From NCBI RefSeq assembly GCF_001984175.1, contig NZ_MTQP01000068.1, positions 930,001 through 994,000 on the forward strand: a stretch of DNA of 64,000 nucleotides, given 5' to 3'. This DNA is from Saccharothrix sp. ALI-22-I (GTDB lineage: Bacteria > Actinomycetota > Actinomycetes > Mycobacteriales > Pseudonocardiaceae). How positions within the stretch are numbered: position 1 is the stretch's first letter; each line of letters starts with the position of its first letter. Of this stretch, positions 1-64,000 are shown in pieces. The position numbers and the translations under genes were made by a program. The notes under the pieces are model-generated. The model was not told the DNA's origin. It was given only the letters and a program-made list of their open reading frames with translations, and searched no databases.

Positions 1-1
1 A

Positions 2-769
2 ACCCCGGTCGTGCACGTCCTCTCCGACGAACTCGACTGGCCGGACCCGCAGTTCGCCGCCACGCACACCTCCACCGACCTGGTCCTCGGCGAGCACGAG
101 GTGGACCACGACTGGCTCACCGCCTGGCAGCACGCGGACAAGGCGGTCGCCGACGTCGTGCACGACCTGCTGGCCAAGGAGCCGTGGCCGACCGGCCTGC
201 ACGTGGCCCGCGACCTCCTCGCCGCGCTCCCCGCGGGCGCGAACCTGTTCCTCGGCTCGTCCAACCCGGTCCGCGACGTCGACCTCGTCGCCGCGCCGCG
301 CCGCGACGTCCACACCTACGCCAACCGGGGCGTGGCGGGCATCGACGGCAGCGTCTCCACCGCCGCCGGCATCGCGCTCACCCAGGGCCCGACCTACGCC
401 CTGATCGGCGACCTGACGTTCCTGCACGACGCGAACGGCCTGCTCATCGGCCCGCACGAGCCCCGCCCGGACCTCACGATCGTCGTCCTCAACGACGACG
501 GCGGCGGCATCTTCGCGTTGCTGGAACAGGGCGCGAAGGAGCACGAGAAGACCTTCGAACGCGTCTTCGGCACCCCGCACGGCGTCGACCTCGAAGCCCT
601 GTGCAAAGCCCACCAGGTGCCGCACACCCGGGCCCGCACGCCGGACGAGTTGGGACGAGCACTCGACCGGCCGAGCGGAATCCGGGTGGTCGAAATCCGC
701 ACCGAGCGCAAGGAATTGCGGGATCTGCACGCCCGGCTGAAGGCCGCCGTGTCAACCGCTTTCCAATAG
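2..769 (+). CDS. menD: 2-succinyl-5-enolpyruvyl-6-hydroxy-3-cyclohexene-1-carboxylate synthase, C-terminal part
   Basis: This is the 3' part of menD, cut by the left window edge, with about 255 residues visible. MenD is a cytosolic ThDP enzyme that joins isochorismate and 2-oxoglutarate to give SEPHCHC in menaquinone synthesis. The visible part holds the ThDP/Mg-binding region: GDLTFLHDAN followed about 20 residues later by VVLNDDGGGIF, the characteristic MenD version of the GDG-NN motif. A Gly-rich segment NRGVAGIDG precedes it. The frame is open to base 2 and ends with TAG. The isochorismate synthase gene that supplies its substrate lies 1.6 kb downstream on the other strand, which supports the assignment. 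Confidence 0.93.
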   Translation, partial: TPVVHVLSDELDWPDPQFAATHTSTDLVLGEHEVDHDWLTAWQHADKAVADVVHDLLAKEPWPTGLHVARDLLAALPAGANLFLGSSNPVRDVDLVAAPRRDVHTYANRGVAGIDGSVSTAAGIALTQGPTYALIGDLTFLHDANGLLIGPHEPRPDLTIVVLNDDGGGIFALLEQGAKEHEKTFERVFGTPHGVDLEALCKAHQVPHTRARTPDELGRALDRPSGIRVVEIRTERKELRDLHARLKAAVSTAFQ

Positions 770-825
770 CCGAAATCCCACCGACGGGGGTACAGCGGGC
801 CGGAGGGCACGACTAGCTTCGCCGC

Positions 826-2322
826 ATGTCCCTGAGAGCGAAGCTGACCCTCGGTACCGCCACCGCGGCGTCCCTGCTGCTGCTCGCCGGCACGGCGACG
901 GCGGCCCAACCAGGAGCACCGGGCATCGGAGACCCGTACTACCCGAATGCCGGCAACGGCGGGTACGACGTTTCCCATTACGACATCAGGCTCAACTACC
1001 AGCCGGCGAACGACAACCTTTCCGGCACGACGACGATCCTGGCCAAAGCCACCCAGGAACTGAGCCAGTTCAACCTCGACTTCCTGTTGAAGGTCAGCTC
1101 GGTCCGGGTCAACAACAAGGTCGCCGAGTTCTCCCAGGCGGACGGCGAACTCGTGGTCGACCCGCGCGGCGCGCTCCGCCAGGGCGCCGACCTGACCATC
1201 GTGGTCACGTACTCCGACGTGCCCTCGACCCACGACGTGGACGGCTACACGTCGTGGAAGCGGACCCCGGACGGCGCGCTGGCGATCGACCAGCCGGACA
1301 TCGCGCCGTGGTGGTTCCCGAGCAACAACCACCCGACCGACAAGGCGAAGTTCGACGTGTCGGTGGCCGTGCCCAGCGGCGTCGAGGTGATCTCCAACGG
1401 CCTGTTCGGCGGCACCACCCAGCAGATCAACGGCTGGACCCGCTGGCGCTACCGCAGCCTGCAGCCGCAGGCCACCTACCTGGCGTTCATCGCGATCGGC
1501 CAGTTCGAGATCCGCCAGTCGACCGCGCCGAACGGCCAGCCGGTGCTCAACGCCTACTCGGAGCGGCTGGGCGCGGACTACGGCGCGTCGGTGGCGAGCA
1601 TCGAGCGCACGCCCGAGGTGACGGAGTTCCTGGAGACCCAGTTCGGCACCTACCCGTTCGAGGCGCAGGGCGGCGTGGCCACGCCGGGCATCGGCTTCGC
1701 GCTGGAGAACCAGACCCGCTCCACCTACGACGCCGGCTTCTTCCGCCGCGGCTCGAACACCTACGTGGTGGCGCACGAGGTCGCGCACCAGTGGTTCGGC
1801 GACTCGGTGTCGGTGCAGGGCTGGAAGGACATCTGGCTGAACGAGGGCTTCGCCAGCTACGCGGAGTGGCTGTGGTCGGAGCACGTCGGTGAAGGCACGG
1901 TCCAGGAGAACTCGGACTTCGTCTACGCGTCGTACCCGGAGGACAGCCCGTTCTGGCAGGTCCTGCCCGGTGACCCGGGCGCGCCGAACCAGTTCCACGG
2001 CGCCGTGTACGACCGGGGTGCGCTGACCGTGCACGCGTTGCGCGGCGCGATCGGCGACGAGGCGTTCTTCCAGCTGCTGAAGCAGTGGCCGAGCGAGAAG
2101 CGCAACGGCAACGCGACGACGGACGAGTTCATCGCGTTCGCCGAGGAGCTGTCCGGGCAGCAACTGGACGAGCTGTTCCAGACGTGGCTGTTCACACCGG
2201 GCAAGCCCGCCGTGGCACCGGGTGCGGCCGGGTTCGCGGCACGTGCGGCCACGGTGACCGAGCCGAAGTCGTTCAAGAAGATCCACGAAACCCGCGAACT
2301 TCTCGCGGGCCACCACCACTGA
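826..2322 (+). CDS. secreted M1-family zinc metallopeptidase
   Basis: The 498-residue product has a Sec signal peptide: basic start MSLRAK, a hydrophobic alanine/leucine core and an AxA-like site near residues 25-28. The zinc site is HEVAH at residues 317-321 with the third ligand Glu340 in NEGFASY, the exact HExxH-x18-E spacing of M1 (gluzincin) aminopeptidases. Upstream, GFALENQT is a diverged form of the GAMEN substrate motif. It lacks the long C-terminal helical domain of PepN, as is usual for short actinobacterial secreted M1 enzymes. It probably cleaves peptides outside the membrane. It stands alone between menD and menF, and a hairpin after its stop closes the unit. The natural substrate is unknown. 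Confidence 0.9.
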   Translation: MSLRAKLTLGTATAASLLLLAGTATAAQPGAPGIGDPYYPNAGNGGYDVSHYDIRLNYQPANDNLSGTTTILAKATQELSQFNLDFLLKVSSVRVNNKVAEFSQADGELVVDPRGALRQGADLTIVVTYSDVPSTHDVDGYTSWKRTPDGALAIDQPDIAPWWFPSNNHPTDKAKFDVSVAVPSGVEVISNGLFGGTTQQINGWTRWRYRSLQPQATYLAFIAIGQFEIRQSTAPNGQPVLNAYSERLGADYGASVASIERTPEVTEFLETQFGTYPFEAQGGVATPGIGFALENQTRSTYDAGFFRRGSNTYVVAHEVAHQWFGDSVSVQGWKDIWLNEGFASYAEWLWSEHVGEGTVQENSDFVYASYPEDSPFWQVLPGDPGAPNQFHGAVYDRGALTVHALRGAIGDEAFFQLLKQWPSEKRNGNATTDEFIAFAEELSGQQLDELFQTWLFTPGKPAVAPGAAGFAARAATVTEPKSFKKIHETRELLAGHHH

Positions 2323-2332
2323 AGTCGAACGT

Positions 2333-2360
2333 GGGGCCGTCCTGAGTCGAGGGCGGCCCC
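2333..2360. terminator. hairpin between convergent genes
   Basis: An 11-bp stem (GGGGCCGTCCT with AGGGCGGCCCC, one T-G wobble) and a 6-base loop lie in the 45-bp gap between the convergent M1 peptidase and menF genes. There is no T-tract, as is common in actinobacteria. It could stop transcription from both sides. Confidence 0.6.
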
Positions 2361-2367
2361 GCGTCCG

Positions 2368-3597
2368 TCACATGCCTTCGAGGGCTTCGCGGAACGGCAG
2401 CATCTTGGCGTGTGCCTCGTGGACCTCGGAGTCGGGATCGGACTCGGCGACCAGGCCGCAGCCGGCGTAGAGGCGGGCTGTGGGGCCGTCCACCTGGGCG
2501 CAGCGCAGGGCGATGCCGAGCTCGCCGTCGCCGTTGCCGTCGATCCAGCCCACCGGGCCCGCGTACCGGCCCCGGTCCATGCCTTCCAGTTCTTCGATCA
2601 CCGTGATGGCGTCCGCACGTGGGGTGCCGCCGACGGCGGCGGTGGGGTGCAGGGCCTCGCCCAGGGCTAGCAACGACGGCGTTTCGCTGAGCGTGCCGAC
2701 CACGTCGCTGGACAGGTGCGAGACGTTCGGCAGCCGGAGGACCGACGGGCCGTCCACCGACATGGTCGAGCAGAACGGCCGCAGGGTCTCCACCAGCGAC
2801 GTCACCGCGTACTCGTGTTCGTCGCGGTTCTTGCCGGACGACAGCAGCGCGGCGGCCAGTTCGTCATCGGACATCCCGTCGTGCGGCCATGTCGTCCCGG
2901 CCAGCACGCGCGAATCGACCACGGATCCGTTGCGCCGCAGCAGCAGTTCGGGGGTCGCGCCGATCAGGCCGTCCACGGCGTACACCCAGCACTCGGGGTA
3001 TCGGCGGGCCAGGCCTTCCAGTACGAAACGGTGGTCGATCTCGATGTCCGCGACGGCCAGCAGGTCGTGTGCCAGCACGACTTTGTCCAGTTCGCCGGCC
3101 TGCATCCGTTCGACCGCCGCGCGCACCGCCGTGCGGTAGCCGGTGACGGACACCTGCCCGTCGGCGTACTTCACCTCGGACGGTTTGCGCACCGGCTCGA
3201 CCCGCCGTCCGGTGACGTTGCCGATCGTGGTCAACCAGCTGTGCCCGTTGTGGCGACCTATGACGACTTCCGGCACCACCAGCACCGAACGTCCCGGCCG
3301 GTCGGAGAACGCCATGCTGACGAACGCCACCGCGCCCGTGCCCGGCACGCCGATCTCGTCGTCCACGTCGAGGCCGTCGGTGAACTCGCGCCACCAGCGG
3401 TCGGCGGCCGCGAAACGGTCCGGTCCGGAGACCTCGAAACGGGCCGCCTCACCCCATCCGACCAGGCCCGTTCCATCCCGGACCCAGCTCAGTGCGCCGG
3501 TCGGGGCCGGCAGCCTGCTCAGCAAATCGTCGCCCGCGACGCGCCTGGTGTGCACGCGCAGCCGTTGTCGGGTCCGCGAGACAGGAGCTGTGGTCAC
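2368..3597 (-). CDS. menF: isochorismate synthase
   Basis: This 409-residue chorismate-binding enzyme of the MenF/EntC/DhbC family isomerises chorismate to isochorismate, the first menaquinone step. The C-terminal half carries the family landmarks: LAHDLLAV, a PTAAVGGTP segment before EELEGMDRGRYAGPVGW, and the final LYAGCGLVAESDP followed by EVHEAHAK. The start is GTG, 63 bp from a divergent small membrane protein gene. Siderophore-type isochorismate synthases look similar, but menD is next door and no siderophore genes are visible, so the menaquinone role is preferred. A salicylate or siderophore role cannot be excluded from sequence alone. Confidence 0.88.
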   Translation of the reverse strand: MTTAPVSRTRQRLRVHTRRVAGDDLLSRLPAPTGALSWVRDGTGLVGWGEAARFEVSGPDRFAAADRWWREFTDGLDVDDEIGVPGTGAVAFVSMAFSDRPGRSVLVVPEVVIGRHNGHSWLTTIGNVTGRRVEPVRKPSEVKYADGQVSVTGYRTAVRAAVERMQAGELDKVVLAHDLLAVADIEIDHRFVLEGLARRYPECWVYAVDGLIGATPELLLRRNGSVVDSRVLAGTTWPHDGMSDDELAAALLSSGKNRDEHEYAVTSLVETLRPFCSTMSVDGPSVLRLPNVSHLSSDVVGTLSETPSLLALGEALHPTAAVGGTPRADAITVIEELEGMDRGRYAGPVGWIDGNGDGELGIALRCAQVDGPTARLYAGCGLVAESDPDSEVHEAHAKMLPFREALEGM

Positions 3598-3646
3598 GGC
3601 GTCGAGGGTATGGACTCGTGGCTGAGATCCGGAGCCCAGGCCGCCC

Positions 3647-3652
3647 TAGACT
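3647..3652 (+). promoter_or_regulatory. -10 element, probably leaderless transcript
   Basis: TAGACT fits the actinobacterial -10 pattern TAnnnT and ends 8 bases before the GTG at 3661, so transcription would begin at or next to the start codon. No Shine-Dalgarno sequence is seen in the short space. No clear -35 element is visible. Confidence 0.4.
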
Positions 3653-3660
3653 CCTCAGTT

Positions 3661-4095
3661 GTGGTGGACGACGCAGTGCGAACGAGTGCCCGTCCGAAGG
3701 CTCGGCTCCTGGTCAGCCGGTCGTTGCTGGTGTTCGGCGCGGTCGTGACGCTGATCGGCGTGATCCTGCTCGCGGCGTGCTGGCGGGACGACCTGATGAT
3801 CGAGAAGCGGCTGGGCAAGGCGACCGCCGAGGTGGTGTCGGTCTCGTTCCAGCGCACCGTGGTGCGCTTCGCGACGCCGGACGGCGCCGTGCACAGCCCG
3901 TCGCAGGGCGTGCTGTACCCGGAGGGGCTGGAGCCGGGTCAGCTGGTGCGCATCGAGTACGACACGGCCGATCCCGAAGTGGCACGGGTCGCCGGCCGCA
4001 CCGCCGTGCTCGCGTTGCTGCCGATCGGCACGTTCCTGCTGGCCGTGTGGGCGGGGCTGTTGCCGCTGGTCTGGTGGCTCCGTCGGCGTTTGTGA
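3661..4095 (+). CDS. DUF3592-like two-helix membrane protein
   Basis: The 144-residue product has two membrane segments (about residues 18-40 and 117-138) around an extracytoplasmic domain with the pattern ATAEVVSV...VVRF...DG...PEGLEPGQLVRIEYDTADP, which resembles DUF3592 proteins. The GTG start fits a leaderless promoter. In M. tuberculosis the gene after menD (Rv0556) also codes for a small membrane protein, so this is likely its counterpart in the conserved menD-mgtA-menG neighbourhood. Its biochemical role is unknown. Confidence 0.75.
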   Translation: MVDDAVRTSARPKARLLVSRSLLVFGAVVTLIGVILLAACWRDDLMIEKRLGKATAEVVSVSFQRTVVRFATPDGAVHSPSQGVLYPEGLEPGQLVRIEYDTADPEVARVAGRTAVLALLPIGTFLLAVWAGLLPLVWWLRRRL

Positions 4096-4136
4096 CAGTT
4101 CTCCTCAAAATTGGCCTTCAGGTGTAACATCGATGC

Positions 4137-5065
<929 letters not shown>

Positions 5066-5069
<4 letters not shown>

Positions 5070-5350
5070 GTTCTTCGTGGCCGTTGTGGGAAGTGTTCGT
5101 GCGCGGCAAGCGCGGGTTGAACCACGTGCACGTCGGGTCGCTGCACGCGCCGGACGCCGAGATGGCGTTGCGGAACGCGCGTGACGTCTACACCCGGCGC
5201 AACGAGGGCGTGTCGATCTGGGTGGTGCCCGCGGCGGCGATCACCGCGTCGTCGCCGGACGAGAAGGACCCGTTCTTCGAGCCCAGCGGGGACAAGGTCT
5301 ACCGGCACCCGACGTTCTACGAGATCCCCGAGGACGTGCCGCACCTATGA
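5066..5350 (+). CDS. paaB: 1,2-phenylacetyl-CoA epoxidase subunit PaaB
   Basis: PaaB is a small (94 residues) structural subunit of the phenylacetyl-CoA epoxidase. The start ATG overlaps the paaA stop in ATGA, so translation is coupled. It shows the family pattern [21 protein letters not shown] near the N-terminus, the [15 protein letters not shown] centre and the [16 protein letters not shown] ending. It bridges PaaAC dimers in the known E. coli complex. Confidence 0.95.
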
Positions 5351-6234
5351 GCTTCGATAATGCGTACGAGTCGCTCATCGACCACGAGGACACGCACTGG
5401 GCGTTCGGGACCGGGTTCTCGGAGGCGTTGGCCGGGGTCGACCGCGAAGTGCCCGACGTCGACCGCGCCGACCTGACCGCGTACTGCCTGATGCTCGGTG
5501 ACGACGCGCTGGTCCTGTCCCACCGGCTGGCCGAGTGGTGTTCCCGCGCGCCGGAGCTGGAGGAGGACGTCGCGCTGGCCAACATCGCGCTGGACCTGCT
5601 CGGACAGGCCCGGCTGCTGCTGACCCGCGCCGGTGAGGTCGAGGGTGACGGGCGGGACGAGGACGCGTTGGCGTACCTGCGGGACGAGCGCGATTTCCGC
5701 AACGTGCACCTGGCGGAGATCGAGTGCGGTCCGTTCGCCGGCGGTGACTTCGCCACGACCATGGCCCGGCTGCTGGTGTTCTCGTCGTGGAAGATCGCGC
5801 AGTACTCGCGGTTGCGCGCGAGTGCCGACCCGGTGCTGGCGGCGGTGGCGGCCAAGGGGTTGAAGGAACTGGCCTACCACCGTGATCACGCGGCCCAGTG
5901 GGTCGTGCGGCTGGGTGACGGGACGGCCGAGTCGCACCGGCGGATGCAGGCCGGGTTGGAGCGGGTGTGGCCGTTCCTGGACGAGCTGCTCACGGCTCAT
6001 GCGGTGGAGCGGCGGTTGGCCGGGGTCGCGGTGGATCCGGGCGAGCTCCGGTCCGAAGTGGACGGTGTGCTGGACGCGGTGCTGTCGGCGGCCGGGCTGA
6101 CCCGGCCGGTGGACGTGCCTGCGGCGCGGGTCAACGGGCTGGCCGGGCGCGACGGCGTGCACACCGAGGCCATGGGCTACCTGCTCGCCGAGATGCAGCA
6201 CCTGCACCGGTCGTTGCCGGGTGCGACGTGGTAA
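5347..6234 (+). CDS. paaC: 1,2-phenylacetyl-CoA epoxidase, structural subunit PaaC
   Basis: PaaC (295 residues) is the ferritin-like, non-catalytic partner of PaaA. It shows the helices LMLGDDALVLSHRLAEW, NIALDLLGQARLLL and KELAYHRDHAAQWVVRLGDGT, and ends with EMQHLHRSLPGATW, all typical of PaaC. The ATG overlaps the paaB stop by four bases. It stabilises PaaA and binds the CoA ester at the PaaA-PaaC interface. Confidence 0.95.
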   Translation: MSFDNAYESLIDHEDTHWAFGTGFSEALAGVDREVPDVDRADLTAYCLMLGDDALVLSHRLAEWCSRAPELEEDVALANIALDLLGQARLLLTRAGEVEGDGRDEDALAYLRDERDFRNVHLAEIECGPFAGGDFATTMARLLVFSSWKIAQYSRLRASADPVLAAVAAKGLKELAYHRDHAAQWVVRLGDGTAESHRRMQAGLERVWPFLDELLTAHAVERRLAGVAVDPGELRSEVDGVLDAVLSAAGLTRPVDVPAARVNGLAGRDGVHTEAMGYLLAEMQHLHRSLPGATW

Positions 6235-6719
6235 CCGCGCTGGAGGTCGCCGCGCGGGTCCGGGACCCGGAGCTGCCGGTGCTGACGTTGGCCGACCTCG
6301 GGGTGCTGCGTGACGTGACCGAGGAGGACGGGCGGGTGTCGGTGACGATCACGCCCACCTACTCGGGGTGTCCGGCGCTGGACGAGATGGGCGCGGACCT
6401 GCGGCGGTCGTTGCTGGCGGCGGGGTTCTCGGCGGTGGACGTGCGGATGTCGCTGTCGCCGGCCTGGACTACGGACTGGATCAGCGAGGACGGGTTGCGC
6501 AAGCTGCGGGAGGCGGGCATCGCGCCGCCGTCCCGGCTGGGTCCGCGTGCTGCCGGTCCGGTGCCGCTGAACCTGGTGCCGCCGTCGCGGCGGGTGCCGT
6601 GCCCGCGGTGCGGGTCGGTTCGGACTTCGGAGCTGTCGCGGTTCGGGTCCACGGCGTGCAAGGCGTTGCGGCGGTGCGCGGACTGCGCCGAGCCGTTCGA
6701 GCACGTGAAGGAGATCTGA
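6228..6719 (+). CDS. paaD: phenylacetyl-CoA epoxidase assembly protein PaaD
   Basis: PaaD (163 residues) belongs to the MIP18/DUF59 group of iron-sulfur assembly factors and is needed for mature phenylacetyl-CoA epoxidase. The N-terminal domain has the usual RDPELPVLTLADLGVLRDV and a TPTYSGCPALDEM segment with a conserved Cys. The C-terminal part is a zinc-ribbon-like segment with CPRCGS and CADC pairs (about residues 125-158). The chosen GTG at 6228 overlaps the end of paaC by 7 bp and gives the family length; the longer upstream frame is only the paaC shadow. Confidence 0.92.
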   Translation: MVTALEVAARVRDPELPVLTLADLGVLRDVTEEDGRVSVTITPTYSGCPALDEMGADLRRSLLAAGFSAVDVRMSLSPAWTTDWISEDGLRKLREAGIAPPSRLGPRAAGPVPLNLVPPSRRVPCPRCGSVRTSELSRFGSTACKALRRCADCAEPFEHVKEI

Positions 6720-7753
6720 TGGCGCGGCCGGTGTTCCACAAGCTGACCGTCGCGTCGGTCGAGCAGCTGTGCTCGGACGCCGTCGCGGTGACGTTCGAGG
6801 TGCCTGCCGAGCTGGCCTCCGTGTTCACCTTCGCCCCTGGGCAGTACCTGACCCTGCGCAACGGCGACGAGCGGCGGTCGTACTCGATCTGCGCGCCGGC
6901 CGGTGGGCCGTTGCGGATCGGGGTGCGGCGGGTGGACGGCGGGTTGTTCTCGACCCTGCTGGTGGGCCGGGTGCAGCGCGGTGACGTGCTGGAAGTCCTG
7001 CCGCCCTTGGGCAACTTCACGCCGTCCGGCGGCTCGCACCACGGCTTGGTGGTCGCCGGGTCCGGGATCACGCCGGCGTTGTCGATCGCCGCGTCGGTGC
7101 TGGCCGGTGGCGCGCGGGTGACGTTGCTGTACGGGAACCGGCGGGCGGACACGGTGATGTTCGCCGAGGAGCTGGCGGACCTGAAGGACCGGTACCCGGC
7201 GCGGTTCCAGCTGGTGCACGTGCTGTCGCGGGAGCCTCGGGACGTCGAGCTGTTCTCCGGGCGGTTGGACGCGGCGAAGCTGCGGGCGCTGTTCGGGGTG
7301 GTGGTGCCGTGGGCCGACGTGGACCAGTGGTGGCTGTGCGGGCCCTACGGGATGGTGAAGGACGCGGAGGACGTGCTGGCGTCCCTGGGCGTTCCCGCGT
7401 CGTCGGTGCACCACGAGTTGTTCTACGTGGACGAGCCGCCGCCTCCGCCGCGCCGTGCGTCTACCGCCGAGGTGGCGGCCGCGTCGGCGACCGTGATCCT
7501 CGACGGGCGGACCACCGTCGTGCCGCTGCCGGCGGACGTGCCGATCCTCGACGCGGCCCAGCGGGTGCGCGCCGACCTGCCGTTCGCGTGCAAGGGCGGT
7601 GTGTGCGGGACGTGCCGGGCGCTGGTGGTGTCGGGTGAGGTGGAGATGCGGCGGAACTACGCGTTGGAGCCGCGTGAGGTGGAGGCCGGGTTCGTGCTGA
7701 CGTGCCAATCGGTGGCGGTGAGCTCGGCGGTTACCGTGGATTATGACGCCTGA
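6719..7753 (+). CDS. paaE: phenylacetyl-CoA epoxidase reductase subunit PaaE
   Basis: PaaE (344 residues) passes electrons from NAD(P)H to the PaaA diiron centre. It has an N-terminal ferredoxin-reductase FAD domain (RRSYSICAPAG), an NAD-binding domain (VVAGSGITPALSI; LCGPYGMV) and a C-terminal plant-type [2Fe-2S] ferredoxin with CKGGVCGTC at residues 291-299 and the last Cys in LTCQS. Its ATG shares one base with the paaD stop (TGATG). It closes the paa operon. Confidence 0.95.
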   Translation: MARPVFHKLTVASVEQLCSDAVAVTFEVPAELASVFTFAPGQYLTLRNGDERRSYSICAPAGGPLRIGVRRVDGGLFSTLLVGRVQRGDVLEVLPPLGNFTPSGGSHHGLVVAGSGITPALSIAASVLAGGARVTLLYGNRRADTVMFAEELADLKDRYPARFQLVHVLSREPRDVELFSGRLDAAKLRALFGVVVPWADVDQWWLCGPYGMVKDAEDVLASLGVPASSVHHELFYVDEPPPPPRRASTAEVAAASATVILDGRTTVVPLPADVPILDAAQRVRADLPFACKGGVCGTCRALVVSGEVEMRRNYALEPREVEAGFVLTCQSVAVSSAVTVDYDA

Positions 7754-7770
7754 TCTGGCACATTGAGCGC

Positions 7771-8385
7771 ATGGGACGGGCGGCGCTCTGGGGACTGCTC
7801 ATCGGCACGACGCTGATGACGACCCTCATCATGTTCGGCTTCGCGACGTCGCCAGAGAACGGGTCCGGCGTCCCCCTCGTGGCGAGCTTCATCGCCTCAG
7901 GGATGTTCGGTGTGGTCATGGGAGGCATCCCCGGCACCCTCATCGGCCTGGTCGTCGGAGCCGTACGCCGCCGCCCCCAGCCGGTGCTACCGCCGCCGCC
8001 ACCACCTCCGCTCGCGCCGCCGCCCCCGATGCACGACCGGTGGGCCGCGATGGTGGGACGGTGCGAGCTGGCCGTGCGCCGGGTGGGTGCTGCGGTGGCG
8101 ACTGTGCCGCCGTCACCGGCTCGGGACTGGTTGGAGCGGATCGCGGGGCAGTTCGGCGGTGAACTGTCGGACGTGCGGCGGATCGCCGACCTGGCGCGTG
8201 CGCTGGGCGCCGACCACGACCACCCGGTGACCCAGAGACTGACGGCCGCCGTCCGCGACTTCACGTCGTTCGAGGACGAGGTGGGCCGCGTAGCCCTCCA
8301 ACTGCTCAACCAGGCCTCACTGGACAAGGTCCGCACGCACCTGGAAGTGCTGGAACAACAGCTGCCGCACCTGGGCAACGGTTAG
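7771..8385 (+). CDS. membrane protein with proline-rich linker, unknown
   Basis: The 204-residue product has two N-terminal membrane helices (about residues 5-25 and 35-60), a stretch of nearly uninterrupted proline (about 70-86), and a cytosolic helical domain of about 115 residues ending in a leucine-rich segment. It starts with ATG 18 bp after paaE and could be co-transcribed with it. I recognise no family. The helix-polyproline-helix design suggests a membrane-tethered interaction domain, but no function can be assigned. Confidence 0.7.
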   Translation: MGRAALWGLLIGTTLMTTLIMFGFATSPENGSGVPLVASFIASGMFGVVMGGIPGTLIGLVVGAVRRRPQPVLPPPPPPPLAPPPPMHDRWAAMVGRCELAVRRVGAAVATVPPSPARDWLERIAGQFGGELSDVRRIADLARALGADHDHPVTQRLTAAVRDFTSFEDEVGRVALQLLNQASLDKVRTHLEVLEQQLPHLGNG

Positions 8386-8407
8386 CCCAAATGCACTAGA
8401 CCGTTAG

Positions 8408-8659
8408 TCCTTTGAGATCGTCCTGTCATGTGGCACGCCTTCACTGCTGGAGAGTTGCGCGCACCAGGATGCCCACGACCGGCACGCATTGGCCTTGGTG
8501 AAGCGGAAGATCTTCGAGCTGACCTACGAGCACTTCCGCGCGCACGAGGGCCCGATGCTGTGGGCCGGTGACGCTATCGCGTGGAGCTACGGCGCGGGCG
8601 GGGAGTGGCGGCGCCGGGTCGCGGGCCGGCTGGAGAAGGTGCACCGGCTGGAAGTCCCC
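8408..8659 (+). pseudogene. coding relic without a normal start
   Basis: From 8408 to the TAG at 8657-8659 one frame is open and, from about 8462 on, has the strong third-position GC of a real gene. It reads HQDAHDRHALALVKRKIFEL..., then ...EGPMLWAGDAIAWSYGAGG... and ends KVHRLEVP. There is no ATG with a ribosome site; the only possible starts are TTG or GTG codons near 8490-8505, which would give a protein of about 55 residues. The upstream part of the frame is not gene-like. I read it as the 3' remnant of a lost gene. A short functional gene starting at the GTG is the alternative. I do not recognise the family. Confidence 0.45.
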
Positions 8660-8671
8660 TAGACAGCGCGA

Positions 8672-8733
8672 AACCCGGCAACCCACCGTCCGGGAGGTGA
8701 ACCGGGTTCACTTCCGGGCCCTATTGGGCCCGG
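8672..8733. repeat. cluster of nested palindromes after the relic
   Basis: Three inverted repeats overlap here: AACCCGG (8672) with CCGGGTT (8702), the 15-base palindrome GTGAACCGGGTTCAC (8697-8711), and an 8-bp stem CCGGGCCC-TATT-GGGCCCGG (8714-8733). The last could terminate transcription between the + strand relic and the - strand gene at 8777. The rest of the gap (8734-8776) shows nothing recognisable. Confidence 0.55.
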
Positions 8734-8776
8734 CGATGGCTGCTCTATTCGGTCCGCGCTGGCTGCGGCAAACGGA

Positions 8777-9601
8777 TTAGCGGGACGTGGAGGACTGCCA
8801 CCAGGCGAGGACTTCCTCGGCCACCTCCGGCATGGCGACGAGCAGGCCGTCCAGCGGTAGTGGGTCGTCTTCGCCTCTGCGGTCCAGTACGGCGGCACCG
8901 GATTCGACGGCCAGGGCGACGGCACCGGCTACGTCCCACTCGTGGTAGCTGTGCAGGACGGCGGCTGCGGCGTGGCCCAGGGCTACTTGGGCGACGGCGA
9001 GGGCCTTGGAACCCAGGACGCGAACGCCGGTACCGGCCACCGCGGCGCGGGAGATGAACTCGCCCATGCCGGGCCACGGGCCGGTCCGCGTCATCTCCGT
9101 GCACACGATCGAACTCACCGCCTGGTCGCCCAGCTTCACCGGCGTGCCGTTCGCCCGCATGCCACGTCCCCGCGCCGCCGCGTAGATCTGGGCTCGGTAC
9201 GGGTCCGCGACCACGCCGACGACCGGCCCCCACCGGTCGACCAGCGCGAGGCTGTACGCGCACCACGGCACGCCGGCCACGTAGTTCGCCGTCCCGTCGA
9301 CCGGGTCCACGACCCAGCGGAACTCGGCGTCGCTCGCGGTGTCCTCGTCGACGTTCTCGCAGAACACCGGGATGTCCGGGAACTCTGCCGTCAGCACCCG
9401 CCGGGTGTGCCGCTCCAACGTCCGATCCGTGTCCGTCACCCAGTCGAACGGTGACGCCTCGTCGTCGGATCGCGCACCACGTCCCGCCGTCGCCATGATC
9501 ACGTCGGACGCGTCGTTGGCGAGTCGACCCGCTATCTCCAGCGCGATCGACACCAGGCCGGGATCGACGGGCTGCGCGGGACGGGACGACAAGACGGTCA
9601 T
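8777..9601 (-). CDS. inositol-monophosphatase-family phosphatase
   Basis: This 274-residue enzyme has both signatures of the Mg-dependent IMPase superfamily: VVDPVDGTANYV with Asp99, Asp102 and Thr104, and EWDVAGAVALAVESGA with Trp222-Asp223. An acidic residue in VFCENVDE (about 81-87) replaces the usual GEE metal ligand region. Members remove phosphate from myo-inositol-1-phosphate, histidinol phosphate, fructose-1,6-bisphosphate or 3'-phosphoadenosine phosphate. The substrate cannot be told from sequence. The gene lies divergent from two glycosyltransferases; an inositol phosphatase role in phosphatidylinositol or mycothiol supply would fit that context, but this is inference. Confidence 0.85.
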   Translation of the reverse strand: MTVLSSRPAQPVDPGLVSIALEIAGRLANDASDVIMATAGRGARSDDEASPFDWVTDTDRTLERHTRRVLTAEFPDIPVFCENVDEDTASDAEFRWVVDPVDGTANYVAGVPWCAYSLALVDRWGPVVGVVADPYRAQIYAAARGRGMRANGTPVKLGDQAVSSIVCTEMTRTGPWPGMGEFISRAAVAGTGVRVLGSKALAVAQVALGHAAAAVLHSYHEWDVAGAVALAVESGAAVLDRRGEDDPLPLDGLLVAMPEVAEEVLAWWQSSTSR

Positions 9602-9745
9602 GCCGACCTAGTGTCACCGCACAGAGTGACCGCGATGCGTACACGAGGTGAAGCCGCGGACAACGTCAACTGCGACGCGAGGAGTTCGGCAGGCGTTCGC
9701 TGAGGTGTCACGCCGCCGTGTCCTTGGCATCGCAAGGTGATCGGC

Positions 9746-10849
9746 GTGCGCGTAGCGATCGTCACCGAGAGCTTCTTGCCCCAGGTCAACGGGGTCACCA
9801 ACTCCGTTCTGCGGGTCCTGGAACACCTGAAAGCGCACGGTCACCAGGCGTTGGTCGTGGCGCCCGGCGCGGGTGCGGACCACCACCGCGGCACGCCGGT
9901 GGTCCGGGTGCCCGCGGTCGACCTGCCGAGGTTCAGCTCGCTGCCCGTCGGGGTGCCCACGCGCAAGGTGCTGACCGCGTTGGCCGATTTCCGGCCGGAC
10001 GTGGTGCACCTGGCCAGCCCGTTCGTGATGGGCGCGCGCGGTCTGTTGGCGGCACGGCGGCTGGGCATCCCGACCGTCGCGGTCTACCAGACCGACATCG
10101 CCGGGTTCGCCGGCCACTACGGGCTCGGCCTCACCGCCCGCGCCGCCTGGCGGTGGACACGCCGGCTGCACGCCCAGGCGGACCGCACGCTGGCGCCGTC
10201 GACGTGGGCCGTGGAAGCGCTCCAAGACCACGGCGTGCCGCGTGTGCACCGGTGGGGGCGCGGTGTGGACGTCGAGCTGTTCAACCCCGGCCGTCGGGAC
10301 GCCGCACTCCGCGCCGAACTGGCACCGAACGGTGAACTGCTCGTCGGGTACGTCGGCAGGTTGTCCCCGGAGAAGCGGGTGGACCGGCTCGCCGCGCTCG
10401 GCGACCTGCCCGGCGTGCGGCTGGTGGTCGTCGGTGAAGGGCCGGATGAGGCGCAGTTGCGTCGGGATCTGCCCGACGCCGCGTTCCTCGGCTTCAAGAC
10501 CGGCAACGACCTGGCCACCGCCTACGCCAGCCTGGACGTGTTCGTGCACACCGGGCCGCACGAGACGTTCTGCCAGGCGGTGCAGGAGGCGTTGGCCAGC
10601 GGGGTGCCGGTGGTCGCGCCCGATGCGGGCGGGCCACGTGACCTGGTGCAACCCAACACCGGGTACCTGTTCGCCTCCGACGATCAGCTCCGGCAGGCCG
10701 TCGTGGAGTTGAGCGATCCGCTGCGCCGTCGCCAGTTCGGCCAGGCGGGTCGGCGGTGGGTGCGCGGACGCACGTGGTCGGCGGTGTGCGACGAACTGCT
10801 CGGGCACTACGCGGCCGTGCTGGACGTGCCGGAGCGCCGTGCCGCATGA
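9746..10849 (+). CDS. mgtA: GT4 glycosyltransferase, MgtA-like alpha-mannosyltransferase
   Basis: This two-domain GT-B enzyme of family GT4 (367 residues) has the N-terminal glycine loop [13 protein letters not shown], the [15 protein letters not shown] donor-domain segment and the E-x7-E motif in [12 protein letters not shown]. Its position before menG in the menaquinone block matches M. tuberculosis Rv0557 (MgtA), a GDP-mannose-dependent enzyme that acts on glucuronosyl diacylglycerol. I chose GTG at 9746 because AAGGTGAT, a strong Shine-Dalgarno sequence, sits 5-6 bases before it; a GTG at 9737 would add only three residues. The lipid acceptor is inferred, not shown. Confidence 0.83.
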
Positions 10850-10894
10850 GGGTCGTGCACGCATGAGGGTCGTGCACGCATGAGAATCGTTCAG
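10846..10894 (+). repeat. 17-bp tandem duplication of a start-codon region
   Basis: The unit ATGAGGGTCGTGCACGC occurs twice in direct succession (10846-10862, 10863-10879) and is followed by a third, diverged copy ATGAGAATCGTTCAGCT that opens the next gene. Each unit starts with ATGA. The first ATG overlaps the mgtA stop (10847-10849), but only the third ATG is in frame with the downstream gene. Confidence 0.85.
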
Positions 10895-11989
10895 CTGGCC
10901 AACTTCTACGGCCCGCGTTCCGGTGGTCTGCGCACGGCACTGCACCACCTCGGCAGTGGTTATGCGGCTCGCGGACACCAGGTCACGCTCGTCGTGCCCG
11001 GTCCTGCGCACGCCGATGAGGAGCTGTCGCCGGACGTCCGGCGCATCACGTTGCCCGCGCCGCAGATCCCGGGCACCGGTGGCTACCGGGCGGTCGACCC
11101 GTGGCGGATGCGGACGCTGTTGGACCACCTTTCACCTGATCGGCTGGAGGTGTCCGACCGGCTCACGTTGCGCGGTATGGGCCGGTGGGCGGCGGCGCGC
11201 GGGGTGCCGAGCGTGGTCATCTCGCACGAGCGGTTGGACCGGCTGCTGGAGCAGTTCCTGCTGCCGTCGGCGGTGGCGCGGCGGGGTGCGGACTGGGCGA
11301 ACGCGCGGATGGCCGCCTCCTACGACACGGTGGTGTGCACGACCGAGTTCGCGCGGGAGGAGTTCGACCGGATCGGGGCGCGCAACGTCGTCCGCGTGCC
11401 GTTGGGGGTGGACCTGCGCACGTTCACGCCGACCCGGCACGACCGGTCGCTCAAGGCTGATCTGGCGCGTGGGGCGGACGCGCTGCTCGTGCACTGCGGG
11501 CGGCTGTCGCCGGAGAAGCACGTCGAGCGCAGCGTGGACACGGCGGCTGAGCTGCACTCGGCCGGGCTCAACGTGCGGCTGGTGATCGCGGGTGACGGTC
11601 CGCGCCGTGAGGCGCTGGAACGCCGTGCCGCCGGGCTCCCCGTGACGTTTCTCGGCTTCGTCGGCCAGCGGACCGACGTGGCCGACCTGCTCGCCACGGC
11701 CGACGTGTCACTCGCCCCGGGCCCGCACGAGACGTTCGGCTTGGCGGCCCTCGAAGCCCTGGCTTCCGGCACCCCGGTCGTCGTCTCCGCTTCCTCGGCC
11801 TTGCGTGAAATCGTCCGCCCAGGCTGCGGCGCCGCAGTGGCCGACCACGCCCCGGCGTTCGCCGGCGCCGTCAACGCCCTTCTGGACGACCCGGAACCAA
11901 CCCGCCGCTCAGCCGCCCGCGCCCGCGCCGAGGAATACCCCTGGCAAACCGCCGTAGCCGGCATGCTCGCCGCCCTCCACGCCCCCTAA
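10880..11989 (+). CDS. GT4 family glycosyltransferase
   Basis: This second GT4 enzyme (369 residues) has an N-terminal GPRSGGLRTALHHL loop, HCGRLSPEKHVER in the donor domain and the E-x7-E motif HETFGLAALEAL. It differs clearly from the MgtA-like neighbour. The first residues MRIVQLANFYG are also encoded, in diverged form, by the two tandem copies just upstream, so the ATG at 10880 is the only in-frame member of three. Activity is probably on a lipid or sugar acceptor in the envelope; donor and acceptor are not determinable. The last 150 bp use many more C-ending codons than the rest of the gene. Confidence 0.82.
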   Translation: MRIVQLANFYGPRSGGLRTALHHLGSGYAARGHQVTLVVPGPAHADEELSPDVRRITLPAPQIPGTGGYRAVDPWRMRTLLDHLSPDRLEVSDRLTLRGMGRWAAARGVPSVVISHERLDRLLEQFLLPSAVARRGADWANARMAASYDTVVCTTEFAREEFDRIGARNVVRVPLGVDLRTFTPTRHDRSLKADLARGADALLVHCGRLSPEKHVERSVDTAAELHSAGLNVRLVIAGDGPRREALERRAAGLPVTFLGFVGQRTDVADLLATADVSLAPGPHETFGLAALEALASGTPVVVSASSALREIVRPGCGAAVADHAPAFAGAVNALLDDPEPTRRSAARARAEEYPWQTAVAGMLAALHAP

Positions 11990-11990
11990 C

Positions 11991-12286
11991 CGCGTGTCCA
12001 ACGTTCAGAACGCGCGTGTCGTACCTCCAGAACGCGCGTGTCCAACGTTCGCGTCGCGCGTGTCCTACGCTCAGAACACCCGAATTGAACGTTCAGAACA
12101 GGGCCGCCCGACGTGAGTGTTCAACTCGGGGTACCTGGACGTTGGACACGCGCGTTCGGAACGTTGGACACGCGCGTTCGGAACGTTGGACACGCGCGTT
12201 CGGAACGTTGGACACGCGCGTTCGGAACGTTGGACACGCGCGTTCTGGGCGTTGGACACGCGCGTTCTGGGCGTTGGACACGCGGG
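11991..12286. repeat. inverted array of 22-bp units around a hairpin core (copy 1)
   Basis: The left arm has five units of consensus CGCGCGTGTCCAACGTTCAG plus AA (ending at 12010, 12032, 12054, 12076, 12098, the last diverged). The right arm has seven units in the opposite orientation, TTCGGAACGTTGGACACGCG plus CG (starting 12133, 12155, 12177, 12199, 12221, 12243, 12265). Between them lies a core hairpin: CCCGAATTGAACGTTCAG near 12080-12097 and GTGAGTGTTCAACTCGGG at 12113-12130. The spacing is 22 bp throughout, with no unique spacers. Short open frames across it are products of the 22-bp periodicity. A second copy of the same design lies at 31582-31768. Confidence 0.92.
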
Positions 12287-12289
12287 GAT

Positions 12290-12295
12290 TAGGCT
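12290..12295 (+). promoter_or_regulatory. -10 element of menG, probably leaderless
   Basis: TAGGCT begins 4 bases after the last repeat unit and ends 6 bases before the menG ATG. There is no ribosome-binding site between them, so a leaderless mRNA is likely. The -35 region would fall inside the repeat array. Confidence 0.45.
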
Positions 12296-12301
12296 TTGGG
12301 T

Positions 12302-12991
12302 ATGGCGCGTGCTGGTCTGGACAAGAACCCCCACGAGGTCGCCGAGATGTTCGACGGGGTGGCCAAGGGCTACGACCGGACGAACTCGGTCATGACGCTC
12401 GGGTTCGACCGGCGCTGGCGGGAGTGGAGTCGGCGGGTTCTGGACGCGAAGCCCGGTGAGAAGGTTCTTGATCTCGCGGCGGGCACGGCGGTGTCGACCG
12501 TGGAGTACGCGGCCTCGGGTGCGTGGTGCGTGGCGGCCGACTTCTCGCTGGGGATGCTGCTCGGAGGCGCGCACCGGCCGGTGCCGAAGGTCGCCGCCGA
12601 CGCCCTGCACCTGCCGTTCGCCGACAACGCCTTCGACGCGGTCACCGTGTCCTTCGGGCTGCGGAATTTCAACGACACCGAGGCCGCGCTGCGCGAGATG
12701 GCCCGGGTCGTCAGGCCCGGCGGCCGGCTGGTGGTGTGCGAGGTCTCAACGCCGACGTTCCGCCCGTTCCGCTTCGTCTACATGCGCTACCTGCTCCGAA
12801 TCCTGCCGTTCATCGGCCGGCTCGTGTCCTCCAACCCGGACGCCTACCAGTACCTCGCCGAATCCATGCGCACCTGGCCCGACCAGCGCACGCTCGGCGA
12901 GATCGTGGCCCGCGCCGGCTGGGAGGACGTCGCCTGGATGAACCTCACCGGCGGCATGGTCGCCTTGCACCGCGGCACCAAACCCGCGTAG
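12302..12991 (+). CDS. menG: demethylmenaquinone methyltransferase
   Basis: This 229-residue SAM-dependent enzyme of the UbiE/MenG family methylates demethylmenaquinone, the last ring step. It shows the family opening [21 protein letters not shown] motif [10 protein letters not shown] (residues 55-63) and the post-motif [20 protein letters not shown]. In E. coli the same family also acts on ubiquinone; actinobacteria make only menaquinone. I prefer ATG at 12302 over the TTG two codons upstream because it matches the family start and the -10 spacing. The position between mgtA and menJ equals that of M. tuberculosis Rv0558. Confidence 0.93.
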
Positions 12992-13052
12992 GACCCGACC
13001 TGCCCGAGGCGTTGAGCCTGCTGGAGGCGGTAATCCCTCAGCGGCCCGCCAG

Positions 13053-13087
13053 TAGACTCGCCGTGGACTTTGTGAACACGGGCACAA
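13053..13087 (+). promoter_or_regulatory. menJ promoter with a Rex-like operator
   Basis: A -10 element TAGACT (13053-13058) is followed 11 bases later by TTGTGAA-CACG-GGCACAA (13070-13087). The left arm is a perfect Rex half-site, the right arm matches five of seven positions. The operator would cover about +5 to +22 of the transcript. The Shine-Dalgarno AAGGAG (13086-13091) overlaps its end. The -10 to operator distance is nearly the same as in front of nuoA. Confidence 0.5.
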
Positions 13088-13096
13088 GGAGCGGGG

Positions 13097-14374
13097 ATGA
13101 CGACTCCCAGCCGCCGCAAGGCAGGCGAGGACGCCGAGGTGATCGTGGTCGGTGCGGGCCCCGCGGGCTCGACCGCGGCCACCTACCTGGCACGCGCGGG
13201 CCTGGACGTGGTGCTGCTGGAGAAGAGCACCTTCCCGCGCGAGAAGGTCTGCGGTGACGGGCTGACCCCGCGCGGGGTCAAGCAGCTCATCGACCTGGGC
13301 ATCGACACCCGCGAGGAAGCCGGCTGGCTGCACAACCGCGGCCTGCGGGTGGTCGGCGGCGGCGTCACGCTCGAACTGGACTGGCCCGAGCTGGCCACGT
13401 TCCCGCCCTACGGCCTGGTCCGGCCCCGGCAGGACTTCGACGAGATGCTCGCGCAGGCCGCCGTCCAGGCGGGCGCGCGGATGCACGAGCAGACCACCGT
13501 CACCGGCGCGGTGGTGGAGAACGGCCGGGTCGTCGGCGTCACCGCCAAGCAGGGCCCGGACAAGACCCCCGTCACCTACCGGGCGCCGCTCGTGCTGGCC
13601 TGCGACGGCGTGAGCGCCAGGCTCGCCCTGAGCGTCGGCATCCAGAAGGACGACGCCAAGCCGATGGGCGTCGCGGTCCGCCGCTACTACGCCAGCCCGC
13701 GCACCAAGGACGACTACCTGGAGTCGCACCTGGAGCTGTGGGACCGGGCCAACAACGTGCTGCTGCCCGGCTACGGCTGGATCTTCGGCATGGGCGACGG
13801 CACCGTGAACGTCGGCCTCGGCATCCTCAGCACCTCCAAGGCCTACGGCACCACGGACTACCGCGCGCTGCTCAAGAGCTGGCTCGACGGCACCCCCGAG
13901 GAGTGGGGTTTCCGCGAGGAGAACGCCACCGGCAAGATCGGCGGCGCGGCCCTGCCGATGGGCCTCAACCGCAAGCCGCACTACCGCCCCGGCCTGCTCC
14001 TCGTGGGTGACGCGGGCGGCATGGTCAACCCGTTCAACGGCGAGGGCATCGGCTACGCCATGGAGTCGGCGCGCATCGCCGCGGAGAGCGCCATCCAGGC
14101 CCTCGCCCGCCAGGGTGCGAGCCGCGAGCGGGCGCTGCACGGCTACCCGGTGCGCATCGAACAGGCCCTGGGCAGCTACTACCGGCTCGGCAACGTGTTC
14201 AGCAAGCTCATCGGCCACCCCACGATCATGCGCACCGCGACCAAGTACGGCCTGCCGCGCAAGACCCTGATGAAGCTGGTCCTGAAGCTCCTCGCGGGTC
14301 TTTACGACCCGAAGGACGGCGACTCGTTCGACCGCATCATCACGACGGCCACGAAACTCACCCCAACGGCCTAA
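13097..14374 (+). CDS. menJ: geranylgeranyl-reductase-family FAD enzyme, MenJ-like menaquinone reductase
   Basis: This 425-residue flavoprotein has the N-terminal FAD loop VVGAGPAGSTAATYLARAG (GAGPAG, residues 19-24), the family motif REKVCGDGLTPRGV and the second FAD signature LLVGDAGGMVNPFNGEGI. M. tuberculosis MenJ (Rv0561c), which saturates the beta-isoprene unit of menaquinone-9, is the closest known type, and the location next to menG supports it. Other members reduce geranylgeranyl groups of phytol or archaeal lipids. ATG at 13097 follows a good AAGGAG site. A strong terminator follows the stop, so it is separate from the nuo operon. Confidence 0.87.
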   Translation: MTTPSRRKAGEDAEVIVVGAGPAGSTAATYLARAGLDVVLLEKSTFPREKVCGDGLTPRGVKQLIDLGIDTREEAGWLHNRGLRVVGGGVTLELDWPELATFPPYGLVRPRQDFDEMLAQAAVQAGARMHEQTTVTGAVVENGRVVGVTAKQGPDKTPVTYRAPLVLACDGVSARLALSVGIQKDDAKPMGVAVRRYYASPRTKDDYLESHLELWDRANNVLLPGYGWIFGMGDGTVNVGLGILSTSKAYGTTDYRALLKSWLDGTPEEWGFREENATGKIGGAALPMGLNRKPHYRPGLLLVGDAGGMVNPFNGEGIGYAMESARIAAESAIQALARQGASRERALHGYPVRIEQALGSYYRLGNVFSKLIGHPTIMRTATKYGLPRKTLMKLVLKLLAGLYDPKDGDSFDRIITTATKLTPTA

Positions 14375-14394
14375 TAAGGCTCCTCTAACGGACG

Positions 14395-14430
14395 CAGCGT
14401 CGCCCTACGGGTCGGCGCTGTTTCGTTTTT
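14395..14430 (+). terminator. intrinsic terminator after menJ
   Basis: CAGCGTCG (14395-14402) pairs with CGGCGCTG (14413-14420) with one G-T wobble, followed directly by TTTCGTTTTT. This is one of the few T-rich terminators in the window. Confidence 0.75.
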
Positions 14431-14536
14431 GGTGTGCTCCCGTTCACCCCGGGGTCGGTCAACTGTTGATCTGCACCGTAAAAGGCCAGGTCAGGGCCTA
14501 TGGCGGGGGTGCCCGTCACGCCGCTGTGTGACGTTC

Positions 14537-14604
14537 TACACTGACCCTCAGGTCTTGTGAATCAGTTCACAACCGGCTGAGATACCTTGTGAAGTGTTTC
14601 ACAA
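14537..14604 (+). promoter_or_regulatory. nuo operon promoter with two Rex-type operators
   Basis: Two perfect palindromes of the form TTGTGAA-N4-TTCACAA lie at 14555-14572 (spacer TCAG) and 14587-14604 (spacer GTGT; the second extends to 10-bp-type arms CTTGTGAA/TTCACAAG). Their centres are 32 bp apart, about three helical turns. This is the known binding pattern of Rex, the NADH/NAD+-sensing repressor that controls nuo and cyd genes in Streptomyces. A -10 candidate TACACT (14537-14542) stands 12 bases before the first operator. rex itself is not in this window. Confidence 0.8.
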
Positions 14605-14629
14605 GCGACCTGCGGATTGTTGGGCACTT

Positions 14630-14645
14630 GTTAGGCCCGCCTAAC
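14630..14645. promoter_or_regulatory. palindrome GTTAGGC-CC-GCCTAAC in the nuoA leader
   Basis: A 7-bp perfect inverted repeat with a 2-base centre lies 87 bp before nuoA. A short hairpin CACCC-TTTA-GGGTG follows at 14664-14677. The palindrome recalls half of an iron box (TTAGG..CCTAA), but the spacing does not fit IdeR/DtxR. It may be another operator or a structured leader. The rest of 14375-14731 holds the menJ terminator and the Rex sites; I see no gene there. Confidence 0.45.
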
Positions 14646-14731
14646 CTCCGGAGGCCGCTAGAACACCCTTTAGGGTGCGCAACGGTCAGCGGTGCACCAC
14701 CACCGCGACAGCGAGGAAAGGACGACGGAGA

Positions 14732-15097
14732 GTGCTGGACCCTTACCTCCCCCTCGTATTGATGTTCGCCCTCGCCGCGGCTTTCGCGCTGTTCTCGGTG
14801 ACGGCCGCGCCGTACATCGGACCCCGCCGCTACAACCGCGCGAAGCTCGACGCCTACGAGTGCGGCATCGAGCCGTCACCGCAACCGGTGGTGGGCGGTG
14901 GCCGCATGCCGGTCGCCTACTACCTCACGGCGATGCTGTTCATCCTGTTCGACATCGAAATGGTGTTCCTCTACCCCTTCGCGGTCTCCGCGGACCGGCT
15001 CGGCCTGTTCGGCCTGGTGGAGATCGCACTGTTCGTCGCGACGGTCGGCTTCGCGTACGCCTACGTGTGGCGTCGCGGCGGCCTCGACTGGAACTGA
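14732..15097 (+). CDS. nuoA: NADH-quinone oxidoreductase subunit A
   Basis: NuoA (121 residues) is a three-helix membrane subunit at the junction of the peripheral and membrane arms of complex I. The conserved loop KLDAYECGIEP carries the functionally important Cys. Helices lie at about residues 6-28, 62-83 and 90-112. The GTG at 14732 follows a GGAG site; the longer in-frame version upstream adds only Arg-rich leader-like residues. It opens a 14-gene operon that runs to 30555. Confidence 0.95.
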   Translation: MLDPYLPLVLMFALAAAFALFSVTAAPYIGPRRYNRAKLDAYECGIEPSPQPVVGGGRMPVAYYLTAMLFILFDIEMVFLYPFAVSADRLGLFGLVEIALFVATVGFAYAYVWRRGGLDWN

Positions 15098-15109
15098 GGG
15101 GGAGAACCC

Positions 15110-15658
15110 ATGGGTCTTGAGGAAAAGCTCCCGAACGGCATCCTGCTGGCCAGCGTGGAGAAGTTGGTCAACTGGACCCGCAAGTCATCGCTGTGGCCGG
15201 CCACCTTCGGCCTGGCCTGCTGCGCGATCGAGATGATGACCACCGGCGGCCCGCGCTACGACCTCGCGCGGTTCGGCATGGAGGTCTTCCGCGCCTCGCC
15301 GCGCCAAGCCGACCTGATGATCGTCGCGGGCCGGGTGACCAACAAGATGGCGCCGGTGCTGCGCCAGATCTACGACCAGATGCCCGAGCCGCGCTGGGTG
15401 CTGGCCATGGGCGTGTGCGCCTCCAGCGGCGGGATGTTCAACAACTACGCGGTCGTGCAGGGCGTGGACCACGTCGTGCCGGTCGACATGTACCTGCCCG
15501 GCTGCCCGCCGCGGCCGGAGATGCTGATCGACGCGATCCTCAAGATCCACGCCAAGATCATGGACGAGCCGCTCGGGGCGAACCGGGCCGCGCTGCTGGC
15601 CGCGTCGGGCCACACGACGGACCTGATCCCGTCCTCCGAGCGCTTTGCGAAGAAGTGA
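15110..15658 (+). CDS. nuoB: NADH-quinone oxidoreductase subunit B
   Basis: NuoB (182 residues) binds cluster N2, the last [4Fe-4S] centre before the quinone. All four ligands are visible: the Cys pair in [15 protein letters not shown] and PGCPPRPE. It is 12 bp after nuoA. A second, shorter NuoB-like protein is encoded at 43636, and the four ligand positions agree between them. Confidence 0.97.
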
Positions 15659-15664
15659 GCGGCA

Positions 15665-16453
15665 ATGGCTGACGAGAACAAAGAGGTCGACAAGACCCCC
15701 GGCGCGGACACGCCAAAGGGTGGTGACCAGCCGGAAGCGCTCAGCTCGGCGAGCATGAACCAGACCCAGCACGAGGAGTACCTGGCCCGCGGCGGCATGG
15801 TCGCGGGCAAGGCCCGGCAGGGCATGTTCGGCATCTCCGGCTCCGGCGACACCTCCGGCTTCGGCGGCCTGCGGCTGCCCGCTCACGTCGCCGCGCCGTC
15901 CGAGCGGCCCTACGGCGGCTGGTTCGACGAGGTCGCCGACGAGTTGCTGGCCGCGATCCGGGAGAAGGGCCTGCCCGCCGACACGGTCCAGCAGATCACC
16001 GTCGACCGCGGCGAGATCACCTTCTTCCTGCGCCGGGAGAACCTGGTCGAGGTGGCGCGCATCCTGCGTGACGACCCGGCGCTGCGCTTCGAGCTGTGCA
16101 GCTCGGTGTCGGGTGTGGACTACGGCGTGGACGCTCCGCAGCGGCTGCACTCGGTCTACCACCTGACGTCGATGACCTACCGCCGGCGCATCCGGCTGGA
16201 GGTCGCGGTCGACGTGGACGACGCGCACATCCCCAGCGTGGTCTCGGTCTACCCGACCGCGGACTGGCAGGAGCGCGAGGCCTGGGACATGTTCGGCATC
16301 GTCTACGACGGCCACCCGGGCCTGACCCGGATCCTCATGCCGGACGACTGGGACGGCCACCCGCAGCGCAAGGACTACCCGCTCGGCGGCATCCCGGTGG
16401 AGTACAAGGGCGCGGAGATCCCCCCGCCAGACCAGAGGCGGTCCTACTCATGA
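15665..16453 (+). CDS. nuoC: NADH-quinone oxidoreductase subunit C
   Basis: NuoC (262 residues) is a peripheral Q-module subunit (30-kDa type). The conserved signature is [19 protein letters not shown] followed by [21 protein letters not shown]. The first 80 or so residues are an acidic, low-complexity extension typical of actinobacterial NuoC. It starts 7 bp after nuoB and ends in an ATGA overlap with nuoD. Confidence 0.96.
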
Positions 16454-17820
16454 CCGAGCGAATTTCCGACGTGACCGCGGGTACCGACACCAGCGCCCCC
16501 GGCCGGGTGAGCGACCCGTACGACGCGAGCTCCCGCCAGACGACCGAGGGCACCGTCTACACGGTGACCGGCGGCGACTGGGACGAGGTGCTGGCCGAGG
16601 CCGCGGGTGACGAGCGCATCGTCATGAACCTGGGTCCGCAGCACCCGTCCACGCACGGCGTGCTGCGCCTGGTGCTGGAGCTGGAGGGCGAGACCGTCAC
16701 CCAGGCTCGCAGCGTCATCGGCTACCTGCACACCGGCATCGAGAAGAACGTCGAGTACCGCAACTGGACGCAGGGCGTCACGTTCGTGACGCGCATGGAC
16801 TACCTGGCGCCGCTGCACAACGAAGCCGCGTACTGCATGTCCGTGGAGAAGCTGCTCGGCGTCACCGTCCCGCAGCGGGCGCAGACGATCCGCGTGCTGC
16901 TCATGGAGCTGAACCGGATCAGCTCGCACCTGGTGGCGCTGGCCACCGGCGGCATGGAGCTGGGCGCGCTGACCGGCATGACCGCGGGCTTCCGCGAGCG
17001 CGAAGAGGTCCTGCACCTGCTGGAGTTCCTGACCGGTCTGCGGATGAACCACGCGTTCATCCGGCCCGGCGGCCTGGCGCAGGACCTGCCCGAGGGCGCC
17101 GAGCAGAAGATCAAGGACTTCATCAAGGTGATGGACTCCCGGCTGCCGGACTACGACAAGCTGCTGTCCGGTCAGCCGATCTGGCGCAACCGCCTCGCGG
17201 GCATCGGCTACCTGCCGGTGGACGCCTGCCTCGCGCTGGGCATCACCGGCCCGATCCTGCGCGGCGCGGGCCTGCCGTGGGACCTGCGCAAGGTCGAGCC
17301 CTACAGCGGTTACGAGAACTACGAGTTCGACGTGCCGACGTCGAACGCCGCCGACGCCTTCGCCCGCTACCTGCTGCGCGTGGAGGAGATCCACCAGTCG
17401 CTGCGGATCGTCAAGCAGGCGGTGGACAACCTGACGCCCGGCCCGGTCATGGTGGCGGACGCCAAGATCGCCTGGCCTGCGCAGCTGACCATCGGCTCGG
17501 ACGGCATGGGCAACTCGCTGGAGCACGTCCGCAAGATCATGGGCCAGTCCATGGAGTCCCTGATCCACCACTTCAAGCTGGTGACCGAGGGCTTCGCGGT
17601 GCCTGCCGGCCAGGTTTACGTGCCGATCGAGTCGCCGCGCGGCGAGTTGGGCTACCACGTCGTGTCCGACGGCGGCACCCGGCCGATGCGCGTGCACGTG
17701 CGCGAACCCAGCTTCGTGAACCTCCAGTCGATGCCCGCGATGTGCGAGGGCGGCATGGTCGCCGACGTCATCGCGTCGGTGGCCTCTATCGACCCGGTGA
17801 TGGGTGGTTGTGACCGATGA
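16450..17820 (+). CDS. nuoD: NADH-quinone oxidoreductase subunit D
   Basis: NuoD (456 residues) is the 49-kDa subunit that, with NuoB, forms the quinone pocket. It contains [22 protein letters not shown], with the quinone-pocket His residues, and [11 protein letters not shown]. The last residues [13 protein letters not shown] give the usual VD(P)VMGxxDR ending. The ATG overlaps the nuoC stop. An N-terminal extension of about 45 residues precedes the conserved domain. It is the only NuoD in the window, which matters for the second B/C/I set at 43.6 kb. Confidence 0.97.
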
Positions 17821-18617
17821 GCACTTCCGAAGAGGTCTACGCGGCCTCGCCGCTGGACCCCGTCGAGACGCACCGGCTGGTGACCGAGAACCCGGTCGAC
17901 ACGGCTGTGTTCGACCAGTCGATCGTGGACAAGGCGCAGGCGATCATCGCCCGCTACCCGCAGGCGCGGTCGGCGCTGCTGCCGATGCTGCATCTGGTGC
18001 AGTCGGTCGAGGGGTACGTCAGCCAGGCGGGCATCACGTTCTGCGCCGACCAGCTCGACCTGAGCAACGCCGAGGTCAGCGCGGTCGCGACGTTCTACAC
18101 CATGTACAAGCGCCGCCCGTGCGGCGAGCACCTGGTGAGCGTCTGCACGAACACGCTGTGCGCGGCCCTGGGCGGCGACGCCATCTACGCCAAGCTGCGC
18201 GAGCACCTGGGCAGCGACGGCAAGCCGCTGGGCCACGAGCAGACCGCGGGCGAGCCGGGCACGCCGGGCTCGATCACGCTGGAGCACGCCGAGTGCCTGG
18301 CCGCGTGCGACCTCGGCCCGGTGCTCCAGGTCAACTACGAGTACTTCGACAACCAGACGCCCGACGGCGCGCTGGGCCTGGTCAAGTCCTTGCAGGCGGG
18401 GGAGAAGCCGCACCCGACGCGCGGCGCGCCGCTGACCGACTTCCGCCAGGCCGAGTTGCAGCTGGCCGGGTTCTTCGAGGGTCGGGACGCGGACCTGGAC
18501 GGCCCGTCGGCCGCCCCCGAGACGGTGCGCGGGGCCAGGATCGCCGCGGAACGCGGCTGGACCGCGCCGGCCATGCCGGACAACGCGGACTTCCCGCCGC
18601 TGCCGGAGAAGAAGTAG
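17817..18617 (+). CDS. nuoE: NADH-quinone oxidoreductase subunit E
   Basis: NuoE (266 residues) is the thioredoxin-like 24-kDa subunit with the [2Fe-2S] cluster N1a. Ligands are in SVCTNTLC and ECLAACD. It is longer than the E. coli protein (166) because of a C-terminal extension of about 80 residues, as in mycobacteria. It is translationally coupled to nuoD by ATGA. Confidence 0.95.
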
Positions 18618-18632
18618 GTAGGGGGAGCTGAC

Positions 18633-19909
<1,277 letters not shown>

Positions 19910-19913
<4 letters not shown>

Positions 19914-22471
19914 CGATGGCACCCGAGAAGAGCACTGAGCTCGTGGTCCCGGAGGGCCACGTCAAGCTCGTCATCGACGGCGTGGAGGTCGTCGCCCCCA
20001 AGGGCGAGCTGCTGATCCGCACCGCGGAGCGGCTCGGCACCGTCATCCCGCGCTTCTGCGACCACCCGCTGCTGGAGCCCGCGGGCGCCTGTCGGCAGTG
20101 CCTGGTCGAGGTGGAGATGGGCGGCCGGCCGATGCCGAAGCCGCAGGCCTCCTGCACCATGACCGTCGCCGACGGCATGGTGGTCAAGACCCAGCTGACC
20201 TCGCCGGTGGCGGACAAGGCACAGCAGGGCGTGATGGAGCTGCTGCTCATCAACCACCCGCTGGACTGCCCGATCTGCGACAAGGGCGGCGAGTGCCCGT
20301 TGCAGAACCAGGCGCTGGCGCACGGCCGCTCGGACTCCCGGTTCCACGAGCACAAGCGGACGTTCCCCAAGCCGATCCCGATCTCCACGCAGGTGCTGCT
20401 GGACCGTGAGCGGTGCGTGCTGTGCCAGCGCTGCACGCGGTTCTCCGCGCAGATCGCCGGTGACCCGTTCATCGAGTTGCTGGAGCGCGGTTCGCAGCAG
20501 CAGATCGGTGTGGCGCAGGAGAAGCCGTTCCAGTCGTACTTCTCCGGCAACACCATCCAGATCTGCCCGGTGGGCGCGCTGACCAGCGCCGCGTACCGGT
20601 TCCGCGCCCGGCCGTTCGACCTGGTGTCCACGCCCGGTGTGTGCGAGCACTGCTCGTCGGGCTGCGCGGAGCGCACCGACTGGCGGCGCGGCAAGGTGCA
20701 GCGCAAGCTGGCCGGTGACGACCCGCAGGTCAACGAGGAGTGGATCTGCGACAAGGGTCGTTTCGCGTTCCGCTACGCCACCGCCGAGGACCGCGTCCGC
20801 CGGCCGCTGGTGCGCGACAAGGCCACCGGTGAGCTGCGCGAATCGTCCTGGACCGAGGCGTTGCAGTACGCCGCCGAGGGCCTGGCGAAGGCCCGTGACG
20901 GCAAGGGTGTCGGTGTGCTGGCCGGTGGCCGGCTCACCGTCGAGGACGCCTACGCGTACTCGAAGTTCGCCCGGATCGCGCTGCGCACCAACGACGTCGA
21001 CTTCCGCGCCCGCGCCCACTCGGCCGAGGAGCTGGAGTTCCTGACCAGCACGATCCTCGGCACGAACCCGGACAACGGCGGCGTGACGTTCGAGGGCATC
21101 GAGCGGGCGCCGGCCGCGCTGCTGGTCGCGTTCGAGCCGGAGGAAGAGGCGCCGATCGTGTTCCTGCGGCTGCGCAAGGCGGCCCGCAAGAACCGGACCA
21201 AGGTCTTCCACCTGGGCCAGTTCACGACGCCCGCGGTGGAGAAGACCAACGGCGTGCTGCTGGCGTGCGTGCCCGGTGGCGAGCCCGCCGCGTTGAACGC
21301 GCTGCCCGAGCACGCCGCCGACGTGGTCGACGACCTGGCCAAGCCGGGCTCGGTGATCCTGGTCGGCGAGCGTGCCGCCGAGGTCCCCGGCCTGTTCTCG
21401 GCGGTCGCCGCGCTGGCCGAGCGGACCGGCGCGAAGGTCGCCTGGATCCCGCGTCGCGCCGGTGAGCGCGGTGCGCTGGAGACCGGTCTGCTGCCGACGT
21501 TGCTGCCGGGCGGTCGCCTGGTGAGCGACGCGGCCGCACGCGCCGAGGTCGAGCAGGCGTGGGGCCTGGAGCCGGACACGCTGCCCGCGAAGGCCGGCCG
21601 CGACACCAACGGCATCCTCCTCGCCGCCGCGAGTGGTGGGCTGGACGCGCTGGTGGTCGGCGGTGTCGACCCGTTCGACCTGCCCGACCCGGCGCTGGCC
21701 GAGCGCGCGCTGGACTTCACCGGTTTCGTGGTCAGCCTGGAGCTGCGGCACAGCGCAGTCACCGCGCACGCCGACGTGGTGCTCCCGATCGCCCCGGCGG
21801 TGGAGAAGGCGGGCAGCTACCTCAACTGGGAGGGCCGCCACCGCCAGTTCGGCACCACGATCGAGGGCACCGGCGCGCTGCCGGACGGCCGGGTGCTCGA
21901 CACGCTGGCCGTGGAGATGGACGCGGACCTGTTCACCCAGACCCCCGCCGCGGCCGCCGCGGACCTGGCCCGACTGGGCGTCGCGACGGTTACCGCTTCG
22001 GCACCCACCGTGGCGGCACCGCTGCTCTCGCAGCCCAAGGACGGCCAGGCCGTACTCGCGACCTGGCGGCGGCTGCTGGACAACGGCTCGATGCAGGACG
22101 ACGAGCCGAACCTGGCCGGCACCGCGCGGCCGGTGGTGGCGAAGCTCTCCGCGGCCACCGCGCGGCACCTGGGCGTGCAGCTCGGCGGTGAGATCACCGT
22201 CGCCACCGACCGGGGCGAGGTGGTGCTGCCGGTCGAAGCGGCCGACCTGCCCGACGGCGTGGTGTGGCTGCCCGGCAACTCGGGCGCGGTCACCGTGCGG
22301 CGCAACCTGGTCGCCGGCCACGGCTCCGTGGTGGCGGTCGCGCCGTTCGTCTCGGGCACCGCGCAGCGGATCACGCCGCCGGCCGCGGTCTCCGCTGAGA
22401 AGGACACGTCGACGGCACCCGTCGCGGGCTCCGCTGAGAAGAACACCTCGCCCGTCGGAGGCAAGGCATGA
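19910..22471 (+). CDS. nuoG: NADH-quinone oxidoreductase subunit G
   Basis: NuoG (853 residues) carries the iron-sulfur relay from NuoE/F. Visible clusters: [2Fe-2S] N1b ([18 protein letters not shown] and the following SC), the His-Cys N4-type set ([17 protein letters not shown]), N5 (CVLCQRC and ICPVGAL) and the extra N7 motif (CEHCSSGC with a Cys about 27 residues later in EWICDKG). A molybdopterin-oxidoreductase-like fold follows. The C-terminal tail has a near-repeat [20 protein letters not shown]. The start ATG at 19910 is chosen because it overlaps the nuoF stop. Confidence 0.96.
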
Positions 22472-23817
22472 ACACCGCTGAACTCCTCGCCGACGATCCG
22501 CTCTGGCTGATCCTCGTCAAGGTCGTCGCGATCTTCGCTTTCCTCGTGGTCATGACCCTGTTCATGATCAACTGGGAGCGCAAGGTCGTGGCCCGGATGC
22601 AGCAGCGCCCCGGACCCAACCGGGTCGGCCCGAACGGCTGGCTCCAGTCGCTCGCCGACGGGCTGAAGCTCGCCTTCAAGGAGGACATTCGCCCGGTCCT
22701 GGCGGACAAGTGGGTGTTCTTCCTGGCCCCGGTGGTCTCCTGCATCCCCGCGTTCGTCGCCTTCTCGGTGATCCCGCTGGGCGGCGAGGTCTCCATCTTC
22801 GGCGAGCGCACCGCGCTCCAGCTGGTCGACCTGCCGGTCGGCGTGCTGGTCGTGCTGGCCTGCTCCGCGCTCGGCGTCTACGGCATCGTGCTGTCCGGCT
22901 GGGCCTCCGGCTCGCCGTACCCGCTGCTGTCGTCTCTGCGGGCCGCCGCGCAGGTGATCTCGTACGAGATCGCGATGGGCCTGTCCATCCTGGCCGTGGT
23001 GATGAACTCGCACTCGCTGTCCACGGCGGACATCGCGGGAACGCAGACCGGCACCATCCTGTGGGGCCTGTTGCCCGCGTGGAACGCGATCCTGCTGCCG
23101 GTCAGCTTCCTGATCTACGTCACCTCGATGGTCGGCGAGACCAACCGGGCGCCGTTCGACCTCCCCGAGGCCGAGTCGGAGCTGGTCGGCGGTTTCCACA
23201 CCGAGTACAGCTCGCTGAAGTTCGCGCTGTTCTTCCTCGCCGAGTACGTCAACATGGTGACCGTCTCGGCGCTGGCCACCACGCTGTTCCTGGGCGGCTG
23301 GCGGTTCCCGTTCGTCGGCGACGACCACATCCTCAACAGCGGCTGGTTCGGCCTGCTCTGGTTCGTGATCAAGACGCTGGGCTTCCTGTTCCTGTTCATC
23401 TGGCTGCGCGGCACGCTGCCCCGCCTGCGCTACGACCAGTTCATGCGGCTGGGCTGGAAGTTCCTGGTCCCGATCGCGCTGGTCTGGTTCGTCGCGGTGG
23501 CCTTCGCCCGCTACGTGCGCCAGGAGGTGGAGACGGGCACCGGCCTGGACACCAGCACCGCGTTGATCGTGATCGGCGCGTTCCTCGCGGCGATCCTGCT
23601 GATCGCGTTCCTGCTGCCGGACAAGCGGGAGCAACAGGACCCCAACGCCGTGCCGATCACCGGTGGCGGCTACCCGGTGCCGCCGCTGGACCTGAAGGTG
23701 CCCAAGTCACCGCCGCGCCGGCAGGTGCCGGTCGCGGAACTCCCGGGTGACCAGACCAAGGAACCGGCAGCGGTAACCGCAGCTTCACAAAAGGAGGCCA
23801 GCGATGGGCGTGTTTGA
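22468..23817 (+). CDS. nuoH: NADH-quinone oxidoreductase subunit H
   Basis: NuoH (449 residues) is the eight-helix membrane subunit that closes the quinone chamber. It contains [18 protein letters not shown] and [20 protein letters not shown] with the conserved glutamates, and [16 protein letters not shown] hydrophilic C-terminal tail of about 65 residues follows the last helix. It overlaps nuoG by four bases and nuoI by 14. Confidence 0.97.
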
Positions 23818-24343
23818 TCCCGTCAAGGGCTTCGGCGTCACCTTCGGCACGATGTTCAAGAAGGTCGTCACCGAGGAGTACCCCGAGGTCAAGAAGGTCA
23901 CCGCGCCGCGGTTCCACGGCCGCCACCAGCTCAACCGGCACCCGGACGGGCTGGAGAAGTGCGTCGGCTGCGAGCTGTGCGCGTGGGCGTGCCCGGCGGA
24001 CGCGATCTTCGTCGAGGGTGGCGACAACACCGACGAGGAGCGCTACTCGCCCGGTGAGCGGTTCGGCGCCGACTACCAGATCAACTACCTGCGCTGCATC
24101 GGCTGCGGCCTGTGCATCGAGGCGTGCCCGACCCGCTCGCTCACCATGACCAACGAGTACGAGCTGGCCGACGACGACCGGCAGAAGCTGATCTTCACCA
24201 AGGAAGACCTGCTCGCGCCCCTGCTCGCCGGCATGGAGCAGCCGCCGCACCCGATGCGGCTCGGCGAGAACGAGCAGGACTACTACGTGAACGGTCCGCA
24301 GTTGGCCGCCCAGGCGAAGCAAGCACCGGGAGCGGGGCAATGA
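23804..24343 (+). CDS. nuoI: NADH-quinone oxidoreductase subunit I
   Basis: NuoI (179 residues) holds clusters N6a and N6b in a double ferredoxin fold: [12 protein letters not shown] and [12 protein letters not shown]. The N-terminal amphipathic segment and [17 protein letters not shown] precede it. AAAGGAGG stands before the ATG, inside the end of nuoH. A second NuoI-like protein is at 44650. Confidence 0.97.
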
Positions 24344-25182
24344 TCGCTTCCCTCCTGGCACAGCAGCCCGACGCCGTCGAACGCGTGGTGGACACCGTCA
24401 CCACCGGCGAGGCGGTCGCGTTCTGGATCCTCGGCCCGCTCGCCCTCGCCGGCGCGCTGGGCATGCTCTTCGCGCGCAACGCGGTGCACTCCGCGCTGTG
24501 GCTGGTGCTCACCATGCTCAGCCTCGGCGTGCTCTACATGGTCCAGCAGGCGCCGTTCCTCGGCTTCGTGCAGATCATCGTCTACACCGGCGCGATCATG
24601 ATGCTGTTCCTGTTCGTGCTGATGCTGGTCGGCCGGGACAGCTCGGACTCGGTCGTCGAAGTGCTGCGGGGCCAGCGGCTGGCCGCTGCGGTCATCGGCG
24701 TCGGCTTCGCCGGCATCGTGGTCGCCTCGGTCGCCCGCGCGCTGACCGACGTGGAGCCGGTCGGCCTGGCCGCGCAGAACACGCAGAACGGCGGCAACGT
24801 CGCCAACATCGGCGAGGCGCTGTTCACCGACTACCTGTTCCCGTTCGAGCTGACGTCCGCGCTGCTGATCACCGCGGCGGTCGGCGCGATGGTGCTCGCC
24901 TTCACCTCGCGCACCGGCAAGGACGCCAAGAAGACCCAGCGCGAACTGGTCGAGGAGCGCTTCCGCGGCAACCGCCCGGGCTCGCTGCCCGGCCCCGGTG
25001 TGTTCGCCACCGCCAACTCGGTGGCCACGCCCGCCCTGCTGCCGGACGGTTCGGTCGCCTCCGAGTCCCTGTCCGAGCTCATCGAGACGACCGCCAAGGA
25101 ACGTCTTGAGGACGACGTCGCGGAGGTGTCCGGCACCGGGCACCAGCCCGACGCGCACGCGCTCAAGGGAGAGTCGTCGTGA
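24340..25182 (+). CDS. nuoJ: NADH-quinone oxidoreductase subunit J
   Basis: NuoJ (280 residues) is a five-helix membrane subunit; the third helix has the family pattern [18 protein letters not shown], which contains the pi-bulge helix linked to coupling. The C-terminal 90 residues form a hydrophilic tail longer than in E. coli. ATG overlaps the nuoI stop. Confidence 0.95.
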
Positions 25183-25478
25183 CCCCTACGTACTACCTGC
25201 TGCTGTCCGCGCTGCTGTTCAGCCTCGGCGCGGTCGGCGTTCTGGTGCGGCGCAACGCCATCGTGGTGTTCATGTGCGTGGAGCTGATGCTCAACGCGGT
25301 GAACCTGACCCTGGTCACGTTCGCCCGCATCAACGGCGGGCTGGACGGCCAGGTCATGGCGTTCTTCGTGATGGTCGTGGCCGCGGCCGAAGTCGTGGTC
25401 GGTCTGACGATCATCATGGCGATCTTCAAGACGCGTCGCTCGGCCTCGGTCGACGATTCCAACCTGCTGAAGTACTGA
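25179..25478 (+). CDS. nuoK: NADH-quinone oxidoreductase subunit K
   Basis: NuoK (99 residues) has three membrane helices with the two conserved glutamates in [12 protein letters not shown] and AAAEVVVGL, which belong to the proton path. GTG start in a GTGA overlap with nuoJ. Confidence 0.96.
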
Positions 25479-25488
25479 GAGGTCGACG

Positions 25489-27423
25489 GTGACGGAACCT
25501 GTTGCCGCCAGCGGGATCGGCGGTCTCGCCTGGTTGTTGCTCGCTTTGCCCGCCTTCGGCGCGCTCGTGCTGCTCGTGGGTGGCAAGCGCACCGACAAGT
25601 GGGGCCACCTGCTGGGCTGCGCGACCGTGATCGCGGCGTTCGCGTACGGCGTGGCGCTGTTCTTCTCCACCCTGGGCATGAGCCCGGAGGAGCGGACCAG
25701 CGAGGTGCACCTGTTCGACTGGGTGCCGGTGGCCGCGCTGGACGTGGAGTTCGGACTGCGCCTGGACCCGCTGTCGCTGACGTTCGTGCTGCTGATCACC
25801 GGTGTCGGGTCGCTGATCCACATCTACTCGATCGGCTACATGGCGCACGAGGCCGGGCGGCGGAAGTTCTTCGCCTACCTGAACCTCTTCGTCGCCGCGA
25901 TGCTGCTGCTGGTGCTCGGCAACGGCTTCGTGACGCTGTACTTCGGCTGGGAGGGCGTCGGTCTCGCGTCCTACCTGCTCATCGGCTGGTACCAGCACAA
26001 GCCGGAGGCGGCGTCGGCCGCGAAGAAGGCGTTCCTGATGAACCGGGTCGGTGACCTGGGTCTGGCGATCGCCATCTTCATGATGTTCAACACGCTGGGC
26101 ACCACCCAGTTCACCGAGGTGTTCGCCCGCGTCGGCGAGTTCTCCTCGGCCGAGGTGCTGGCCATCACGCTGCTGCTGCTCCTGGGCGCGTGCGGCAAGT
26201 CCGGCCAGTTCCCGTTGCAGGCGTGGTTGCCCGACGCGATGGCCGGCCCGACCCCGGTCTCCGCCCTGATCCACGCGGCGACGATGGTCACCGCCGGCGT
26301 CTACCTGATCGCCCGGTCGAACCCGATCTACAACCTGTCGGCCGACGGCCGGCTGGTCGTGATGATCATCGGCGGGCTGACGCTGCTGATCGGCTGCATC
26401 ATCGGCTGCGCCTACGACGACTTCAAGAAGGTGCTGGCCTACTCGACGGTCAGCCAGATCGGCTACATGATCCTGGCCGTAGGCCTCGGACCGGTCGGTT
26501 ACGCGCTGGGCATCATGCACCTGCTCACGCACGGCTTCTTCAAGGCCGGGCTGTTCCTCGGCGCCGGTTCGGTCATGCACGGCATGAACGACGAGGGCGA
26601 TATCCGGCGGATGGGCGGGCTGGCCCGCAAGATGCCGATCACCTTCGTCACCTGGGGCCTGGGCTACCTGGCCCTGATCGGCTTCCCGTTCCTGTCCGGC
26701 TACTTCTCCAAGGACGCCATCATCGCGGCGGCGTTCAGCGAGCCGGGTTGGCGCGGTTGGGTGTTCGGCGGTGTGGCCGCGCTGGGTGCGGGCATCACCG
26801 CGTTCTACATGACGCGCCTGCTGTTCCTGGTGTTCCTGGGCAAGCCGCGCTGGACGGACCTGAAGTCCGCCGACGGCCGCGAGTACCACCCGCACGAGTC
26901 CGGCCTGTCGATGACGGTGCCGATGATCCTGCTGGCGGTCGGGTCGGTCGGCGCGGGTTGGTTCCTGGAGTCGAACCACAACCTCTCGGGTTGGCTGGCG
27001 CCGTCGCTGGGCGAGTTGCAGGAGCAGCACGGGGTGCTGGACCACAGCGTGGTCAACTACCTGGTGCTCGGCCTGTCGGCGCTCGGCGTGCTGATCGCCT
27101 ACCTGATCTTCGGCCGCCGGCCCCAGCCGGTGGAACGCCCGGTGCGGGTGTCGTTCCCGGTCCGCGCCGCGCGCGCCGACCTGTACGGCAACACGCTGAA
27201 CGAGGCGCTGTTCGCGCGGCCGGGCACCTGGCTCACCCGCGCGCTGGTGTTCGTGGACAACAAGGGCGTCGACGGCCTGGTGAACGGGTCGGCGGCGCTG
27301 CTGGGCGGTAGCTCGGGCCGGCTGCGCAGGTTGCAGACCGGGTTCGTGCGCTCGTACGCGCTCTCCATGCTCCTGGGTGCGGTCTTCGTCCTGGGCGCGC
27401 TGCTGATGGTGAGGTTCTCGTGA
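25489..27423 (+). CDS. nuoL: NADH-quinone oxidoreductase subunit L
   Basis: NuoL (644 residues) is the distal antiporter-like proton pump with the long lateral helix. It contains FGWEGVGLASYLLIGWYQ (conserved Glu), AGPTPVSALIHAATMVTAGVYL with the discontinuous helix, and KKVLAYSTVSQIGYM. GTG start 10 bp after nuoK; it ends in a GTGA overlap with nuoM. Confidence 0.97.
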   Translation: MTEPVAASGIGGLAWLLLALPAFGALVLLVGGKRTDKWGHLLGCATVIAAFAYGVALFFSTLGMSPEERTSEVHLFDWVPVAALDVEFGLRLDPLSLTFVLLITGVGSLIHIYSIGYMAHEAGRRKFFAYLNLFVAAMLLLVLGNGFVTLYFGWEGVGLASYLLIGWYQHKPEAASAAKKAFLMNRVGDLGLAIAIFMMFNTLGTTQFTEVFARVGEFSSAEVLAITLLLLLGACGKSGQFPLQAWLPDAMAGPTPVSALIHAATMVTAGVYLIARSNPIYNLSADGRLVVMIIGGLTLLIGCIIGCAYDDFKKVLAYSTVSQIGYMILAVGLGPVGYALGIMHLLTHGFFKAGLFLGAGSVMHGMNDEGDIRRMGGLARKMPITFVTWGLGYLALIGFPFLSGYFSKDAIIAAAFSEPGWRGWVFGGVAALGAGITAFYMTRLLFLVFLGKPRWTDLKSADGREYHPHESGLSMTVPMILLAVGSVGAGWFLESNHNLSGWLAPSLGELQEQHGVLDHSVVNYLVLGLSALGVLIAYLIFGRRPQPVERPVRVSFPVRAARADLYGNTLNEALFARPGTWLTRALVFVDNKGVDGLVNGSAALLGGSSGRLRRLQTGFVRSYALSMLLGAVFVLGALLMVRFS

Positions 27424-28982
27424 GCTGGACGCTGATCGCGCTGCTCCTGCTGCCGCTGGTCGGCAGCCTGGTGGTGGCGTTCCTGCGGGGCAACGACCGG
27501 TTGGCCAAGACGGTCGCGCTGGCGTTCTCCCTGGTGGAGCTGGCGCTGGCGGTGCTGGCGTGGACGGCGTTCGACCCGGGCGGCGAGCGCTTGCAGCTCA
27601 CCAGCTCGGCCGACTGGATCCCCGCCTTCGGCGTGCACCTGTCGTTCGGTGTGGACGGCATCGCGCTGGTGATGATCGCGCTGATCGCCTTCCTGGTGCC
27701 GGTCGTCATCGGCGGCTCGTGGGCGGACAAGCTGCCCGAGGGCCGCAGCGCGGGCGGGTTCTTCGCGCTGCTGCTGGCCATGCAGACCGGCATGGTCGGT
27801 GTCTTCGCGGCCACCGACGTGTTCGTGTTCTACGTGTTCTTCGAGGCCGTGCTGGTCCCGATGTACTTCCTGATCGGCCGCTTCGGCGGACCGAACCGGC
27901 AGTACGCGGCGATGAAGTTCTTCCTGTACTCGCTGCTCGGCGGCCTGATCATGCTGGCCTCGGTGATCGGCCTGTACGTGGTGAGCGCGGACAAGCTCGG
28001 CCAGGGCACGTTCGACTGGGCCACGCTGGTCACCGTGACGCGGGACCTGCCGCTGTCCACCCAGATCTGGCTGTTCCTCGGCTTCTTCATCGCGTTCGCG
28101 ATCAAGGCGCCGCTGGTGCCGCTGCACACCTGGCTGCCCGACGCCGGTGCGGAAGCGCCGGTCGGCGCGGGCGTGCTGCTGGTCGGCATCCTGGACAAGA
28201 TCGGCACGTTCGGCTTCCTGCGCTACTGCCTGCCGCTGTTCCCGGCGGCCAGCAAGGAACTCGCGCCCGTCGTGCTGGTCCTGGCCGTCGTCGGCATCCT
28301 GTACGGCTCGCTGCTCGCGGTCGGCCAGTCCGACATGAAGCGGTTCGTCGCCTACACCTCGATCGCGCACTTCGGTTTCATCGCGCTGGGCATCTTCGCG
28401 TTCAGCTCGCAGGCCGGTACCGGCGCGGTGCTCTACATGGTCAACCACGGCATCTCCACCGGCATGCTGTTCCTGGTCGTCGGCATGGTGATGGCCCGCG
28501 GCGGGTCGCGCCTGATCGAGGACTACGGCGGCATGGCCAAGCTGACCCCGGTGCTGGGCGGGCTGTTCTTCGTGGCCGGTCTGTCGTCGCTGGCGCTGCC
28601 GGGCACCAACTCGTTCGTGAGCGAGTTCCTGGTGCTCATCGGCTCCTACCCGAACGCGCCGGTCTACACGATCCTGGCCGCCGTGGGCATGGTGCTGGCC
28701 GCGCTGTACGTCCTGTGGCTGTACCAGCGCGTGTTCCAGGGCCCGGTGCGCGGCACCGCGTTGATCGACGCGGTCGGCGGTCCCGGTGCGGCAGTCGACC
28801 CGGAGAAGGCGTCGGTGCCGGACCTGAACAAGCGCGAACTGGCCGTGCTCGCGCCGCTGGTGGCACTGATCCTGGTGCTCGGCTTCTACCCGAAGCCGGT
28901 GTTGGACGTGATCACCCCGTCCGTCGGGGCGACGCTCAGCGAGGTCGGGGTGGCCGACCCGGTCGCGCAGGAAGGCAAGTGA
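27420..28982 (+). CDS. nuoM: NADH-quinone oxidoreductase subunit M
   Basis: NuoM (520 residues) is the second antiporter-like subunit. Landmarks are FYVFFEAVLVPMYFLIGRFGG (conserved Glu), PLVPLHTWLPDAGAEAPVGAGVLL and MKRFVAYTSIAHFGFIALG. GTG start overlaps the nuoL stop. Confidence 0.97.
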   Translation: MSWTLIALLLLPLVGSLVVAFLRGNDRLAKTVALAFSLVELALAVLAWTAFDPGGERLQLTSSADWIPAFGVHLSFGVDGIALVMIALIAFLVPVVIGGSWADKLPEGRSAGGFFALLLAMQTGMVGVFAATDVFVFYVFFEAVLVPMYFLIGRFGGPNRQYAAMKFFLYSLLGGLIMLASVIGLYVVSADKLGQGTFDWATLVTVTRDLPLSTQIWLFLGFFIAFAIKAPLVPLHTWLPDAGAEAPVGAGVLLVGILDKIGTFGFLRYCLPLFPAASKELAPVVLVLAVVGILYGSLLAVGQSDMKRFVAYTSIAHFGFIALGIFAFSSQAGTGAVLYMVNHGISTGMLFLVVGMVMARGGSRLIEDYGGMAKLTPVLGGLFFVAGLSSLALPGTNSFVSEFLVLIGSYPNAPVYTILAAVGMVLAALYVLWLYQRVFQGPVRGTALIDAVGGPGAAVDPEKASVPDLNKRELAVLAPLVALILVLGFYPKPVLDVITPSVGATLSEVGVADPVAQEGK

Positions 28983-28983
28983 C

Positions 28984-30555
28984 GTGACGACGTTCCTCTC
29001 GCAGACCGTGGAACGGCTGCAAGCCCCGGAGATCGACTACTGGGCCGTCGCACCGTTGCTGATCGTGCTCGGCGCGGCCTGCCTCAGCGTGCTGTTCGAG
29101 GCGTTCCTGCCGAAGGCCGTGCGGTGGGCGGCGCAGGTCCTGCTGACCTTCTTCACGCTGCTCGGCGCCGGCTTCGCGCTGCTGACGTACGCGGTCGCCG
29201 AGGAGACCCTCGAACAGGGCAAGCTGACCCTGGCGGGCACCATCGCGGTGGACCGGCCGGTGATCTTCCTGTGGGCCACCCTGCTGATGCTCGGCCTCGG
29301 TTCGGTGCTGCTCATCGCGGACCGGTCCGTCGAACCGGGCGGCGCGTTCGTGGCGGACGCCTCGATCCTGCCCGGCTCGGGCGGCGTCCGGGAGCAGTTG
29401 ATCCGGCGGGAGATGCAGACCGAGGTCTTCCCGCTGACGCTGTTCGCGCTCGGCGGCATGATGACCTTCGTCGCGGCGAACGACCTGCTCACCATGTTCA
29501 TCGCGCTGGAAGTGCTGTCGCTGCCGCTGTACCTGATGGCGGGTCTGGCCCGCCGTCGCCGCCTGCTGTCGCAGGAAGCCGCCGTGAAGTACTTCCTGCT
29601 CGGCGCGTTCGCGTCGGCGTTCTTCCTGTACGGCGTGGCGCTGCTGTACGGCTTCGCGGGCTCGGTGAAGCTGGCCGACATCGCGAACGCCACCACCGCC
29701 ACGGACCGCTCCGACACGCTGCTCTACGCGGGCTTCGGCCTGCTGATCGTGGGTCTGCTGTTCAAGGCCTCCGTCGGCCCGTTCCACGCGTGGACGCCCG
29801 ACGTCTACCAGGGCTCGCCCACGCCGGTGACGGCGTTCATGGCGGCGTGCACGAAGGTCGCCGCGTTCGGCGGCATCCTGCGCGTGCTCTACGGCGCGTT
29901 CGAGCGGTCGAGCTGGGAGTGGAGCGGCGTCCTGTGGGGCGTGGCCATCGCGTCCATGGTGATCGGCGCGGTCCTCGGGCTCACCCAGACCGACGTGAAG
30001 CGGATGATCGCGTACTCGTCGGTGGCGCACGCGGGGTTCCTGCTGATCGGCGCCATCTCGCTGAACGACGCGGGCCTGTCCGGCACGATGTTCTACCTGA
30101 TGGCCTACGGCTTCACCACGATCGCCGCGTTCGGCGTGGTCAGCCTGGTCCGCAACGCCGACGGCGAGGCCACCCACCTGTCCCAGTGGGCCGGTCTGGC
30201 CAAGCGGTCGCCGCTGGCGGCGGCCGTGTTCACCTTCCTGCTGCTGGCTCTCGCGGGTCTGCCGCTGACCAGCGGGTTCGTCGGCAAGTTCGCGGTGTTC
30301 GCGGCGGCCATCGAAGCCGGCATGACGCCGCTGGTGGTGATCGCCCTGGTGGCTTCGGCGGTGGCGGCGTTCTTCTACCTGCGGGTGATCGTGCTGATGT
30401 ACTTCAGCGAGCCCGCGGTGGACGGCCCGACGGTGAGCGTGCCCGGCGCGTTCACCACGATCGCGATCACCCTGGGTGCGGCGGTCACGCTCGTGCTCGG
30501 CGTTTACCCGCCTGATGTCCTCGAATGGGCGGGGGCAGGCGTATTCATCTTCTAG
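28984..30555 (+). CDS. nuoN: NADH-quinone oxidoreductase subunit N
   Basis: NuoN (523 residues) is the proximal antiporter-like subunit and the last gene of the operon. It shows MFIALEVLSLPLYLMAGL, GPFHAWTPDVYQGSPTPVTAFM and DVKRMIAYSSVAHAGFLLIG. A loop of about 25 residues before the EQLIRREMQTEVFPL segment is usual for actinobacteria. The gene ends 21 bp before a polyprenyl diphosphate synthase gene; no terminator is seen between them. Confidence 0.97.
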   Translation: MTTFLSQTVERLQAPEIDYWAVAPLLIVLGAACLSVLFEAFLPKAVRWAAQVLLTFFTLLGAGFALLTYAVAEETLEQGKLTLAGTIAVDRPVIFLWATLLMLGLGSVLLIADRSVEPGGAFVADASILPGSGGVREQLIRREMQTEVFPLTLFALGGMMTFVAANDLLTMFIALEVLSLPLYLMAGLARRRRLLSQEAAVKYFLLGAFASAFFLYGVALLYGFAGSVKLADIANATTATDRSDTLLYAGFGLLIVGLLFKASVGPFHAWTPDVYQGSPTPVTAFMAACTKVAAFGGILRVLYGAFERSSWEWSGVLWGVAIASMVIGAVLGLTQTDVKRMIAYSSVAHAGFLLIGAISLNDAGLSGTMFYLMAYGFTTIAAFGVVSLVRNADGEATHLSQWAGLAKRSPLAAAVFTFLLLALAGLPLTSGFVGKFAVFAAAIEAGMTPLVVIALVASAVAAFFYLRVIVLMYFSEPAVDGPTVSVPGAFTTIAITLGAAVTLVLGVYPPDVLEWAGAGVFIF

Positions 30556-30562
30556 TGGTACG

Positions 30563-30568
30563 TAGGCT
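30563..30568 (+). promoter_or_regulatory. -10 element before the polyprenyl synthase, probably leaderless
   Basis: TAGGCT, the same hexamer as in front of menG, ends 8 bases before the GTG at 30577. It would give the isoprenoid gene its own leaderless transcript in addition to read-through from nuo. Confidence 0.4.
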
Positions 30569-30576
30569 CTGTAGCC

Positions 30577-31578
30577 GTGACCAGTAGCGAGCGGGCGGGG
30601 GCGGGGTTCCGGTTTGCGGACCCCGTGCTCGCGGAGGTGGTTCAGGACGGCCTGGCCGAGGTGGAAGAGCTGCTGCACAAGGCCGTGCACAGCGAGTTCC
30701 ACCCGGTGATGGAGACGTCCTTGCACCTGGTGTCCGCGGGCGGCAAGCGCATCCGCCCGCTGTTCACCATCCTGTCCGCCCAGTTCGGCGGCACGTGGGA
30801 CCGGGACAGCGTGATCAAGGCGGCGGCGGTCGTCGAGCTGACCCACCTCGCCACGCTCTACCACGACGACGTCATGGACGAGGCCACCATGCGCCGCGGC
30901 GCGGAGTCGGCCAACGCGAAGTGGGACAACAGCATCGCGATCCTGACCGGCGACTACCTGTTCGCGCACGCGTCGGCGCTGGTCGCGGACCTGGGCACGG
31001 GGGCGGCGAGGATCATCGCGGAGACGTTCTCCGAGCTGGTGACCGGGCAGATGCGCGAGACGATGGGGCCGCGTGACGGGGAGAACCCGGTCGCGCACTA
31101 CCTGACCACGATCGCGGAGAAGACCGGTTCGCTGATCGCCACCGCGGCCCGGTTCGGCGCGATGTTCTCCGACGTGACGCCGGAGCAGGTCGAGGCGCTG
31201 CACACGTACGGCAAGATCATCGGGGCGGCGTTCCAGATCTCGGACGACGTGATCGACATCGCGTCACCGTCGGAGGAGTCCGGCAAGACACCCGGCACGG
31301 ACCTGCGCGAGGGCGTGAAGACCCTCCCCATGCTGTACGCGCTGGAGGACGAGCCGAACTCCCGGCTGGCGAAGCTCCTGGCCGCCCCGATCACCGACGA
31401 CGCCGAGGTCCACGAGGCCCTGGACCTCCTCCGCGCGTCCACCGGCCTGGCCCGAGCCCGCCGAACCCTCGACGACTACGCCACCCGCGCCCGCGCCACC
31501 CTCCGCGTACTCCCCTCCGGCACCGCCCGCGACGCGCTGGAGTCCGTCAGCGAGTACGTAGTAACCCGCTCCCACTAA
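30577..31578 (+). CDS. long-chain polyprenyl diphosphate synthase
   Basis: This trans-isoprenyl diphosphate synthase (333 residues) has both Asp-rich motifs: DDVMD at residues 97-101, followed by the RRG motif, and DDVID at 223-227, plus GGKRIRP near residue 50. Small residues before the first motif (LATLYHDD) suggest a long product. The enzyme most likely makes the menaquinone side chain; M. tuberculosis GrcC1 (Rv0562) has the same neighbourhood (menJ upstream, htpX downstream). Chain length cannot be read reliably from sequence. GTG start, possibly leaderless. Confidence 0.9.
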   Translation: MTSSERAGAGFRFADPVLAEVVQDGLAEVEELLHKAVHSEFHPVMETSLHLVSAGGKRIRPLFTILSAQFGGTWDRDSVIKAAAVVELTHLATLYHDDVMDEATMRRGAESANAKWDNSIAILTGDYLFAHASALVADLGTGAARIIAETFSELVTGQMRETMGPRDGENPVAHYLTTIAEKTGSLIATAARFGAMFSDVTPEQVEALHTYGKIIGAAFQISDDVIDIASPSEESGKTPGTDLREGVKTLPMLYALEDEPNSRLAKLLAAPITDDAEVHEALDLLRASTGLARARRTLDDYATRARATLRVLPSGTARDALESVSEYVVTRSH

Positions 31579-31581
31579 CCC

Positions 31582-31768
31582 CCGCGTGTCCAACGTTGCG
31601 AACGCGCGTGTCCAACCTCCAGAACGCGCGTGTCCAACGTTGGGAACGCGCGTGTCCAACGTTCCGGTACCCCGAGTTGAACACTCAGGTCGTCGGCTCC
31701 TGTTCTGAGCGTTCAACTCGGGTGTTCTGAACGTTGGACACGCGTGACGCGAACGTTGGACACGCGCG
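31582..31768. repeat. inverted array of 22-bp units around a hairpin core (copy 2)
   Basis: Same design as at 11991-12286. Left arm: four units CGCGCGTGTCCAACGTTGGG plus AA type, ending 31602, 31624, 31646 and 31668. Core: CCCGAGTTGAACACTCAG (31671-31688) and CTGAGCGTTCAACTCGGG (31705-31722), an 18-bp stem with one mismatch and a 16-base loop. Right arm: two units TTCTGAACGTTGGACACGCG type (31725-31746, 31747-31768). It lies between the convergent polyprenyl synthase and rarD genes and could also act as a terminator. Confidence 0.92.
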
Positions 31769-31778
31769 GTTTCGACGG

Positions 31779-32705
31779 TTAGGTGAGGTCGGCTACGACG
31801 GGGACGCGGCGGCGGGTGCGGACGGCGTCGATGGTGAAGATGGCCAGGGCGATCCAGACCAGGGCGAAGCCGAACCAGCGGGACGCGGGCATCGGTTCGT
31901 GCATCACGAACACGCCCCAGCCGAACTGGAGCACGGGGGCCAGGTACTGGAGCATGCCCATGGTCACCAGCGGCACGAGTCGGGCGCCTGCGCCGAACAA
32001 GATGAGCGGGATCGCGGTGACCAGGCCGGTCGAGGCCATGATCAGCGCGTGGCCCCAGCCGTGCGACACGAACGTCCCGGCCGGGCCCAGCCAGATCAGG
32101 TAACCCACCGCGACCGGAGCCAGCACCAGGCTCTCCGCGGTCAGGCTGGCCGTCGCCTCCAGCGGCACCGTCTTCTTCAGCAGCCCGTAGAAGCCGAAAG
32201 AACAGGCCAGGGCCAGCGAGATCCACGGCAGCCTGCCGTAGTCCACGGCCAGCACCACGACGGCGGTCACCGCGATGGCGAGGGCGGCGTACTGCGGCAG
32301 GCGCAAACGTTCACGCAGCACGAACACCCCGAGCAGCACGCTCACCAGGGGGTTGATGAAGTAGCCGAGCGCGGCCTCCACGACGTGCCCGGTGTTGACC
32401 GCGTGGATGTAGACGCCCCAGTTGACCGCGATCAGCACGGACGCCGCCGTCACCATCGCCCAGCCCCGCCCGGACAGCCGGCGGATGCCAGCCCACCGGC
32501 CGAGCACCGCGGTGATGATCGCCATCACGACCAGTGACCACGCGATCCGGTGCGCCAGGATCTCCACCGACCCGGCCGGCTGCAGCAACGGCCAGTAAGC
32601 GGGCACGATGCCCCAGAGGAAGTAGGCGCCGGCGCCGAAAGCCACTCCCCGGTTCGGGCGGTTAACTTCCGTCGAAACAGTGGAGGAGTTAGTCAACGGC
32701 GGCAC
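31779..32705 (-). CDS. rarD: RarD-type EamA transporter
   Basis: This 308-residue protein is a ten-helix EamA/DMT transporter of the RarD group. It opens with FGAGAYFLWGIVPAYWPLLQ and ILAHRIAWSL, the RarD signature, and has GYFINPLVSVLLGVFVLRERL in the middle. The RarD name comes from a chloramphenicol-sensitivity phenotype; transported substrates are not established. GTG start; the first 20 residues are hydrophilic. The 200-bp gap to the divergent gene at 32904 holds a 7-bp hairpin CCAGCCA-TTT-TGGCTGG (32722-32738). Confidence 0.88.
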   Translation of the reverse strand: MPPLTNSSTVSTEVNRPNRGVAFGAGAYFLWGIVPAYWPLLQPAGSVEILAHRIAWSLVVMAIITAVLGRWAGIRRLSGRGWAMVTAASVLIAVNWGVYIHAVNTGHVVEAALGYFINPLVSVLLGVFVLRERLRLPQYAALAIAVTAVVVLAVDYGRLPWISLALACSFGFYGLLKKTVPLEATASLTAESLVLAPVAVGYLIWLGPAGTFVSHGWGHALIMASTGLVTAIPLILFGAGARLVPLVTMGMLQYLAPVLQFGWGVFVMHEPMPASRWFGFALVWIALAIFTIDAVRTRRRVPVVADLT

Positions 32706-32903
32706 AAGAGGCTACTCTACGCCAGCCATTTTGGCTGGTCAGTTGCTCCGAGTGGCCTATTATCGAACCCTGGTCACAGGTCCGGCCGGCCCCACGCGCT
32801 GGACCCGTCGGTCAGGGTAGTTTTGCACCGCTCCCCAACCGGGTGAAGATTCGGAAGCGGAGCGTGTCGGGGTGTGTGACAAGCAGCAGTGGGAGGGTCT
32901 CCC

Positions 32904-35153
32904 GTGAGTTCGCTCTTCGGGCAGGTGTGGCTGTGGAGCCTGCTGTCCTTCGTGGCAGGCGTCGCACTCACCTGGCTGGTCCTGGTGCGTCCGGCGAAGC
33001 GCGAGCTGGAAGACCTTGAGGAACGCCTCCTCGCATCTCCGCGGCCCGCGCCTCAGGCTTCCGCGGCCAGTTCGGTCGGGCTCAAGTCGCAACCGCGCGA
33101 CGAGTTCGACAACTGGCACGTCGAGGCGTCCCGTTCGTTGGCGGACGACGTGCTCACGCCGGAACGCACGCGGTTCGAGGCTCCTCTTGAGCCGACCCGC
33201 TACGAGTCCTCCGGTTTCGAGTCCTCGGGCCACGAGTCTTCCGTCGAGGCGCCGCGCTACGACATGTCGAACATCAAGCTCGACGAGCGCGACTCGCTGC
33301 TGGAGGAGTTGGACGACGAGCACCGGCCGTTGTCGGACTTCGAGGAGCAGCACGACTTCCCGGAGTTCGAGGCCGAGCCGCCGCGCCGCATGTTCGACCG
33401 GCTGTCGCCCGAGGCCGGTCACGACACCCGGGAGACGCTGGAGCCGAGGCCCCGGTCGCTGGTGGAGCAGTCCCGGCCACCGTTGGAGCCGCCGCCGTTC
33501 AAGCCGTCGCCCCGGCCGCGCCAGTACACGCCCGACGACGAGCCGGAGCTGCCCGCCGAGGCGACGCAACTCATGCCGGTCGTGCCGCCGACGCCGGTCG
33601 CCGAGGTCGCGCCGCCGCAGGAGGAGCCGACCGCCCCGCCGGAGGTCCAGGTCTTCCAGCCGCGCGAGGTGTGGCGCGAGGAGCCCGTCCAGGAGGTCTA
33701 CGACGAGGACGAGGTCGCGGGCGGTCACGAGGAGGAGGACGAGCCGGAACGCCGGCCCGCGTCCGCCGAGGAGACCGCGCTCATCCCGGCGACCGCGTTG
33801 GCCCAGGCCATCGCCGAGGTGGACAACGAGCAGCGCCGTCCGGCCGAGCCCGAGACCGAGCCCGAGCAGGAGCCCCAGGTCTGGTCCGAGGAGCGCCGAC
33901 GTCCGGCCGAGCCGGAGCCGCAGGTCTGGCCCGAGCACGACCTGACCGGCCACTTCTCGCCCGTCGACGTCGAGTCGACACGCGGTGAGCTGTCCGAGCG
34001 GACGGCCGAGGCATCCCGCAGCGAGGCGCTCCGTAGTGAGGCCGCCCGAAGCGAGGCATTCCACAGCGAGATCTCCCGCAATGAGGCCTCCCGGAGCGAT
34101 GTACTCCGGAGCGATGCATCCCGTAACGAGGCCTCGCGAGGCGAGGCACCGCCGCGCAGCGAGGTGTCTCGGAGTGATGAGCCCTCGAACGACCTGTTCA
34201 GGAACGACGGACCTCGGACCGAGGTCATGAGCGCCATCGTCGATTCCCCGCCGGTGGAGTCGAAGCCTGAGATCGTCGAGCCGACCGCGCTCGCCGAGCC
34301 CGTTGCCGAGCCCGTTGCCGCGCCCGAGCCGCCGCGTGCGCCCGAGCCCGCGGTCGTCGAGCCGGTCGCGCCCGCCGAGCCCGAGGTGAAGGCCCCGGCG
34401 CCGGTGGAGCCCCCGGCCTTCGAGCCGACGTTCGTCCAGCCCTCGTCCCAGCCGGTCAAGCCCCAGCCGGTCGAACCCAAGGCCGCCGAGCCCAAGCCCG
34501 CCGAGGTCAAGCCCGCAGAGGCCAAGCCCGTCGAGCCGAAGCCCGCAGAGGCCAAGGTCGAGCCGAAGAAGGACGAGCCCACACGGCCGCGCAGCCTGTT
34601 CGAGCCGCTGCTGGACACGGACGAGGAGCCGGAGCCCGAGCAGACCCGGCCGACCCCGCCGCCCGCGTCCGGCAACGACCAGCCGTTCGTGCCCACGCTC
34701 TCGCCCGAACTGCTGGCCGGCAACCCCACCCCGCTGACCGCGAACGGCCTGCCGCAGCGCCCCACCCGTCCGACGGGCTCGCCGCGCACGCCTTCCCCCG
34801 CACCGCTCTCGCCGAAGCCGGCCACGCCGCCACCACCGCCACCGCTTCCGGTGCGCCCGCGCCCGGTCGGGTTCAGCCCGAGCACCGGTGGCCGGCCTGC
34901 CGCCGCGTCCGGCAACAGCCCCCGCTACCAGGGCCAACAGGAGGGCTTCAACCCGCGCTCGCCGTTCGGCCCCGGTTCGGTGCTGCCGAAGTCCGACGGC
35001 CTGGCGCCCGCGCCGGAGTTCCAGGTCAAGGCGACCCTGACCGGCCGCCGATACTTCACCAACGAGTCGGCGAACTTCCGCGAGACCCGCGCCGACGTCT
35101 GGTTCCGCACCACCTCGGACGCCGAGAAGGCCGGCTTCCGCCAAGCCCCGTAA
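32904..35153 (+). CDS. membrane-anchored acidic/proline-rich protein with C-terminal sunset-like motif
   Basis: The 749-residue product has one N-terminal membrane helix (about residues 8-28), then about 670 residues of Glu/Pro/Arg-rich, presumably disordered sequence, and a compact end (about 700-745) with YFTNESANF and ETRADVWFRTTSDAEKAGF. That end resembles the 'sunset' motif (YHxPxSxxYxxTxAxVWFxTxxxAExAGF) seen at the C-terminus of actinobacterial envelope proteins such as ArfC-type channel accessory proteins. The acidic middle contains a run of 5-residue repeats (SRSEA type) and a KPAE-type repeat. The GTG at 32904 is chosen because GGGAGGG precedes it. Function unknown; a scaffold at the membrane is plausible. 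The His/Cys content of the motif is low, so metal binding is doubtful. Confidence 0.7.
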   Translation: MSSLFGQVWLWSLLSFVAGVALTWLVLVRPAKRELEDLEERLLASPRPAPQASAASSVGLKSQPRDEFDNWHVEASRSLADDVLTPERTRFEAPLEPTRYESSGFESSGHESSVEAPRYDMSNIKLDERDSLLEELDDEHRPLSDFEEQHDFPEFEAEPPRRMFDRLSPEAGHDTRETLEPRPRSLVEQSRPPLEPPPFKPSPRPRQYTPDDEPELPAEATQLMPVVPPTPVAEVAPPQEEPTAPPEVQVFQPREVWREEPVQEVYDEDEVAGGHEEEDEPERRPASAEETALIPATALAQAIAEVDNEQRRPAEPETEPEQEPQVWSEERRRPAEPEPQVWPEHDLTGHFSPVDVESTRGELSERTAEASRSEALRSEAARSEAFHSEISRNEASRSDVLRSDASRNEASRGEAPPRSEVSRSDEPSNDLFRNDGPRTEVMSAIVDSPPVESKPEIVEPTALAEPVAEPVAAPEPPRAPEPAVVEPVAPAEPEVKAPAPVEPPAFEPTFVQPSSQPVKPQPVEPKAAEPKPAEVKPAEAKPVEPKPAEAKVEPKKDEPTRPRSLFEPLLDTDEEPEPEQTRPTPPPASGNDQPFVPTLSPELLAGNPTPLTANGLPQRPTRPTGSPRTPSPAPLSPKPATPPPPPPLPVRPRPVGFSPSTGGRPAAASGNSPRYQGQQEGFNPRSPFGPGSVLPKSDGLAPAPEFQVKATLTGRRYFTNESANFRETRADVWFRTTSDAEKAGFRQAP
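34012..34193 (+). repeat. 15-bp coding repeats (pentapeptide R-S-E-A-x)
   Basis: About ten diverged copies of a 15-bp unit code for SRSEA, LRSEA, ARSEA, FHSEI, SRNEA, SRSDV, LRSDA, SRNEA, SRGEA in succession. The units alternate basic and acidic residues. The DNA copies have diverged more than the peptides, which suggests selection on the protein rather than very recent slippage. Confidence 0.85.
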
Positions 35154-35191
35154 AGGCCGCTCACCACAGCTTCCCTGGGGAGGGAAAGCGC

Positions 35192-35230
35192 GAGGACCCC
35201 CTGTTCCGGGAGGCGGAACAGGGGGTCCTC
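35192..35230. terminator. 16-bp perfect hairpin, bidirectional terminator
   Basis: GAGGACCCCCTGTTCC (35192-35207) pairs perfectly with 35215-35230 around a 7-base loop. It lies between the convergent gene ending at 35153 and korB ending at 35253. A smaller hairpin TTCCCT-GGGG-AGGGAA sits at 35171-35186. Confidence 0.85.
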
Positions 35231-35252
35231 CGTCGTGCGGGGCGTAACCGGA

Positions 35253-36308
35253 CTAGCCGGCCACGGTCCAGGTGTCCTTGCCGTGCAGCAGCGCGCTGAG
35301 GTCGGCGGGCTTGGCTGCCTTGGCCTGTTCCACCTGCTCACGCGCCGCGTCGTCGTACGTGGTGCGCGCGGTGTTGCGGAACACGCCGGTGACGGTGTGC
35401 TGGAGGTCCTGCGTGGACAGCCGCGACAGCGCGAAGGCCAGGTTCAGGTCCTCCGCGTCGTGCACGACGATGTCCTCCGCCGCGACGTCCGCGGTCTTGG
35501 CCACGGCCAGGCCGAAGCCCGCCCGCACCACCGCGTAGTCACCGCCGCCGAACGTGATCGGCTGCCCGTGCACCACGTTGATGATCCGCCGGGACGCCTC
35601 CTCGGCGTCCTTGAGCACGTCGAACGCGCCGTCGTTGAAGATCGGGCAGTTCTGGTAGATCTCCACCAGCGCCGACCCGCGGTGCTCGGCGGCCTGCCGC
35701 AGCACCTCGGTCAGCCCCGCCCGGTCCGAGTCGACCGCGCGGCCGACGAACGTGGCCTCCGCGCCCAGCGCCAGCGACACCGGGTTGAACGGGTGGTCGA
35801 GCGACCCGAGCGGCGTGGACTTGGTGACCTTGCCCTCCTCGGAGGTCGGCGAGTACTGGCCCTTGGTCAGGCCGTAGATCCGGTTGTTGAACAGCAGGAT
35901 CTTGAGGTTCACGTTGCGGCGCAGCGTGTGGATCAGGTGGTTGCCGCCGATGGACAGCGCGTCGCCGTCACCGGTCACCACCCACACCGACAGGTCCGGC
36001 CGGGCCACCGCCAGGCCGGTCGCGATGGCCGGCGCGCGCCCGTGGATGGAGTGCATCCCGTAGGTGTTCATGTAGTACGGGAACCGCGACGAGCAGCCGA
36101 TCCCCGAGACGAACACGATGTTCTCGCGCTTGAGGCCCAGCGTGGGCAGGAAGGACTGCACGGCGTTGAGCACCACGTAGTCGCCGCAGCCGGGGCACCA
36201 GCGCACTTCCTGGTCCGACTTGTAGTCCTTGGCCTTCTGCGGCTCGTCCGTGGTGGGCACGCCGACAAGACCCCCCACGGTCGGCAGACCCAGTTCCGTC
36301 GCCGTCAT
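35253..36308 (-). CDS. korB: 2-oxoglutarate:ferredoxin oxidoreductase, beta subunit
   Basis: KorB (351 residues) binds ThDP and a [4Fe-4S] cluster. It has the Cys ligands WCPGCGDY (38, 41), IGCSSRFPYY and YQNCPIFND, and the ThDP motif TGDGDALSIGGNHLIHTLRRNVN. With KorA it converts 2-oxoglutarate to succinyl-CoA with reduction of ferredoxin, the CoA-dependent alternative to the classic dehydrogenase in actinobacteria. The true start is the ATG overlapping the korA stop; the long upstream extension in the same frame is antisense-type shadow of korA. No ferredoxin gene is adjacent. Confidence 0.94.
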   Translation of the reverse strand: MTATELGLPTVGGLVGVPTTDEPQKAKDYKSDQEVRWCPGCGDYVVLNAVQSFLPTLGLKRENIVFVSGIGCSSRFPYYMNTYGMHSIHGRAPAIATGLAVARPDLSVWVVTGDGDALSIGGNHLIHTLRRNVNLKILLFNNRIYGLTKGQYSPTSEEGKVTKSTPLGSLDHPFNPVSLALGAEATFVGRAVDSDRAGLTEVLRQAAEHRGSALVEIYQNCPIFNDGAFDVLKDAEEASRRIINVVHGQPITFGGGDYAVVRAGFGLAVAKTADVAAEDIVVHDAEDLNLAFALSRLSTQDLQHTVTGVFRNTARTTYDDAAREQVEQAKAAKPADLSALLHGKDTWTVAG

Positions 36309-38206
36309 TCGGACACTCCCTTGATCACATCGGCGAGCACGTCCTGAAGTTCCTCGGCCTTGAACGGCAGGCCCTGCACCTTCGTGTAGCTCATCGCGTC
36401 GACCAGGTACTTGGCGCGCAGCAGCATCGCCAACTGGCCGAGGTTCATCTCCGGCACGACGACCCGGTCGTACCGACTGATGACGGCGCCCAGGTTCTTC
36501 GGGAACGGGTTGAGGTGCCGCAGGTGCGCGTGCGCCACCGGCATCCCCAGCTTGCGCACCCGGCGCGCGGCGGCGCCGATCGGGCCGTAGGACGAGCCCC
36601 AGCCGATGACCAGGACGCGCGCCTCGCCGGACGGGTCGTCCACCACGACGTCCGGCACCTCGATGCCGTCGATCTTGCGCTGCCGCAGCCGCACCATGTG
36701 GTCGTGGTTGGCCGGGTCGTAGGAGATGTTGCCGGTGCCGTCGGCCTTCTCCAGACCGCCGATGCGGTGCTGGAGGCCGGGCGTGCCGGGCACCGCCCAC
36801 GGTCGGGCCAGCGTCTCCGGGTCGCGCAGGTAGGGCCAGAACGTGCCGTCCGGCGCGTTGGGCTCTGTGGCGAACGTCACGGACAGGTCGGGCAGGTCCT
36901 CGACGTCCGGGATCAGCCACGGTTCGGAGCCGTTCGCGATCGCGCCGTCGGACAGCAGCAGCACCGGCGTCCGGTAGACCAGCGCGATGCGCGCAGCCTC
37001 CATCGCGGCGTCGAAGCAGTCCGCGGGCGACTGCGGGGCGACGACCGGCACCGGCGACTCGCCGTTGCGGCCGAACATCGCCTGGAGCAGGTCGGCCTGC
37101 TCGGTCTTGGTCGGCAGACCGGTGGACGGGCCGCCGCGCTGCACGTCGATGACGATCAGCGGCAGCTCGGTCATCACGCCCAGGCCGATGGTCTCCGACT
37201 TGAGCGCGAGCCCGGGACCGGACGTCGAGGTGATGCCGAGCGCGCCGCCGTACGAGGCGCCCAGCGCCGCGCCGATGCCCGCGATCTCGTCCTCGGCCTG
37301 CAGCGTGGTGATGCCGAAGTTCTTGTGCTTGGACAGCTCGTGCAGGATGTCCGACGCCGGGGTGATCGGGTACGTGCCGAGCACCACGGGCAGCCCGGAC
37401 TGCTGACCGGCCGCGACGATGCCGTAGGCGAGCGCCGTGTTGCCGGTGATCTGCCGGTAGGTGCCCTGGTTGAGCTTGGCCGGCGCGACCTCGTAGGTGA
37501 CCGCGAAGGACTCGGTGGTCTCGCCGTAGTTCCAGCCCGCCCGGAACGCCAGCACGTTGGCCTCGGCGATGTCCGGCTTCTTGGCGAACTTCTCGCGCAG
37601 GAACCGTTCCGTGCCCTCGGTCGGCCGGTGGTACATCCAGGACAGCAGGCCCAGGGCGAACATGTTCTTCGCCCGTTCCGCGTCCTTCTTGCCCAGGCCG
37701 GTGTTCTCCAGGGCGCCGATGGTCAGCGTGGCCATCGCGACCTTGTGCACCTGGTAGGTCTCGGTGAGGGAGTTGTCCTCCAGGGGGTCGGCCGCGTAGC
37801 CGACCTTCACCAGGTTGCGCTTGGTGAACTCGTCGGTGTTGACGATCAGGATCCCGCCCTTGGGCAGGTCCTCGATGTTCGCCTTGAGCGCCGCCGGGTT
37901 CATCGCCACCAGCACGTCGGGGCGGTCGCCGGGGGTGAGGATGTCGTAGTCGGCGAAGTGCAGCTGGAAGCTGGACACGCCCGGCAGGGTGCCCTGAGGC
38001 GCCCGGATCTCGGCCGGGAAGTTCGGCTGGGTGGCGAGGTCGTTGCCGAACGCGGCAGCCTCGGAGGTGAACCGGTCACCCGTGAGCTGCATGCCGTCGC
38101 CGGAGTCGCCGGCGAACCGGATCACCACGCGGTCGAGCTTGCGGACGGTGCCCGGTTGTTCTGGCGAGCCGGCTGGCGCGGCGCCGTTACCCACGTCGGT
38201 AGTCAT
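36305..38206 (-). CDS. korA: 2-oxoglutarate:ferredoxin oxidoreductase, fused gamma-alpha subunit
   Basis: KorA (633 residues) fuses the gamma domain (VVIRFAGDSGDGMQLTGDRF, residues 28-47) to the alpha pyrimidine-binding domain (ITGNTALAYGIVAAG; TYPITPASDI; LGVMTELPLIVIDVQRGGPSTGLPTKTEQ). This is the same arrangement as M. tuberculosis Rv2455c. It is the first gene of korAB; the ATG at 38206 lies downstream of a 170-bp leader that contains a perfect 19-bp palindrome. Confidence 0.94.
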   Translation of the reverse strand: MTTDVGNGAAPAGSPEQPGTVRKLDRVVIRFAGDSGDGMQLTGDRFTSEAAAFGNDLATQPNFPAEIRAPQGTLPGVSSFQLHFADYDILTPGDRPDVLVAMNPAALKANIEDLPKGGILIVNTDEFTKRNLVKVGYAADPLEDNSLTETYQVHKVAMATLTIGALENTGLGKKDAERAKNMFALGLLSWMYHRPTEGTERFLREKFAKKPDIAEANVLAFRAGWNYGETTESFAVTYEVAPAKLNQGTYRQITGNTALAYGIVAAGQQSGLPVVLGTYPITPASDILHELSKHKNFGITTLQAEDEIAGIGAALGASYGGALGITSTSGPGLALKSETIGLGVMTELPLIVIDVQRGGPSTGLPTKTEQADLLQAMFGRNGESPVPVVAPQSPADCFDAAMEAARIALVYRTPVLLLSDGAIANGSEPWLIPDVEDLPDLSVTFATEPNAPDGTFWPYLRDPETLARPWAVPGTPGLQHRIGGLEKADGTGNISYDPANHDHMVRLRQRKIDGIEVPDVVVDDPSGEARVLVIGWGSSYGPIGAAARRVRKLGMPVAHAHLRHLNPFPKNLGAVISRYDRVVVPEMNLGQLAMLLRAKYLVDAMSYTKVQGLPFKAEELQDVLADVIKGVSE

Positions 38207-38374
38207 GTCCTACGCCAATCCCTTTCCTCACACCCGCTATGGGGCTTGTGCCCCTCCCCCATCGCGAGGGTAGTCGTGCCCGTCGCGGTGCCGGTTTCCC
38301 CCGTACCACTCTGCGGGACAATTCGTCCCACCAGGTGCGCAGGTCGTCAACTGAGCAGTAATGTGGTAGTACCG

Positions 38375-38393
38375 TCCGGTAACTGTTACCGGA
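38375..38393. promoter_or_regulatory. 19-bp perfect palindrome upstream of korAB
   Basis: TCCGGTAAC-T-GTTACCGGA is a perfect odd-centred palindrome between the crotonase stop and the korA start. On the minus strand it precedes korA by 169 bp. Size and symmetry fit a TetR- or GntR-type operator. The cognate regulator is not evident. Confidence 0.6.
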
Positions 38394-38424
38394 AGTTACA
38401 TGTACTGCCGGTCGTCTGTCCAGG

Positions 38425-39186
38425 TCACTCCCGGCTGCTGATCTGCGCCTTCATGGCCGCCAGCTTCGCCTGGAACTCCGGTGTTGCGATGGAGGCGGCC
38501 TGCGGCGTCAGTTCGATGTCCACGGCCTGGGCGTGGTCGGCCAGGCGGGCGGTCGTGCGCATGGACGCCTTGGTGGTGCGGACCAGTTCGCGCGACGCTC
38601 CGGCCGAACGGCGCGCGAACCCGATCGCGGAGGCGACCAGTTCGTCGTGCCCGCCGTCGACCCGTTCCCAGGCCAGGCCGTGGGATACCGCCGCGTCGGC
38701 GCCCAAAACCTCGCCGAACAGCGTCATCGCGGCCGCGGTCTGCGGACCGACGAGCCGTTGCAGCATCCACGTCATCCCGCCGCCGGGGTGGATGCCCAGC
38801 TGGAGGAACCGCGCGTCGAACCGCGCCCGGGCGTTGACGATGCGCACGTCGCACGCGAGCGCCAGGTTGAGCCCCGCGCCGACCGCCGCGCCGCCGACGG
38901 CCGCGATCGTCGGCAGCGTGCAGCCCGCCACCGCCAGGAACCCGGCGTAGATGCGCCGCAGGCTCTCTTCACGAGCCTCGCCCAAGGCCGTCAGATCCGC
39001 GCCCGCGCAGAACGCCGGCGGAGCGCCCGTGACCACGACCGCGTGGACGTCCTCGTCGTCTTCACAGCTCTTGACGGCTTCGACGAGCTGGTCGGAGAGG
39101 TCGAGCGTGAGCGCGTTGCGGCGTTCGGGGTCGTGCACGGTGATGACCGCCACGCGGTCGGAGCGGTCCAGGAGCACTTCGGCCAT
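38425..39186 (-). CDS. enoyl-CoA hydratase/isomerase-family protein with altered catalytic sites
   Basis: This 253-residue crotonase has the oxyanion-hole segments APPAFCAGADLTAL and GGAAVGAGLNLALACD. At the two positions that carry the catalytic Glu residues of hydratases, the sequence differs: RFLQLGIHPGGG has Phe where PE(x)LG is usual, and the second site has Ala in TAAAMTLFGE. So simple enoyl-CoA hydration is unlikely; isomerase, hydrolase or decarboxylase-type chemistry in the same fold is possible. The ATG at 39186 gives normal length. It lies 10 bp after the AsnC gene on the same strand and could be co-transcribed with it. Confidence 0.8.
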   Translation of the reverse strand: MAEVLLDRSDRVAVITVHDPERRNALTLDLSDQLVEAVKSCEDDEDVHAVVVTGAPPAFCAGADLTALGEAREESLRRIYAGFLAVAGCTLPTIAAVGGAAVGAGLNLALACDVRIVNARARFDARFLQLGIHPGGGMTWMLQRLVGPQTAAAMTLFGEVLGADAAVSHGLAWERVDGGHDELVASAIGFARRSAGASRELVRTTKASMRTTARLADHAQAVDIELTPQAASIATPEFQAKLAAMKAQISSRE

Positions 39187-39196
39187 GCGGGCGACT

Positions 39197-39646
39197 CTAA
39201 GGGGCCGGTGGTCGGTCCAGGAGGCGGGACAGCACCACGGTGGAGACGGTGCGGTCGATGATGTCGACGGCGCGCAGCCGTTCCAGCGCGGTCTCCAGGT
39301 GGTGGATGTTCGCGGCACGCAGGTGCACGATCGCGTCCGCCGCGCCGGAGACGGTGTAAGCGGCCCTGACCTCGGCCATCGCCTCCAGGCGCTGCTGGAT
39401 GTCGTGCGGGGCGACGTTGCCGCGGCAGTGCACCTCGACGAATGCCTCCGTGCCCCAGCCCAACTGCTCGGGGTCGACGACGGCGGTGAAGCCGCGCAGC
39501 ACGCCGCTGTCGAGCAGCTTGTCCACGCGCCGCTTCACGGCCGGGGCGGAGAGTCCGACCTCCTTGCCGATATCGGCGTAGCTGGAGCGGGCGTTGGTCA
39601 TGAGGCACGAAATGATTCGCTGGTCGATCGAGTCCACACGCAACAT
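39197..39646 (-). CDS. AsnC/Lrp-family regulator
   Basis: The 149-residue product has an N-terminal winged helix (DSIDQRIISCLMTNARSSYADIGKEVGLSAPAVKRRVDKL) and a C-terminal ligand-binding RAM domain (EVRAAYTVSGAADAIVHLRA). It is divergent from the arginine-related enzyme at 39713, with a 66-bp shared promoter that holds a palindrome. M. tuberculosis Rv2324 (AsnC) is divergent from Rv2323c in the same way. It probably senses arginine, ornithine or another amino acid and controls the divergent gene. Confidence 0.9.
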   Translation of the reverse strand: MLRVDSIDQRIISCLMTNARSSYADIGKEVGLSAPAVKRRVDKLLDSGVLRGFTAVVDPEQLGWGTEAFVEVHCRGNVAPHDIQQRLEAMAEVRAAYTVSGAADAIVHLRAANIHHLETALERLRAVDIIDRTVSTVVLSRLLDRPPAP

Positions 39647-39660
39647 TCTGCCCTGGAACG

Positions 39661-39672
39661 CGCAATATTGCG
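39661..39672. promoter_or_regulatory. CGCAATATTGCG palindrome in the asnC divergent promoter
   Basis: A perfect 12-bp AT-centred palindrome in a GC-rich region, 15 bp upstream of the regulator start and about 40 bp before the divergent gene. AT-centred dyads are typical of Lrp/AsnC sites. Confidence 0.6.
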
Positions 39673-39712
39673 GCGTTGTTCGAGGGTCAGATAGCCATCT
39701 ACATTTCGATCC

Positions 39713-40591
39713 ATGACCTCGGTTTCCTTGGTGGGCCCCGGCGACGAGCCGATCGTGCTCGGCGTCACCACGCCCGCGACGCAGGTGCGCGTGCCGACCA
39801 CCCGTCGGTACCTGATGTGCCCGCCCGCGTACTTCACCGTGGAGTACTCGATCAACCCGTGGATGGACCCCACGCAACCGATCAGCACCTCGCTGGCGAT
39901 GGAGCAGTGGACGGCCCTGAAGGAAACCTACGAGCGCCTTGGTCACAAGGTGGACGTCATCGACCCCGAACCGGGCCTGCCCGACATGGTCTTCGCGGCC
40001 AACTCGGGAACCGTCATCGATGGCCAGGTCCTGGGTTCACGCTTCCGCGCCCCCCAACGTGCCGCGGAAGCCGACCACTTCCGCCGCTGGTTCCTCGCCA
40101 ACGGCTACCGGTCGGTCGTCATGCCTTCGCGCACCAACGAAGCCGAGGGCGACTTCGTGTGGACCGGCAAGTACCTCCTGGCCGGCACCGGCTTCCGCAC
40201 CGACCCGCAGGCCCACTCGGAAGCCCAAGAGGTCCTGGGCGTCCCGGTCATCTCCCTGCACCTGACGGACCCCCGCTACTACCACCTCGACGTGGCCCTC
40301 TTCGTCCTGGCCGACGACCTGATCGCCTACTACCCGGACGCCTTCTCCCCGGGCACCCGACAAGTCCTTCGCCGCCTCTTCCCGAACGCGATCACCACCA
40401 CCGCCGAAGACGCCGCCTGCCTGGGCCTGAACGCCGTCTCCGACGGCCGCCACGTAATCCTGCCGCTGGAAGCCACCGCCCTGGCCGACCAAGTAGCCCG
40501 CCACGGCTTCGAACCCGTCTTCGTGGACATCTCCGAACTCCGCAAATCCGGCGGCGGCCCGAAGTGCTGCACGATGGAACTCAGGGACTGA
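39713..40591 (+). CDS. dimethylargininase / arginine-dihydrolase-like amidinotransferase-fold enzyme
   Basis: This 292-residue guanidine-modifying enzyme has the fold's markers in order: SINPWMD, LPDMVFAANSG, EAEGDFVW (substrate Glu/Asp), YYHLDVAL (catalytic His) and GGGPKCCTMEL with the nucleophilic Cys at 285/286. Relatives include N,N-dimethylarginine dimethylaminohydrolase, Rv2323c and the N-terminal domain of cyanobacterial arginine dihydrolase (arginine to ornithine plus ammonia and CO2). The AsnC partner suggests arginine/ornithine catabolism, but the ornithine aminotransferase genes found next to Rv2323c are absent. Substrate is uncertain. Confidence 0.85.
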   Translation: MTSVSLVGPGDEPIVLGVTTPATQVRVPTTRRYLMCPPAYFTVEYSINPWMDPTQPISTSLAMEQWTALKETYERLGHKVDVIDPEPGLPDMVFAANSGTVIDGQVLGSRFRAPQRAAEADHFRRWFLANGYRSVVMPSRTNEAEGDFVWTGKYLLAGTGFRTDPQAHSEAQEVLGVPVISLHLTDPRYYHLDVALFVLADDLIAYYPDAFSPGTRQVLRRLFPNAITTTAEDAACLGLNAVSDGRHVILPLEATALADQVARHGFEPVFVDISELRKSGGGPKCCTMELRD

Positions 40592-40609
40592 CCAGGCCAC
40601 CGCGCACCA

Positions 40610-40634
40610 GTGGTCGCGTGACTCACGCGACCAC
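40610..40634. terminator. 11-bp perfect hairpin between convergent genes
   Basis: GTGGTCGCGTG pairs perfectly with CACGCGACCAC around a 3-base loop, between the enzyme gene ending at 40591 and the minus-strand gene ending at 40658. Probably terminates both. Confidence 0.8.
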
Positions 40635-40657
40635 CGGCCGGGGCCTGCGTGACCGGA

Positions 40658-41227
40658 TCAGGGCCGGCGGCCGGTGAGGGCGACGATTCGGTCGATCAGC
40701 GGGGCGTCCGACGGGACCTGCACCTCCGGGCCGTAGAGGCCCATCTCGCGGCCCATCGACGCGGTCTGGAGCAGGTCGGCGTGGATGAACTCCAGCAGGC
40801 CGGTGTCCCAGGTCGGCGCCTGGCCGGTGGCTTTGGCCAGGTCCCACATGTGCACGACCATCTCGCCCAGCACCATCGCGCCGATCATCTCGGCCGGCAG
40901 CTGCTGCGGGCTCCCGACCGACGTCATGCCGCTCCACGCCGAAGGCGTGCTCCACGCCGTGGCGGTGGAGTGGAGTTGGGCGCTCAGATCGGTGGACCAG
41001 TCGCCGGCGGTCAGATCGATGTCGGCTTCCGACTCCGCAGGCGGCGGCACGGGCTGCTTGTGGGCGGCGGCGGCCAGGGACGGGCCCCAGAACAGCAGGT
41101 GGTTGACCAGCTTGCGGACGTCGAACTCGGTGCACGGCGTCGGGGCGTCCAACTGGCCGGGCTTGATGTTCTCGACGACCTCCAGCGCGGTCGCCACGGC
41201 CTTGTCGATCAACTGCTCACGGGACAT
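40658..41227 (-). CDS. TIGR03086/maleylpyruvate-isomerase-like DinB-fold protein
   Basis: The 189-residue product has the four-helix DinB/mycothiol-dependent isomerase-like pattern: a first helix with AVATALEVVENIKPGQLDAPTPCTEFDVRKLVNHLLFW (metal His in NHL) and a later VVHMWDLAKATGQ. Actinobacteria hold many such paralogues with mostly unknown substrates, some mycothiol-dependent. It is divergent from an AraC-type regulator, which may control it. Confidence 0.8.
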   Translation of the reverse strand: MSREQLIDKAVATALEVVENIKPGQLDAPTPCTEFDVRKLVNHLLFWGPSLAAAAHKQPVPPPAESEADIDLTAGDWSTDLSAQLHSTATAWSTPSAWSGMTSVGSPQQLPAEMIGAMVLGEMVVHMWDLAKATGQAPTWDTGLLEFIHADLLQTASMGREMGLYGPEVQVPSDAPLIDRIVALTGRRP

Positions 41228-41290
41228 GCGGTCAACCGTAGGAACGGCCGCCGCACGTGTATTGAACAAACGCGACATACCCTCGCTGAC

Positions 41291-42049
41291 GTGACGCGGG
41301 ACGAGCGCGAGCTGGCGTGGCCACGACACCAGCGCATGGAGTTCCACCAGCCGTCGACCGACCTGGCCGGGCTCGTGGCCCGCTACTGGGTGGTGGAGTG
41401 GCGGTACGACCGGCCCTACCGCCAGCTGATCGTGCCCTACCCGAACGTCCACCTCAGCTTCGTCGACGGCCGCCCCGCCGAGGTGCACGGCGTGTCCAGC
41501 GGGCACGTGTTCAAGGAGCTCGACGGCACGGGCCGGGTGTTCGGCGTCGCGTTCCACCCCGGCGTCTTCCGGCCGTTCCTCGGCGGACCGGTCCAGTCGA
41601 TCACCGACCGGTCCATCCCCGCGGCAACCGTGTTCGACGGCCTGCCCGGTCACCCCGACGTCCCGGCAGTCGAGGACGTGCTGCGCCGGAACCTGCCGGA
41701 ACCCGACCCGAGGGCACGACAGGCGGCGGACGTCGTGAACCTGATCGTCGAAGACCCCCGGATGACCAGAGTGGACGTGCTGGCAGACGAGGTGGGCAGC
41801 AGTGTCCGGCAGCTGCAACGCCTGTTCGCCGAACACGTCGGCGTCGGCCCGAAGTGGGTGATCCGCCGCTACCGCCTGCGCGAGGTCACCGAACGCATGG
41901 AGGCGGGCGGGCGGATCGACTGGGCCGCCCTCGCCGCCGACCTCGGCTACGCGGACCAGCCGCACTTCGTTCGAGACTTCACGGCAATGTTCGGTGAGAC
42001 CCCCACCCGGTACGCCGAGCGGTACGCGCGCCTACCAGCCGAGCGGTAG
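41291..42049 (+). CDS. AraC-family transcriptional regulator
   Basis: The 252-residue protein has an N-terminal domain of DUF6597 type (LAGLVARYWVVEW; VHLSFVDGRPAEVHG; VFGVAFHPGVFRPF) and a C-terminal double helix-turn-helix (VDVLADEVGSSVRQLQRLF; LAADLGYADQPHFVRDF). GTG start at 41291, 63 bp from the divergent DinB-fold gene, its likely target. The effector is unknown. Confidence 0.85.
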   Translation: MTRDERELAWPRHQRMEFHQPSTDLAGLVARYWVVEWRYDRPYRQLIVPYPNVHLSFVDGRPAEVHGVSSGHVFKELDGTGRVFGVAFHPGVFRPFLGGPVQSITDRSIPAATVFDGLPGHPDVPAVEDVLRRNLPEPDPRARQAADVVNLIVEDPRMTRVDVLADEVGSSVRQLQRLFAEHVGVGPKWVIRRYRLREVTERMEAGGRIDWAALAADLGYADQPHFVRDFTAMFGETPTRYAERYARLPAER

Positions 42050-42175
42050 GCGTCCTGACCGCCGGACGAATCCAAGCCGCCGTCCGTCACCCATAGGGCT
42101 GATCGCTCTAGCGAGCCGACCCCCGTCGGTGCTCCGATCGACGGCACTCGCTGTCGACAAGGTAGGGAGCGCGCC

Positions 42176-42343
42176 ATGAACGACCTGGACGCCCAGCGCC
42201 CGTCGCCCCGACCGCAGCAGGAGCAGGAGGAGCCCGTGGAACACCAGAAGCCCGAGGTCCCGAAGCAGCTCACCGGCCTGGAGTGGCTGGTGCGCCAAGC
42301 CCAACGCCGGCGCGAGGAACGCCCGTCCGACACGGCGCGTTAG
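42176..42343 (+). CDS. small charged protein (55 aa), unknown
   Basis: An ATG behind a GGTAGGGAG site opens a 56-codon frame with coding-type codon use. The protein is Gln/Glu/Pro-rich at first (RPQQEQEEPVEHQK), then has an amphipathic segment LTGLEWLVRQAQRRREE. No homologue is recognised. It ends 10 bp before the converging LysR gene. Confidence 0.6.
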   Translation: MNDLDAQRPSPRPQQEQEEPVEHQKPEVPKQLTGLEWLVRQAQRRREERPSDTAR

Positions 42344-42353
42344 CCCGCCACCG

Positions 42354-43391
42354 CTAGTCCGAAACCTCACGCTGGAACGCCGCCCACAGCAGGTTCAACG
42401 GGTGGTCGGCCGGGAACTTCGCCCGCTCCTCCTTGCGGGCGAAGACCCCGACCAAACGCTCCAACTGCGGCTTCCGGTCGTTCTTCAGCTCCACCACCCG
42501 CAGCCCGGACCCCTCGCGCAGCTCGTTGTTCGCGGCCACCACGCCCAGCCCGGACGTGACGATCATGCAGCCCTCCACCAGCCCGGACCGCAGCAACGAC
42601 ATCCCGTACTGGATCTCGTCGATCTCCGCCGCGATGTCCAGCTCGTTGCGGTAGTCCGGGCCGAACCACCCGCGCAGGAATTCCGCGATCAGCCCGTCGC
42701 CCGGCACGACCAGCGGCAGCTTCGGCAACTCCCCGGTGCCGATGCTGTCGCCCAGCCTGCTCTCGGGCAGGTTGGTGAGCAGCGCCAGCCCGCCGCGCCG
42801 CCACTCGATCACGTCGAAGTCCTCGAACCCGCTGTTGCGACCCGCGTGCGTGACGACGCTCCCGCACACGATGTCGACCTCCTTCGACTCCAGGCTCGTC
42901 CAGATGTCCTTCGTCCGGATGTGCACCACCTTCAGTTCCACGTCCCGCCTGCGGAAGTCGTCCGCCACGTGGTGCCACGCCTTGGCCAGCGAGTCGAGCA
43001 TGAACCGCGTCGTGCCCACGGTGAGCGTGGTGCCGAGCTTGCGCCGGCACTCGTGAATCGAATCCAGCCACTCGGTCAACGTGGTGCGCGCCAATTCCAC
43101 CAACGCCTCGCCGGTCTGTGTGATCAGCACGTCTTTTCCCCGGCCCTGCTTGACGACCAGCGGCTCGCCGCACAGCGACTTGAAGTTGCGGTTGAGCGTG
43201 TCGATCTGCTTCTGCACACTGGATTGCTCCCGGCCGAGCACCCGTGCCGCGCGCAGTGCCGATCGCGTCTCGTACACCGCGATCAAGGTCCTGAGCTGGT
43301 CCAACGTGGTGTCCATCAGCAGGGGAGAGGTGTGCAGGAGCCTGGTGAGCTGGTTGCCCGCGGGCAGGAGCAGTTGGGCCGAGGTCGACAT
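42354..43391 (-). CDS. LysR-type transcriptional regulator
   Basis: The 345-residue protein has an N-terminal extension of 25 residues, a winged helix (LDQLRTLIAVYETRSALRAARVLGREQSSVQKQIDTL) and a periplasmic-binding-like effector domain. The extension before the usual LysR start is uncommon; an internal ATG at 43316 would give the standard start, but ATG 43391 has a better ribosome site (GAGAGG). It is divergent from the NuoB2-C2-I2 operon across 245 bp and may regulate it; this is inference. Confidence 0.82.
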   Translation of the reverse strand: MSTSAQLLLPAGNQLTRLLHTSPLLMDTTLDQLRTLIAVYETRSALRAARVLGREQSSVQKQIDTLNRNFKSLCGEPLVVKQGRGKDVLITQTGEALVELARTTLTEWLDSIHECRRKLGTTLTVGTTRFMLDSLAKAWHHVADDFRRRDVELKVVHIRTKDIWTSLESKEVDIVCGSVVTHAGRNSGFEDFDVIEWRRGGLALLTNLPESRLGDSIGTGELPKLPLVVPGDGLIAEFLRGWFGPDYRNELDIAAEIDEIQYGMSLLRSGLVEGCMIVTSGLGVVAANNELREGSGLRVVELKNDRKPQLERLVGVFARKEERAKFPADHPLNLLWAAFQREVSD

Positions 43392-43564
43392 GCAGGGCCT
43401 CTCGGGTCGTGGCGTGGTGTTCTACCGATTAGTTGTACTGAACTTGACCACAGTTCGCGCTCAAATTATCCGAAGATCTTGTCTGATTTCCCTGGACAGG
43501 TATACGCGATCCGTAAGAGACTTCTGCCGCAACCACAGGTGCTTGTTCACGTGGAAGCAATCGT

Positions 43565-43616
43565 GGGGGGTATTGGGGGGTTGGGGGCCCGCCGGGCAGC
43601 AGCCGGGCGGGCCCCC
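43565..43616 (+). other. G-tract run and strong hairpin in the nuoB2 leader
   Basis: Three runs of 6, 6 and 5 G separated by TATT and TT (43565-43587), then a further GGG, form a potential G-quadruplex. They run into a 15-bp stem with one mismatch, 43583-43597 with 43602-43616, loop AGCA. The last G-run is shared by both structures, so they exclude each other. The upstream part of the 43392-43635 gap is comparatively AT-rich and probably holds the divergent LysR promoter. Confidence 0.65.
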
Positions 43617-43619
43617 ACG

Positions 43620-43625
43620 TATTAA
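43620..43625 (+). promoter_or_regulatory. -10-like TATTAA before nuoB2
   Basis: TATTAA follows the hairpin and lies 10 bases before the GTG start. The context GTATTAACCTCATCGGCGTG closely resembles GTATAACCTGCTCGGCGTG in front of hadA, so both may be near-leaderless promoters. Confidence 0.35.
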
Positions 43626-43635
43626 CCTCATCGGC

Positions 43636-44055
43636 GTGACGGTTTCCACCTTGGACTGGGGCACGACGTACCGGGTCACCGTGCTCGACCTCGGCCTGGC
43701 CTGCTGCGGCGTCGAGGTCATGGCCGCGCTCGAAGGCCACCGGCCGGAACACCTCGCCGCCCTGGGGGTCGATCCGGTGCACTCGGCGGGTGAGGCACAC
43801 GTGCTCGTCGTCTCCGGCACGGTCACCGATGCCATGTTGCCCGCGGTGATCGCGACGTACCAGGAGATGCCGGAACCGCGTTACGTGCTCTCAGTCGGCG
43901 CGTGCAGCAACACCGGCGGCCCGTACTGGGACTCCTACAGCGTCACCAAGGGCATCGACCAGGTGCTGCCCGTGCACGTCGCCGTCCCCGGCTGCCCACC
44001 ACGTCCCGAGGCCCTGCTCGACGGCCTCGCCGCGCTGCACCGGCTGGTGTCGTGA
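43636..44055 (+). CDS. second NuoB-like subunit
   Basis: This 139-residue protein is a NuoB paralogue. The four N2-cluster ligands are kept: LACCGVEV, GACSNTGG and PGCPPRPE, and MPEPRYVLSVG matches NuoB. It lacks about 30 N-terminal residues of NuoB (182 aa) and has a diverged middle. It begins a three-gene set (B, C, I) with overlapping starts and stops. The ligand set suggests a real [4Fe-4S] protein. It may work in an alternative Q-module or in an unrelated ferredoxin-like enzyme. Confidence 0.8.
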   Translation: MTVSTLDWGTTYRVTVLDLGLACCGVEVMAALEGHRPEHLAALGVDPVHSAGEAHVLVVSGTVTDAMLPAVIATYQEMPEPRYVLSVGACSNTGGPYWDSYSVTKGIDQVLPVHVAVPGCPPRPEALLDGLAALHRLVS

Positions 44056-44657
44056 GCGCCGCGTCCGAGGCTCTTGCCGCCGCTCTTGCCACGCGCATCC
44101 CCGACGCGCAGGCCAAGACCGCGTTCGGCCAGACCACCGCGCACGTGCCGCTGCCCGCGTGGCCCGAAGCCGCCCGTTACGCCCACGACGAGCTGGGCTG
44201 CACGCAGTTCGACTGGCTCGGCGTCGAGGACGCCGGACGTCCGGGCGCCGTCGGGCAGCGGCACGCCGTGTTGCTGCACGTCCTCGACCCGGACACCAGG
44301 AACGGCGTGCTGCTGCGCACCGAACTGGGGCCGGACGACGCGCTGCCGAGCGTCGCCGCGCTGTGGGCGGGCGCGGGGTGGCACGAGCGCGAGGCCGTGG
44401 AGATGTTCGGCATCACCCTCGCCGACGGCGAACCGGCCCACCTGCTGCTCCCGGACAGCTTCAGCGGCCACCCGTTGCGCAAGGACTTCGTGCTCGCCTC
44501 CCGCGTGGTGCGCCCGTGGCCCGGCCGGCTCGAACCGGGTGAGGACGGCACGTCCGCACCCAGCCGCAGGCGCGCCGCGCCGCCCGGCGTGCCCGACCCC
44601 TCCTGGGGACCGCGGTACGAGGCCGCCGACGATCGGACGGAGGACACCCGTGGCTGA
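44052..44657 (+). CDS. second NuoC-like subunit
   Basis: The 201-residue protein has the NuoC signature [20 protein letters not shown] followed by [25 protein letters not shown] start in a GTGA overlap with the NuoB2 gene. The N-terminal half is NuoC-like ([19 protein letters not shown]) but diverged. The C-terminal tail is Pro/Arg-rich. The overlap with the next gene is 8 bp. Confidence 0.78.
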
Positions 44658-45126
44658 CCTGCCCCCGCGCACCCGTGGCGTCATCGCGCTGCTGGAGGCC
44701 AACTGCACGGTGTGCATGATCTGCGCCCGCGAGTGCCCCGACTGGTGCATCCACATCGACTCGCACACCGAGGTCGAGGAGCAGCCCGGCTCGGCCCGAC
44801 CGCGTGCACGCAACGTGCTCGACCGGTTCGCCATCGACTACGGCCAGTGCCTGTACTGCGGCATCTGCGTCGAGGCGTGCCCGTTCGACGCCCTGCACTG
44901 GGCGCCGGACTTCTCCTACCCCGGCACGGGTGGCCTGGACGGTGCCGGCGCGGTCGCCGAACTCGTCCACGAACGCGACGTGCTGGCCACGTGGGTCACG
45001 CACGTGCCGCCTCCGCCGCCGCTCGACGCGGGCGCCGAGCCCGCACCCGAGACCACCGCCACACGCCCGGCACGCCCCGGTACCGGAACCCCGCGCCGAC
45101 CGGGCACGTTGAGGGAGAGGACGTAG
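44650..45126 (+). CDS. second NuoI-like 2x[4Fe-4S] ferredoxin subunit
   Basis: This 158-residue protein has two classic cluster motifs, [12 protein letters not shown] and [12 protein letters not shown], as in NuoI and bacterial-type ferredoxins. A proline/alanine-rich tail follows. GTG start inside the end of the NuoC2 gene. With NuoB2 and NuoC2 it reproduces the B, C and I parts of the complex I Q-module, but no D or H copy is present. It may be a partner for the main NuoD, a part of another oxidoreductase, or a relic operon. Confidence 0.8.
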
Positions 45127-45146
45127 ACAGGCGGAGGCGAAGCGAC

Positions 45147-46013
45147 GTGCACAAGCACTACAACGCGTTGAAGACCGCGTTGCTGCTCGGTGCCATGGGC
45201 GGTCTGATCGTGGCGATCAGCTCGCTGTTCGGGCGTACCGCCCTGGTCATCGGCCTGCTGCTGGCGCTGGGCGTGAACGCCTACGCGTACTTCAACTCGG
45301 ACAAACTCGCGCTGCGCGCCATGCGGGCCCGGCCGGTGTCCGAGGTGGAGCAGCCCGCGCTGTACCGGATAGTCCGCGAGCTGGCCATGGCCGCACGCCA
45401 GCCCATGCCGCGCCTCTACATCAGCCCCACGATCGCGCCCAACGCGTTCGCCACCGGCCGCAACCCGCGCAACGCCGCCGTGTGCTGCACCACCGGCATC
45501 CTCGAACTGCTCGACGAACGCGAGCTGCGCGCCGTGCTCGGGCACGAGCTGTCGCACGTGTACAACCGCGACATCCTCATCTCGTGCGTGGCGGGGGCGT
45601 TGGCCAGTGCGGTCAGCACGCTGGCGAACCTGGCGATCTTCGCCAGCGTCTTCGGCGACGGTGACGACGACCGGCCCAACCCGTTCGCGCTGCTGCTCAT
45701 CGCCGTGCTCGGCCCGATCGCCGCCGCCATCGTGCAGATGGCCGTCAGCCGGTCCCGGGAGTACCAGGCCGACGAGTCCGGGGCCGAGCTGACCGGTGAC
45801 CCGCTGGCCCTGGCCTCGGCCCTGCGGAAGATCGAGTACGGCACGCGGGCGGCGCCGTTGGCGCCCGAACCGGCCGTGGTCGCGCAGTCGCACCTGATGA
45901 TCGCCAGCCCGTTCCGGGCGGGGGAGAACCTGGCCAGGCTGTTCTCCACCCACCCACCGATCGCGGACCGCGTGCGCCGACTGGAAGAGCTGGCCCGCAA
46001 GCACCAGGGCTAG
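45147..46013 (+). CDS. htpX: HtpX-like M48 membrane metalloprotease
   Basis: The 288-residue protein has two N-terminal helices, the zinc motif [10 protein letters not shown] (HExxH at residues 133-137), two more helices after it and a third-ligand region [13 protein letters not shown]. HtpX degrades damaged membrane proteins. GTG start behind GCGGAGG, 20 bp after the NuoI2 gene, so it may be part of the same operon. M. tuberculosis htpX (Rv0563) follows grcC1, so its position here keeps part of that neighbourhood, with 13.6 kb inserted. Confidence 0.92.
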
Positions 46014-46026
46014 CCAGTACCGGTGG

Positions 46027-46899
46027 CTAGCAGACTTCCTGTGCGACGTTCATCACGTACTGGCCGTAGCCGGACTTCGCCAGCTTCGCGCCCAGCGCGT
46101 AGCACTCCTCGGCGCTGATGAAGCCCATCCGCAGCGCGATCTCCTCCAGGCACGCGATGCGCACGCCCTGCCGGTGCTCCAGCACCTGCACGAACTGGGC
46201 CGCCTCCAGCATCGAGTCGTGCGTCCCGGTGTCCAGCCACGCGAAACCGCGGCCCAGGTCCACCAGGTGCGCCCGGTTGTCACGCAGGTAGGCCAGGTTG
46301 ACGTCGGTGATCTCCAGCTCGCCGCGCGGTGACGGCTTGAGCGACTTGGCGATGTCCACGACCTCGTTGTCGTAGAAGTACAGGCCGGTGATGGCCTTGT
46401 TCGACTTCGGCCGTTCGGGCTTCTCCTCGATGCTGATCAGCCTGCCGTCCCCGTCCACCTCGCCCACGCCGTAGCGCTCCGGGTCCTTCACCGGGTAGCC
46501 GAACAGCACGCAGCCGTCCAGCGTGGCGGCGTTGTGCTGGAGGAGCTTGGAGAAGCCCTGGCCGTAGAAGATGTTGTCGCCGAGCACCAGCGACACGTCG
46601 TCGTCGCCGATGAAGTCCGCGCCGATGACGAACGCCTCGGCCAGCCCGTTCGGCTCGGCCTGCTCGGCGTAGGAGATGCTCAGGCCGAACTGCGAGCCGT
46701 CACCGAGCAGCCGGCGGAACAACGGCAGGTCGACCGGCGTCGAGATGAGCAGCACCTCGCGCACACCCGCCAGCATCAACACCGAAAGCGGGTAGTACAC
46801 CATCGGCTTGTCGTACACAGGCAGCAACTGCTTCGACACCGCTTGGGTGATCGGGTGCAGGCGCGTGCCACTACCGCCCGCGAGGACGATGCCCTTCAC
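46027..46899 (-). CDS. rmlA: glucose-1-phosphate thymidylyltransferase
   Basis: RmlA (290 residues) makes dTDP-glucose, the first step to dTDP-rhamnose used in the arabinogalactan linker and in glycosylated metabolites. It shows the nucleotide-binding start [14 protein letters not shown] (residues 3-16), [18 protein letters not shown] and [13 protein letters not shown]. Length is standard for the RmlA family. The GTG start overlaps the yajQ stop, so the two are coupled. No other rml genes are nearby. Confidence 0.95.
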
Positions 46900-47387
46900 C
46901 GGTAGTTGGTGAACTGGAGGGCGATACCGAAGTCGGAGTTCTTCAGCAGGGCGATCACGTCCTGCAGGTGGTCCTTCTTCTTGCCCGTGATGCGCAGCTG
47001 GTCGCCCTGGATCTGCGCCTGCACGCCCTTGGGGCCCTCGTCGCGGACCTTCTTCGCGATCTCCTTGGCCTTCTCGCTGGAGATGCCCTGGACCAGGTTG
47101 CCGGTCACCTTGAACACCTTGCCCGAGAGAGCCGGGTCGCCGATCTCGAACGCCTTCATCGAGATGCCGCGCTTGACCAGCTTCTCCTGGAAGACGTCGA
47201 TCGCGGCCCGGCAGCGCTCCTCGGTCTCGGACTGGAAGGTGATCGCCTCCTCACCCGCCCAGGACACCGAAGTCTCGGTGCCGCGGAAGTCGAACCGCGT
47301 GCTCAACTCCTTGGCGGCCTGGTTGAGCGCGTTGTCGACTTCCTGGCGGTCGACCTTGCTCACCACGTCGAACGACGGGTCTGCCAC
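46896..47387 (-). CDS. yajQ: YajQ-family nucleotide-binding protein
   Basis: YajQ/UPF0234 proteins are small (163 residues) with two ferredoxin-like domains; some bind cyclic-di-GMP, others tRNA or GTP. The sequence shows [32 protein letters not shown] and [33 protein letters not shown], close to the family. GTG start. Its pairing with rmlA by a GTGA overlap has no known functional reason. Confidence 0.93.
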
Positions 47388-47510
47388 GTGCCCGGTACCT
47401 CCGCGTCGGTGGGTCTGGAACCGCCAGGAAGCCTACCGGGGTATCCCGGTTGCGCAGGCCCCCACGGGCTTATGTATTGTCTCCACCGCACCCGGCACCA
47501 CCGGGGGCGG

Positions 47511-47591
47511 GGCGGGTTGCCCGAGCGGCCAATGGGAGCGGACTGTAAATCCGTCGCGAAAGCTACAGAGGTTCGAATCCTCTACCCGCCA
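47511..47591 (+). tRNA. tRNA-Tyr (GTA)
   Basis: The acceptor arms GGCGGGT and ACCCGCC pair over 7 bp, the anticodon GTA is at 47545-47547, a long variable arm (class II, about CGTCGCGAAAGCTAC) follows, and the T arm GAGGTTCGAATCCTC is complete. CA follows the discriminator A; no encoded CCA. Confidence 0.97.
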
Positions 47592-47605
47592 CACCACCGA
47601 GAAGA

Positions 47606-47637
47606 CCCCCGTGACCAGTGTGAACTGGTGACGGGGG
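47606..47637 (+). terminator. hairpin after tRNA-Tyr
   Basis: CCCCCGTGACCAGT pairs with ACTGGTGACGGGGG around GTGA, with one G-G mismatch, followed by CTTTCTCGTCTT. It separates the tRNA from the nuclease gene. Confidence 0.8.
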
Positions 47638-47683
47638 CTTTCTCGTCTTCAGGGGTTGGTAAGCCTGGACCCGGGGAGGGGTT

Positions 47684-48613
47684 GTGCGGGCTTGGTCTTT
47701 GTTGTCGGTCGGTGAGGACAGGCACTTCCAGGGCAACACGGGATACGCCGACGTGCTCGGGGCGTCCTACGTGTTCGACTCGACTGTCACCTACGCCGAC
47801 AAGGTCGGCAAAGCGGACCTCATCGTGCTGCGGGACCGCAAGGTTGCGCTCGGTGTGGCGCGGGTGCAGCGCATCGCGGTCGAGTCCGGGCTGGAGAAGC
47901 TGCGGCTCGTGTGCCCCGCCTGCAAACGCACCGGCTTCAAGAAACGGGCCGTGGCGAGCCCTGCGTTCCTGTGCCAGTTGTGTCGGGTCAAGTTCGACAC
48001 GCCGGCCGCGGTGCAGGTGCCGATCACGCGGTACACCGCCCACTACGGCGGTACGTGGCGGGAGTTGGAGGGGGCGTTGACGGTCGAGCGATTGCGCTCG
48101 ACCGCGTTGAACCGGTCCACCCAGCAGTCGATCAGCCCGCTCGACCTCGGCCGCGTCGAGGAGCTGCTCGCGGGAGTGGCGGTGCCGTTGCCGCCGACCG
48201 CCCCGGCAGCGCCGCCGACTGCCCCGTTGCCGGCCGGGCGCCGCAGGCAGTTGGTCCAGGTGCGCACCGGGCAGCAGGCGTTCCGCACGGCGCTGCTCCA
48301 GCGGGACGGGCTCGTGTGCGCGATCACCGGTGCCTGTCCGGCCGAGGCGTTGCAGGCAGCCCACCTGCGGCAGTTCGCGAAGCACGAGAAGCACAACCTC
48401 GACGAGGGCATCCTGCTCCGCGCCGACGTGCACGTGCTGTTCGACCGCGGGCTGATGGCCGTGGACCCGTCGACCAAGCAGGTCTGTCTGGCGCCGGTAC
48501 TGCGCGCCTACGAGAGCTATGCGCCACTGGAGGGCCGGCCCACAGCCTTGGTCGGAGTGGACCTGGTTGCGGTGAAGCAGCACTTCGCCGCAGCGGCCGC
48601 GACCTGGGCCTGA
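47684..48613 (+). CDS. HNH endonuclease with N-terminal PUA/EVE-like domain, candidate modification-dependent nuclease
   Basis: The 309-residue protein has three parts: an N-terminal domain of about 70 residues (GYADVLGASYVFDSTV, then GKADLIVLRDRKVALGVARVQRI) that looks like a PUA/EVE-type beta domain; a zinc-ribbon pair CPAC...CQLC; and, after a proline linker, an HNH domain with CAITGAC, ALQAAHLRQFAKHEKHNLDE and GILLRADVHVLFDRGLM. EVE- or SRA-like readers joined to HNH are known in type IV restriction of modified DNA. The reader-domain call is an inference from pattern. GTG start. It stands alone behind tRNA-Tyr, without a methyltransferase. Confidence 0.72.
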   Translation: MRAWSLLSVGEDRHFQGNTGYADVLGASYVFDSTVTYADKVGKADLIVLRDRKVALGVARVQRIAVESGLEKLRLVCPACKRTGFKKRAVASPAFLCQLCRVKFDTPAAVQVPITRYTAHYGGTWRELEGALTVERLRSTALNRSTQQSISPLDLGRVEELLAGVAVPLPPTAPAAPPTAPLPAGRRRQLVQVRTGQQAFRTALLQRDGLVCAITGACPAEALQAAHLRQFAKHEKHNLDEGILLRADVHVLFDRGLMAVDPSTKQVCLAPVLRAYESYAPLEGRPTALVGVDLVAVKQHFAAAAATWA

Positions 48614-48620
48614 CGTAGGT

Positions 48621-48664
48621 GAGGCCGACGCGCAAGCGCTTCCTCTCGCTTGCGTGTCGGCCTC
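48621..48664. terminator. 18-bp hairpin between convergent genes
   Basis: GAGGCCGACGCGCAAGCG pairs with CGCTTGCGTGTCGGCCTC with one G-T wobble and an 8-base loop. It lies between the HNH gene and the converging small gene at 48704. Confidence 0.85.
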
Positions 48665-48703
48665 GCGATGCAGCATAACCCATATCGAACGTCTGTTCGA
48701 GGG

Positions 48704-48946
48704 TTATGTGATCGCGGCTCTTCCCTCTTCGGTCAGCTCCGCGTCGGCGCGCTCGTCCAGGCGTACCGCTCGACGTGCCCGCAGCAGTCCGGCGTGCACC
48801 AGGTCGTGCGTGGCCATCTGGTCGCAGCACGGCAAACCGTCCACGTAAAGGTTCGGTTCACATCCCCCGGACAGTTGACCTCGACCAGCGGCAACGGCGC
48901 GGAGCATGGCTTTGGCGCGGCTGGACAGCTCCCTCGCAACGGTCAT
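48704..48946 (-). CDS. small Cys-containing actinobacterial protein (80 aa), unknown
   Basis: The 80-residue product reads MTVARELSSRAKAMLRAVAAG, then GGCEPNLYVDGLPCCDQ and MATHDLVHAGLL. Three Cys (one, then a pair) and His residues could bind metal. The end ADAELTEEGRAAIT resembles the helix-turn-helix wing of small MarR-like proteins. The ATG at 48946 is preferred; an ATG nine codons upstream is possible. Function unknown. Confidence 0.6.
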   Translation of the reverse strand: MTVARELSSRAKAMLRAVAAGRGQLSGGCEPNLYVDGLPCCDQMATHDLVHAGLLRARRAVRLDERADAELTEEGRAAIT

Positions 48947-49214
48947 GGCGACCCCCTCGCCCGTCCCTCTCATCCTGCTTCCCTCGTCCTGTAGGAGGTC
49001 TCGACCCGCGCTTCGAGTACCCCGCCGCGGCGAGTTCACTCGGGTGGACGAGGCGTTTCCACTCTCCTCTTTGGAGCCGTTCGGACCACGACGCCACGCC
49101 GACCGGTTGCGCTGTTCAGTCCAACCGAACCGGCCCCGACCGGTCGGCGCTCCGATCGACCCGTTGCCGCCCGTTGGTCCGGATGGTGGCGGCACAGGTC
49201 GGAGACTGGAACAC

Positions 49215-49742
49215 ATGAGCGAAATCCTCATCGCCGTCACGGCCCTCGCGACCGGCATCGTGCTCGGCCTGGTCGTCCGGTTCTCGGGACGGCGTCGCTC
49301 GCCCGACCACGCCCGGCGCACGGACGCGCGCGAACTGCTGCGGGCGGCCGACGATCTGGAGTACGGCCTCAACACCGTGCTCAACTTCGGCCCGCTGTCG
49401 CTGTCCGAACTCGTCTCGGTCGACCTGCCCGCGAAACTCGACCGCGTCACCGCCACCGGTGAGGTCCCGAAAGCCACCCTGGCCACGCTGAAGGCGCACA
49501 CCGAGAAGATCGCCCTGCATCCCTACCCCGAGCGGCACGACCTGCTCACCGCTGTCCGGGAGGACGAGGCCGCGGTGTGGCTGGCGCTGCGCGACGCGAT
49601 TGGCAGCGGTGCGGCGCAGCACGTCGCGGCCACGGAGGCGCGCCGCGTGCTGGACGAGATCCGCGCCGGACGGCACGAGCCCCGGATGTCCCGGATGTCC
49701 CGGATGTCCCGCACGTCCAGGAAGGAACTCGTCCGGGTCTAA
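49215..49742 (+). CDS. membrane-anchored protein, unknown, with MSR repeats
   Basis: The 175-residue product has one N-terminal helix (about 3-22), then a cytosolic, mostly helical region (DLEYGLNTVLNFGPLSLSELV; AVWLALRDAIGSGAAQHVAATEARRVLDEI). The end contains a 9-bp tandem repeat (49684-49711) coding for MSR MSR MSR TSR. The gene ends in a 4-bp overlap with the converging GNAT gene. No family recognised. The 268-bp gap upstream shows no gene. Confidence 0.65.
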   Translation: MSEILIAVTALATGIVLGLVVRFSGRRRSPDHARRTDARELLRAADDLEYGLNTVLNFGPLSLSELVSVDLPAKLDRVTATGEVPKATLATLKAHTEKIALHPYPERHDLLTAVREDEAAVWLALRDAIGSGAAQHVAATEARRVLDEIRAGRHEPRMSRMSRMSRTSRKELVRV

Positions 49743-50530
49743 CGCGCCGGACGGCGTTGCCAGGTCGTCCACAAAGGCCGGTAGCCGTGGGAGTACCAGA
49801 ACGGCGTGGACAGCGGGTTGGGCAGGCAGTGGTGCAGCAGCGTCACGCCGACGCCCGCCGCGTCCAGCAGTTCGTGCGCGTGGTCGACCAGCGCCGCGCC
49901 GATGCCGCCGCCACGCGAGTCCTCCCGCACACCCAGCACCGCGAGGTAGGCCACCGGCCGCACGGACGTCCGCCCGGCGATCCAGTCCGAGTGCTCCGGC
50001 AGGTCGTAGTACAGCAACCCGACGACCTCACCCCCGTCCTCCGCCAGCCACGCGCACGGCTCCGCACGCCCGAGCAGCTCGGTGATGTGCTCACGCAGCC
50101 GGTCCGCGGTCGAGGGCCGGGCGTTGATCAGGCCGAACCAGCCGTCGTACCGCACGATTTCCAGGTTGAGCTCCACCGCGACGTCCAGGTCGGCGGCGGT
50201 CAACGGCCGGATCTTCACCGTCGAACGGCCGTCGCGCCCTTGCCCGGGCAGCCGGGCGGCGGTCACCGACAGCGGCGCGAAACCGTGCCGCACCAGCGTG
50301 TGGGCGGCGTCGACGGCACGGCTGGGCACGGTCACCATGGCGGCCGTCTCGTGATCGCCGGTGCCGGTCAGCGTCCAGTGGCGCAGCTGGTCGTCCAGAT
50401 CGGCGTCGGGATGCCACGTCAACGTGTGTATGCGCAACGCGCTCCACGCGGCGCGCAAGGAGTCCTCGGGCAGTTCGGAGAACGAATACGGGTTGTCCAC
50501 GCGCGGGATGTCGGGCAGCAACGAGTCCAC
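49739..50530 (-). CDS. GNAT-family acetyltransferase
   Basis: The 263-residue protein has a C-terminal GNAT domain: IRPLTAADLDVAVELN, LAVLGVREDSRGGGIGAALVDHAHEL (acetyl-CoA loop RGGGIG) and LLHHCLPNPLSTPFWYSHGYRPL. The N-terminal 100 residues form a second, degenerate GNAT-like half. Acceptor unknown. GTG start, 31 bp from the divergent PhzF gene. Confidence 0.85.
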   Translation of the reverse strand: MDSLLPDIPRVDNPYSFSELPEDSLRAAWSALRIHTLTWHPDADLDDQLRHWTLTGTGDHETAAMVTVPSRAVDAAHTLVRHGFAPLSVTAARLPGQGRDGRSTVKIRPLTAADLDVAVELNLEIVRYDGWFGLINARPSTADRLREHITELLGRAEPCAWLAEDGGEVVGLLYYDLPEHSDWIAGRTSVRPVAYLAVLGVREDSRGGGIGAALVDHAHELLDAAGVGVTLLHHCLPNPLSTPFWYSHGYRPLWTTWQRRPAR

Positions 50531-50548
50531 ACCTAACTTAACCGCACG

Positions 50549-50554
50549 TACATT
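50549..50554 (+). promoter_or_regulatory. -10-like TACATT before the phzF-family gene
   Basis: TACATT ends 7 bases before the GTG at 50562 in a 31-bp divergent gap, without a ribosome site, so a leaderless transcript is likely. Confidence 0.35.
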
Positions 50555-50561
50555 CCCCGCC

Positions 50562-51329
50562 GTGGAGATTTATGTGGTCGACGCGTTCACGGACCGCGCG
50601 TTCGCGGGCAACCCGGCGGGCGTGGTGCTGCTGGACCGGCAGGTGGACGACGCCTGGATGCAGGCCGTCGCCGCCGAGATGAAGCACGCCGAGACGGCGT
50701 TCGTGGAGGTCACCGACCAGAGCCCGCTGCCGCTGCGCTGGTTCACCCCGGTTGCCGAGGTCGACCTGTGCGGCCACGCCACCCTCGCCACCGCGCACGT
50801 GCTCGGTGGCAGCCGCAGTTTCAGCACCCGCAGCGGCGTGCTCACCTGCACCGCCGACAACGGCTGGGTGGAGATGGACTTCCCGGCCGACCCGGCGGAG
50901 CCGATCGAGATGACGACGCCGTTGCGCGCGGGTCTACCGGGCGTGACGGTGCGGGCCGTCGCGCAAGGTGTGTCCGACGTCCTGGTCGAGGCCGCCTCCG
51001 CCGACGAGATCCGCGACCTGCGCCCCGACTTCGGCGCGCTCGCCGAGGTGCCCGGCCGCGGTGTGATCGTCACCGCACCCGGCGACCGGCCCGGACTGGA
51101 CGTGGTCAGCCGGTGCTTCTACCCCACCTACGGAGTCCCGGAGGATTCCGTAACCGGTTCCGCGCACTGCACGATCGCCTCCTGGTGGGTGCCCCGGCTC
51201 GGCCGGGCGAACCTGCTGGCCGAGCAGGCCTCGGCCCGCGGCGGGCTGATCCGGGCCATCCTCGACCAAGATCGGGTACGGCTGGCCGGGCAGGCCGTGA
51301 CGGTGATCCGGGGGCGGCTGATCGTGTGA
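50562..51329 (+). CDS. PhzF-family isomerase
   Basis: The 255-residue protein has the diaminopimelate-epimerase-like fold of the PhzF family: YVVDAFTDRAFAGNPAGVVLL, the catalytic Glu in KHAETAFVE (about residue 44), VDLCGHATLATAHVL and the second lobe with DSVTGSAHCTIASWWVPRLG. PhzF itself acts in phenazine synthesis; most actinobacterial relatives have no phenazine cluster, and none is seen here. Substrate unknown. Confidence 0.88.
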   Translation: MEIYVVDAFTDRAFAGNPAGVVLLDRQVDDAWMQAVAAEMKHAETAFVEVTDQSPLPLRWFTPVAEVDLCGHATLATAHVLGGSRSFSTRSGVLTCTADNGWVEMDFPADPAEPIEMTTPLRAGLPGVTVRAVAQGVSDVLVEAASADEIRDLRPDFGALAEVPGRGVIVTAPGDRPGLDVVSRCFYPTYGVPEDSVTGSAHCTIASWWVPRLGRANLLAEQASARGGLIRAILDQDRVRLAGQAVTVIRGRLIV

Positions 51330-51504
51330 ACCGAACTGTTACTTCTGGTGGCAATCCGCTACACGACCTGCCATTTCATCGCCCGACCGGGGTACATTGG
51401 CAGCCTTGGAGGGGTCCTGGTCGATGTTCGGGACCCCTCAGTCACGCCCGGAGCACGTAGGCCGAGACCCGGCCGACCGCGACGACGGCCGACGAGGAGG
51501 CTGG

Positions 51505-54105
51505 ATGTCCGACCACGCGTCGGCCACGGCGCTCAACGCGCCGACCCGGTCCACGAACCGCGCGTTCAGCGTGTTCGCGGCCCTGCTCCTGGTCGCGGGC
51601 GGGCTGTCCGCGTTCGCCGTCGGCATGTGGCTGCCCGACACCTCGCCGAACGTCGACCTGCTGCTGACCGGACCGCTGTTGGTGGTCGGGTTCCTGCTCG
51701 CCGAGCAACTGTCGATCAACGTCGACGTGCGCAGCGGAGCGGCCTGGACGATCTCGTTCACCGAGATCCCGCTCGTGCTGGGTCTGCTCGTGGCGCCGTT
51801 CGAGGTCGTGCTCGCCGCGCACGTGGTCGCCGGCGTCGGCACCCTGCTCGGCCGCCGGGTGATCGACCGCGCGGTCTACAACGCGGGCCTGATGTTCATG
51901 GAGATCTCGGTGGCCTTCGCGGTCGCCGAGTGGGTCAAGCAGCTCATGGGCCCGCACGGTCCGTTCTGGGCGGGCGCGTTCGTCGGCACCATCGCGGTGC
52001 CGCTGCTGGCCAGCGTGCTCGGCCTGACCGCGCTGCGGCTGATGGGCAAGGGCATGCGGGTCGCGCCCAGCCTGCGCCTGGTGCTGCAGACGCTGGTGGT
52101 GGCCCTGCTGAACACCTCCGCGGGCCTGGCCGGCTACGAGATCGCCGACAAGGCGCCGTGGGGCGGCCTGCTGATCGGCCTGGTCTTCCTCGGCATCACC
52201 GCCATCTACCTGGCCTACTCCGGTCTGCTGCGCGAGCAGCGCGACCTGGAGGCGCTCAGCGAGGTCTCGTTGCGCGTGGCCCGCTCCGGCCGGCACGCCA
52301 CCGGACCGCGCGGCACCCCGGACGAGAGCGACGACGGCGCCGAGAACGACGAGTGGCAGCTCATCGCCGAACGCATCCGCGAGCAGCTCAACGCCAACCG
52401 CGTCGTGCTGCGGCTGCGCACCGACCCGCAGGCGCCGATGCGCACGCTGATCGCGGGCGAGCCGCTGCCGCCGGGCATGCGCCGCGACGACCCGCGCGTG
52501 CTGCGCGAGGACGCCATGCTCCAACTGCCCGGCGCACAGGTGCGGTACTTCCGCATCGTGGACGCGGGCGAAGAAGTCTCCGAGGCCCTGTCCCGCCGTG
52601 ACGCGCAGGAAGCTCTGGTCGTGCCGCTGCGCGGGGCCACCCAGCTGCTCGGCGCGATCGAGGTGCACGACCGGCTCAGCCGGTGGCGCGGCTTCGGCAA
52701 GGCCGACATCCAGCTCCTGCGCACGCTGGCGAGCCACCTGTCCACGGCGGTGGACAACCGGCGGCTGCTCGCCCGGCTGCGCCACGACGCCTACCACGAC
52801 CCGCTGACCGGCCTGCTCAACCGGCCCGGCTTCCGCGAGGCCGCGAACGAGCCGATGCGCCAGGCCGACACGACCGTCGTGGTGCGCATCGACCTCGACG
52901 TGCTGTCCACCGTCTCCGACGCGCTCGGCCAGGCGTGGGGCAACCGGATGGTGGTCGCCGCCGGACGACGGCTGCGCGACGAGCTCGGGCCCGAGGTGCC
53001 GCTGGCCCGGCTGGAGGGCGGCGCGTTCGCCGCGCTGCTGCTGGACCGGCAGGCCGAGCGGATCCAGGAGATCGCCGAACGGCTGCGCGCCGCGCTGTCC
53101 GTGCCGTACCCGGTCGACCGGCTCACCGTCGAGGCGGGCGCGGTCGTCGGCTGGGCCACCACGGGCGACTGCGAGGTCGAGGAGCCCGACCCGGACGCGC
53201 TGCTGCAACGCGCCGACGTGGCGGTCCGTGCGACCAGCGAGAACGAGCCGCTGCGCCAGTACGCGCCGAGCATGGGCCAGATCTTCCTGCGCCGCTTCCA
53301 GTTGGTCACGCAGTTCCGGTCGGCGTTGGAGAACGGCCAGATCTCGGTGCACTACCAGCCGAAGGTCGCGCTGCCCAGCCGCCAGGTGATCGGCGCGGAG
53401 GCGTTGGTGCGCTGGAAGCACCCCGAGTTCGGCCGGGTGACCCCGGACGAGTTCGTGCCGGCTGTGGAGGCCACCGGTCTGGTCGACGTGCTCACCGACT
53501 TCGTCATGGAAAAAGCGCTGGAACGGGTGCGCCGCTGGATCGACCGCGGGCTGCGGATGTCCATCGCGGTGAACCTGTCCGTGCGGACGCTGGCCGACGA
53601 GGAGTTCCCGGACCGGGTGGCGGCCGCGCTGGCCCGGCACGAGGTGCCGCCGGAGCTGCTGACGTTCGAGCTGACCGAGTCCGGCGTGATGGCCGACCCG
53701 GAGCGCGCGCTGCCGGTGCTGCGGCGGCTGCACGCGATGGGCGTCGTGCTGGCCGTGGACGACTTCGGCACCGGCTACTCGTCGCTGGCCTACCTGCGGC
53801 AGCTGCCGGTGGACGAGGTCAAGATCGACAAGAGCTTCGTGCTGGGCATGGGCACCGATCTGGGCGACATGGCGGTGGTTCGCTCGATCGTGGAACTCGG
53901 CCACTCGCTGGGGCTCACGGTGGTCGCCGAGGGTGTCGAGGACGACGCCGCGCGTGATCAGCTCGTCGGCATGGGCTGCGACGTGGCGCAGGGCTACCTG
54001 ATCTCCCGGCCGCTGTCCGAGGACCGCTTCGAGGCCTGGCTGCGGGCACGGACCGTGCAGGTCAGGGGCGCGCGCGATGAGACGGTGCTCACCTTGGTCC
54101 ACTGA
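51505..54105 (+). CDS. membrane GGDEF-EAL protein, probable cyclic-di-GMP phosphodiesterase
   Basis: The 866-residue protein has about six N-terminal membrane helices (residues 20-245), a GAF-like segment (about 285-420), a GGDEF domain and an EAL domain. The GGDEF active site is changed to EGGAF (504-508), so cyclase activity is unlikely. The EAL domain keeps EALVRW (632-634), NLSVRTL, ELTESGV, DDFGTGYSS (from 752), KIDKSFV and AEGVED, which fits an active phosphodiesterase. The degenerate GGDEF may bind GTP as a regulator. ATG 51505 is chosen for GAGGAGG directly upstream; in-frame starts at 51397 and 51424 would add up to 36 residues. 51330-51504 shows no other gene. Confidence 0.88.
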   Translation: MSDHASATALNAPTRSTNRAFSVFAALLLVAGGLSAFAVGMWLPDTSPNVDLLLTGPLLVVGFLLAEQLSINVDVRSGAAWTISFTEIPLVLGLLVAPFEVVLAAHVVAGVGTLLGRRVIDRAVYNAGLMFMEISVAFAVAEWVKQLMGPHGPFWAGAFVGTIAVPLLASVLGLTALRLMGKGMRVAPSLRLVLQTLVVALLNTSAGLAGYEIADKAPWGGLLIGLVFLGITAIYLAYSGLLREQRDLEALSEVSLRVARSGRHATGPRGTPDESDDGAENDEWQLIAERIREQLNANRVVLRLRTDPQAPMRTLIAGEPLPPGMRRDDPRVLREDAMLQLPGAQVRYFRIVDAGEEVSEALSRRDAQEALVVPLRGATQLLGAIEVHDRLSRWRGFGKADIQLLRTLASHLSTAVDNRRLLARLRHDAYHDPLTGLLNRPGFREAANEPMRQADTTVVVRIDLDVLSTVSDALGQAWGNRMVVAAGRRLRDELGPEVPLARLEGGAFAALLLDRQAERIQEIAERLRAALSVPYPVDRLTVEAGAVVGWATTGDCEVEEPDPDALLQRADVAVRATSENEPLRQYAPSMGQIFLRRFQLVTQFRSALENGQISVHYQPKVALPSRQVIGAEALVRWKHPEFGRVTPDEFVPAVEATGLVDVLTDFVMEKALERVRRWIDRGLRMSIAVNLSVRTLADEEFPDRVAAALARHEVPPELLTFELTESGVMADPERALPVLRRLHAMGVVLAVDDFGTGYSSLAYLRQLPVDEVKIDKSFVLGMGTDLGDMAVVRSIVELGHSLGLTVVAEGVEDDAARDQLVGMGCDVAQGYLISRPLSEDRFEAWLRARTVQVRGARDETVLTLVH

Positions 54106-54177
54106 GCGGGTACCCCGATTTCCGTCCTGCGGCGGCTCTGTTGTAGAGTTCTCCTCGCTGCAAGAGCAACAGATCAA

Positions 54178-54250
54178 GCCCCTTTAGCTCAGTCGGCAGA
54201 GCGTCTCCATGGTAAGGAGAAGGTCTACGGTTCGATTCCGTAAAGGGGCT
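54178..54250 (+). tRNA. tRNA-Thr (GGT)
   Basis: GCCCCTT pairs with AAGGGGC; the anticodon loop ATGGTAA gives GGT; D arm AGCTCAGTCGGCAGAGC and T arm TACGGTTCGATTCCGTA are complete. CCA is encoded right after (54251-54253). Confidence 0.96.
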
Positions 54251-54295
54251 CCACAACTGGCCGCGGTGCTCGTGCATCGCGGCCGTGTTGTGTAA

Positions 54296-54368
54296 AGCGG
54301 TGTAGCTCAGTTGGTAGAGCAAGCGGCTCATAATCGCTGTGTCGCCGGTTCAAGTCCGGCCACCGCTA
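54296..54368 (+). tRNA. tRNA-Met (CAT, elongator)
   Basis: AGCGGTG pairs with CACCGCT; the loop CTCATAA gives CAT (54329-54331). The first base pair A-T and the D arm GCTCAGTTGGTAGAGC fit elongator rather than initiator tRNA. No encoded CCA. Confidence 0.95.
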
Positions 54369-54426
54369 CGCAAGTGGGCAAGGTGTGTCCGCGGAAAGCG
54401 CGGACCCTTCTCGCTCCGCATCACAT

Positions 54427-54471
54427 CGGGGGCGCAGCCCCCGAACCCCGCCCAGGGGGCTTGCCCCCTGG
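54427..54471. repeat. two G/C hairpins between tRNA-Met and rpmG
   Basis: CGGGGGC-GCA-GCCCCCG (54427-54443) and CCAGGGGGC-TT-GCCCCCTGG (54452-54471) are perfect stems. Such GGGGGC/GCCCCC hairpins are dispersed in many actinobacterial genomes. They could terminate the tRNA transcript. Confidence 0.7.
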
Positions 54472-54547
54472 ACCCCCGCCGTGGTGGTAAGCCCGCCGCG
54501 GTCGCCCTACCGGGCCGGGGCAAGCGAGCTCTAGAAAGGCAAGGACC

Positions 54548-54712
54548 GTGGCTGCAACCGACGTACGCCCCAAGATCACCCTCGCGTGCGAGGAGTGCAA
54601 GCACCGGAACTACATCACCAGGAAGAACCGGCGCAACGACCCGGACCGCCTGGAGATCAAGAAGTTCTGCCCGAACTGCAAGACCCACCGGGCGCACAAG
54701 GAAACCCGCTAG
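54548..54712 (+). CDS. rpmG: 50S ribosomal protein L33
   Basis: L33 (54 residues) with a Zn-ribbon: [17 protein letters not shown] and [14 protein letters not shown]. This is the zinc (C+) form. GTG start behind AAAGGCAAGGA. It heads the rpmG-hadA-hadB block, as in M. tuberculosis (rpmG2). It is too short to be kept by a 60-residue cut-off. Confidence 0.95.
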
Positions 54713-54768
54713 GGTTCCCCAGCCGTTCGACGAGGCCCGTCCCGGAATCCGGGGCGGGCCTCGCCGCG

Positions 54769-54774
54769 TATAAC
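54769..54774 (+). promoter_or_regulatory. -10-like TATAAC before hadA
   Basis: TATAAC ends 9 bases before the GTG of hadA, with no ribosome site between. A near-leaderless start is likely. The sequence around it resembles that of the nuoB2 start. Confidence 0.45.
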
Positions 54775-54783
54775 CTGCTCGGC

Positions 54784-55233
54784 GTGCCTCTCGACCAGTC
54801 CTTCGTCGGACGTTCCTATCCGCCGTCGCCGCCCTACGAAGTCGGCCGCGAGAAGATCCGCGAGTTCGCCGACGCGGTCGGCGAGACGAGCCCGGTGCAC
54901 CGCGACCCCGAGGCCGCCCGCGCGGCCGGGTACCCCGACGTCATCGCGCCGCCCACGTTCGCGATCATCGTGTCCCTGAAGGCGAACGACGTGCTGATCG
55001 AGGACCCCGACCTGGGCCTGGACTACACCCGCGTGGTGCACGGCGACCAGACGTTCATCCACCACCGCCCGATCACGGTGGGCGACCGGCTCACCGTGGT
55101 GCTGCACGTGGACGGCATCACGTCGCGGATGGGCAACGACATGCTGACGATCCGGGCCGAGGTGAGCACCGAGGACGGCGAGCCGGTGACGACCGGGCGC
55201 TGCACGCTCGTGGTGCGGGGGGAGGACGCGTGA
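54784..55233 (+). CDS. hadA: (3R)-hydroxyacyl-ACP dehydratase subunit HadA
   Basis: HadA (149 residues) is a single hotdog-fold subunit that binds the acyl chain and pairs with HadB. It shows DQSFVGRSYPPSPPYEVGREKIREFA and DPEAARAAGYPDVIAPPTFA, the HadA pattern, and lacks the full catalytic Asp/His set. In mycobacteria HadAB dehydrates long beta-hydroxyacyl-ACPs in FAS-II. GTG start; overlaps hadB by 4 bp. No hadC follows. Confidence 0.9.
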   Translation: MPLDQSFVGRSYPPSPPYEVGREKIREFADAVGETSPVHRDPEAARAAGYPDVIAPPTFAIIVSLKANDVLIEDPDLGLDYTRVVHGDQTFIHHRPITVGDRLTVVLHVDGITSRMGNDMLTIRAEVSTEDGEPVTTGRCTLVVRGEDA

Positions 55234-55649
55234 TCCGCGCATCGGAGGTCTCCGTCGGCGACGAGCTGCCGCCGCTGTCGCTGCGCATCACCCGCGCCGA
55301 CCTGGTCCGGTACGCGGGCGCGTCCGGCGATCTCAACCCGATCCACTGGAGCGACAGGTTCGCCCGCGAGGTAGGTCTGCCCGGCGTGATCGCGCACGGC
55401 ATGCTGACCATGGGCCTGGCCGGCCGGATCGTCACCCAGTGGGCGGGCGACCCCGGCGCCGTCCTGGAGTACGGCGTGCGCTTCGGCAGGCCCGTTCCGG
55501 TGCCTGACGACGACGAGGGCGCGCTGGTGGAGGTCACCGGGAAGGTGACCAAGGTCTTGGAGGACGGGACGTTCAAGGTCAACGTCACGGCCTCGTTCGA
55601 GGGCAAGTCCGTCCTCGGCGGCGCCTCCGCCCGCGTCCGCCTGCCCTAG
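55230..55649 (+). CDS. hadB: (3R)-hydroxyacyl-ACP dehydratase subunit HadB
   Basis: HadB (139 residues) is the catalytic hotdog subunit, with the hydratase-2 motif AGASGDLNPIHWSDRFAREVGLPGVIAHGMLTMG split as GDLNPIHW (catalytic Asp and His) and GVIAHGMLTMG. GTG start overlapping the hadA stop. In M. tuberculosis hadC and then trpT-secE-nusG follow; here mmpS-like and aspartate aminotransferase genes on the other strand lie between. Confidence 0.92.
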   Translation: MIRASEVSVGDELPPLSLRITRADLVRYAGASGDLNPIHWSDRFAREVGLPGVIAHGMLTMGLAGRIVTQWAGDPGAVLEYGVRFGRPVPVPDDDEGALVEVTGKVTKVLEDGTFKVNVTASFEGKSVLGGASARVRLP

Positions 55650-55654
55650 GGCCG

Positions 55655-56044
55655 CTAGAACCCGCACAGGGCGCTCGTATGGGCGCCGGTGGCCGTGGCC
55701 GATCGGCGTTCGACCTCGGCCACGGTCACCTCGCACGCCACGTCCCCACCGCTCGGGCCGATGGTCACGGTCAGCACGCCGTGCTCGGGCTCGCCCGGTG
55801 CGTCGAACTCCACCCGCCATGGCAACGACGTCAGCTGCTCCTGGCGCAACTCCTCGCCGTGGAAGGTCGAGTACGTGACGGTGACCCGTCCCGCCGTGCC
55901 GGTGACCTGGTAGACGACCCGGACCGGCGGAGCCGGCGCCGTGGTCCACAGGACGAGCGCGAGCGCGCCCACCACGAGCGCCGCCGAGGCCGCGATCACG
56001 GGCCACTTGCGGGCCGGACGCTCGGGTAGGTCGGACTCCGTCAT
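55655..56044 (-). CDS. MmpS-like membrane protein
   Basis: The 129-residue product has an N-terminal helix (about 17-38) and an extracytoplasmic domain with VVYQVTGTAGRVTVTYSTF, LPWRVEF and CEVTVAEVE...CGF, the MmpS pattern of a beta-sandwich with two Cys. MmpS proteins accompany MmpL exporters; no mmpL is in the window. ATG at 56044 is preferred over a start 26 codons upstream because it places the helix normally. Confidence 0.72.
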   Translation of the reverse strand: MTESDLPERPARKWPVIAASAALVVGALALVLWTTAPAPPVRVVYQVTGTAGRVTVTYSTFHGEELRQEQLTSLPWRVEFDAPGEPEHGVLTVTIGPSGGDVACEVTVAEVERRSATATGAHTSALCGF

Positions 56045-56177
56045 GCGCTGAGCTCCTCGGGTGAAGATCGTTACGACTGAATGGACCATGGGGTTAGTTC
56101 TACCGACGGTTACGTCAGTCACCCAAGGGGATTACTCAGTGTCAGGTCCACCGGTGCGGTGGAGTACCCGGAAACGC

Positions 56178-56211
56178 CGAGGGGCACCCCACCGTGGCGG
56201 GGTGCCCCTCG
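56178..56211 (-). terminator. 13-bp hairpin after the aminotransferase gene
   Basis: CGAGGGGCACCCC pairs perfectly with GGGGTGCCCCTCG (8-base loop), just downstream of the stop of the minus-strand gene at 56240. Confidence 0.8.
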
Positions 56212-56239
56212 GGCCGGACAAGAACGGGTCGCTCCGGGC

Positions 56240-57481
56240 CTACTTCACCTCGGCCAGCAGCTCGGCCATCCGGGTCACACCGGTCTTCAGGTCGTCGTCG
56301 CCCAACGCGTAGGACAGCCGCAGGTAGCCGGGCGTGCCGAACGCCTCACCGGGCACCACGGCCACCTCGGCGTGCTCCAGGATCAGCGCCGCCAGCTGCA
56401 CCGTGTCGGTGATCTTCGCGCCGCGCAGCTCCTTGCCGATCAACGCCTTCACCGACGGGTACACGTAGAACGCGCCCCTCGGGGTCGGGCACTCCACGCC
56501 GTCGATCGCGGACAGCAGGTCCACGATCGTGCGCCGGCGCCGGTCGAACGCCTCGCGCATCTCGTGCGCCGCGTCCAACGGCCCGGACACGGCCTCCAGC
56601 GCGGCCCGCTGGGACACGTTGGCCACGTTCGAGGTCAGGTGCGACTGGAGGTTCGCGGCGGCCTTCACCACGTCCGTCGGGCCGATCAGCCAGCCGACCC
56701 GCCACCCAGTCATCGCGTACGTCTTCGCCACGCCGTTGAGCACGATCGTCCGGTCGGCCATCGCGGGCACGGCCACCGGCAGCGACACCGACTCGGCGCC
56801 GTCGTACAGCAGGTGCTCGTAGATCTCGTCGGTGATCACCCACAGGCCGTGCTCCAGCGCCCACTCGCCGATCGCGGTGATCTGCTCACGGGTGTAGACC
56901 GAGCCGGTCGGGTTGGACGGCGAGCACAGCAGCAGCACCTTGGTCTTCGGCGTGCGCGCCGCCTCCAGCTGCTCCACCGTGACCAGGTAGTCGGTCGACT
57001 CGTCCGCGGTGACCTGCACCGGGACGCCGCCCGCCAGCGTGATCGCCTCGGGGTAGGTGGTCCAGTACGGCGCGGGCAGCAGGACCTCGTCGCCCGGGTC
57101 CACGACCGTTGCGAACGCCTGGTAGACGGCCTGCTTGCCGCCGTTGGTGATCAGCACCTGCGCGGCGGTCACCTCGTAGCCCGAGTCGCGCTTGGTCTTC
57201 GCGGCTACGGCTTCCCGCAGCTCCGGCAGGCCGGCGGCGGGCGTGTAGCGGTGGTTGCGCGGGTCGGCGCACGCGGCCTGAGCTGCGGCTACGATGGCAT
57301 CAGGGGTGGGGAAGTCAGGCTCGCCCGCACCGAAGCCGATCACCGGTCGTCCCGCCGCCTTCAGCGCCTTCGCCTTCGCGTCGACCGCGAGGGTGGCGGA
57401 CTCGGCGATGCCGCCGATCCGCTTGGAGATGCGCGGGTGCTCGGAGGTACTGGTCCCGGTGGTCGTCTCAGGCGTGCCCAT
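56240..57481 (-). CDS. aspC: aspartate aminotransferase (class I, PLP)
   Basis: The 413-residue protein is a fold-type I aminotransferase of the Ib group. It shows [45 protein letters not shown] and the PLP lysine in [16 protein letters not shown], and the substrate Arg in GYLRLSYAL. It converts aspartate and 2-oxoglutarate to oxaloacetate and glutamate; some Ib enzymes act on prephenate instead. The start ATG at 57481 is followed by a short Thr/Ser-rich lead. It lies opposite to the flanking genes. Confidence 0.9.
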
Positions 57482-57669
57482 GGCTCCAATCGTGGCAGAT
57501 CGCACAACCGGGTCGGCCGCCGGCACCCCCTCTGACCGGGCCAGTTGGAAACGCGGCCACATGGTGCCGTATGCTTTTGCTCTCGGAGCGTCCAGTCGCT
57601 GCCTCACGGGCCACGTGAGGAGGGTGCGGGGCGTCTCCAGCCAGGGGGTTCCGGGAACCGGGGCCTCAA

Positions 57670-57742
<73 letters not shown>

Positions 57743-57773
57743 CGTCGAAGCGCGATGGTGAGCGGAGGACGGC

Positions 57774-58175
57774 ATGAGCGAGGGCCGCGAGCAGGACCAG
57801 CCGGACGAGCGCGAGAGCGCGTCCCGGCCGGTTACCGCCGCAGCGCGGCGCGAGCGCCGTGGTTCCGCACGGCCGGCGGGCCGCAAGGACGCCGAGGCGA
57901 AGAAGTCGGCCGAGGCCGACTCCGACGCCGAGGAGACCAAGAAGGGTCGTCCCACGCGCTCGCGGACGGATTCGGAGAAGCGGGTCGGTTTCTTCGCCCG
58001 GATCGTCCGGTACGTCCGTGAGGTGGTCAGCGAGCTGCGGAAGGTCATCTGGCCGACCCGCAAGCAGATGATCACCTATACCGGAGTCGTGTTGGTCTTC
58101 GTGGCCTTCATGGTGGCGTTGGTGTTCGGCCTGGATTCGGCCTTCGCCTGGGGCATGTTCAGGGTGTTCGGCTGA
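57774..58175 (+). CDS. secE: preprotein translocase subunit SecE
   Basis: SecE (133 residues) has a long charged N-terminal extension of about 70 residues rich in Arg, Glu and Ala, then the conserved [20 protein letters not shown] and a single membrane helix [20 protein letters not shown]. The extension is usual in actinobacteria. It stabilises SecY in the translocon. ATG 57774, 31 bp after tRNA-Trp. Confidence 0.96.
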
Positions 58176-58222
58176 GCCGATCACCTCGCTGCCCCGGGTG
58201 GCGGCGGACATGTGATGCATGA

Positions 58223-59098
<876 letters not shown>

Positions 59099-59204
59099 CC
59101 AGGACAACACAATCTCCGGTGCCCTTCTGGACGGACGGGCGTCGGCAGCCACGCCGCGGCTGGCAGGGCCGCGCGCGGACACCGCAATAACAGGAAGCAT
59201 TGAC

Positions 59205-59639
59205 ATGCCACCCAAGAAGAAGAAGCTCGCAGCGGTCATCAAGCTGCAGATCAAGGCCGGGGCCGCGAACCCCGCGCCGCCCGTCGGCCCCGCGCTGGGT
59301 CAGCACGGCGTCAACATCATGGAGTTCTGCAAGCAGTACAACGCCGCGACCGAGTCGCAGCGCGGCACCGTGGTGCCGGTCGAGATCTCCGTGTACGAAG
59401 ACCGTTCGTTCGACTTCAAGCTCAAGACCCCGCCCGCCGCGAAGCTGCTGCTCAAGGCCGCCGGTGTGGAGAAGGGCTCGGGCGAGCCGCACCGCCTCAA
59501 GGTCGCCAAGGTGACCATGGAGCAGGTGCGCGAGATCGCCGCGAACAAGATGGTCGACCTCAACGCGAACAACGTGGACCAGGCGGCGAAGATCATCGCT
59601 GGCACCGCGCGTTCCATGGGCATCACCGTCGAAGGCTGA
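59205..59639 (+). CDS. rplK: 50S ribosomal protein L11
   Basis: L11 (144 residues) shows the conserved [30 protein letters not shown] with the proline pair, and the rRNA-binding C-terminal domain. It forms the GTPase-associated centre with L10-L7/L12 and is the thiostrepton site. ATG behind an AGGAAG site; forms a transcription unit with rplA. Confidence 0.97.
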
Positions 59640-59717
59640 CCTTTCTCTCTCTCGTAGTTCGTGGGAGAGCCACGCGCTGGCTCGTCACCACAACTGATCC
59701 ACTTTAAGGACAGAAGC

Positions 59718-60434
59718 ATGAAGCGCAGCAAGGCGTACAAGAACGCTGCTGAGCTGGTTGACCGGGAGCGGCTCTACTCGCCGCTGGAGGCCACCAAGCT
59801 CGCCAAGGAAACGTCCAAGGTGAAGCTGGACGCGACCGTCGAGGTCGCGATCCGGCTCGGCGTCGACCCTCGTAAGGCCGACCAGATGGTCCGCGGCACC
59901 GTGAACCTGCCGCACGGTACGGGCAAGACCGCCCGCGTGATCGTCTTCGCCACCGGTGACAAGGCCGCCGAGGCCGAGGCCGCCGGTGCGGACGCGGTCG
60001 GCTCCGAGGACCTGATCGAGCGCATCCAGGGTGGCTGGCTCGATTTCGACGCCGCGATCGCCACGCCCGACCAGATGGCCAAGGTCGGTCGCATCGCCCG
60101 CATCCTGGGCCCGCGTGGCCTGATGCCGAACCCGAAGACGGGCACCGTGACGCCCGACGTCACGAAGGCCATCACGGAGATCAAGGGCGGAAAGATCAAC
60201 TTCCGCGTCGACAAGCAGGCCAACCTGCACATCGTGATCGGCAAGGTGTCGTTCGACTCCGAGAAGCTGGTGGAGAACTACGCCGCCGCGCTCGACGAGA
60301 TCCTGCGCGCCAAGCCGTCCGCGGCGAAGGGCCGGTACCTGCGCAAGGTCACCGTCTCGACCACGATGGGCCCCGGCATCCCGGTCGACCCGAACCGGAC
60401 CCGGAACCTGCTGTCCGACGAGGCCACTGTCTGA
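59718..60434 (+). CDS. rplA: 50S ribosomal protein L1
   Basis: L1 (238 residues) with [34 protein letters not shown] (rRNA-binding core) and a conserved C-terminus. ATG 59718 is preferred to the longer frame because AAGGACAG precedes it and the length fits. In many bacteria L1 represses its own operon by binding the rplK leader; the leader here (59099-59204) is 106 bp. A 16-bp terminator follows. Confidence 0.97.
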
Positions 60435-60470
60435 CGTCGGTTCGTCGTTCGAAGCATTTCGAAGCACGCT

Positions 60471-60507
60471 GAAAGGGCCCCTCGGCTTCCCGCCGAGGGG
60501 CCCTTTC
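60471..60507 (+). terminator. 16-bp terminator after rplA
   Basis: GAAAGGGCCCCTCGGC pairs perfectly with GCCGAGGGGCCCTTTC around TTCCC, followed by GTTGT. It ends the rplK-rplA unit and also faces the converging gene at 60535. Confidence 0.9.
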
Positions 60508-60534
60508 GTTGTCACGGTTGGTCGTCATGGCCCG

Positions 60535-61326
60535 TCATCGGCTGACGCAGTCCGCGGGCTCGGCCTCGTAGCCGGTGATCGCCCAACCCGAGCTGGGCTG
60601 CTTGGTGAGCACGAACTTGCCCAGCTTCGGGCCGTTGCGCACGGTCAGCGCACAGGAACTGACCTCGACCGAACCGGACGCGGGCGGGCTGATCATGGTG
60701 GCCGGGAAGACGAGCTGGCGGTAGGTCGTCACGTCGGTGACCTGGGTCTTCAGCTTCGCCACCGCGGCCTGGCAGTCGGCCGCGCCGAAGGCCTCCGCAA
60801 ACGCTTTCTTCGGCCCGTCGTCCTTGAAGTACAGGCACGCCCGGTCCCCGTCACCGGTGCCGACGTGCTTGTAGAACTGGCCGATCGTGCCGTTGCTGCC
60901 GTACGGGGTCGGCGGCGCGATCACGTTGTTCTCCACGCCGCCGCTGTCGACCGCGATGCTGCCGGGGTCGTCGCCGCCGAAGTACTGGTTGTAGAAGTAG
61001 GACGCGATCAGCAGCGCGACGACCAGGTACACCAGGCGCCGGAAGAGCTTGCTGCCCAGCAGGATCTTCCACAGCGGCTTGCGCGACGGGCGGGCCGGTG
61101 GTGGCGCGGCGGGCGGGACGCCGGGCGGGAGACCAGGGGGGACTGCGCCGGGAGGCAGGGCCGGCGGGCCACCGGACGGTGCGCCGGGGGGCAGGGCCGG
61201 GAGGCCGGTGCCCTGGTTCTGCTGGAAGCGCTGGAACTCCTGGAACCGTTGGAACTCCTGGAACTGCCGGAGCTGTTCCGGGTCGATGTCCGGTGGCGGC
61301 GGGTTCCTCGGGGGCTCTTCGGTCAC
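60535..61326 (-). CDS. membrane protein with glutamine/phenylalanine repeats and proline-rich linker, unknown
   Basis: The 263-residue product begins with an acidic/proline lead, a repeat QFQEFQRFQEFQRFQQNQ (about residues 21-38), a proline/glycine-rich segment (40-80), one membrane helix (RRLVYLVVALLIASYFY, about 95-113) and an outer domain of 150 residues with four Cys. The outer fold resembles small secreted actinobacterial domains (NTF2-like: FYKHVGTGDGDRACLYF). Function unknown. GTG start. It is inserted between rplA and rplJ on the opposite strand. Confidence 0.7.
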   Translation of the reverse strand: MTEEPPRNPPPPDIDPEQLRQFQEFQRFQEFQRFQQNQGTGLPALPPGAPSGGPPALPPGAVPPGLPPGVPPAAPPPARPSRKPLWKILLGSKLFRRLVYLVVALLIASYFYNQYFGGDDPGSIAVDSGGVENNVIAPPTPYGSNGTIGQFYKHVGTGDGDRACLYFKDDGPKKAFAEAFGAADCQAAVAKLKTQVTDVTTYRQLVFPATMISPPASGSVEVSSCALTVRNGPKLGKFVLTKQPSSGWAITGYEAEPADCVSR

Positions 61327-61429
61327 GGGTCACATCATGCCGATTTGGAGCCGCGAGGACACGTCCCGTACTCTGGACAACGGTTCACCAAAGACCGCTG
61401 GTTGTCCTAGTTGACATAGGACCGAAGGA

Positions 61430-61527
61430 CCCGCGAAGCGGGCGGCCCGCGCAGGAGAACGAGGAAGACCCGGTGTGTTCGCACGCCCGTCACGCCCCGT
61501 GCTGCTGCGCAGGGGCGTTTTTGTTTT
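61430..61527 (+). promoter_or_regulatory. L10 leader with intrinsic attenuator
   Basis: Upstream of rplJ the sequence CGCAGGAGAACGAGGAAGACC (split: CGCAGGAGAACG, AGGAAGACC, 61460-61480) matches the conserved L10 leader. A terminator follows: ACGCCCC (61492-61498) with GGGGCGT (61512-61518) and TTTTTGTTTT. Excess L10-L7/L12 complex is known to bind such leaders and reduce expression. TTGACA at 61411-61416 may be a -35 element, but its -10 is not clear. Confidence 0.8.
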
Positions 61528-61581
61528 GCGCGGCCCTCTCGGCTCGACCGGTGCGTCACTTAGCCCAGAGAGGAGGCGATC

Positions 61582-62139
61582 ATGGCGAAGCCCAGCAAGG
61601 TTTCGGCCGTCGCCGAGCTCACGGACAAGTTCCGTGGAAGCTCGGCCGCTGTCGTGACCGAGTACCGCGGCCTCTCCATGGCGCAGCTCACCACGCTGCG
61701 TCGCGCTCTCGGCGCGGGCACCACGTACACCGTTGCGAAGAACACGCTGGTCAAGCGTGCCGCTGAGGACGCAGGCGTCCAGGGCCTCGAAGCCCTGCTC
61801 GTCGGCCCGACCGCCATCGCTTTTGTCGAAGGCGAGCCGGTCGACGCGGCGAAGGCCCTGCGCGACTTCGCGAAGGACAACAAGGCCCTGGTCATCAAGG
61901 GCGGCTACATGGATGGCCGTCCCCTCTCGGTCGAAGAGGTCTCCGCGATCGCGGACCTGGAGACCCGTGAGGTGCTGCTCGCCAAGCTGGCGGGCGCGAT
62001 GAAGGGCAATCTGGCCAAGGCCGCGGGTCTGTTCAACGCCCCGGCTTCCCAGGTCGCTCGCCTGGCTGCTGCCCTGGTGGAGAAGAAGGCCGCGGAGGCG
62101 CCTGCCGCCGCCGAGGCCGAAGCTCCCGCCGAAAGCTGA
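61582..62139 (+). CDS. rplJ: 50S ribosomal protein L10
   Basis: L10 (185 residues) with [20 protein letters not shown] and the C-terminal L7/L12-binding helix. ATG behind AGAGGAGG. It anchors the L7/L12 dimers and, with them, controls its own operon through the leader upstream. Ends with an Ala/Glu-rich tail. Confidence 0.97.
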
Positions 62140-62203
62140 TCACACACCCAGACACTCCGCGTCCCGGCCGCAGTTCGGGCGTTGAAAAGAAAGGACCGCC
62201 ATC

Positions 62204-62590
62204 ATGGCGAAGCTCAGCACCGACGAGCTGCTCGACGCGTTCAAGGAGATGACCCTCCTGGAGCTGTCGGCCTTCGTGAAGCAGTTCGAGGAGACCTTCG
62301 AGGTCACCGCCGCCGCGCCGGTCGCCGTTGCCGCTGCCGGCCCGGCCGCCGCTGCCGCTCCCGCCGAGGAGGAGAAGGACGAGTTCACCGTCGTCCTCGA
62401 GGGCGCCGGCGAGAAGAAGATCCAGGTCATCAAGGTCGTCCGCGAGGTCGTCTCGGGCCTGGGCCTGAAGGAGGCCAAGGAGCTCGTCGAGTCCGCTCCG
62501 AAGGCGATCCTGGAGAACGTGGCGAAGGACGTCGCCGACGCCGCCAAGGAGAAGCTCGAGGCTGCCGGCGCCAAGATCTCGCTCAAGTGA
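62204..62590 (+). CDS. rplL: 50S ribosomal protein L7/L12
   Basis: L7/L12 (128 residues) with the N-terminal dimer domain ([19 protein letters not shown]), an Ala/Pro-rich hinge and the C-terminal factor-binding domain ([26 protein letters not shown]). ATG behind AGAAAGGA. Present in several copies per ribosome; co-transcribed with rplJ and followed by a terminator. Confidence 0.98.
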
Positions 62591-62621
62591 TCTAGCGCTC
62601 CAAAGCTGCTCCACCGCTGCT

Positions 62622-62658
62622 ACGAGGGCGGGCACCCACACCGGGTGCCCGCCCTCGT
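62622..62658 (+). terminator. 16-bp perfect terminator after rplL
   Basis: ACGAGGGCGGGCACCC pairs perfectly with GGGTGCCCGCCCTCGT around ACACC. It closes the rplJL unit. The 236-bp gap to the next gene contains a leader inverted repeat GCGGCAGCA (62821) with TGCTGCCGC (62871). Confidence 0.9.
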
Positions 62659-62894
62659 GCTGTTCGGACCTCCCCGATTGGCGTTCGGGCGATATTGACC
62701 GGCCAGTAGGTAGTGGCCCACCATCTGCACCGGAGATCACCAGCGGGCCGGCGGGGTTGAGGAAGCTCACACCGTTACCCATCCGAGACCGCGTTAGCCC
62801 AACTGGTGAGTAACTACGACGCGGCAGCATCGTTGCACCGGTATGACGCGGCCCGGCCGGCGTCGGGCACTGCTGCCGCTGACCTGGAGGTGCG

Positions 62895-63980
62895 ATGGGC
62901 GTCGAGGTGGTCGTCGAAGGCCTGACCAAGTCCTTCGGCAAGCAGACCATCTGGCGGGACGTCACGCTCACCCTCCCGCCGGGCGAGGTCAGCGTGATGC
63001 TCGGACCGTCGGGCACGGGCAAGTCGGTCTTCCTGAAGTCCTTGGTTGGACTGCTGAAACCAGAGCACGGGAAGATCGTCATCAACGGCACGGACCTGGT
63101 CCGCTGCTCCGAGCACAAGCTCTACGAGATCCGGAAGCTGTTCGGCGTCCTGTTCCAGGACGGCGCGCTGTTCGGCTCGATGAACCTCTTCGACAACGTC
63201 GCCTTCCCGCTGCGCGAGCACACCCGCAAGACGGAGGCGGAAGTCCGGCGGATCGTGCTGGAGAAGATGGAGATGGTCGGGCTCGTCGGCGCGGAGAAGA
63301 AGCTCCCCGGCGAGATCTCCGGTGGTATGCGCAAGCGCGCCGGGCTGGCGCGGGCCCTGGTGCTGGACCCGGAGATCATCCTCTGCGACGAGCCGGACTC
63401 CGGCCTCGACCCGGTCCGCACCGCGTACCTGAGCCAGCTGCTCATCGACCTGAACTCGCAGATCGACGCCACGATCCTGATCGTCACGCACAACATCACC
63501 GTGGCCCGCACGGTCCCGGACAACCTCGGCATGTTGTTCCGCCGCGAACTGGTCATGTTCGGCCCTCGTGAGGTGTTGCTGACCAGCGACGAACCGGTGG
63601 TCGAGCAGTTCCTCAACGGCCGCCGCATCGGCCCGATCGGCATGTCGGAGGAGAAGGACCAGGCGACGATGGCCGCCGAGCTGGCGCACCGCGACGCGGG
63701 CCACTCGGACGGCTCACCGGACGAGGACATGCGCGGCGTGGTCCCGCAGCTCGAACCGACGCCCGGTCTGCCGCCGCGTGGCGCGGTGCGGCGCCGTAAG
63801 GACCGGGTGATGAGCATCCTGCACACGCTGCCGGTCGACGCGCAGCAGGGCATCATCGCCAGCCTCACCCCGGACGAGCAGCGCCACTACCAGGTGATGG
63901 TCGACGCCAACCAGACCAGCCCGTTGCCGACCAGCCCGTTGCCACCCAGCCCGTGGCCGCGGCAAGGGGGCGTGCTGTGA
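62895..63980 (+). CDS. mkl: Mkl/MlaF-type ABC transporter ATPase
   Basis: The 361-residue ATPase has Walker A GPSGTGKS (37-44), the signature ISGGMRKRAGLARAL and Walker B IILCDEPDSGLD, all of the MlaF/Mkl group that powers Mce lipid importers. M. tuberculosis mkl (Rv0655) also lies shortly after rplL. A C-terminal extension of about 90 residues ends in a Ser/Pro repeat (TSPLPTSPLPPSPWP) not needed for ATPase folding. ATG behind TGGAGG; the stop overlaps the next start (GTGA), which suggests an operon with permease genes. Confidence 0.93.
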   Translation: MGVEVVVEGLTKSFGKQTIWRDVTLTLPPGEVSVMLGPSGTGKSVFLKSLVGLLKPEHGKIVINGTDLVRCSEHKLYEIRKLFGVLFQDGALFGSMNLFDNVAFPLREHTRKTEAEVRRIVLEKMEMVGLVGAEKKLPGEISGGMRKRAGLARALVLDPEIILCDEPDSGLDPVRTAYLSQLLIDLNSQIDATILIVTHNITVARTVPDNLGMLFRRELVMFGPREVLLTSDEPVVEQFLNGRRIGPIGMSEEKDQATMAAELAHRDAGHSDGSPDEDMRGVVPQLEPTPGLPPRGAVRRRKDRVMSILHTLPVDAQQGIIASLTPDEQRHYQVMVDANQTSPLPTSPLPPSPWPRQGGVL

Positions 63981-64000
63981 GCGCACCGACGTCGTTCCCC
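63977..64000 (+). CDS. start of next gene, probably YrbE/MlaE-type permease (partial)
   Basis: GTG at 63977 overlaps the mkl stop and opens MSAPTSFP before the window ends. An YrbE permease would be usual after an Mkl ATPase. With eight codons the identity is inferred only from position. Confidence 0.4.

Follow-up and report, generated by a model that had tools for sequence, protein, structure and literature searches.

What is the array of 22-bp units that fills the space between a glycosyltransferase-like gene (10880-11989, + strand, named from a reading of its sequence) and a menG-like methyltransferase gene (12302-12991, + strand, named in the first-pass annotation) of Saccharothrix sp. 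ALI-22-I, and does it stand alone? The array, here called element 1 (11991-12284), lies in a window of 64,000 nucleotides, the whole stretch of DNA that was analysed; it begins 1 nt after the stop codon of the first gene and ends 17 nt before the start codon of the second. Element 1 consists of two facing arms, and all of its units are 22 bp long. The left arm (+) holds four outer (O) units (11991-12012, 12013-12034, 12035-12056, and 12057-12078), set by the 22-bp register, and one inner (I) unit (CCCGAATTGAACGTTCAGAACA, 12079-12100), set by the register together with the O(n)I grammar described below. The same register places a loop of 8 nt that belongs to neither strand (12101-12108), a right I unit (CCCGAGTTGAACACTCACGTCG, 12109-12130, -), and a right arm of seven O units (12131-12284, -), four of which are identical (12153-12240). 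The O units mostly carry the core GTGTCCAACGTTC and the I units GARTTGAAC; the scripts separate the two at core position 5 (C in O, T in I).

The first-pass annotation had described the array as 5 + 7 units around a hairpin. The array is the same one, but its right hairpin arm is itself an I unit, hence 5 + 8 in the 22-bp register; the four identical right-hand units reported at 12155-12242 are likewise the present ones in a shifted register. The right arm had been placed within 4 bases of the menG -10 element, which is one base too close: the edge of the array (12284) is 5 bases before TAGGCT (12290-12295), a putative -10 read from the sequence. The right arm sits before a gene start, that of the menG-like gene, and not behind a stop codon, and since an arm of element 1 thus faces a start codon, genes and arms do not in general pair one to one. 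As a whole, element 1 is an inverted repeat with 136-nt arms that are 76% complementary, and its RNA is predicted to fold at -205.7 kcal/mol (z -14 relative to 100 dinucleotide-shuffled sequences).

One answer would be that a short repeat expanded locally by chance next to menG, unrelated to any family, and the four identical adjacent units would fit it. However, the core is not confined to menG. With up to 3 mismatches, the core CGCGTGTCCAACGTT occurs 19 times in the window (4.1 expected; maximum of 10 in 100 shuffles), and the genome (10.3 Mb, 69 contigs) contains 362 cores with at most 1 mismatch, 181 on each strand, against 0 for the reversed pattern. Together with the presence of a generic unit, GWGTYNWACGYTCNGRAC, in 14 of 25 genomes of the genus, these counts refute a local expansion, which retains practically no chance of being right, and make element 1 a member of a genome-wide intergenic family. 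The generic unit itself has 361 matches in this genome. The number of elements depends on how it is estimated, and lies at roughly 130 to 270 in this genome: 66 sampled elements hold 185 generic-unit matches, which gives about 129, and a density of 9 elements in 344 kb gives about 270. Among the first 100 core places listed for this genome (G000), about 10 clusters fall in a 100-kb stretch of contig C61 (206-309 kb) and about 8 in a 56-kb stretch of contig C62 (119-176 kb), both denser than the genome average.

A second member, element 2 (31583-31766), lies in the same window between two convergent genes. Its unit register gives four O units (31583-31670, +), an I unit (31671-31692, +), an 8-nt loop assigned to no strand (31693-31700), an I unit on the opposite strand (31701-31722, -), and two O units (31723-31766, -). 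A polyprenyl synthetase-like gene (30577-31578, +) ends 4 nt before it, and an EamA/RarD-like transporter gene (31779-32705, -) converges on it from 12 nt away; both were named from sequence reading. Outside these two elements, the sole unit-like site in the window scoring above 4 is a weak one (6.3 at 41701). Three other stretches of the window (34007-34148, 58405-58479, and 62302-62366) carry tandem repeats whose periods are multiples of three (15/45, 18/36, and 18/24 bp) and which are possibly coding.

The grammar of the family emerges from a pooled set of 203 elements from 141 DNA stretches, with two of the elements being one piece of DNA that entered the set twice (G005 tile, L137); most loci were chosen by unit matches, and four stretches were chosen by location, in the surroundings of the window and of its counterparts. 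An arm has between one and nine outer units (core GWGTCSWACGYTC), and in most cases a single inner unit (GAGTTSWACGYTC) closes it; the overall unit consensus is CGCGTGTCCAACGTTCAGAACACGC. The O(n)I order holds in 262 of 323 arms; 50 have O units only, 1 has I then O, and 10 are of other kinds. With capitals for + units and lower case for - units, the commonest forms are OI.io (46 elements), OI (42), io (39), and io.OI (19), the remaining forms being rarer. Neighbouring same-strand units stand exactly 22 bp apart in 858 of 867 junctions, a count in which a unit broken by an indel may be missed, and yet they differ on average at 5.6 of 22 bases, with 4% identical. Around single arms (24 from this genome, 61 from others), a C-rich CC.CG lies ahead of the O end, and no sequence conservation was seen beyond the I end. 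Because the units abut at 22 bp, without unique spacers, a CRISPR array is rejected, as the first-pass annotation had also concluded. Its suggestion that the elements grow by units fits the 1 to 10 units found per arm. Gain or loss of whole units is likely, since their number varies within the genome and, among relatives, at the same site.

The family has a restricted distribution. Within the genus, the 14 genomes with the generic unit hold 22 to 436 matches each (controls 0), and form one clade in a four-protein tree made by a quick method (SH-aLRT 97), within which 11 genomes make up an inner clade (SH-aLRT 98); the generic unit has no match in the 11 genus genomes outside the clade. Across 297 genomes of the family Pseudonocardiaceae, it matches 36, namely these 14, six genomes beyond the genus clade with at least 10 matches (114, 82, 13, 12, 10, and 10), and 16 with one or two. 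The named organisms among the matches listed are Saccharothrix species and one Actinophytocola MAG. Among 394 genomes of the class, the generic unit occurs once each in 12 besides the present one, and these single matches look like chance because the reversed control matches 6 genomes.

A related arrangement is present in other genera. The pattern GAGTCMTSCACTCRG matches 15 of 150 family genomes, with 29 matches in G064, 4 each in G067 and G076, and single ones in 12 genomes (its reversed control matches 6 genomes, once or twice each). In G064, G067, and G076, which represent three other genera, 11 of 12 fetched loci contain 18 arms with a pitch of 21 bp, in which GAGTC units make up the arm and GAGTT units close it; 14 of the 18 fit O(n)I(m). 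Of the 16 arms whose distance could be measured, 15 have their O end 4-14 nt behind a stop codon and one has it 33 nt behind, and 3 I-ends are also within 13 nt of a converging stop. Where arms face each other in these genera, the inverted array can be read as the arms of two genes. Genus g45 (G215 and G239) has 21-bp elements as well; in loci L256-L263 of these genomes, the arms and, in several, the adjoining flanks look complementary by eye, as in CAACACGGTCG / CGACCGTGTTG of L256. The constant feature is a polar O(n)I array at 22- (or 21-) bp pitch beside stop codons. The exactness of the pitch could reflect homogenisation instead of selection.

By type of gap, 108 of the 203 elements are convergent, 73 tandem, and 6 divergent, with 1 inside a gene and 15 undetermined, whereas the same DNA has 262 convergent, 861 tandem, and 406 divergent background gaps of at least 40 bp; the genes come from a home-made caller, so that starts may be misplaced and stops are safer. 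A first look at 60 elements of this genome had given 32 convergent, 24 tandem, and 2 divergent, with 2 overlapping a predicted gene. In the four stretches picked by place, elements occupy 16 of the 167 convergent gaps and 16 of the 882 tandem ones, and none of the 166 that are divergent. The edge of the array lies at a median of 7 nt from the stop codon in convergent gaps, and in tandem gaps the median distance is 5 nt to the upstream stop vs. 82 nt to the downstream start; 15 of the 46 OI.io facing pairs are in tandem gaps. In the window's clade, 123 O-ends vs. 89 I-ends lie at stops (p 0.02), and the single arms in tandem gaps divide 23 vs. 13 by polarity (p 0.13), so that polarity toward stops is weak in this clade, and looser than in the three other genera. 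At I-ends the stop codon is often within the unit (25 of 104 in one register). TAA makes up 66 of 177 stops at O-ends vs. 196 of 2568 overall, an enrichment of about fivefold, and the end of the repeat could supply the stop codon.

Tentatively, we favor reading the elements as polar arrays that sit at the 3' ends of genes and are made of recognition sites, predicted to be bound by a protein and to stop or insulate transcription. An array of bound protein is suggested because the arms share position, polarity, and a near-invariant pitch of about two helical turns despite their diverged letters; from these features we infer both the binding protein and a role in ending transcription. Each unit would be a recognition site read as double-stranded DNA by a putative protein, and units two helical turns apart would let the bound copies line up on one face. 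A filled array may then stop or insulate transcription where a gene ends, and two arms between convergent genes could serve both of them. Units would be gained and lost by duplication or deletion and partly exchanged between loci, leaving dialects that are partly species-specific. On the other hand, a single protein would hardly be expected to read core letters that change from dialect to dialect; the right arm of element 1 before a gene start, the facing pairs in tandem gaps, the weak polarity in the window's clade, and the I-ends near converging stops in the other genera also count against this reading. A more specific form of the proposal makes the elements a counterpart of protein-bound terminator arrays, in which a dedicated, dialect-varying protein on 21-22 bp sites behind stops would end or insulate transcription at more than 100 loci without an RNA hairpin, the site letters and the specificity co-changing between species; this is rather unlikely. 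The Sal-box/TTF-I terminator arrays of animal rDNA are tandem, short, orientation-dependent protein sites right behind a gene. They are comparable in the way they work only; the arrays described here are bacterial, occupy more than 100 loci, and have a putative protein. The DNA uptake sequences of Neisseria are likewise numerous, frequently form inverted pairs where genes end, and differ between species at a few positions. This resemblance is also limited to how the sequences work; the present elements are 22-bp arrays with a grammar.

An alternative is that these are ordinary RNA-hairpin terminators, in which convergent genes share a long two-way stem-loop and selection on pairing keeps the arms complementary. 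Facing pairs (median z -12.9; 30 of 54 folded) and outward pairs (-8.7; 30 of 35) indeed fold far better than shuffles, and core position 6 is the same in the first outer units of both facing arms in all 62 pairs (74% under within-genome shuffling, 0 of 500 shuffles), with above-chance agreement at core positions 2 and 7 as well. Moreover, the letters at the same site differ between relatives while the arms mostly stay complementary, and several g45 elements look nearly fully complementary by eye. Single arms, however, fold weakly (median z -1.6; 30 of 100 folded), as do 8 arms of the other genera (z -2.0 to +0.6), and whole convergent gaps with a single arm (median z -3.1, n = 36) are no more structured than element-free gaps (-3.8, n = 42). 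A stable stem-loop behind the stop was therefore found in two-arm elements, but not in single arms. As a lone O(n)I arm in either direction makes up 81 of the 203 elements and folds hardly better than shuffles, the "conserved hairpin" noted in the first-pass annotation is not the defining part of the element. Nor do core position 11 and linker positions 14, 16, and 19 covary more than a little, if at all, between facing arms. In the sense RNA of tandem gaps, G-U and A-C mismatches are about equally frequent (88 vs. 81, p 0.64; by a second method 88 vs. 72, p 0.24), and compensatory RNA pairing in the sense strand is not supported by these counts. Rank-by-rank mirroring of the arms is not supported either, since agreement between facing arms is about equal to agreement within arms; because of this, and because outward-facing neighbours show no such agreement (25 of 46 vs. 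64% under the null), a facing pair behaves as one element. In the window's clade, the flanks show no excess of palindromes beyond the units. RNA structure explains only part of the elements, and a terminator hairpin as their general explanation is unlikely. Intrinsic terminators built of hairpin clusters, as far as the available part of their description goes, are similar in standing close behind the stop with several repeats in a row, but differ in that the single arms here fold hardly better than shuffles (PMC8355165). A search of Rfam with window positions 11800-12500 gave two matches, both below threshold (nrdJ, 24.2 of 40.3 bits; Ysr251, 16.7 of 100), and no Rfam family is assigned.

A comparison of relatives bears on a further explanation. 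The sites of elements 1 and 2 are filled in 11 of 11 inner-clade genomes, and the unit numbers at the same site differ between relatives. The core letters at the window sites are CCA here and CGA, CCT, or CGT in relatives, mostly alike in both arms. According to the gap sequences of the three clade members outside the inner clade, G008, G009, and G020, the element 2 site holds no element in any of them, and the menG site has an outward pair in G020 and nothing in G008 and G009. Outside the clade, the menG upstream gap without an element is 612 to 860 bp long in G007, G021, G023, G018, and G012 (L058, L059, L064, L065, L067), GC-rich and partly repetitive in G021, G023, and G012 (for instance, a GGCGGCTGCGGGAC run in G023), and 22 bp long in G024. 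The element 2 gap of G024 (L282), which is also outside the clade, has diverged units, GAGTCATGCGTTCAG then GAAATGTGCACTCGT, 22 bp apart; these sequences hint at an older superfamily. Sites of the present genome in conserved gene pairs are filled in 7 of 8 cases in G022, 4 of 8 in G014, and 4 of 5 in G005; one gap is filled in G014 and G022 and empty here, and one empty gap of G014 is 10 bp.

That filled sites differ between species, including the one empty here, speaks for a selfish or neutral interspersed repeat of the REP/BIME or MIRU kind, spread by some agent and surviving best beside stops because insertion elsewhere harms, with no function for the host. This explanation is possible, and almost as likely as a protein-bound array. 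It would account for the range of 22 to 436 unit matches per genome within one clade and for the TAA excess at O-ends, where the stop would come with the end of the repeat. It also fits the likeness of the elements at the two window sites to other loci of the same genome (88-92% for the best four), since their counterparts at the same site in other genomes reach at most 85%. A fuller homogenisation test (16 tests in 8 genomes, sampling up to 10 same-genome loci per genome, from 7 to 64) found that same-genome loci beat sampled other-genome loci in 12 of 16 tests and the best same-site relative in 3 of 16. Strong concerted evolution, the first reading, was weakened by the latter result; homogenisation is judged partial, as the closeness of own loci recurs in 3 of 16 tests.

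The first-pass annotation had called the element mobile-like. This claim has indirect support, in that sites differ between species; neither a transposase of matching distribution nor a target-site duplication was found, nor, in the fetched DNA, an autonomous copy. Flanking direct repeats of 4, 5, 6, and 8 bp number 11, 2, 1, and 0 among 56 facing elements, not significantly above 200 shuffles, which argues against a selfish repeat and leaves a transposon with target duplication unsupported. Facing pairs less than 4 kb apart in the fetched DNA (10, one counted twice) enclose genes that look, by eye, like host genes, and the tight spacing to the upstream stop in tandem gaps is a further point against a selfish repeat, as is the fact that three other genera show the polar grammar and the anchoring at stops again. 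The Y1 transposase (PF01797) is present in 5 of 25 genus genomes, missing from 11 of the 14 that bear elements, and found in two without generic-unit matches; this distribution does not match that of the elements, so that RAYT-driven REP repeats are not supported. A plasmid- or phage-borne element is not supported either, element 1 having no match in plasmids and element 2 none in phages (one element per collection).

REP/BIME units are palindromes of 20-40 bp ending in GTAG or CGTC and occur with RAYT transposases. The present elements differ from them and from REPINs in their fixed 22-bp tandem pitch, their polar end unit, and the unmatched distribution of the Y1 transposase; unlike REP/BIME, the consensus has no GTAG or CGTC end tag (by eye), and single arms lack a clear hairpin. 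The MIRU of mycobacteria, which are related bacteria, also lie between genes at stop codons as tandem units whose number varies; they differ in having units of 46-100 bp in one orientation. BOX elements of Streptococcus pneumoniae are modular, with end modules and a variable number of middle modules, while the modules here, inner and outer, are 22-bp units homologous to each other. In the available part of one account, REPs lie mostly in convergent and tandem gaps, a preference that a selfish repeat would share (PMC3733652). With REP, BIME, and REPIN repeats the elements also have in common that they are short, high-copy, intergenic, and often paired in opposite orientation (PMC3733652, same part). 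Nothing in the available portions of the literature covered (PMC6749651, PMC4679880, PMC8355165, PMC4210621), a scope with subscription papers mostly outside it, was recognised as this 22-bp repeat, and the word "repeat" is absent from the available portion of the S. espanaensis genome text (PMC3469384).

For a group of Pseudonocardiaceae, these arrays would label the ends of genes with a mark that can be counted, that follows a simple grammar, and that has dialects by species. Were a protein to read them, GC-rich bacteria would have a means of ending genes that needs no hairpin; were they selfish, they would be repeats that settle next to stop codons and have no known transposase. In both cases, dialects that change while the sites stay fixed would offer a natural experiment on the evolution of bacterial repeats.
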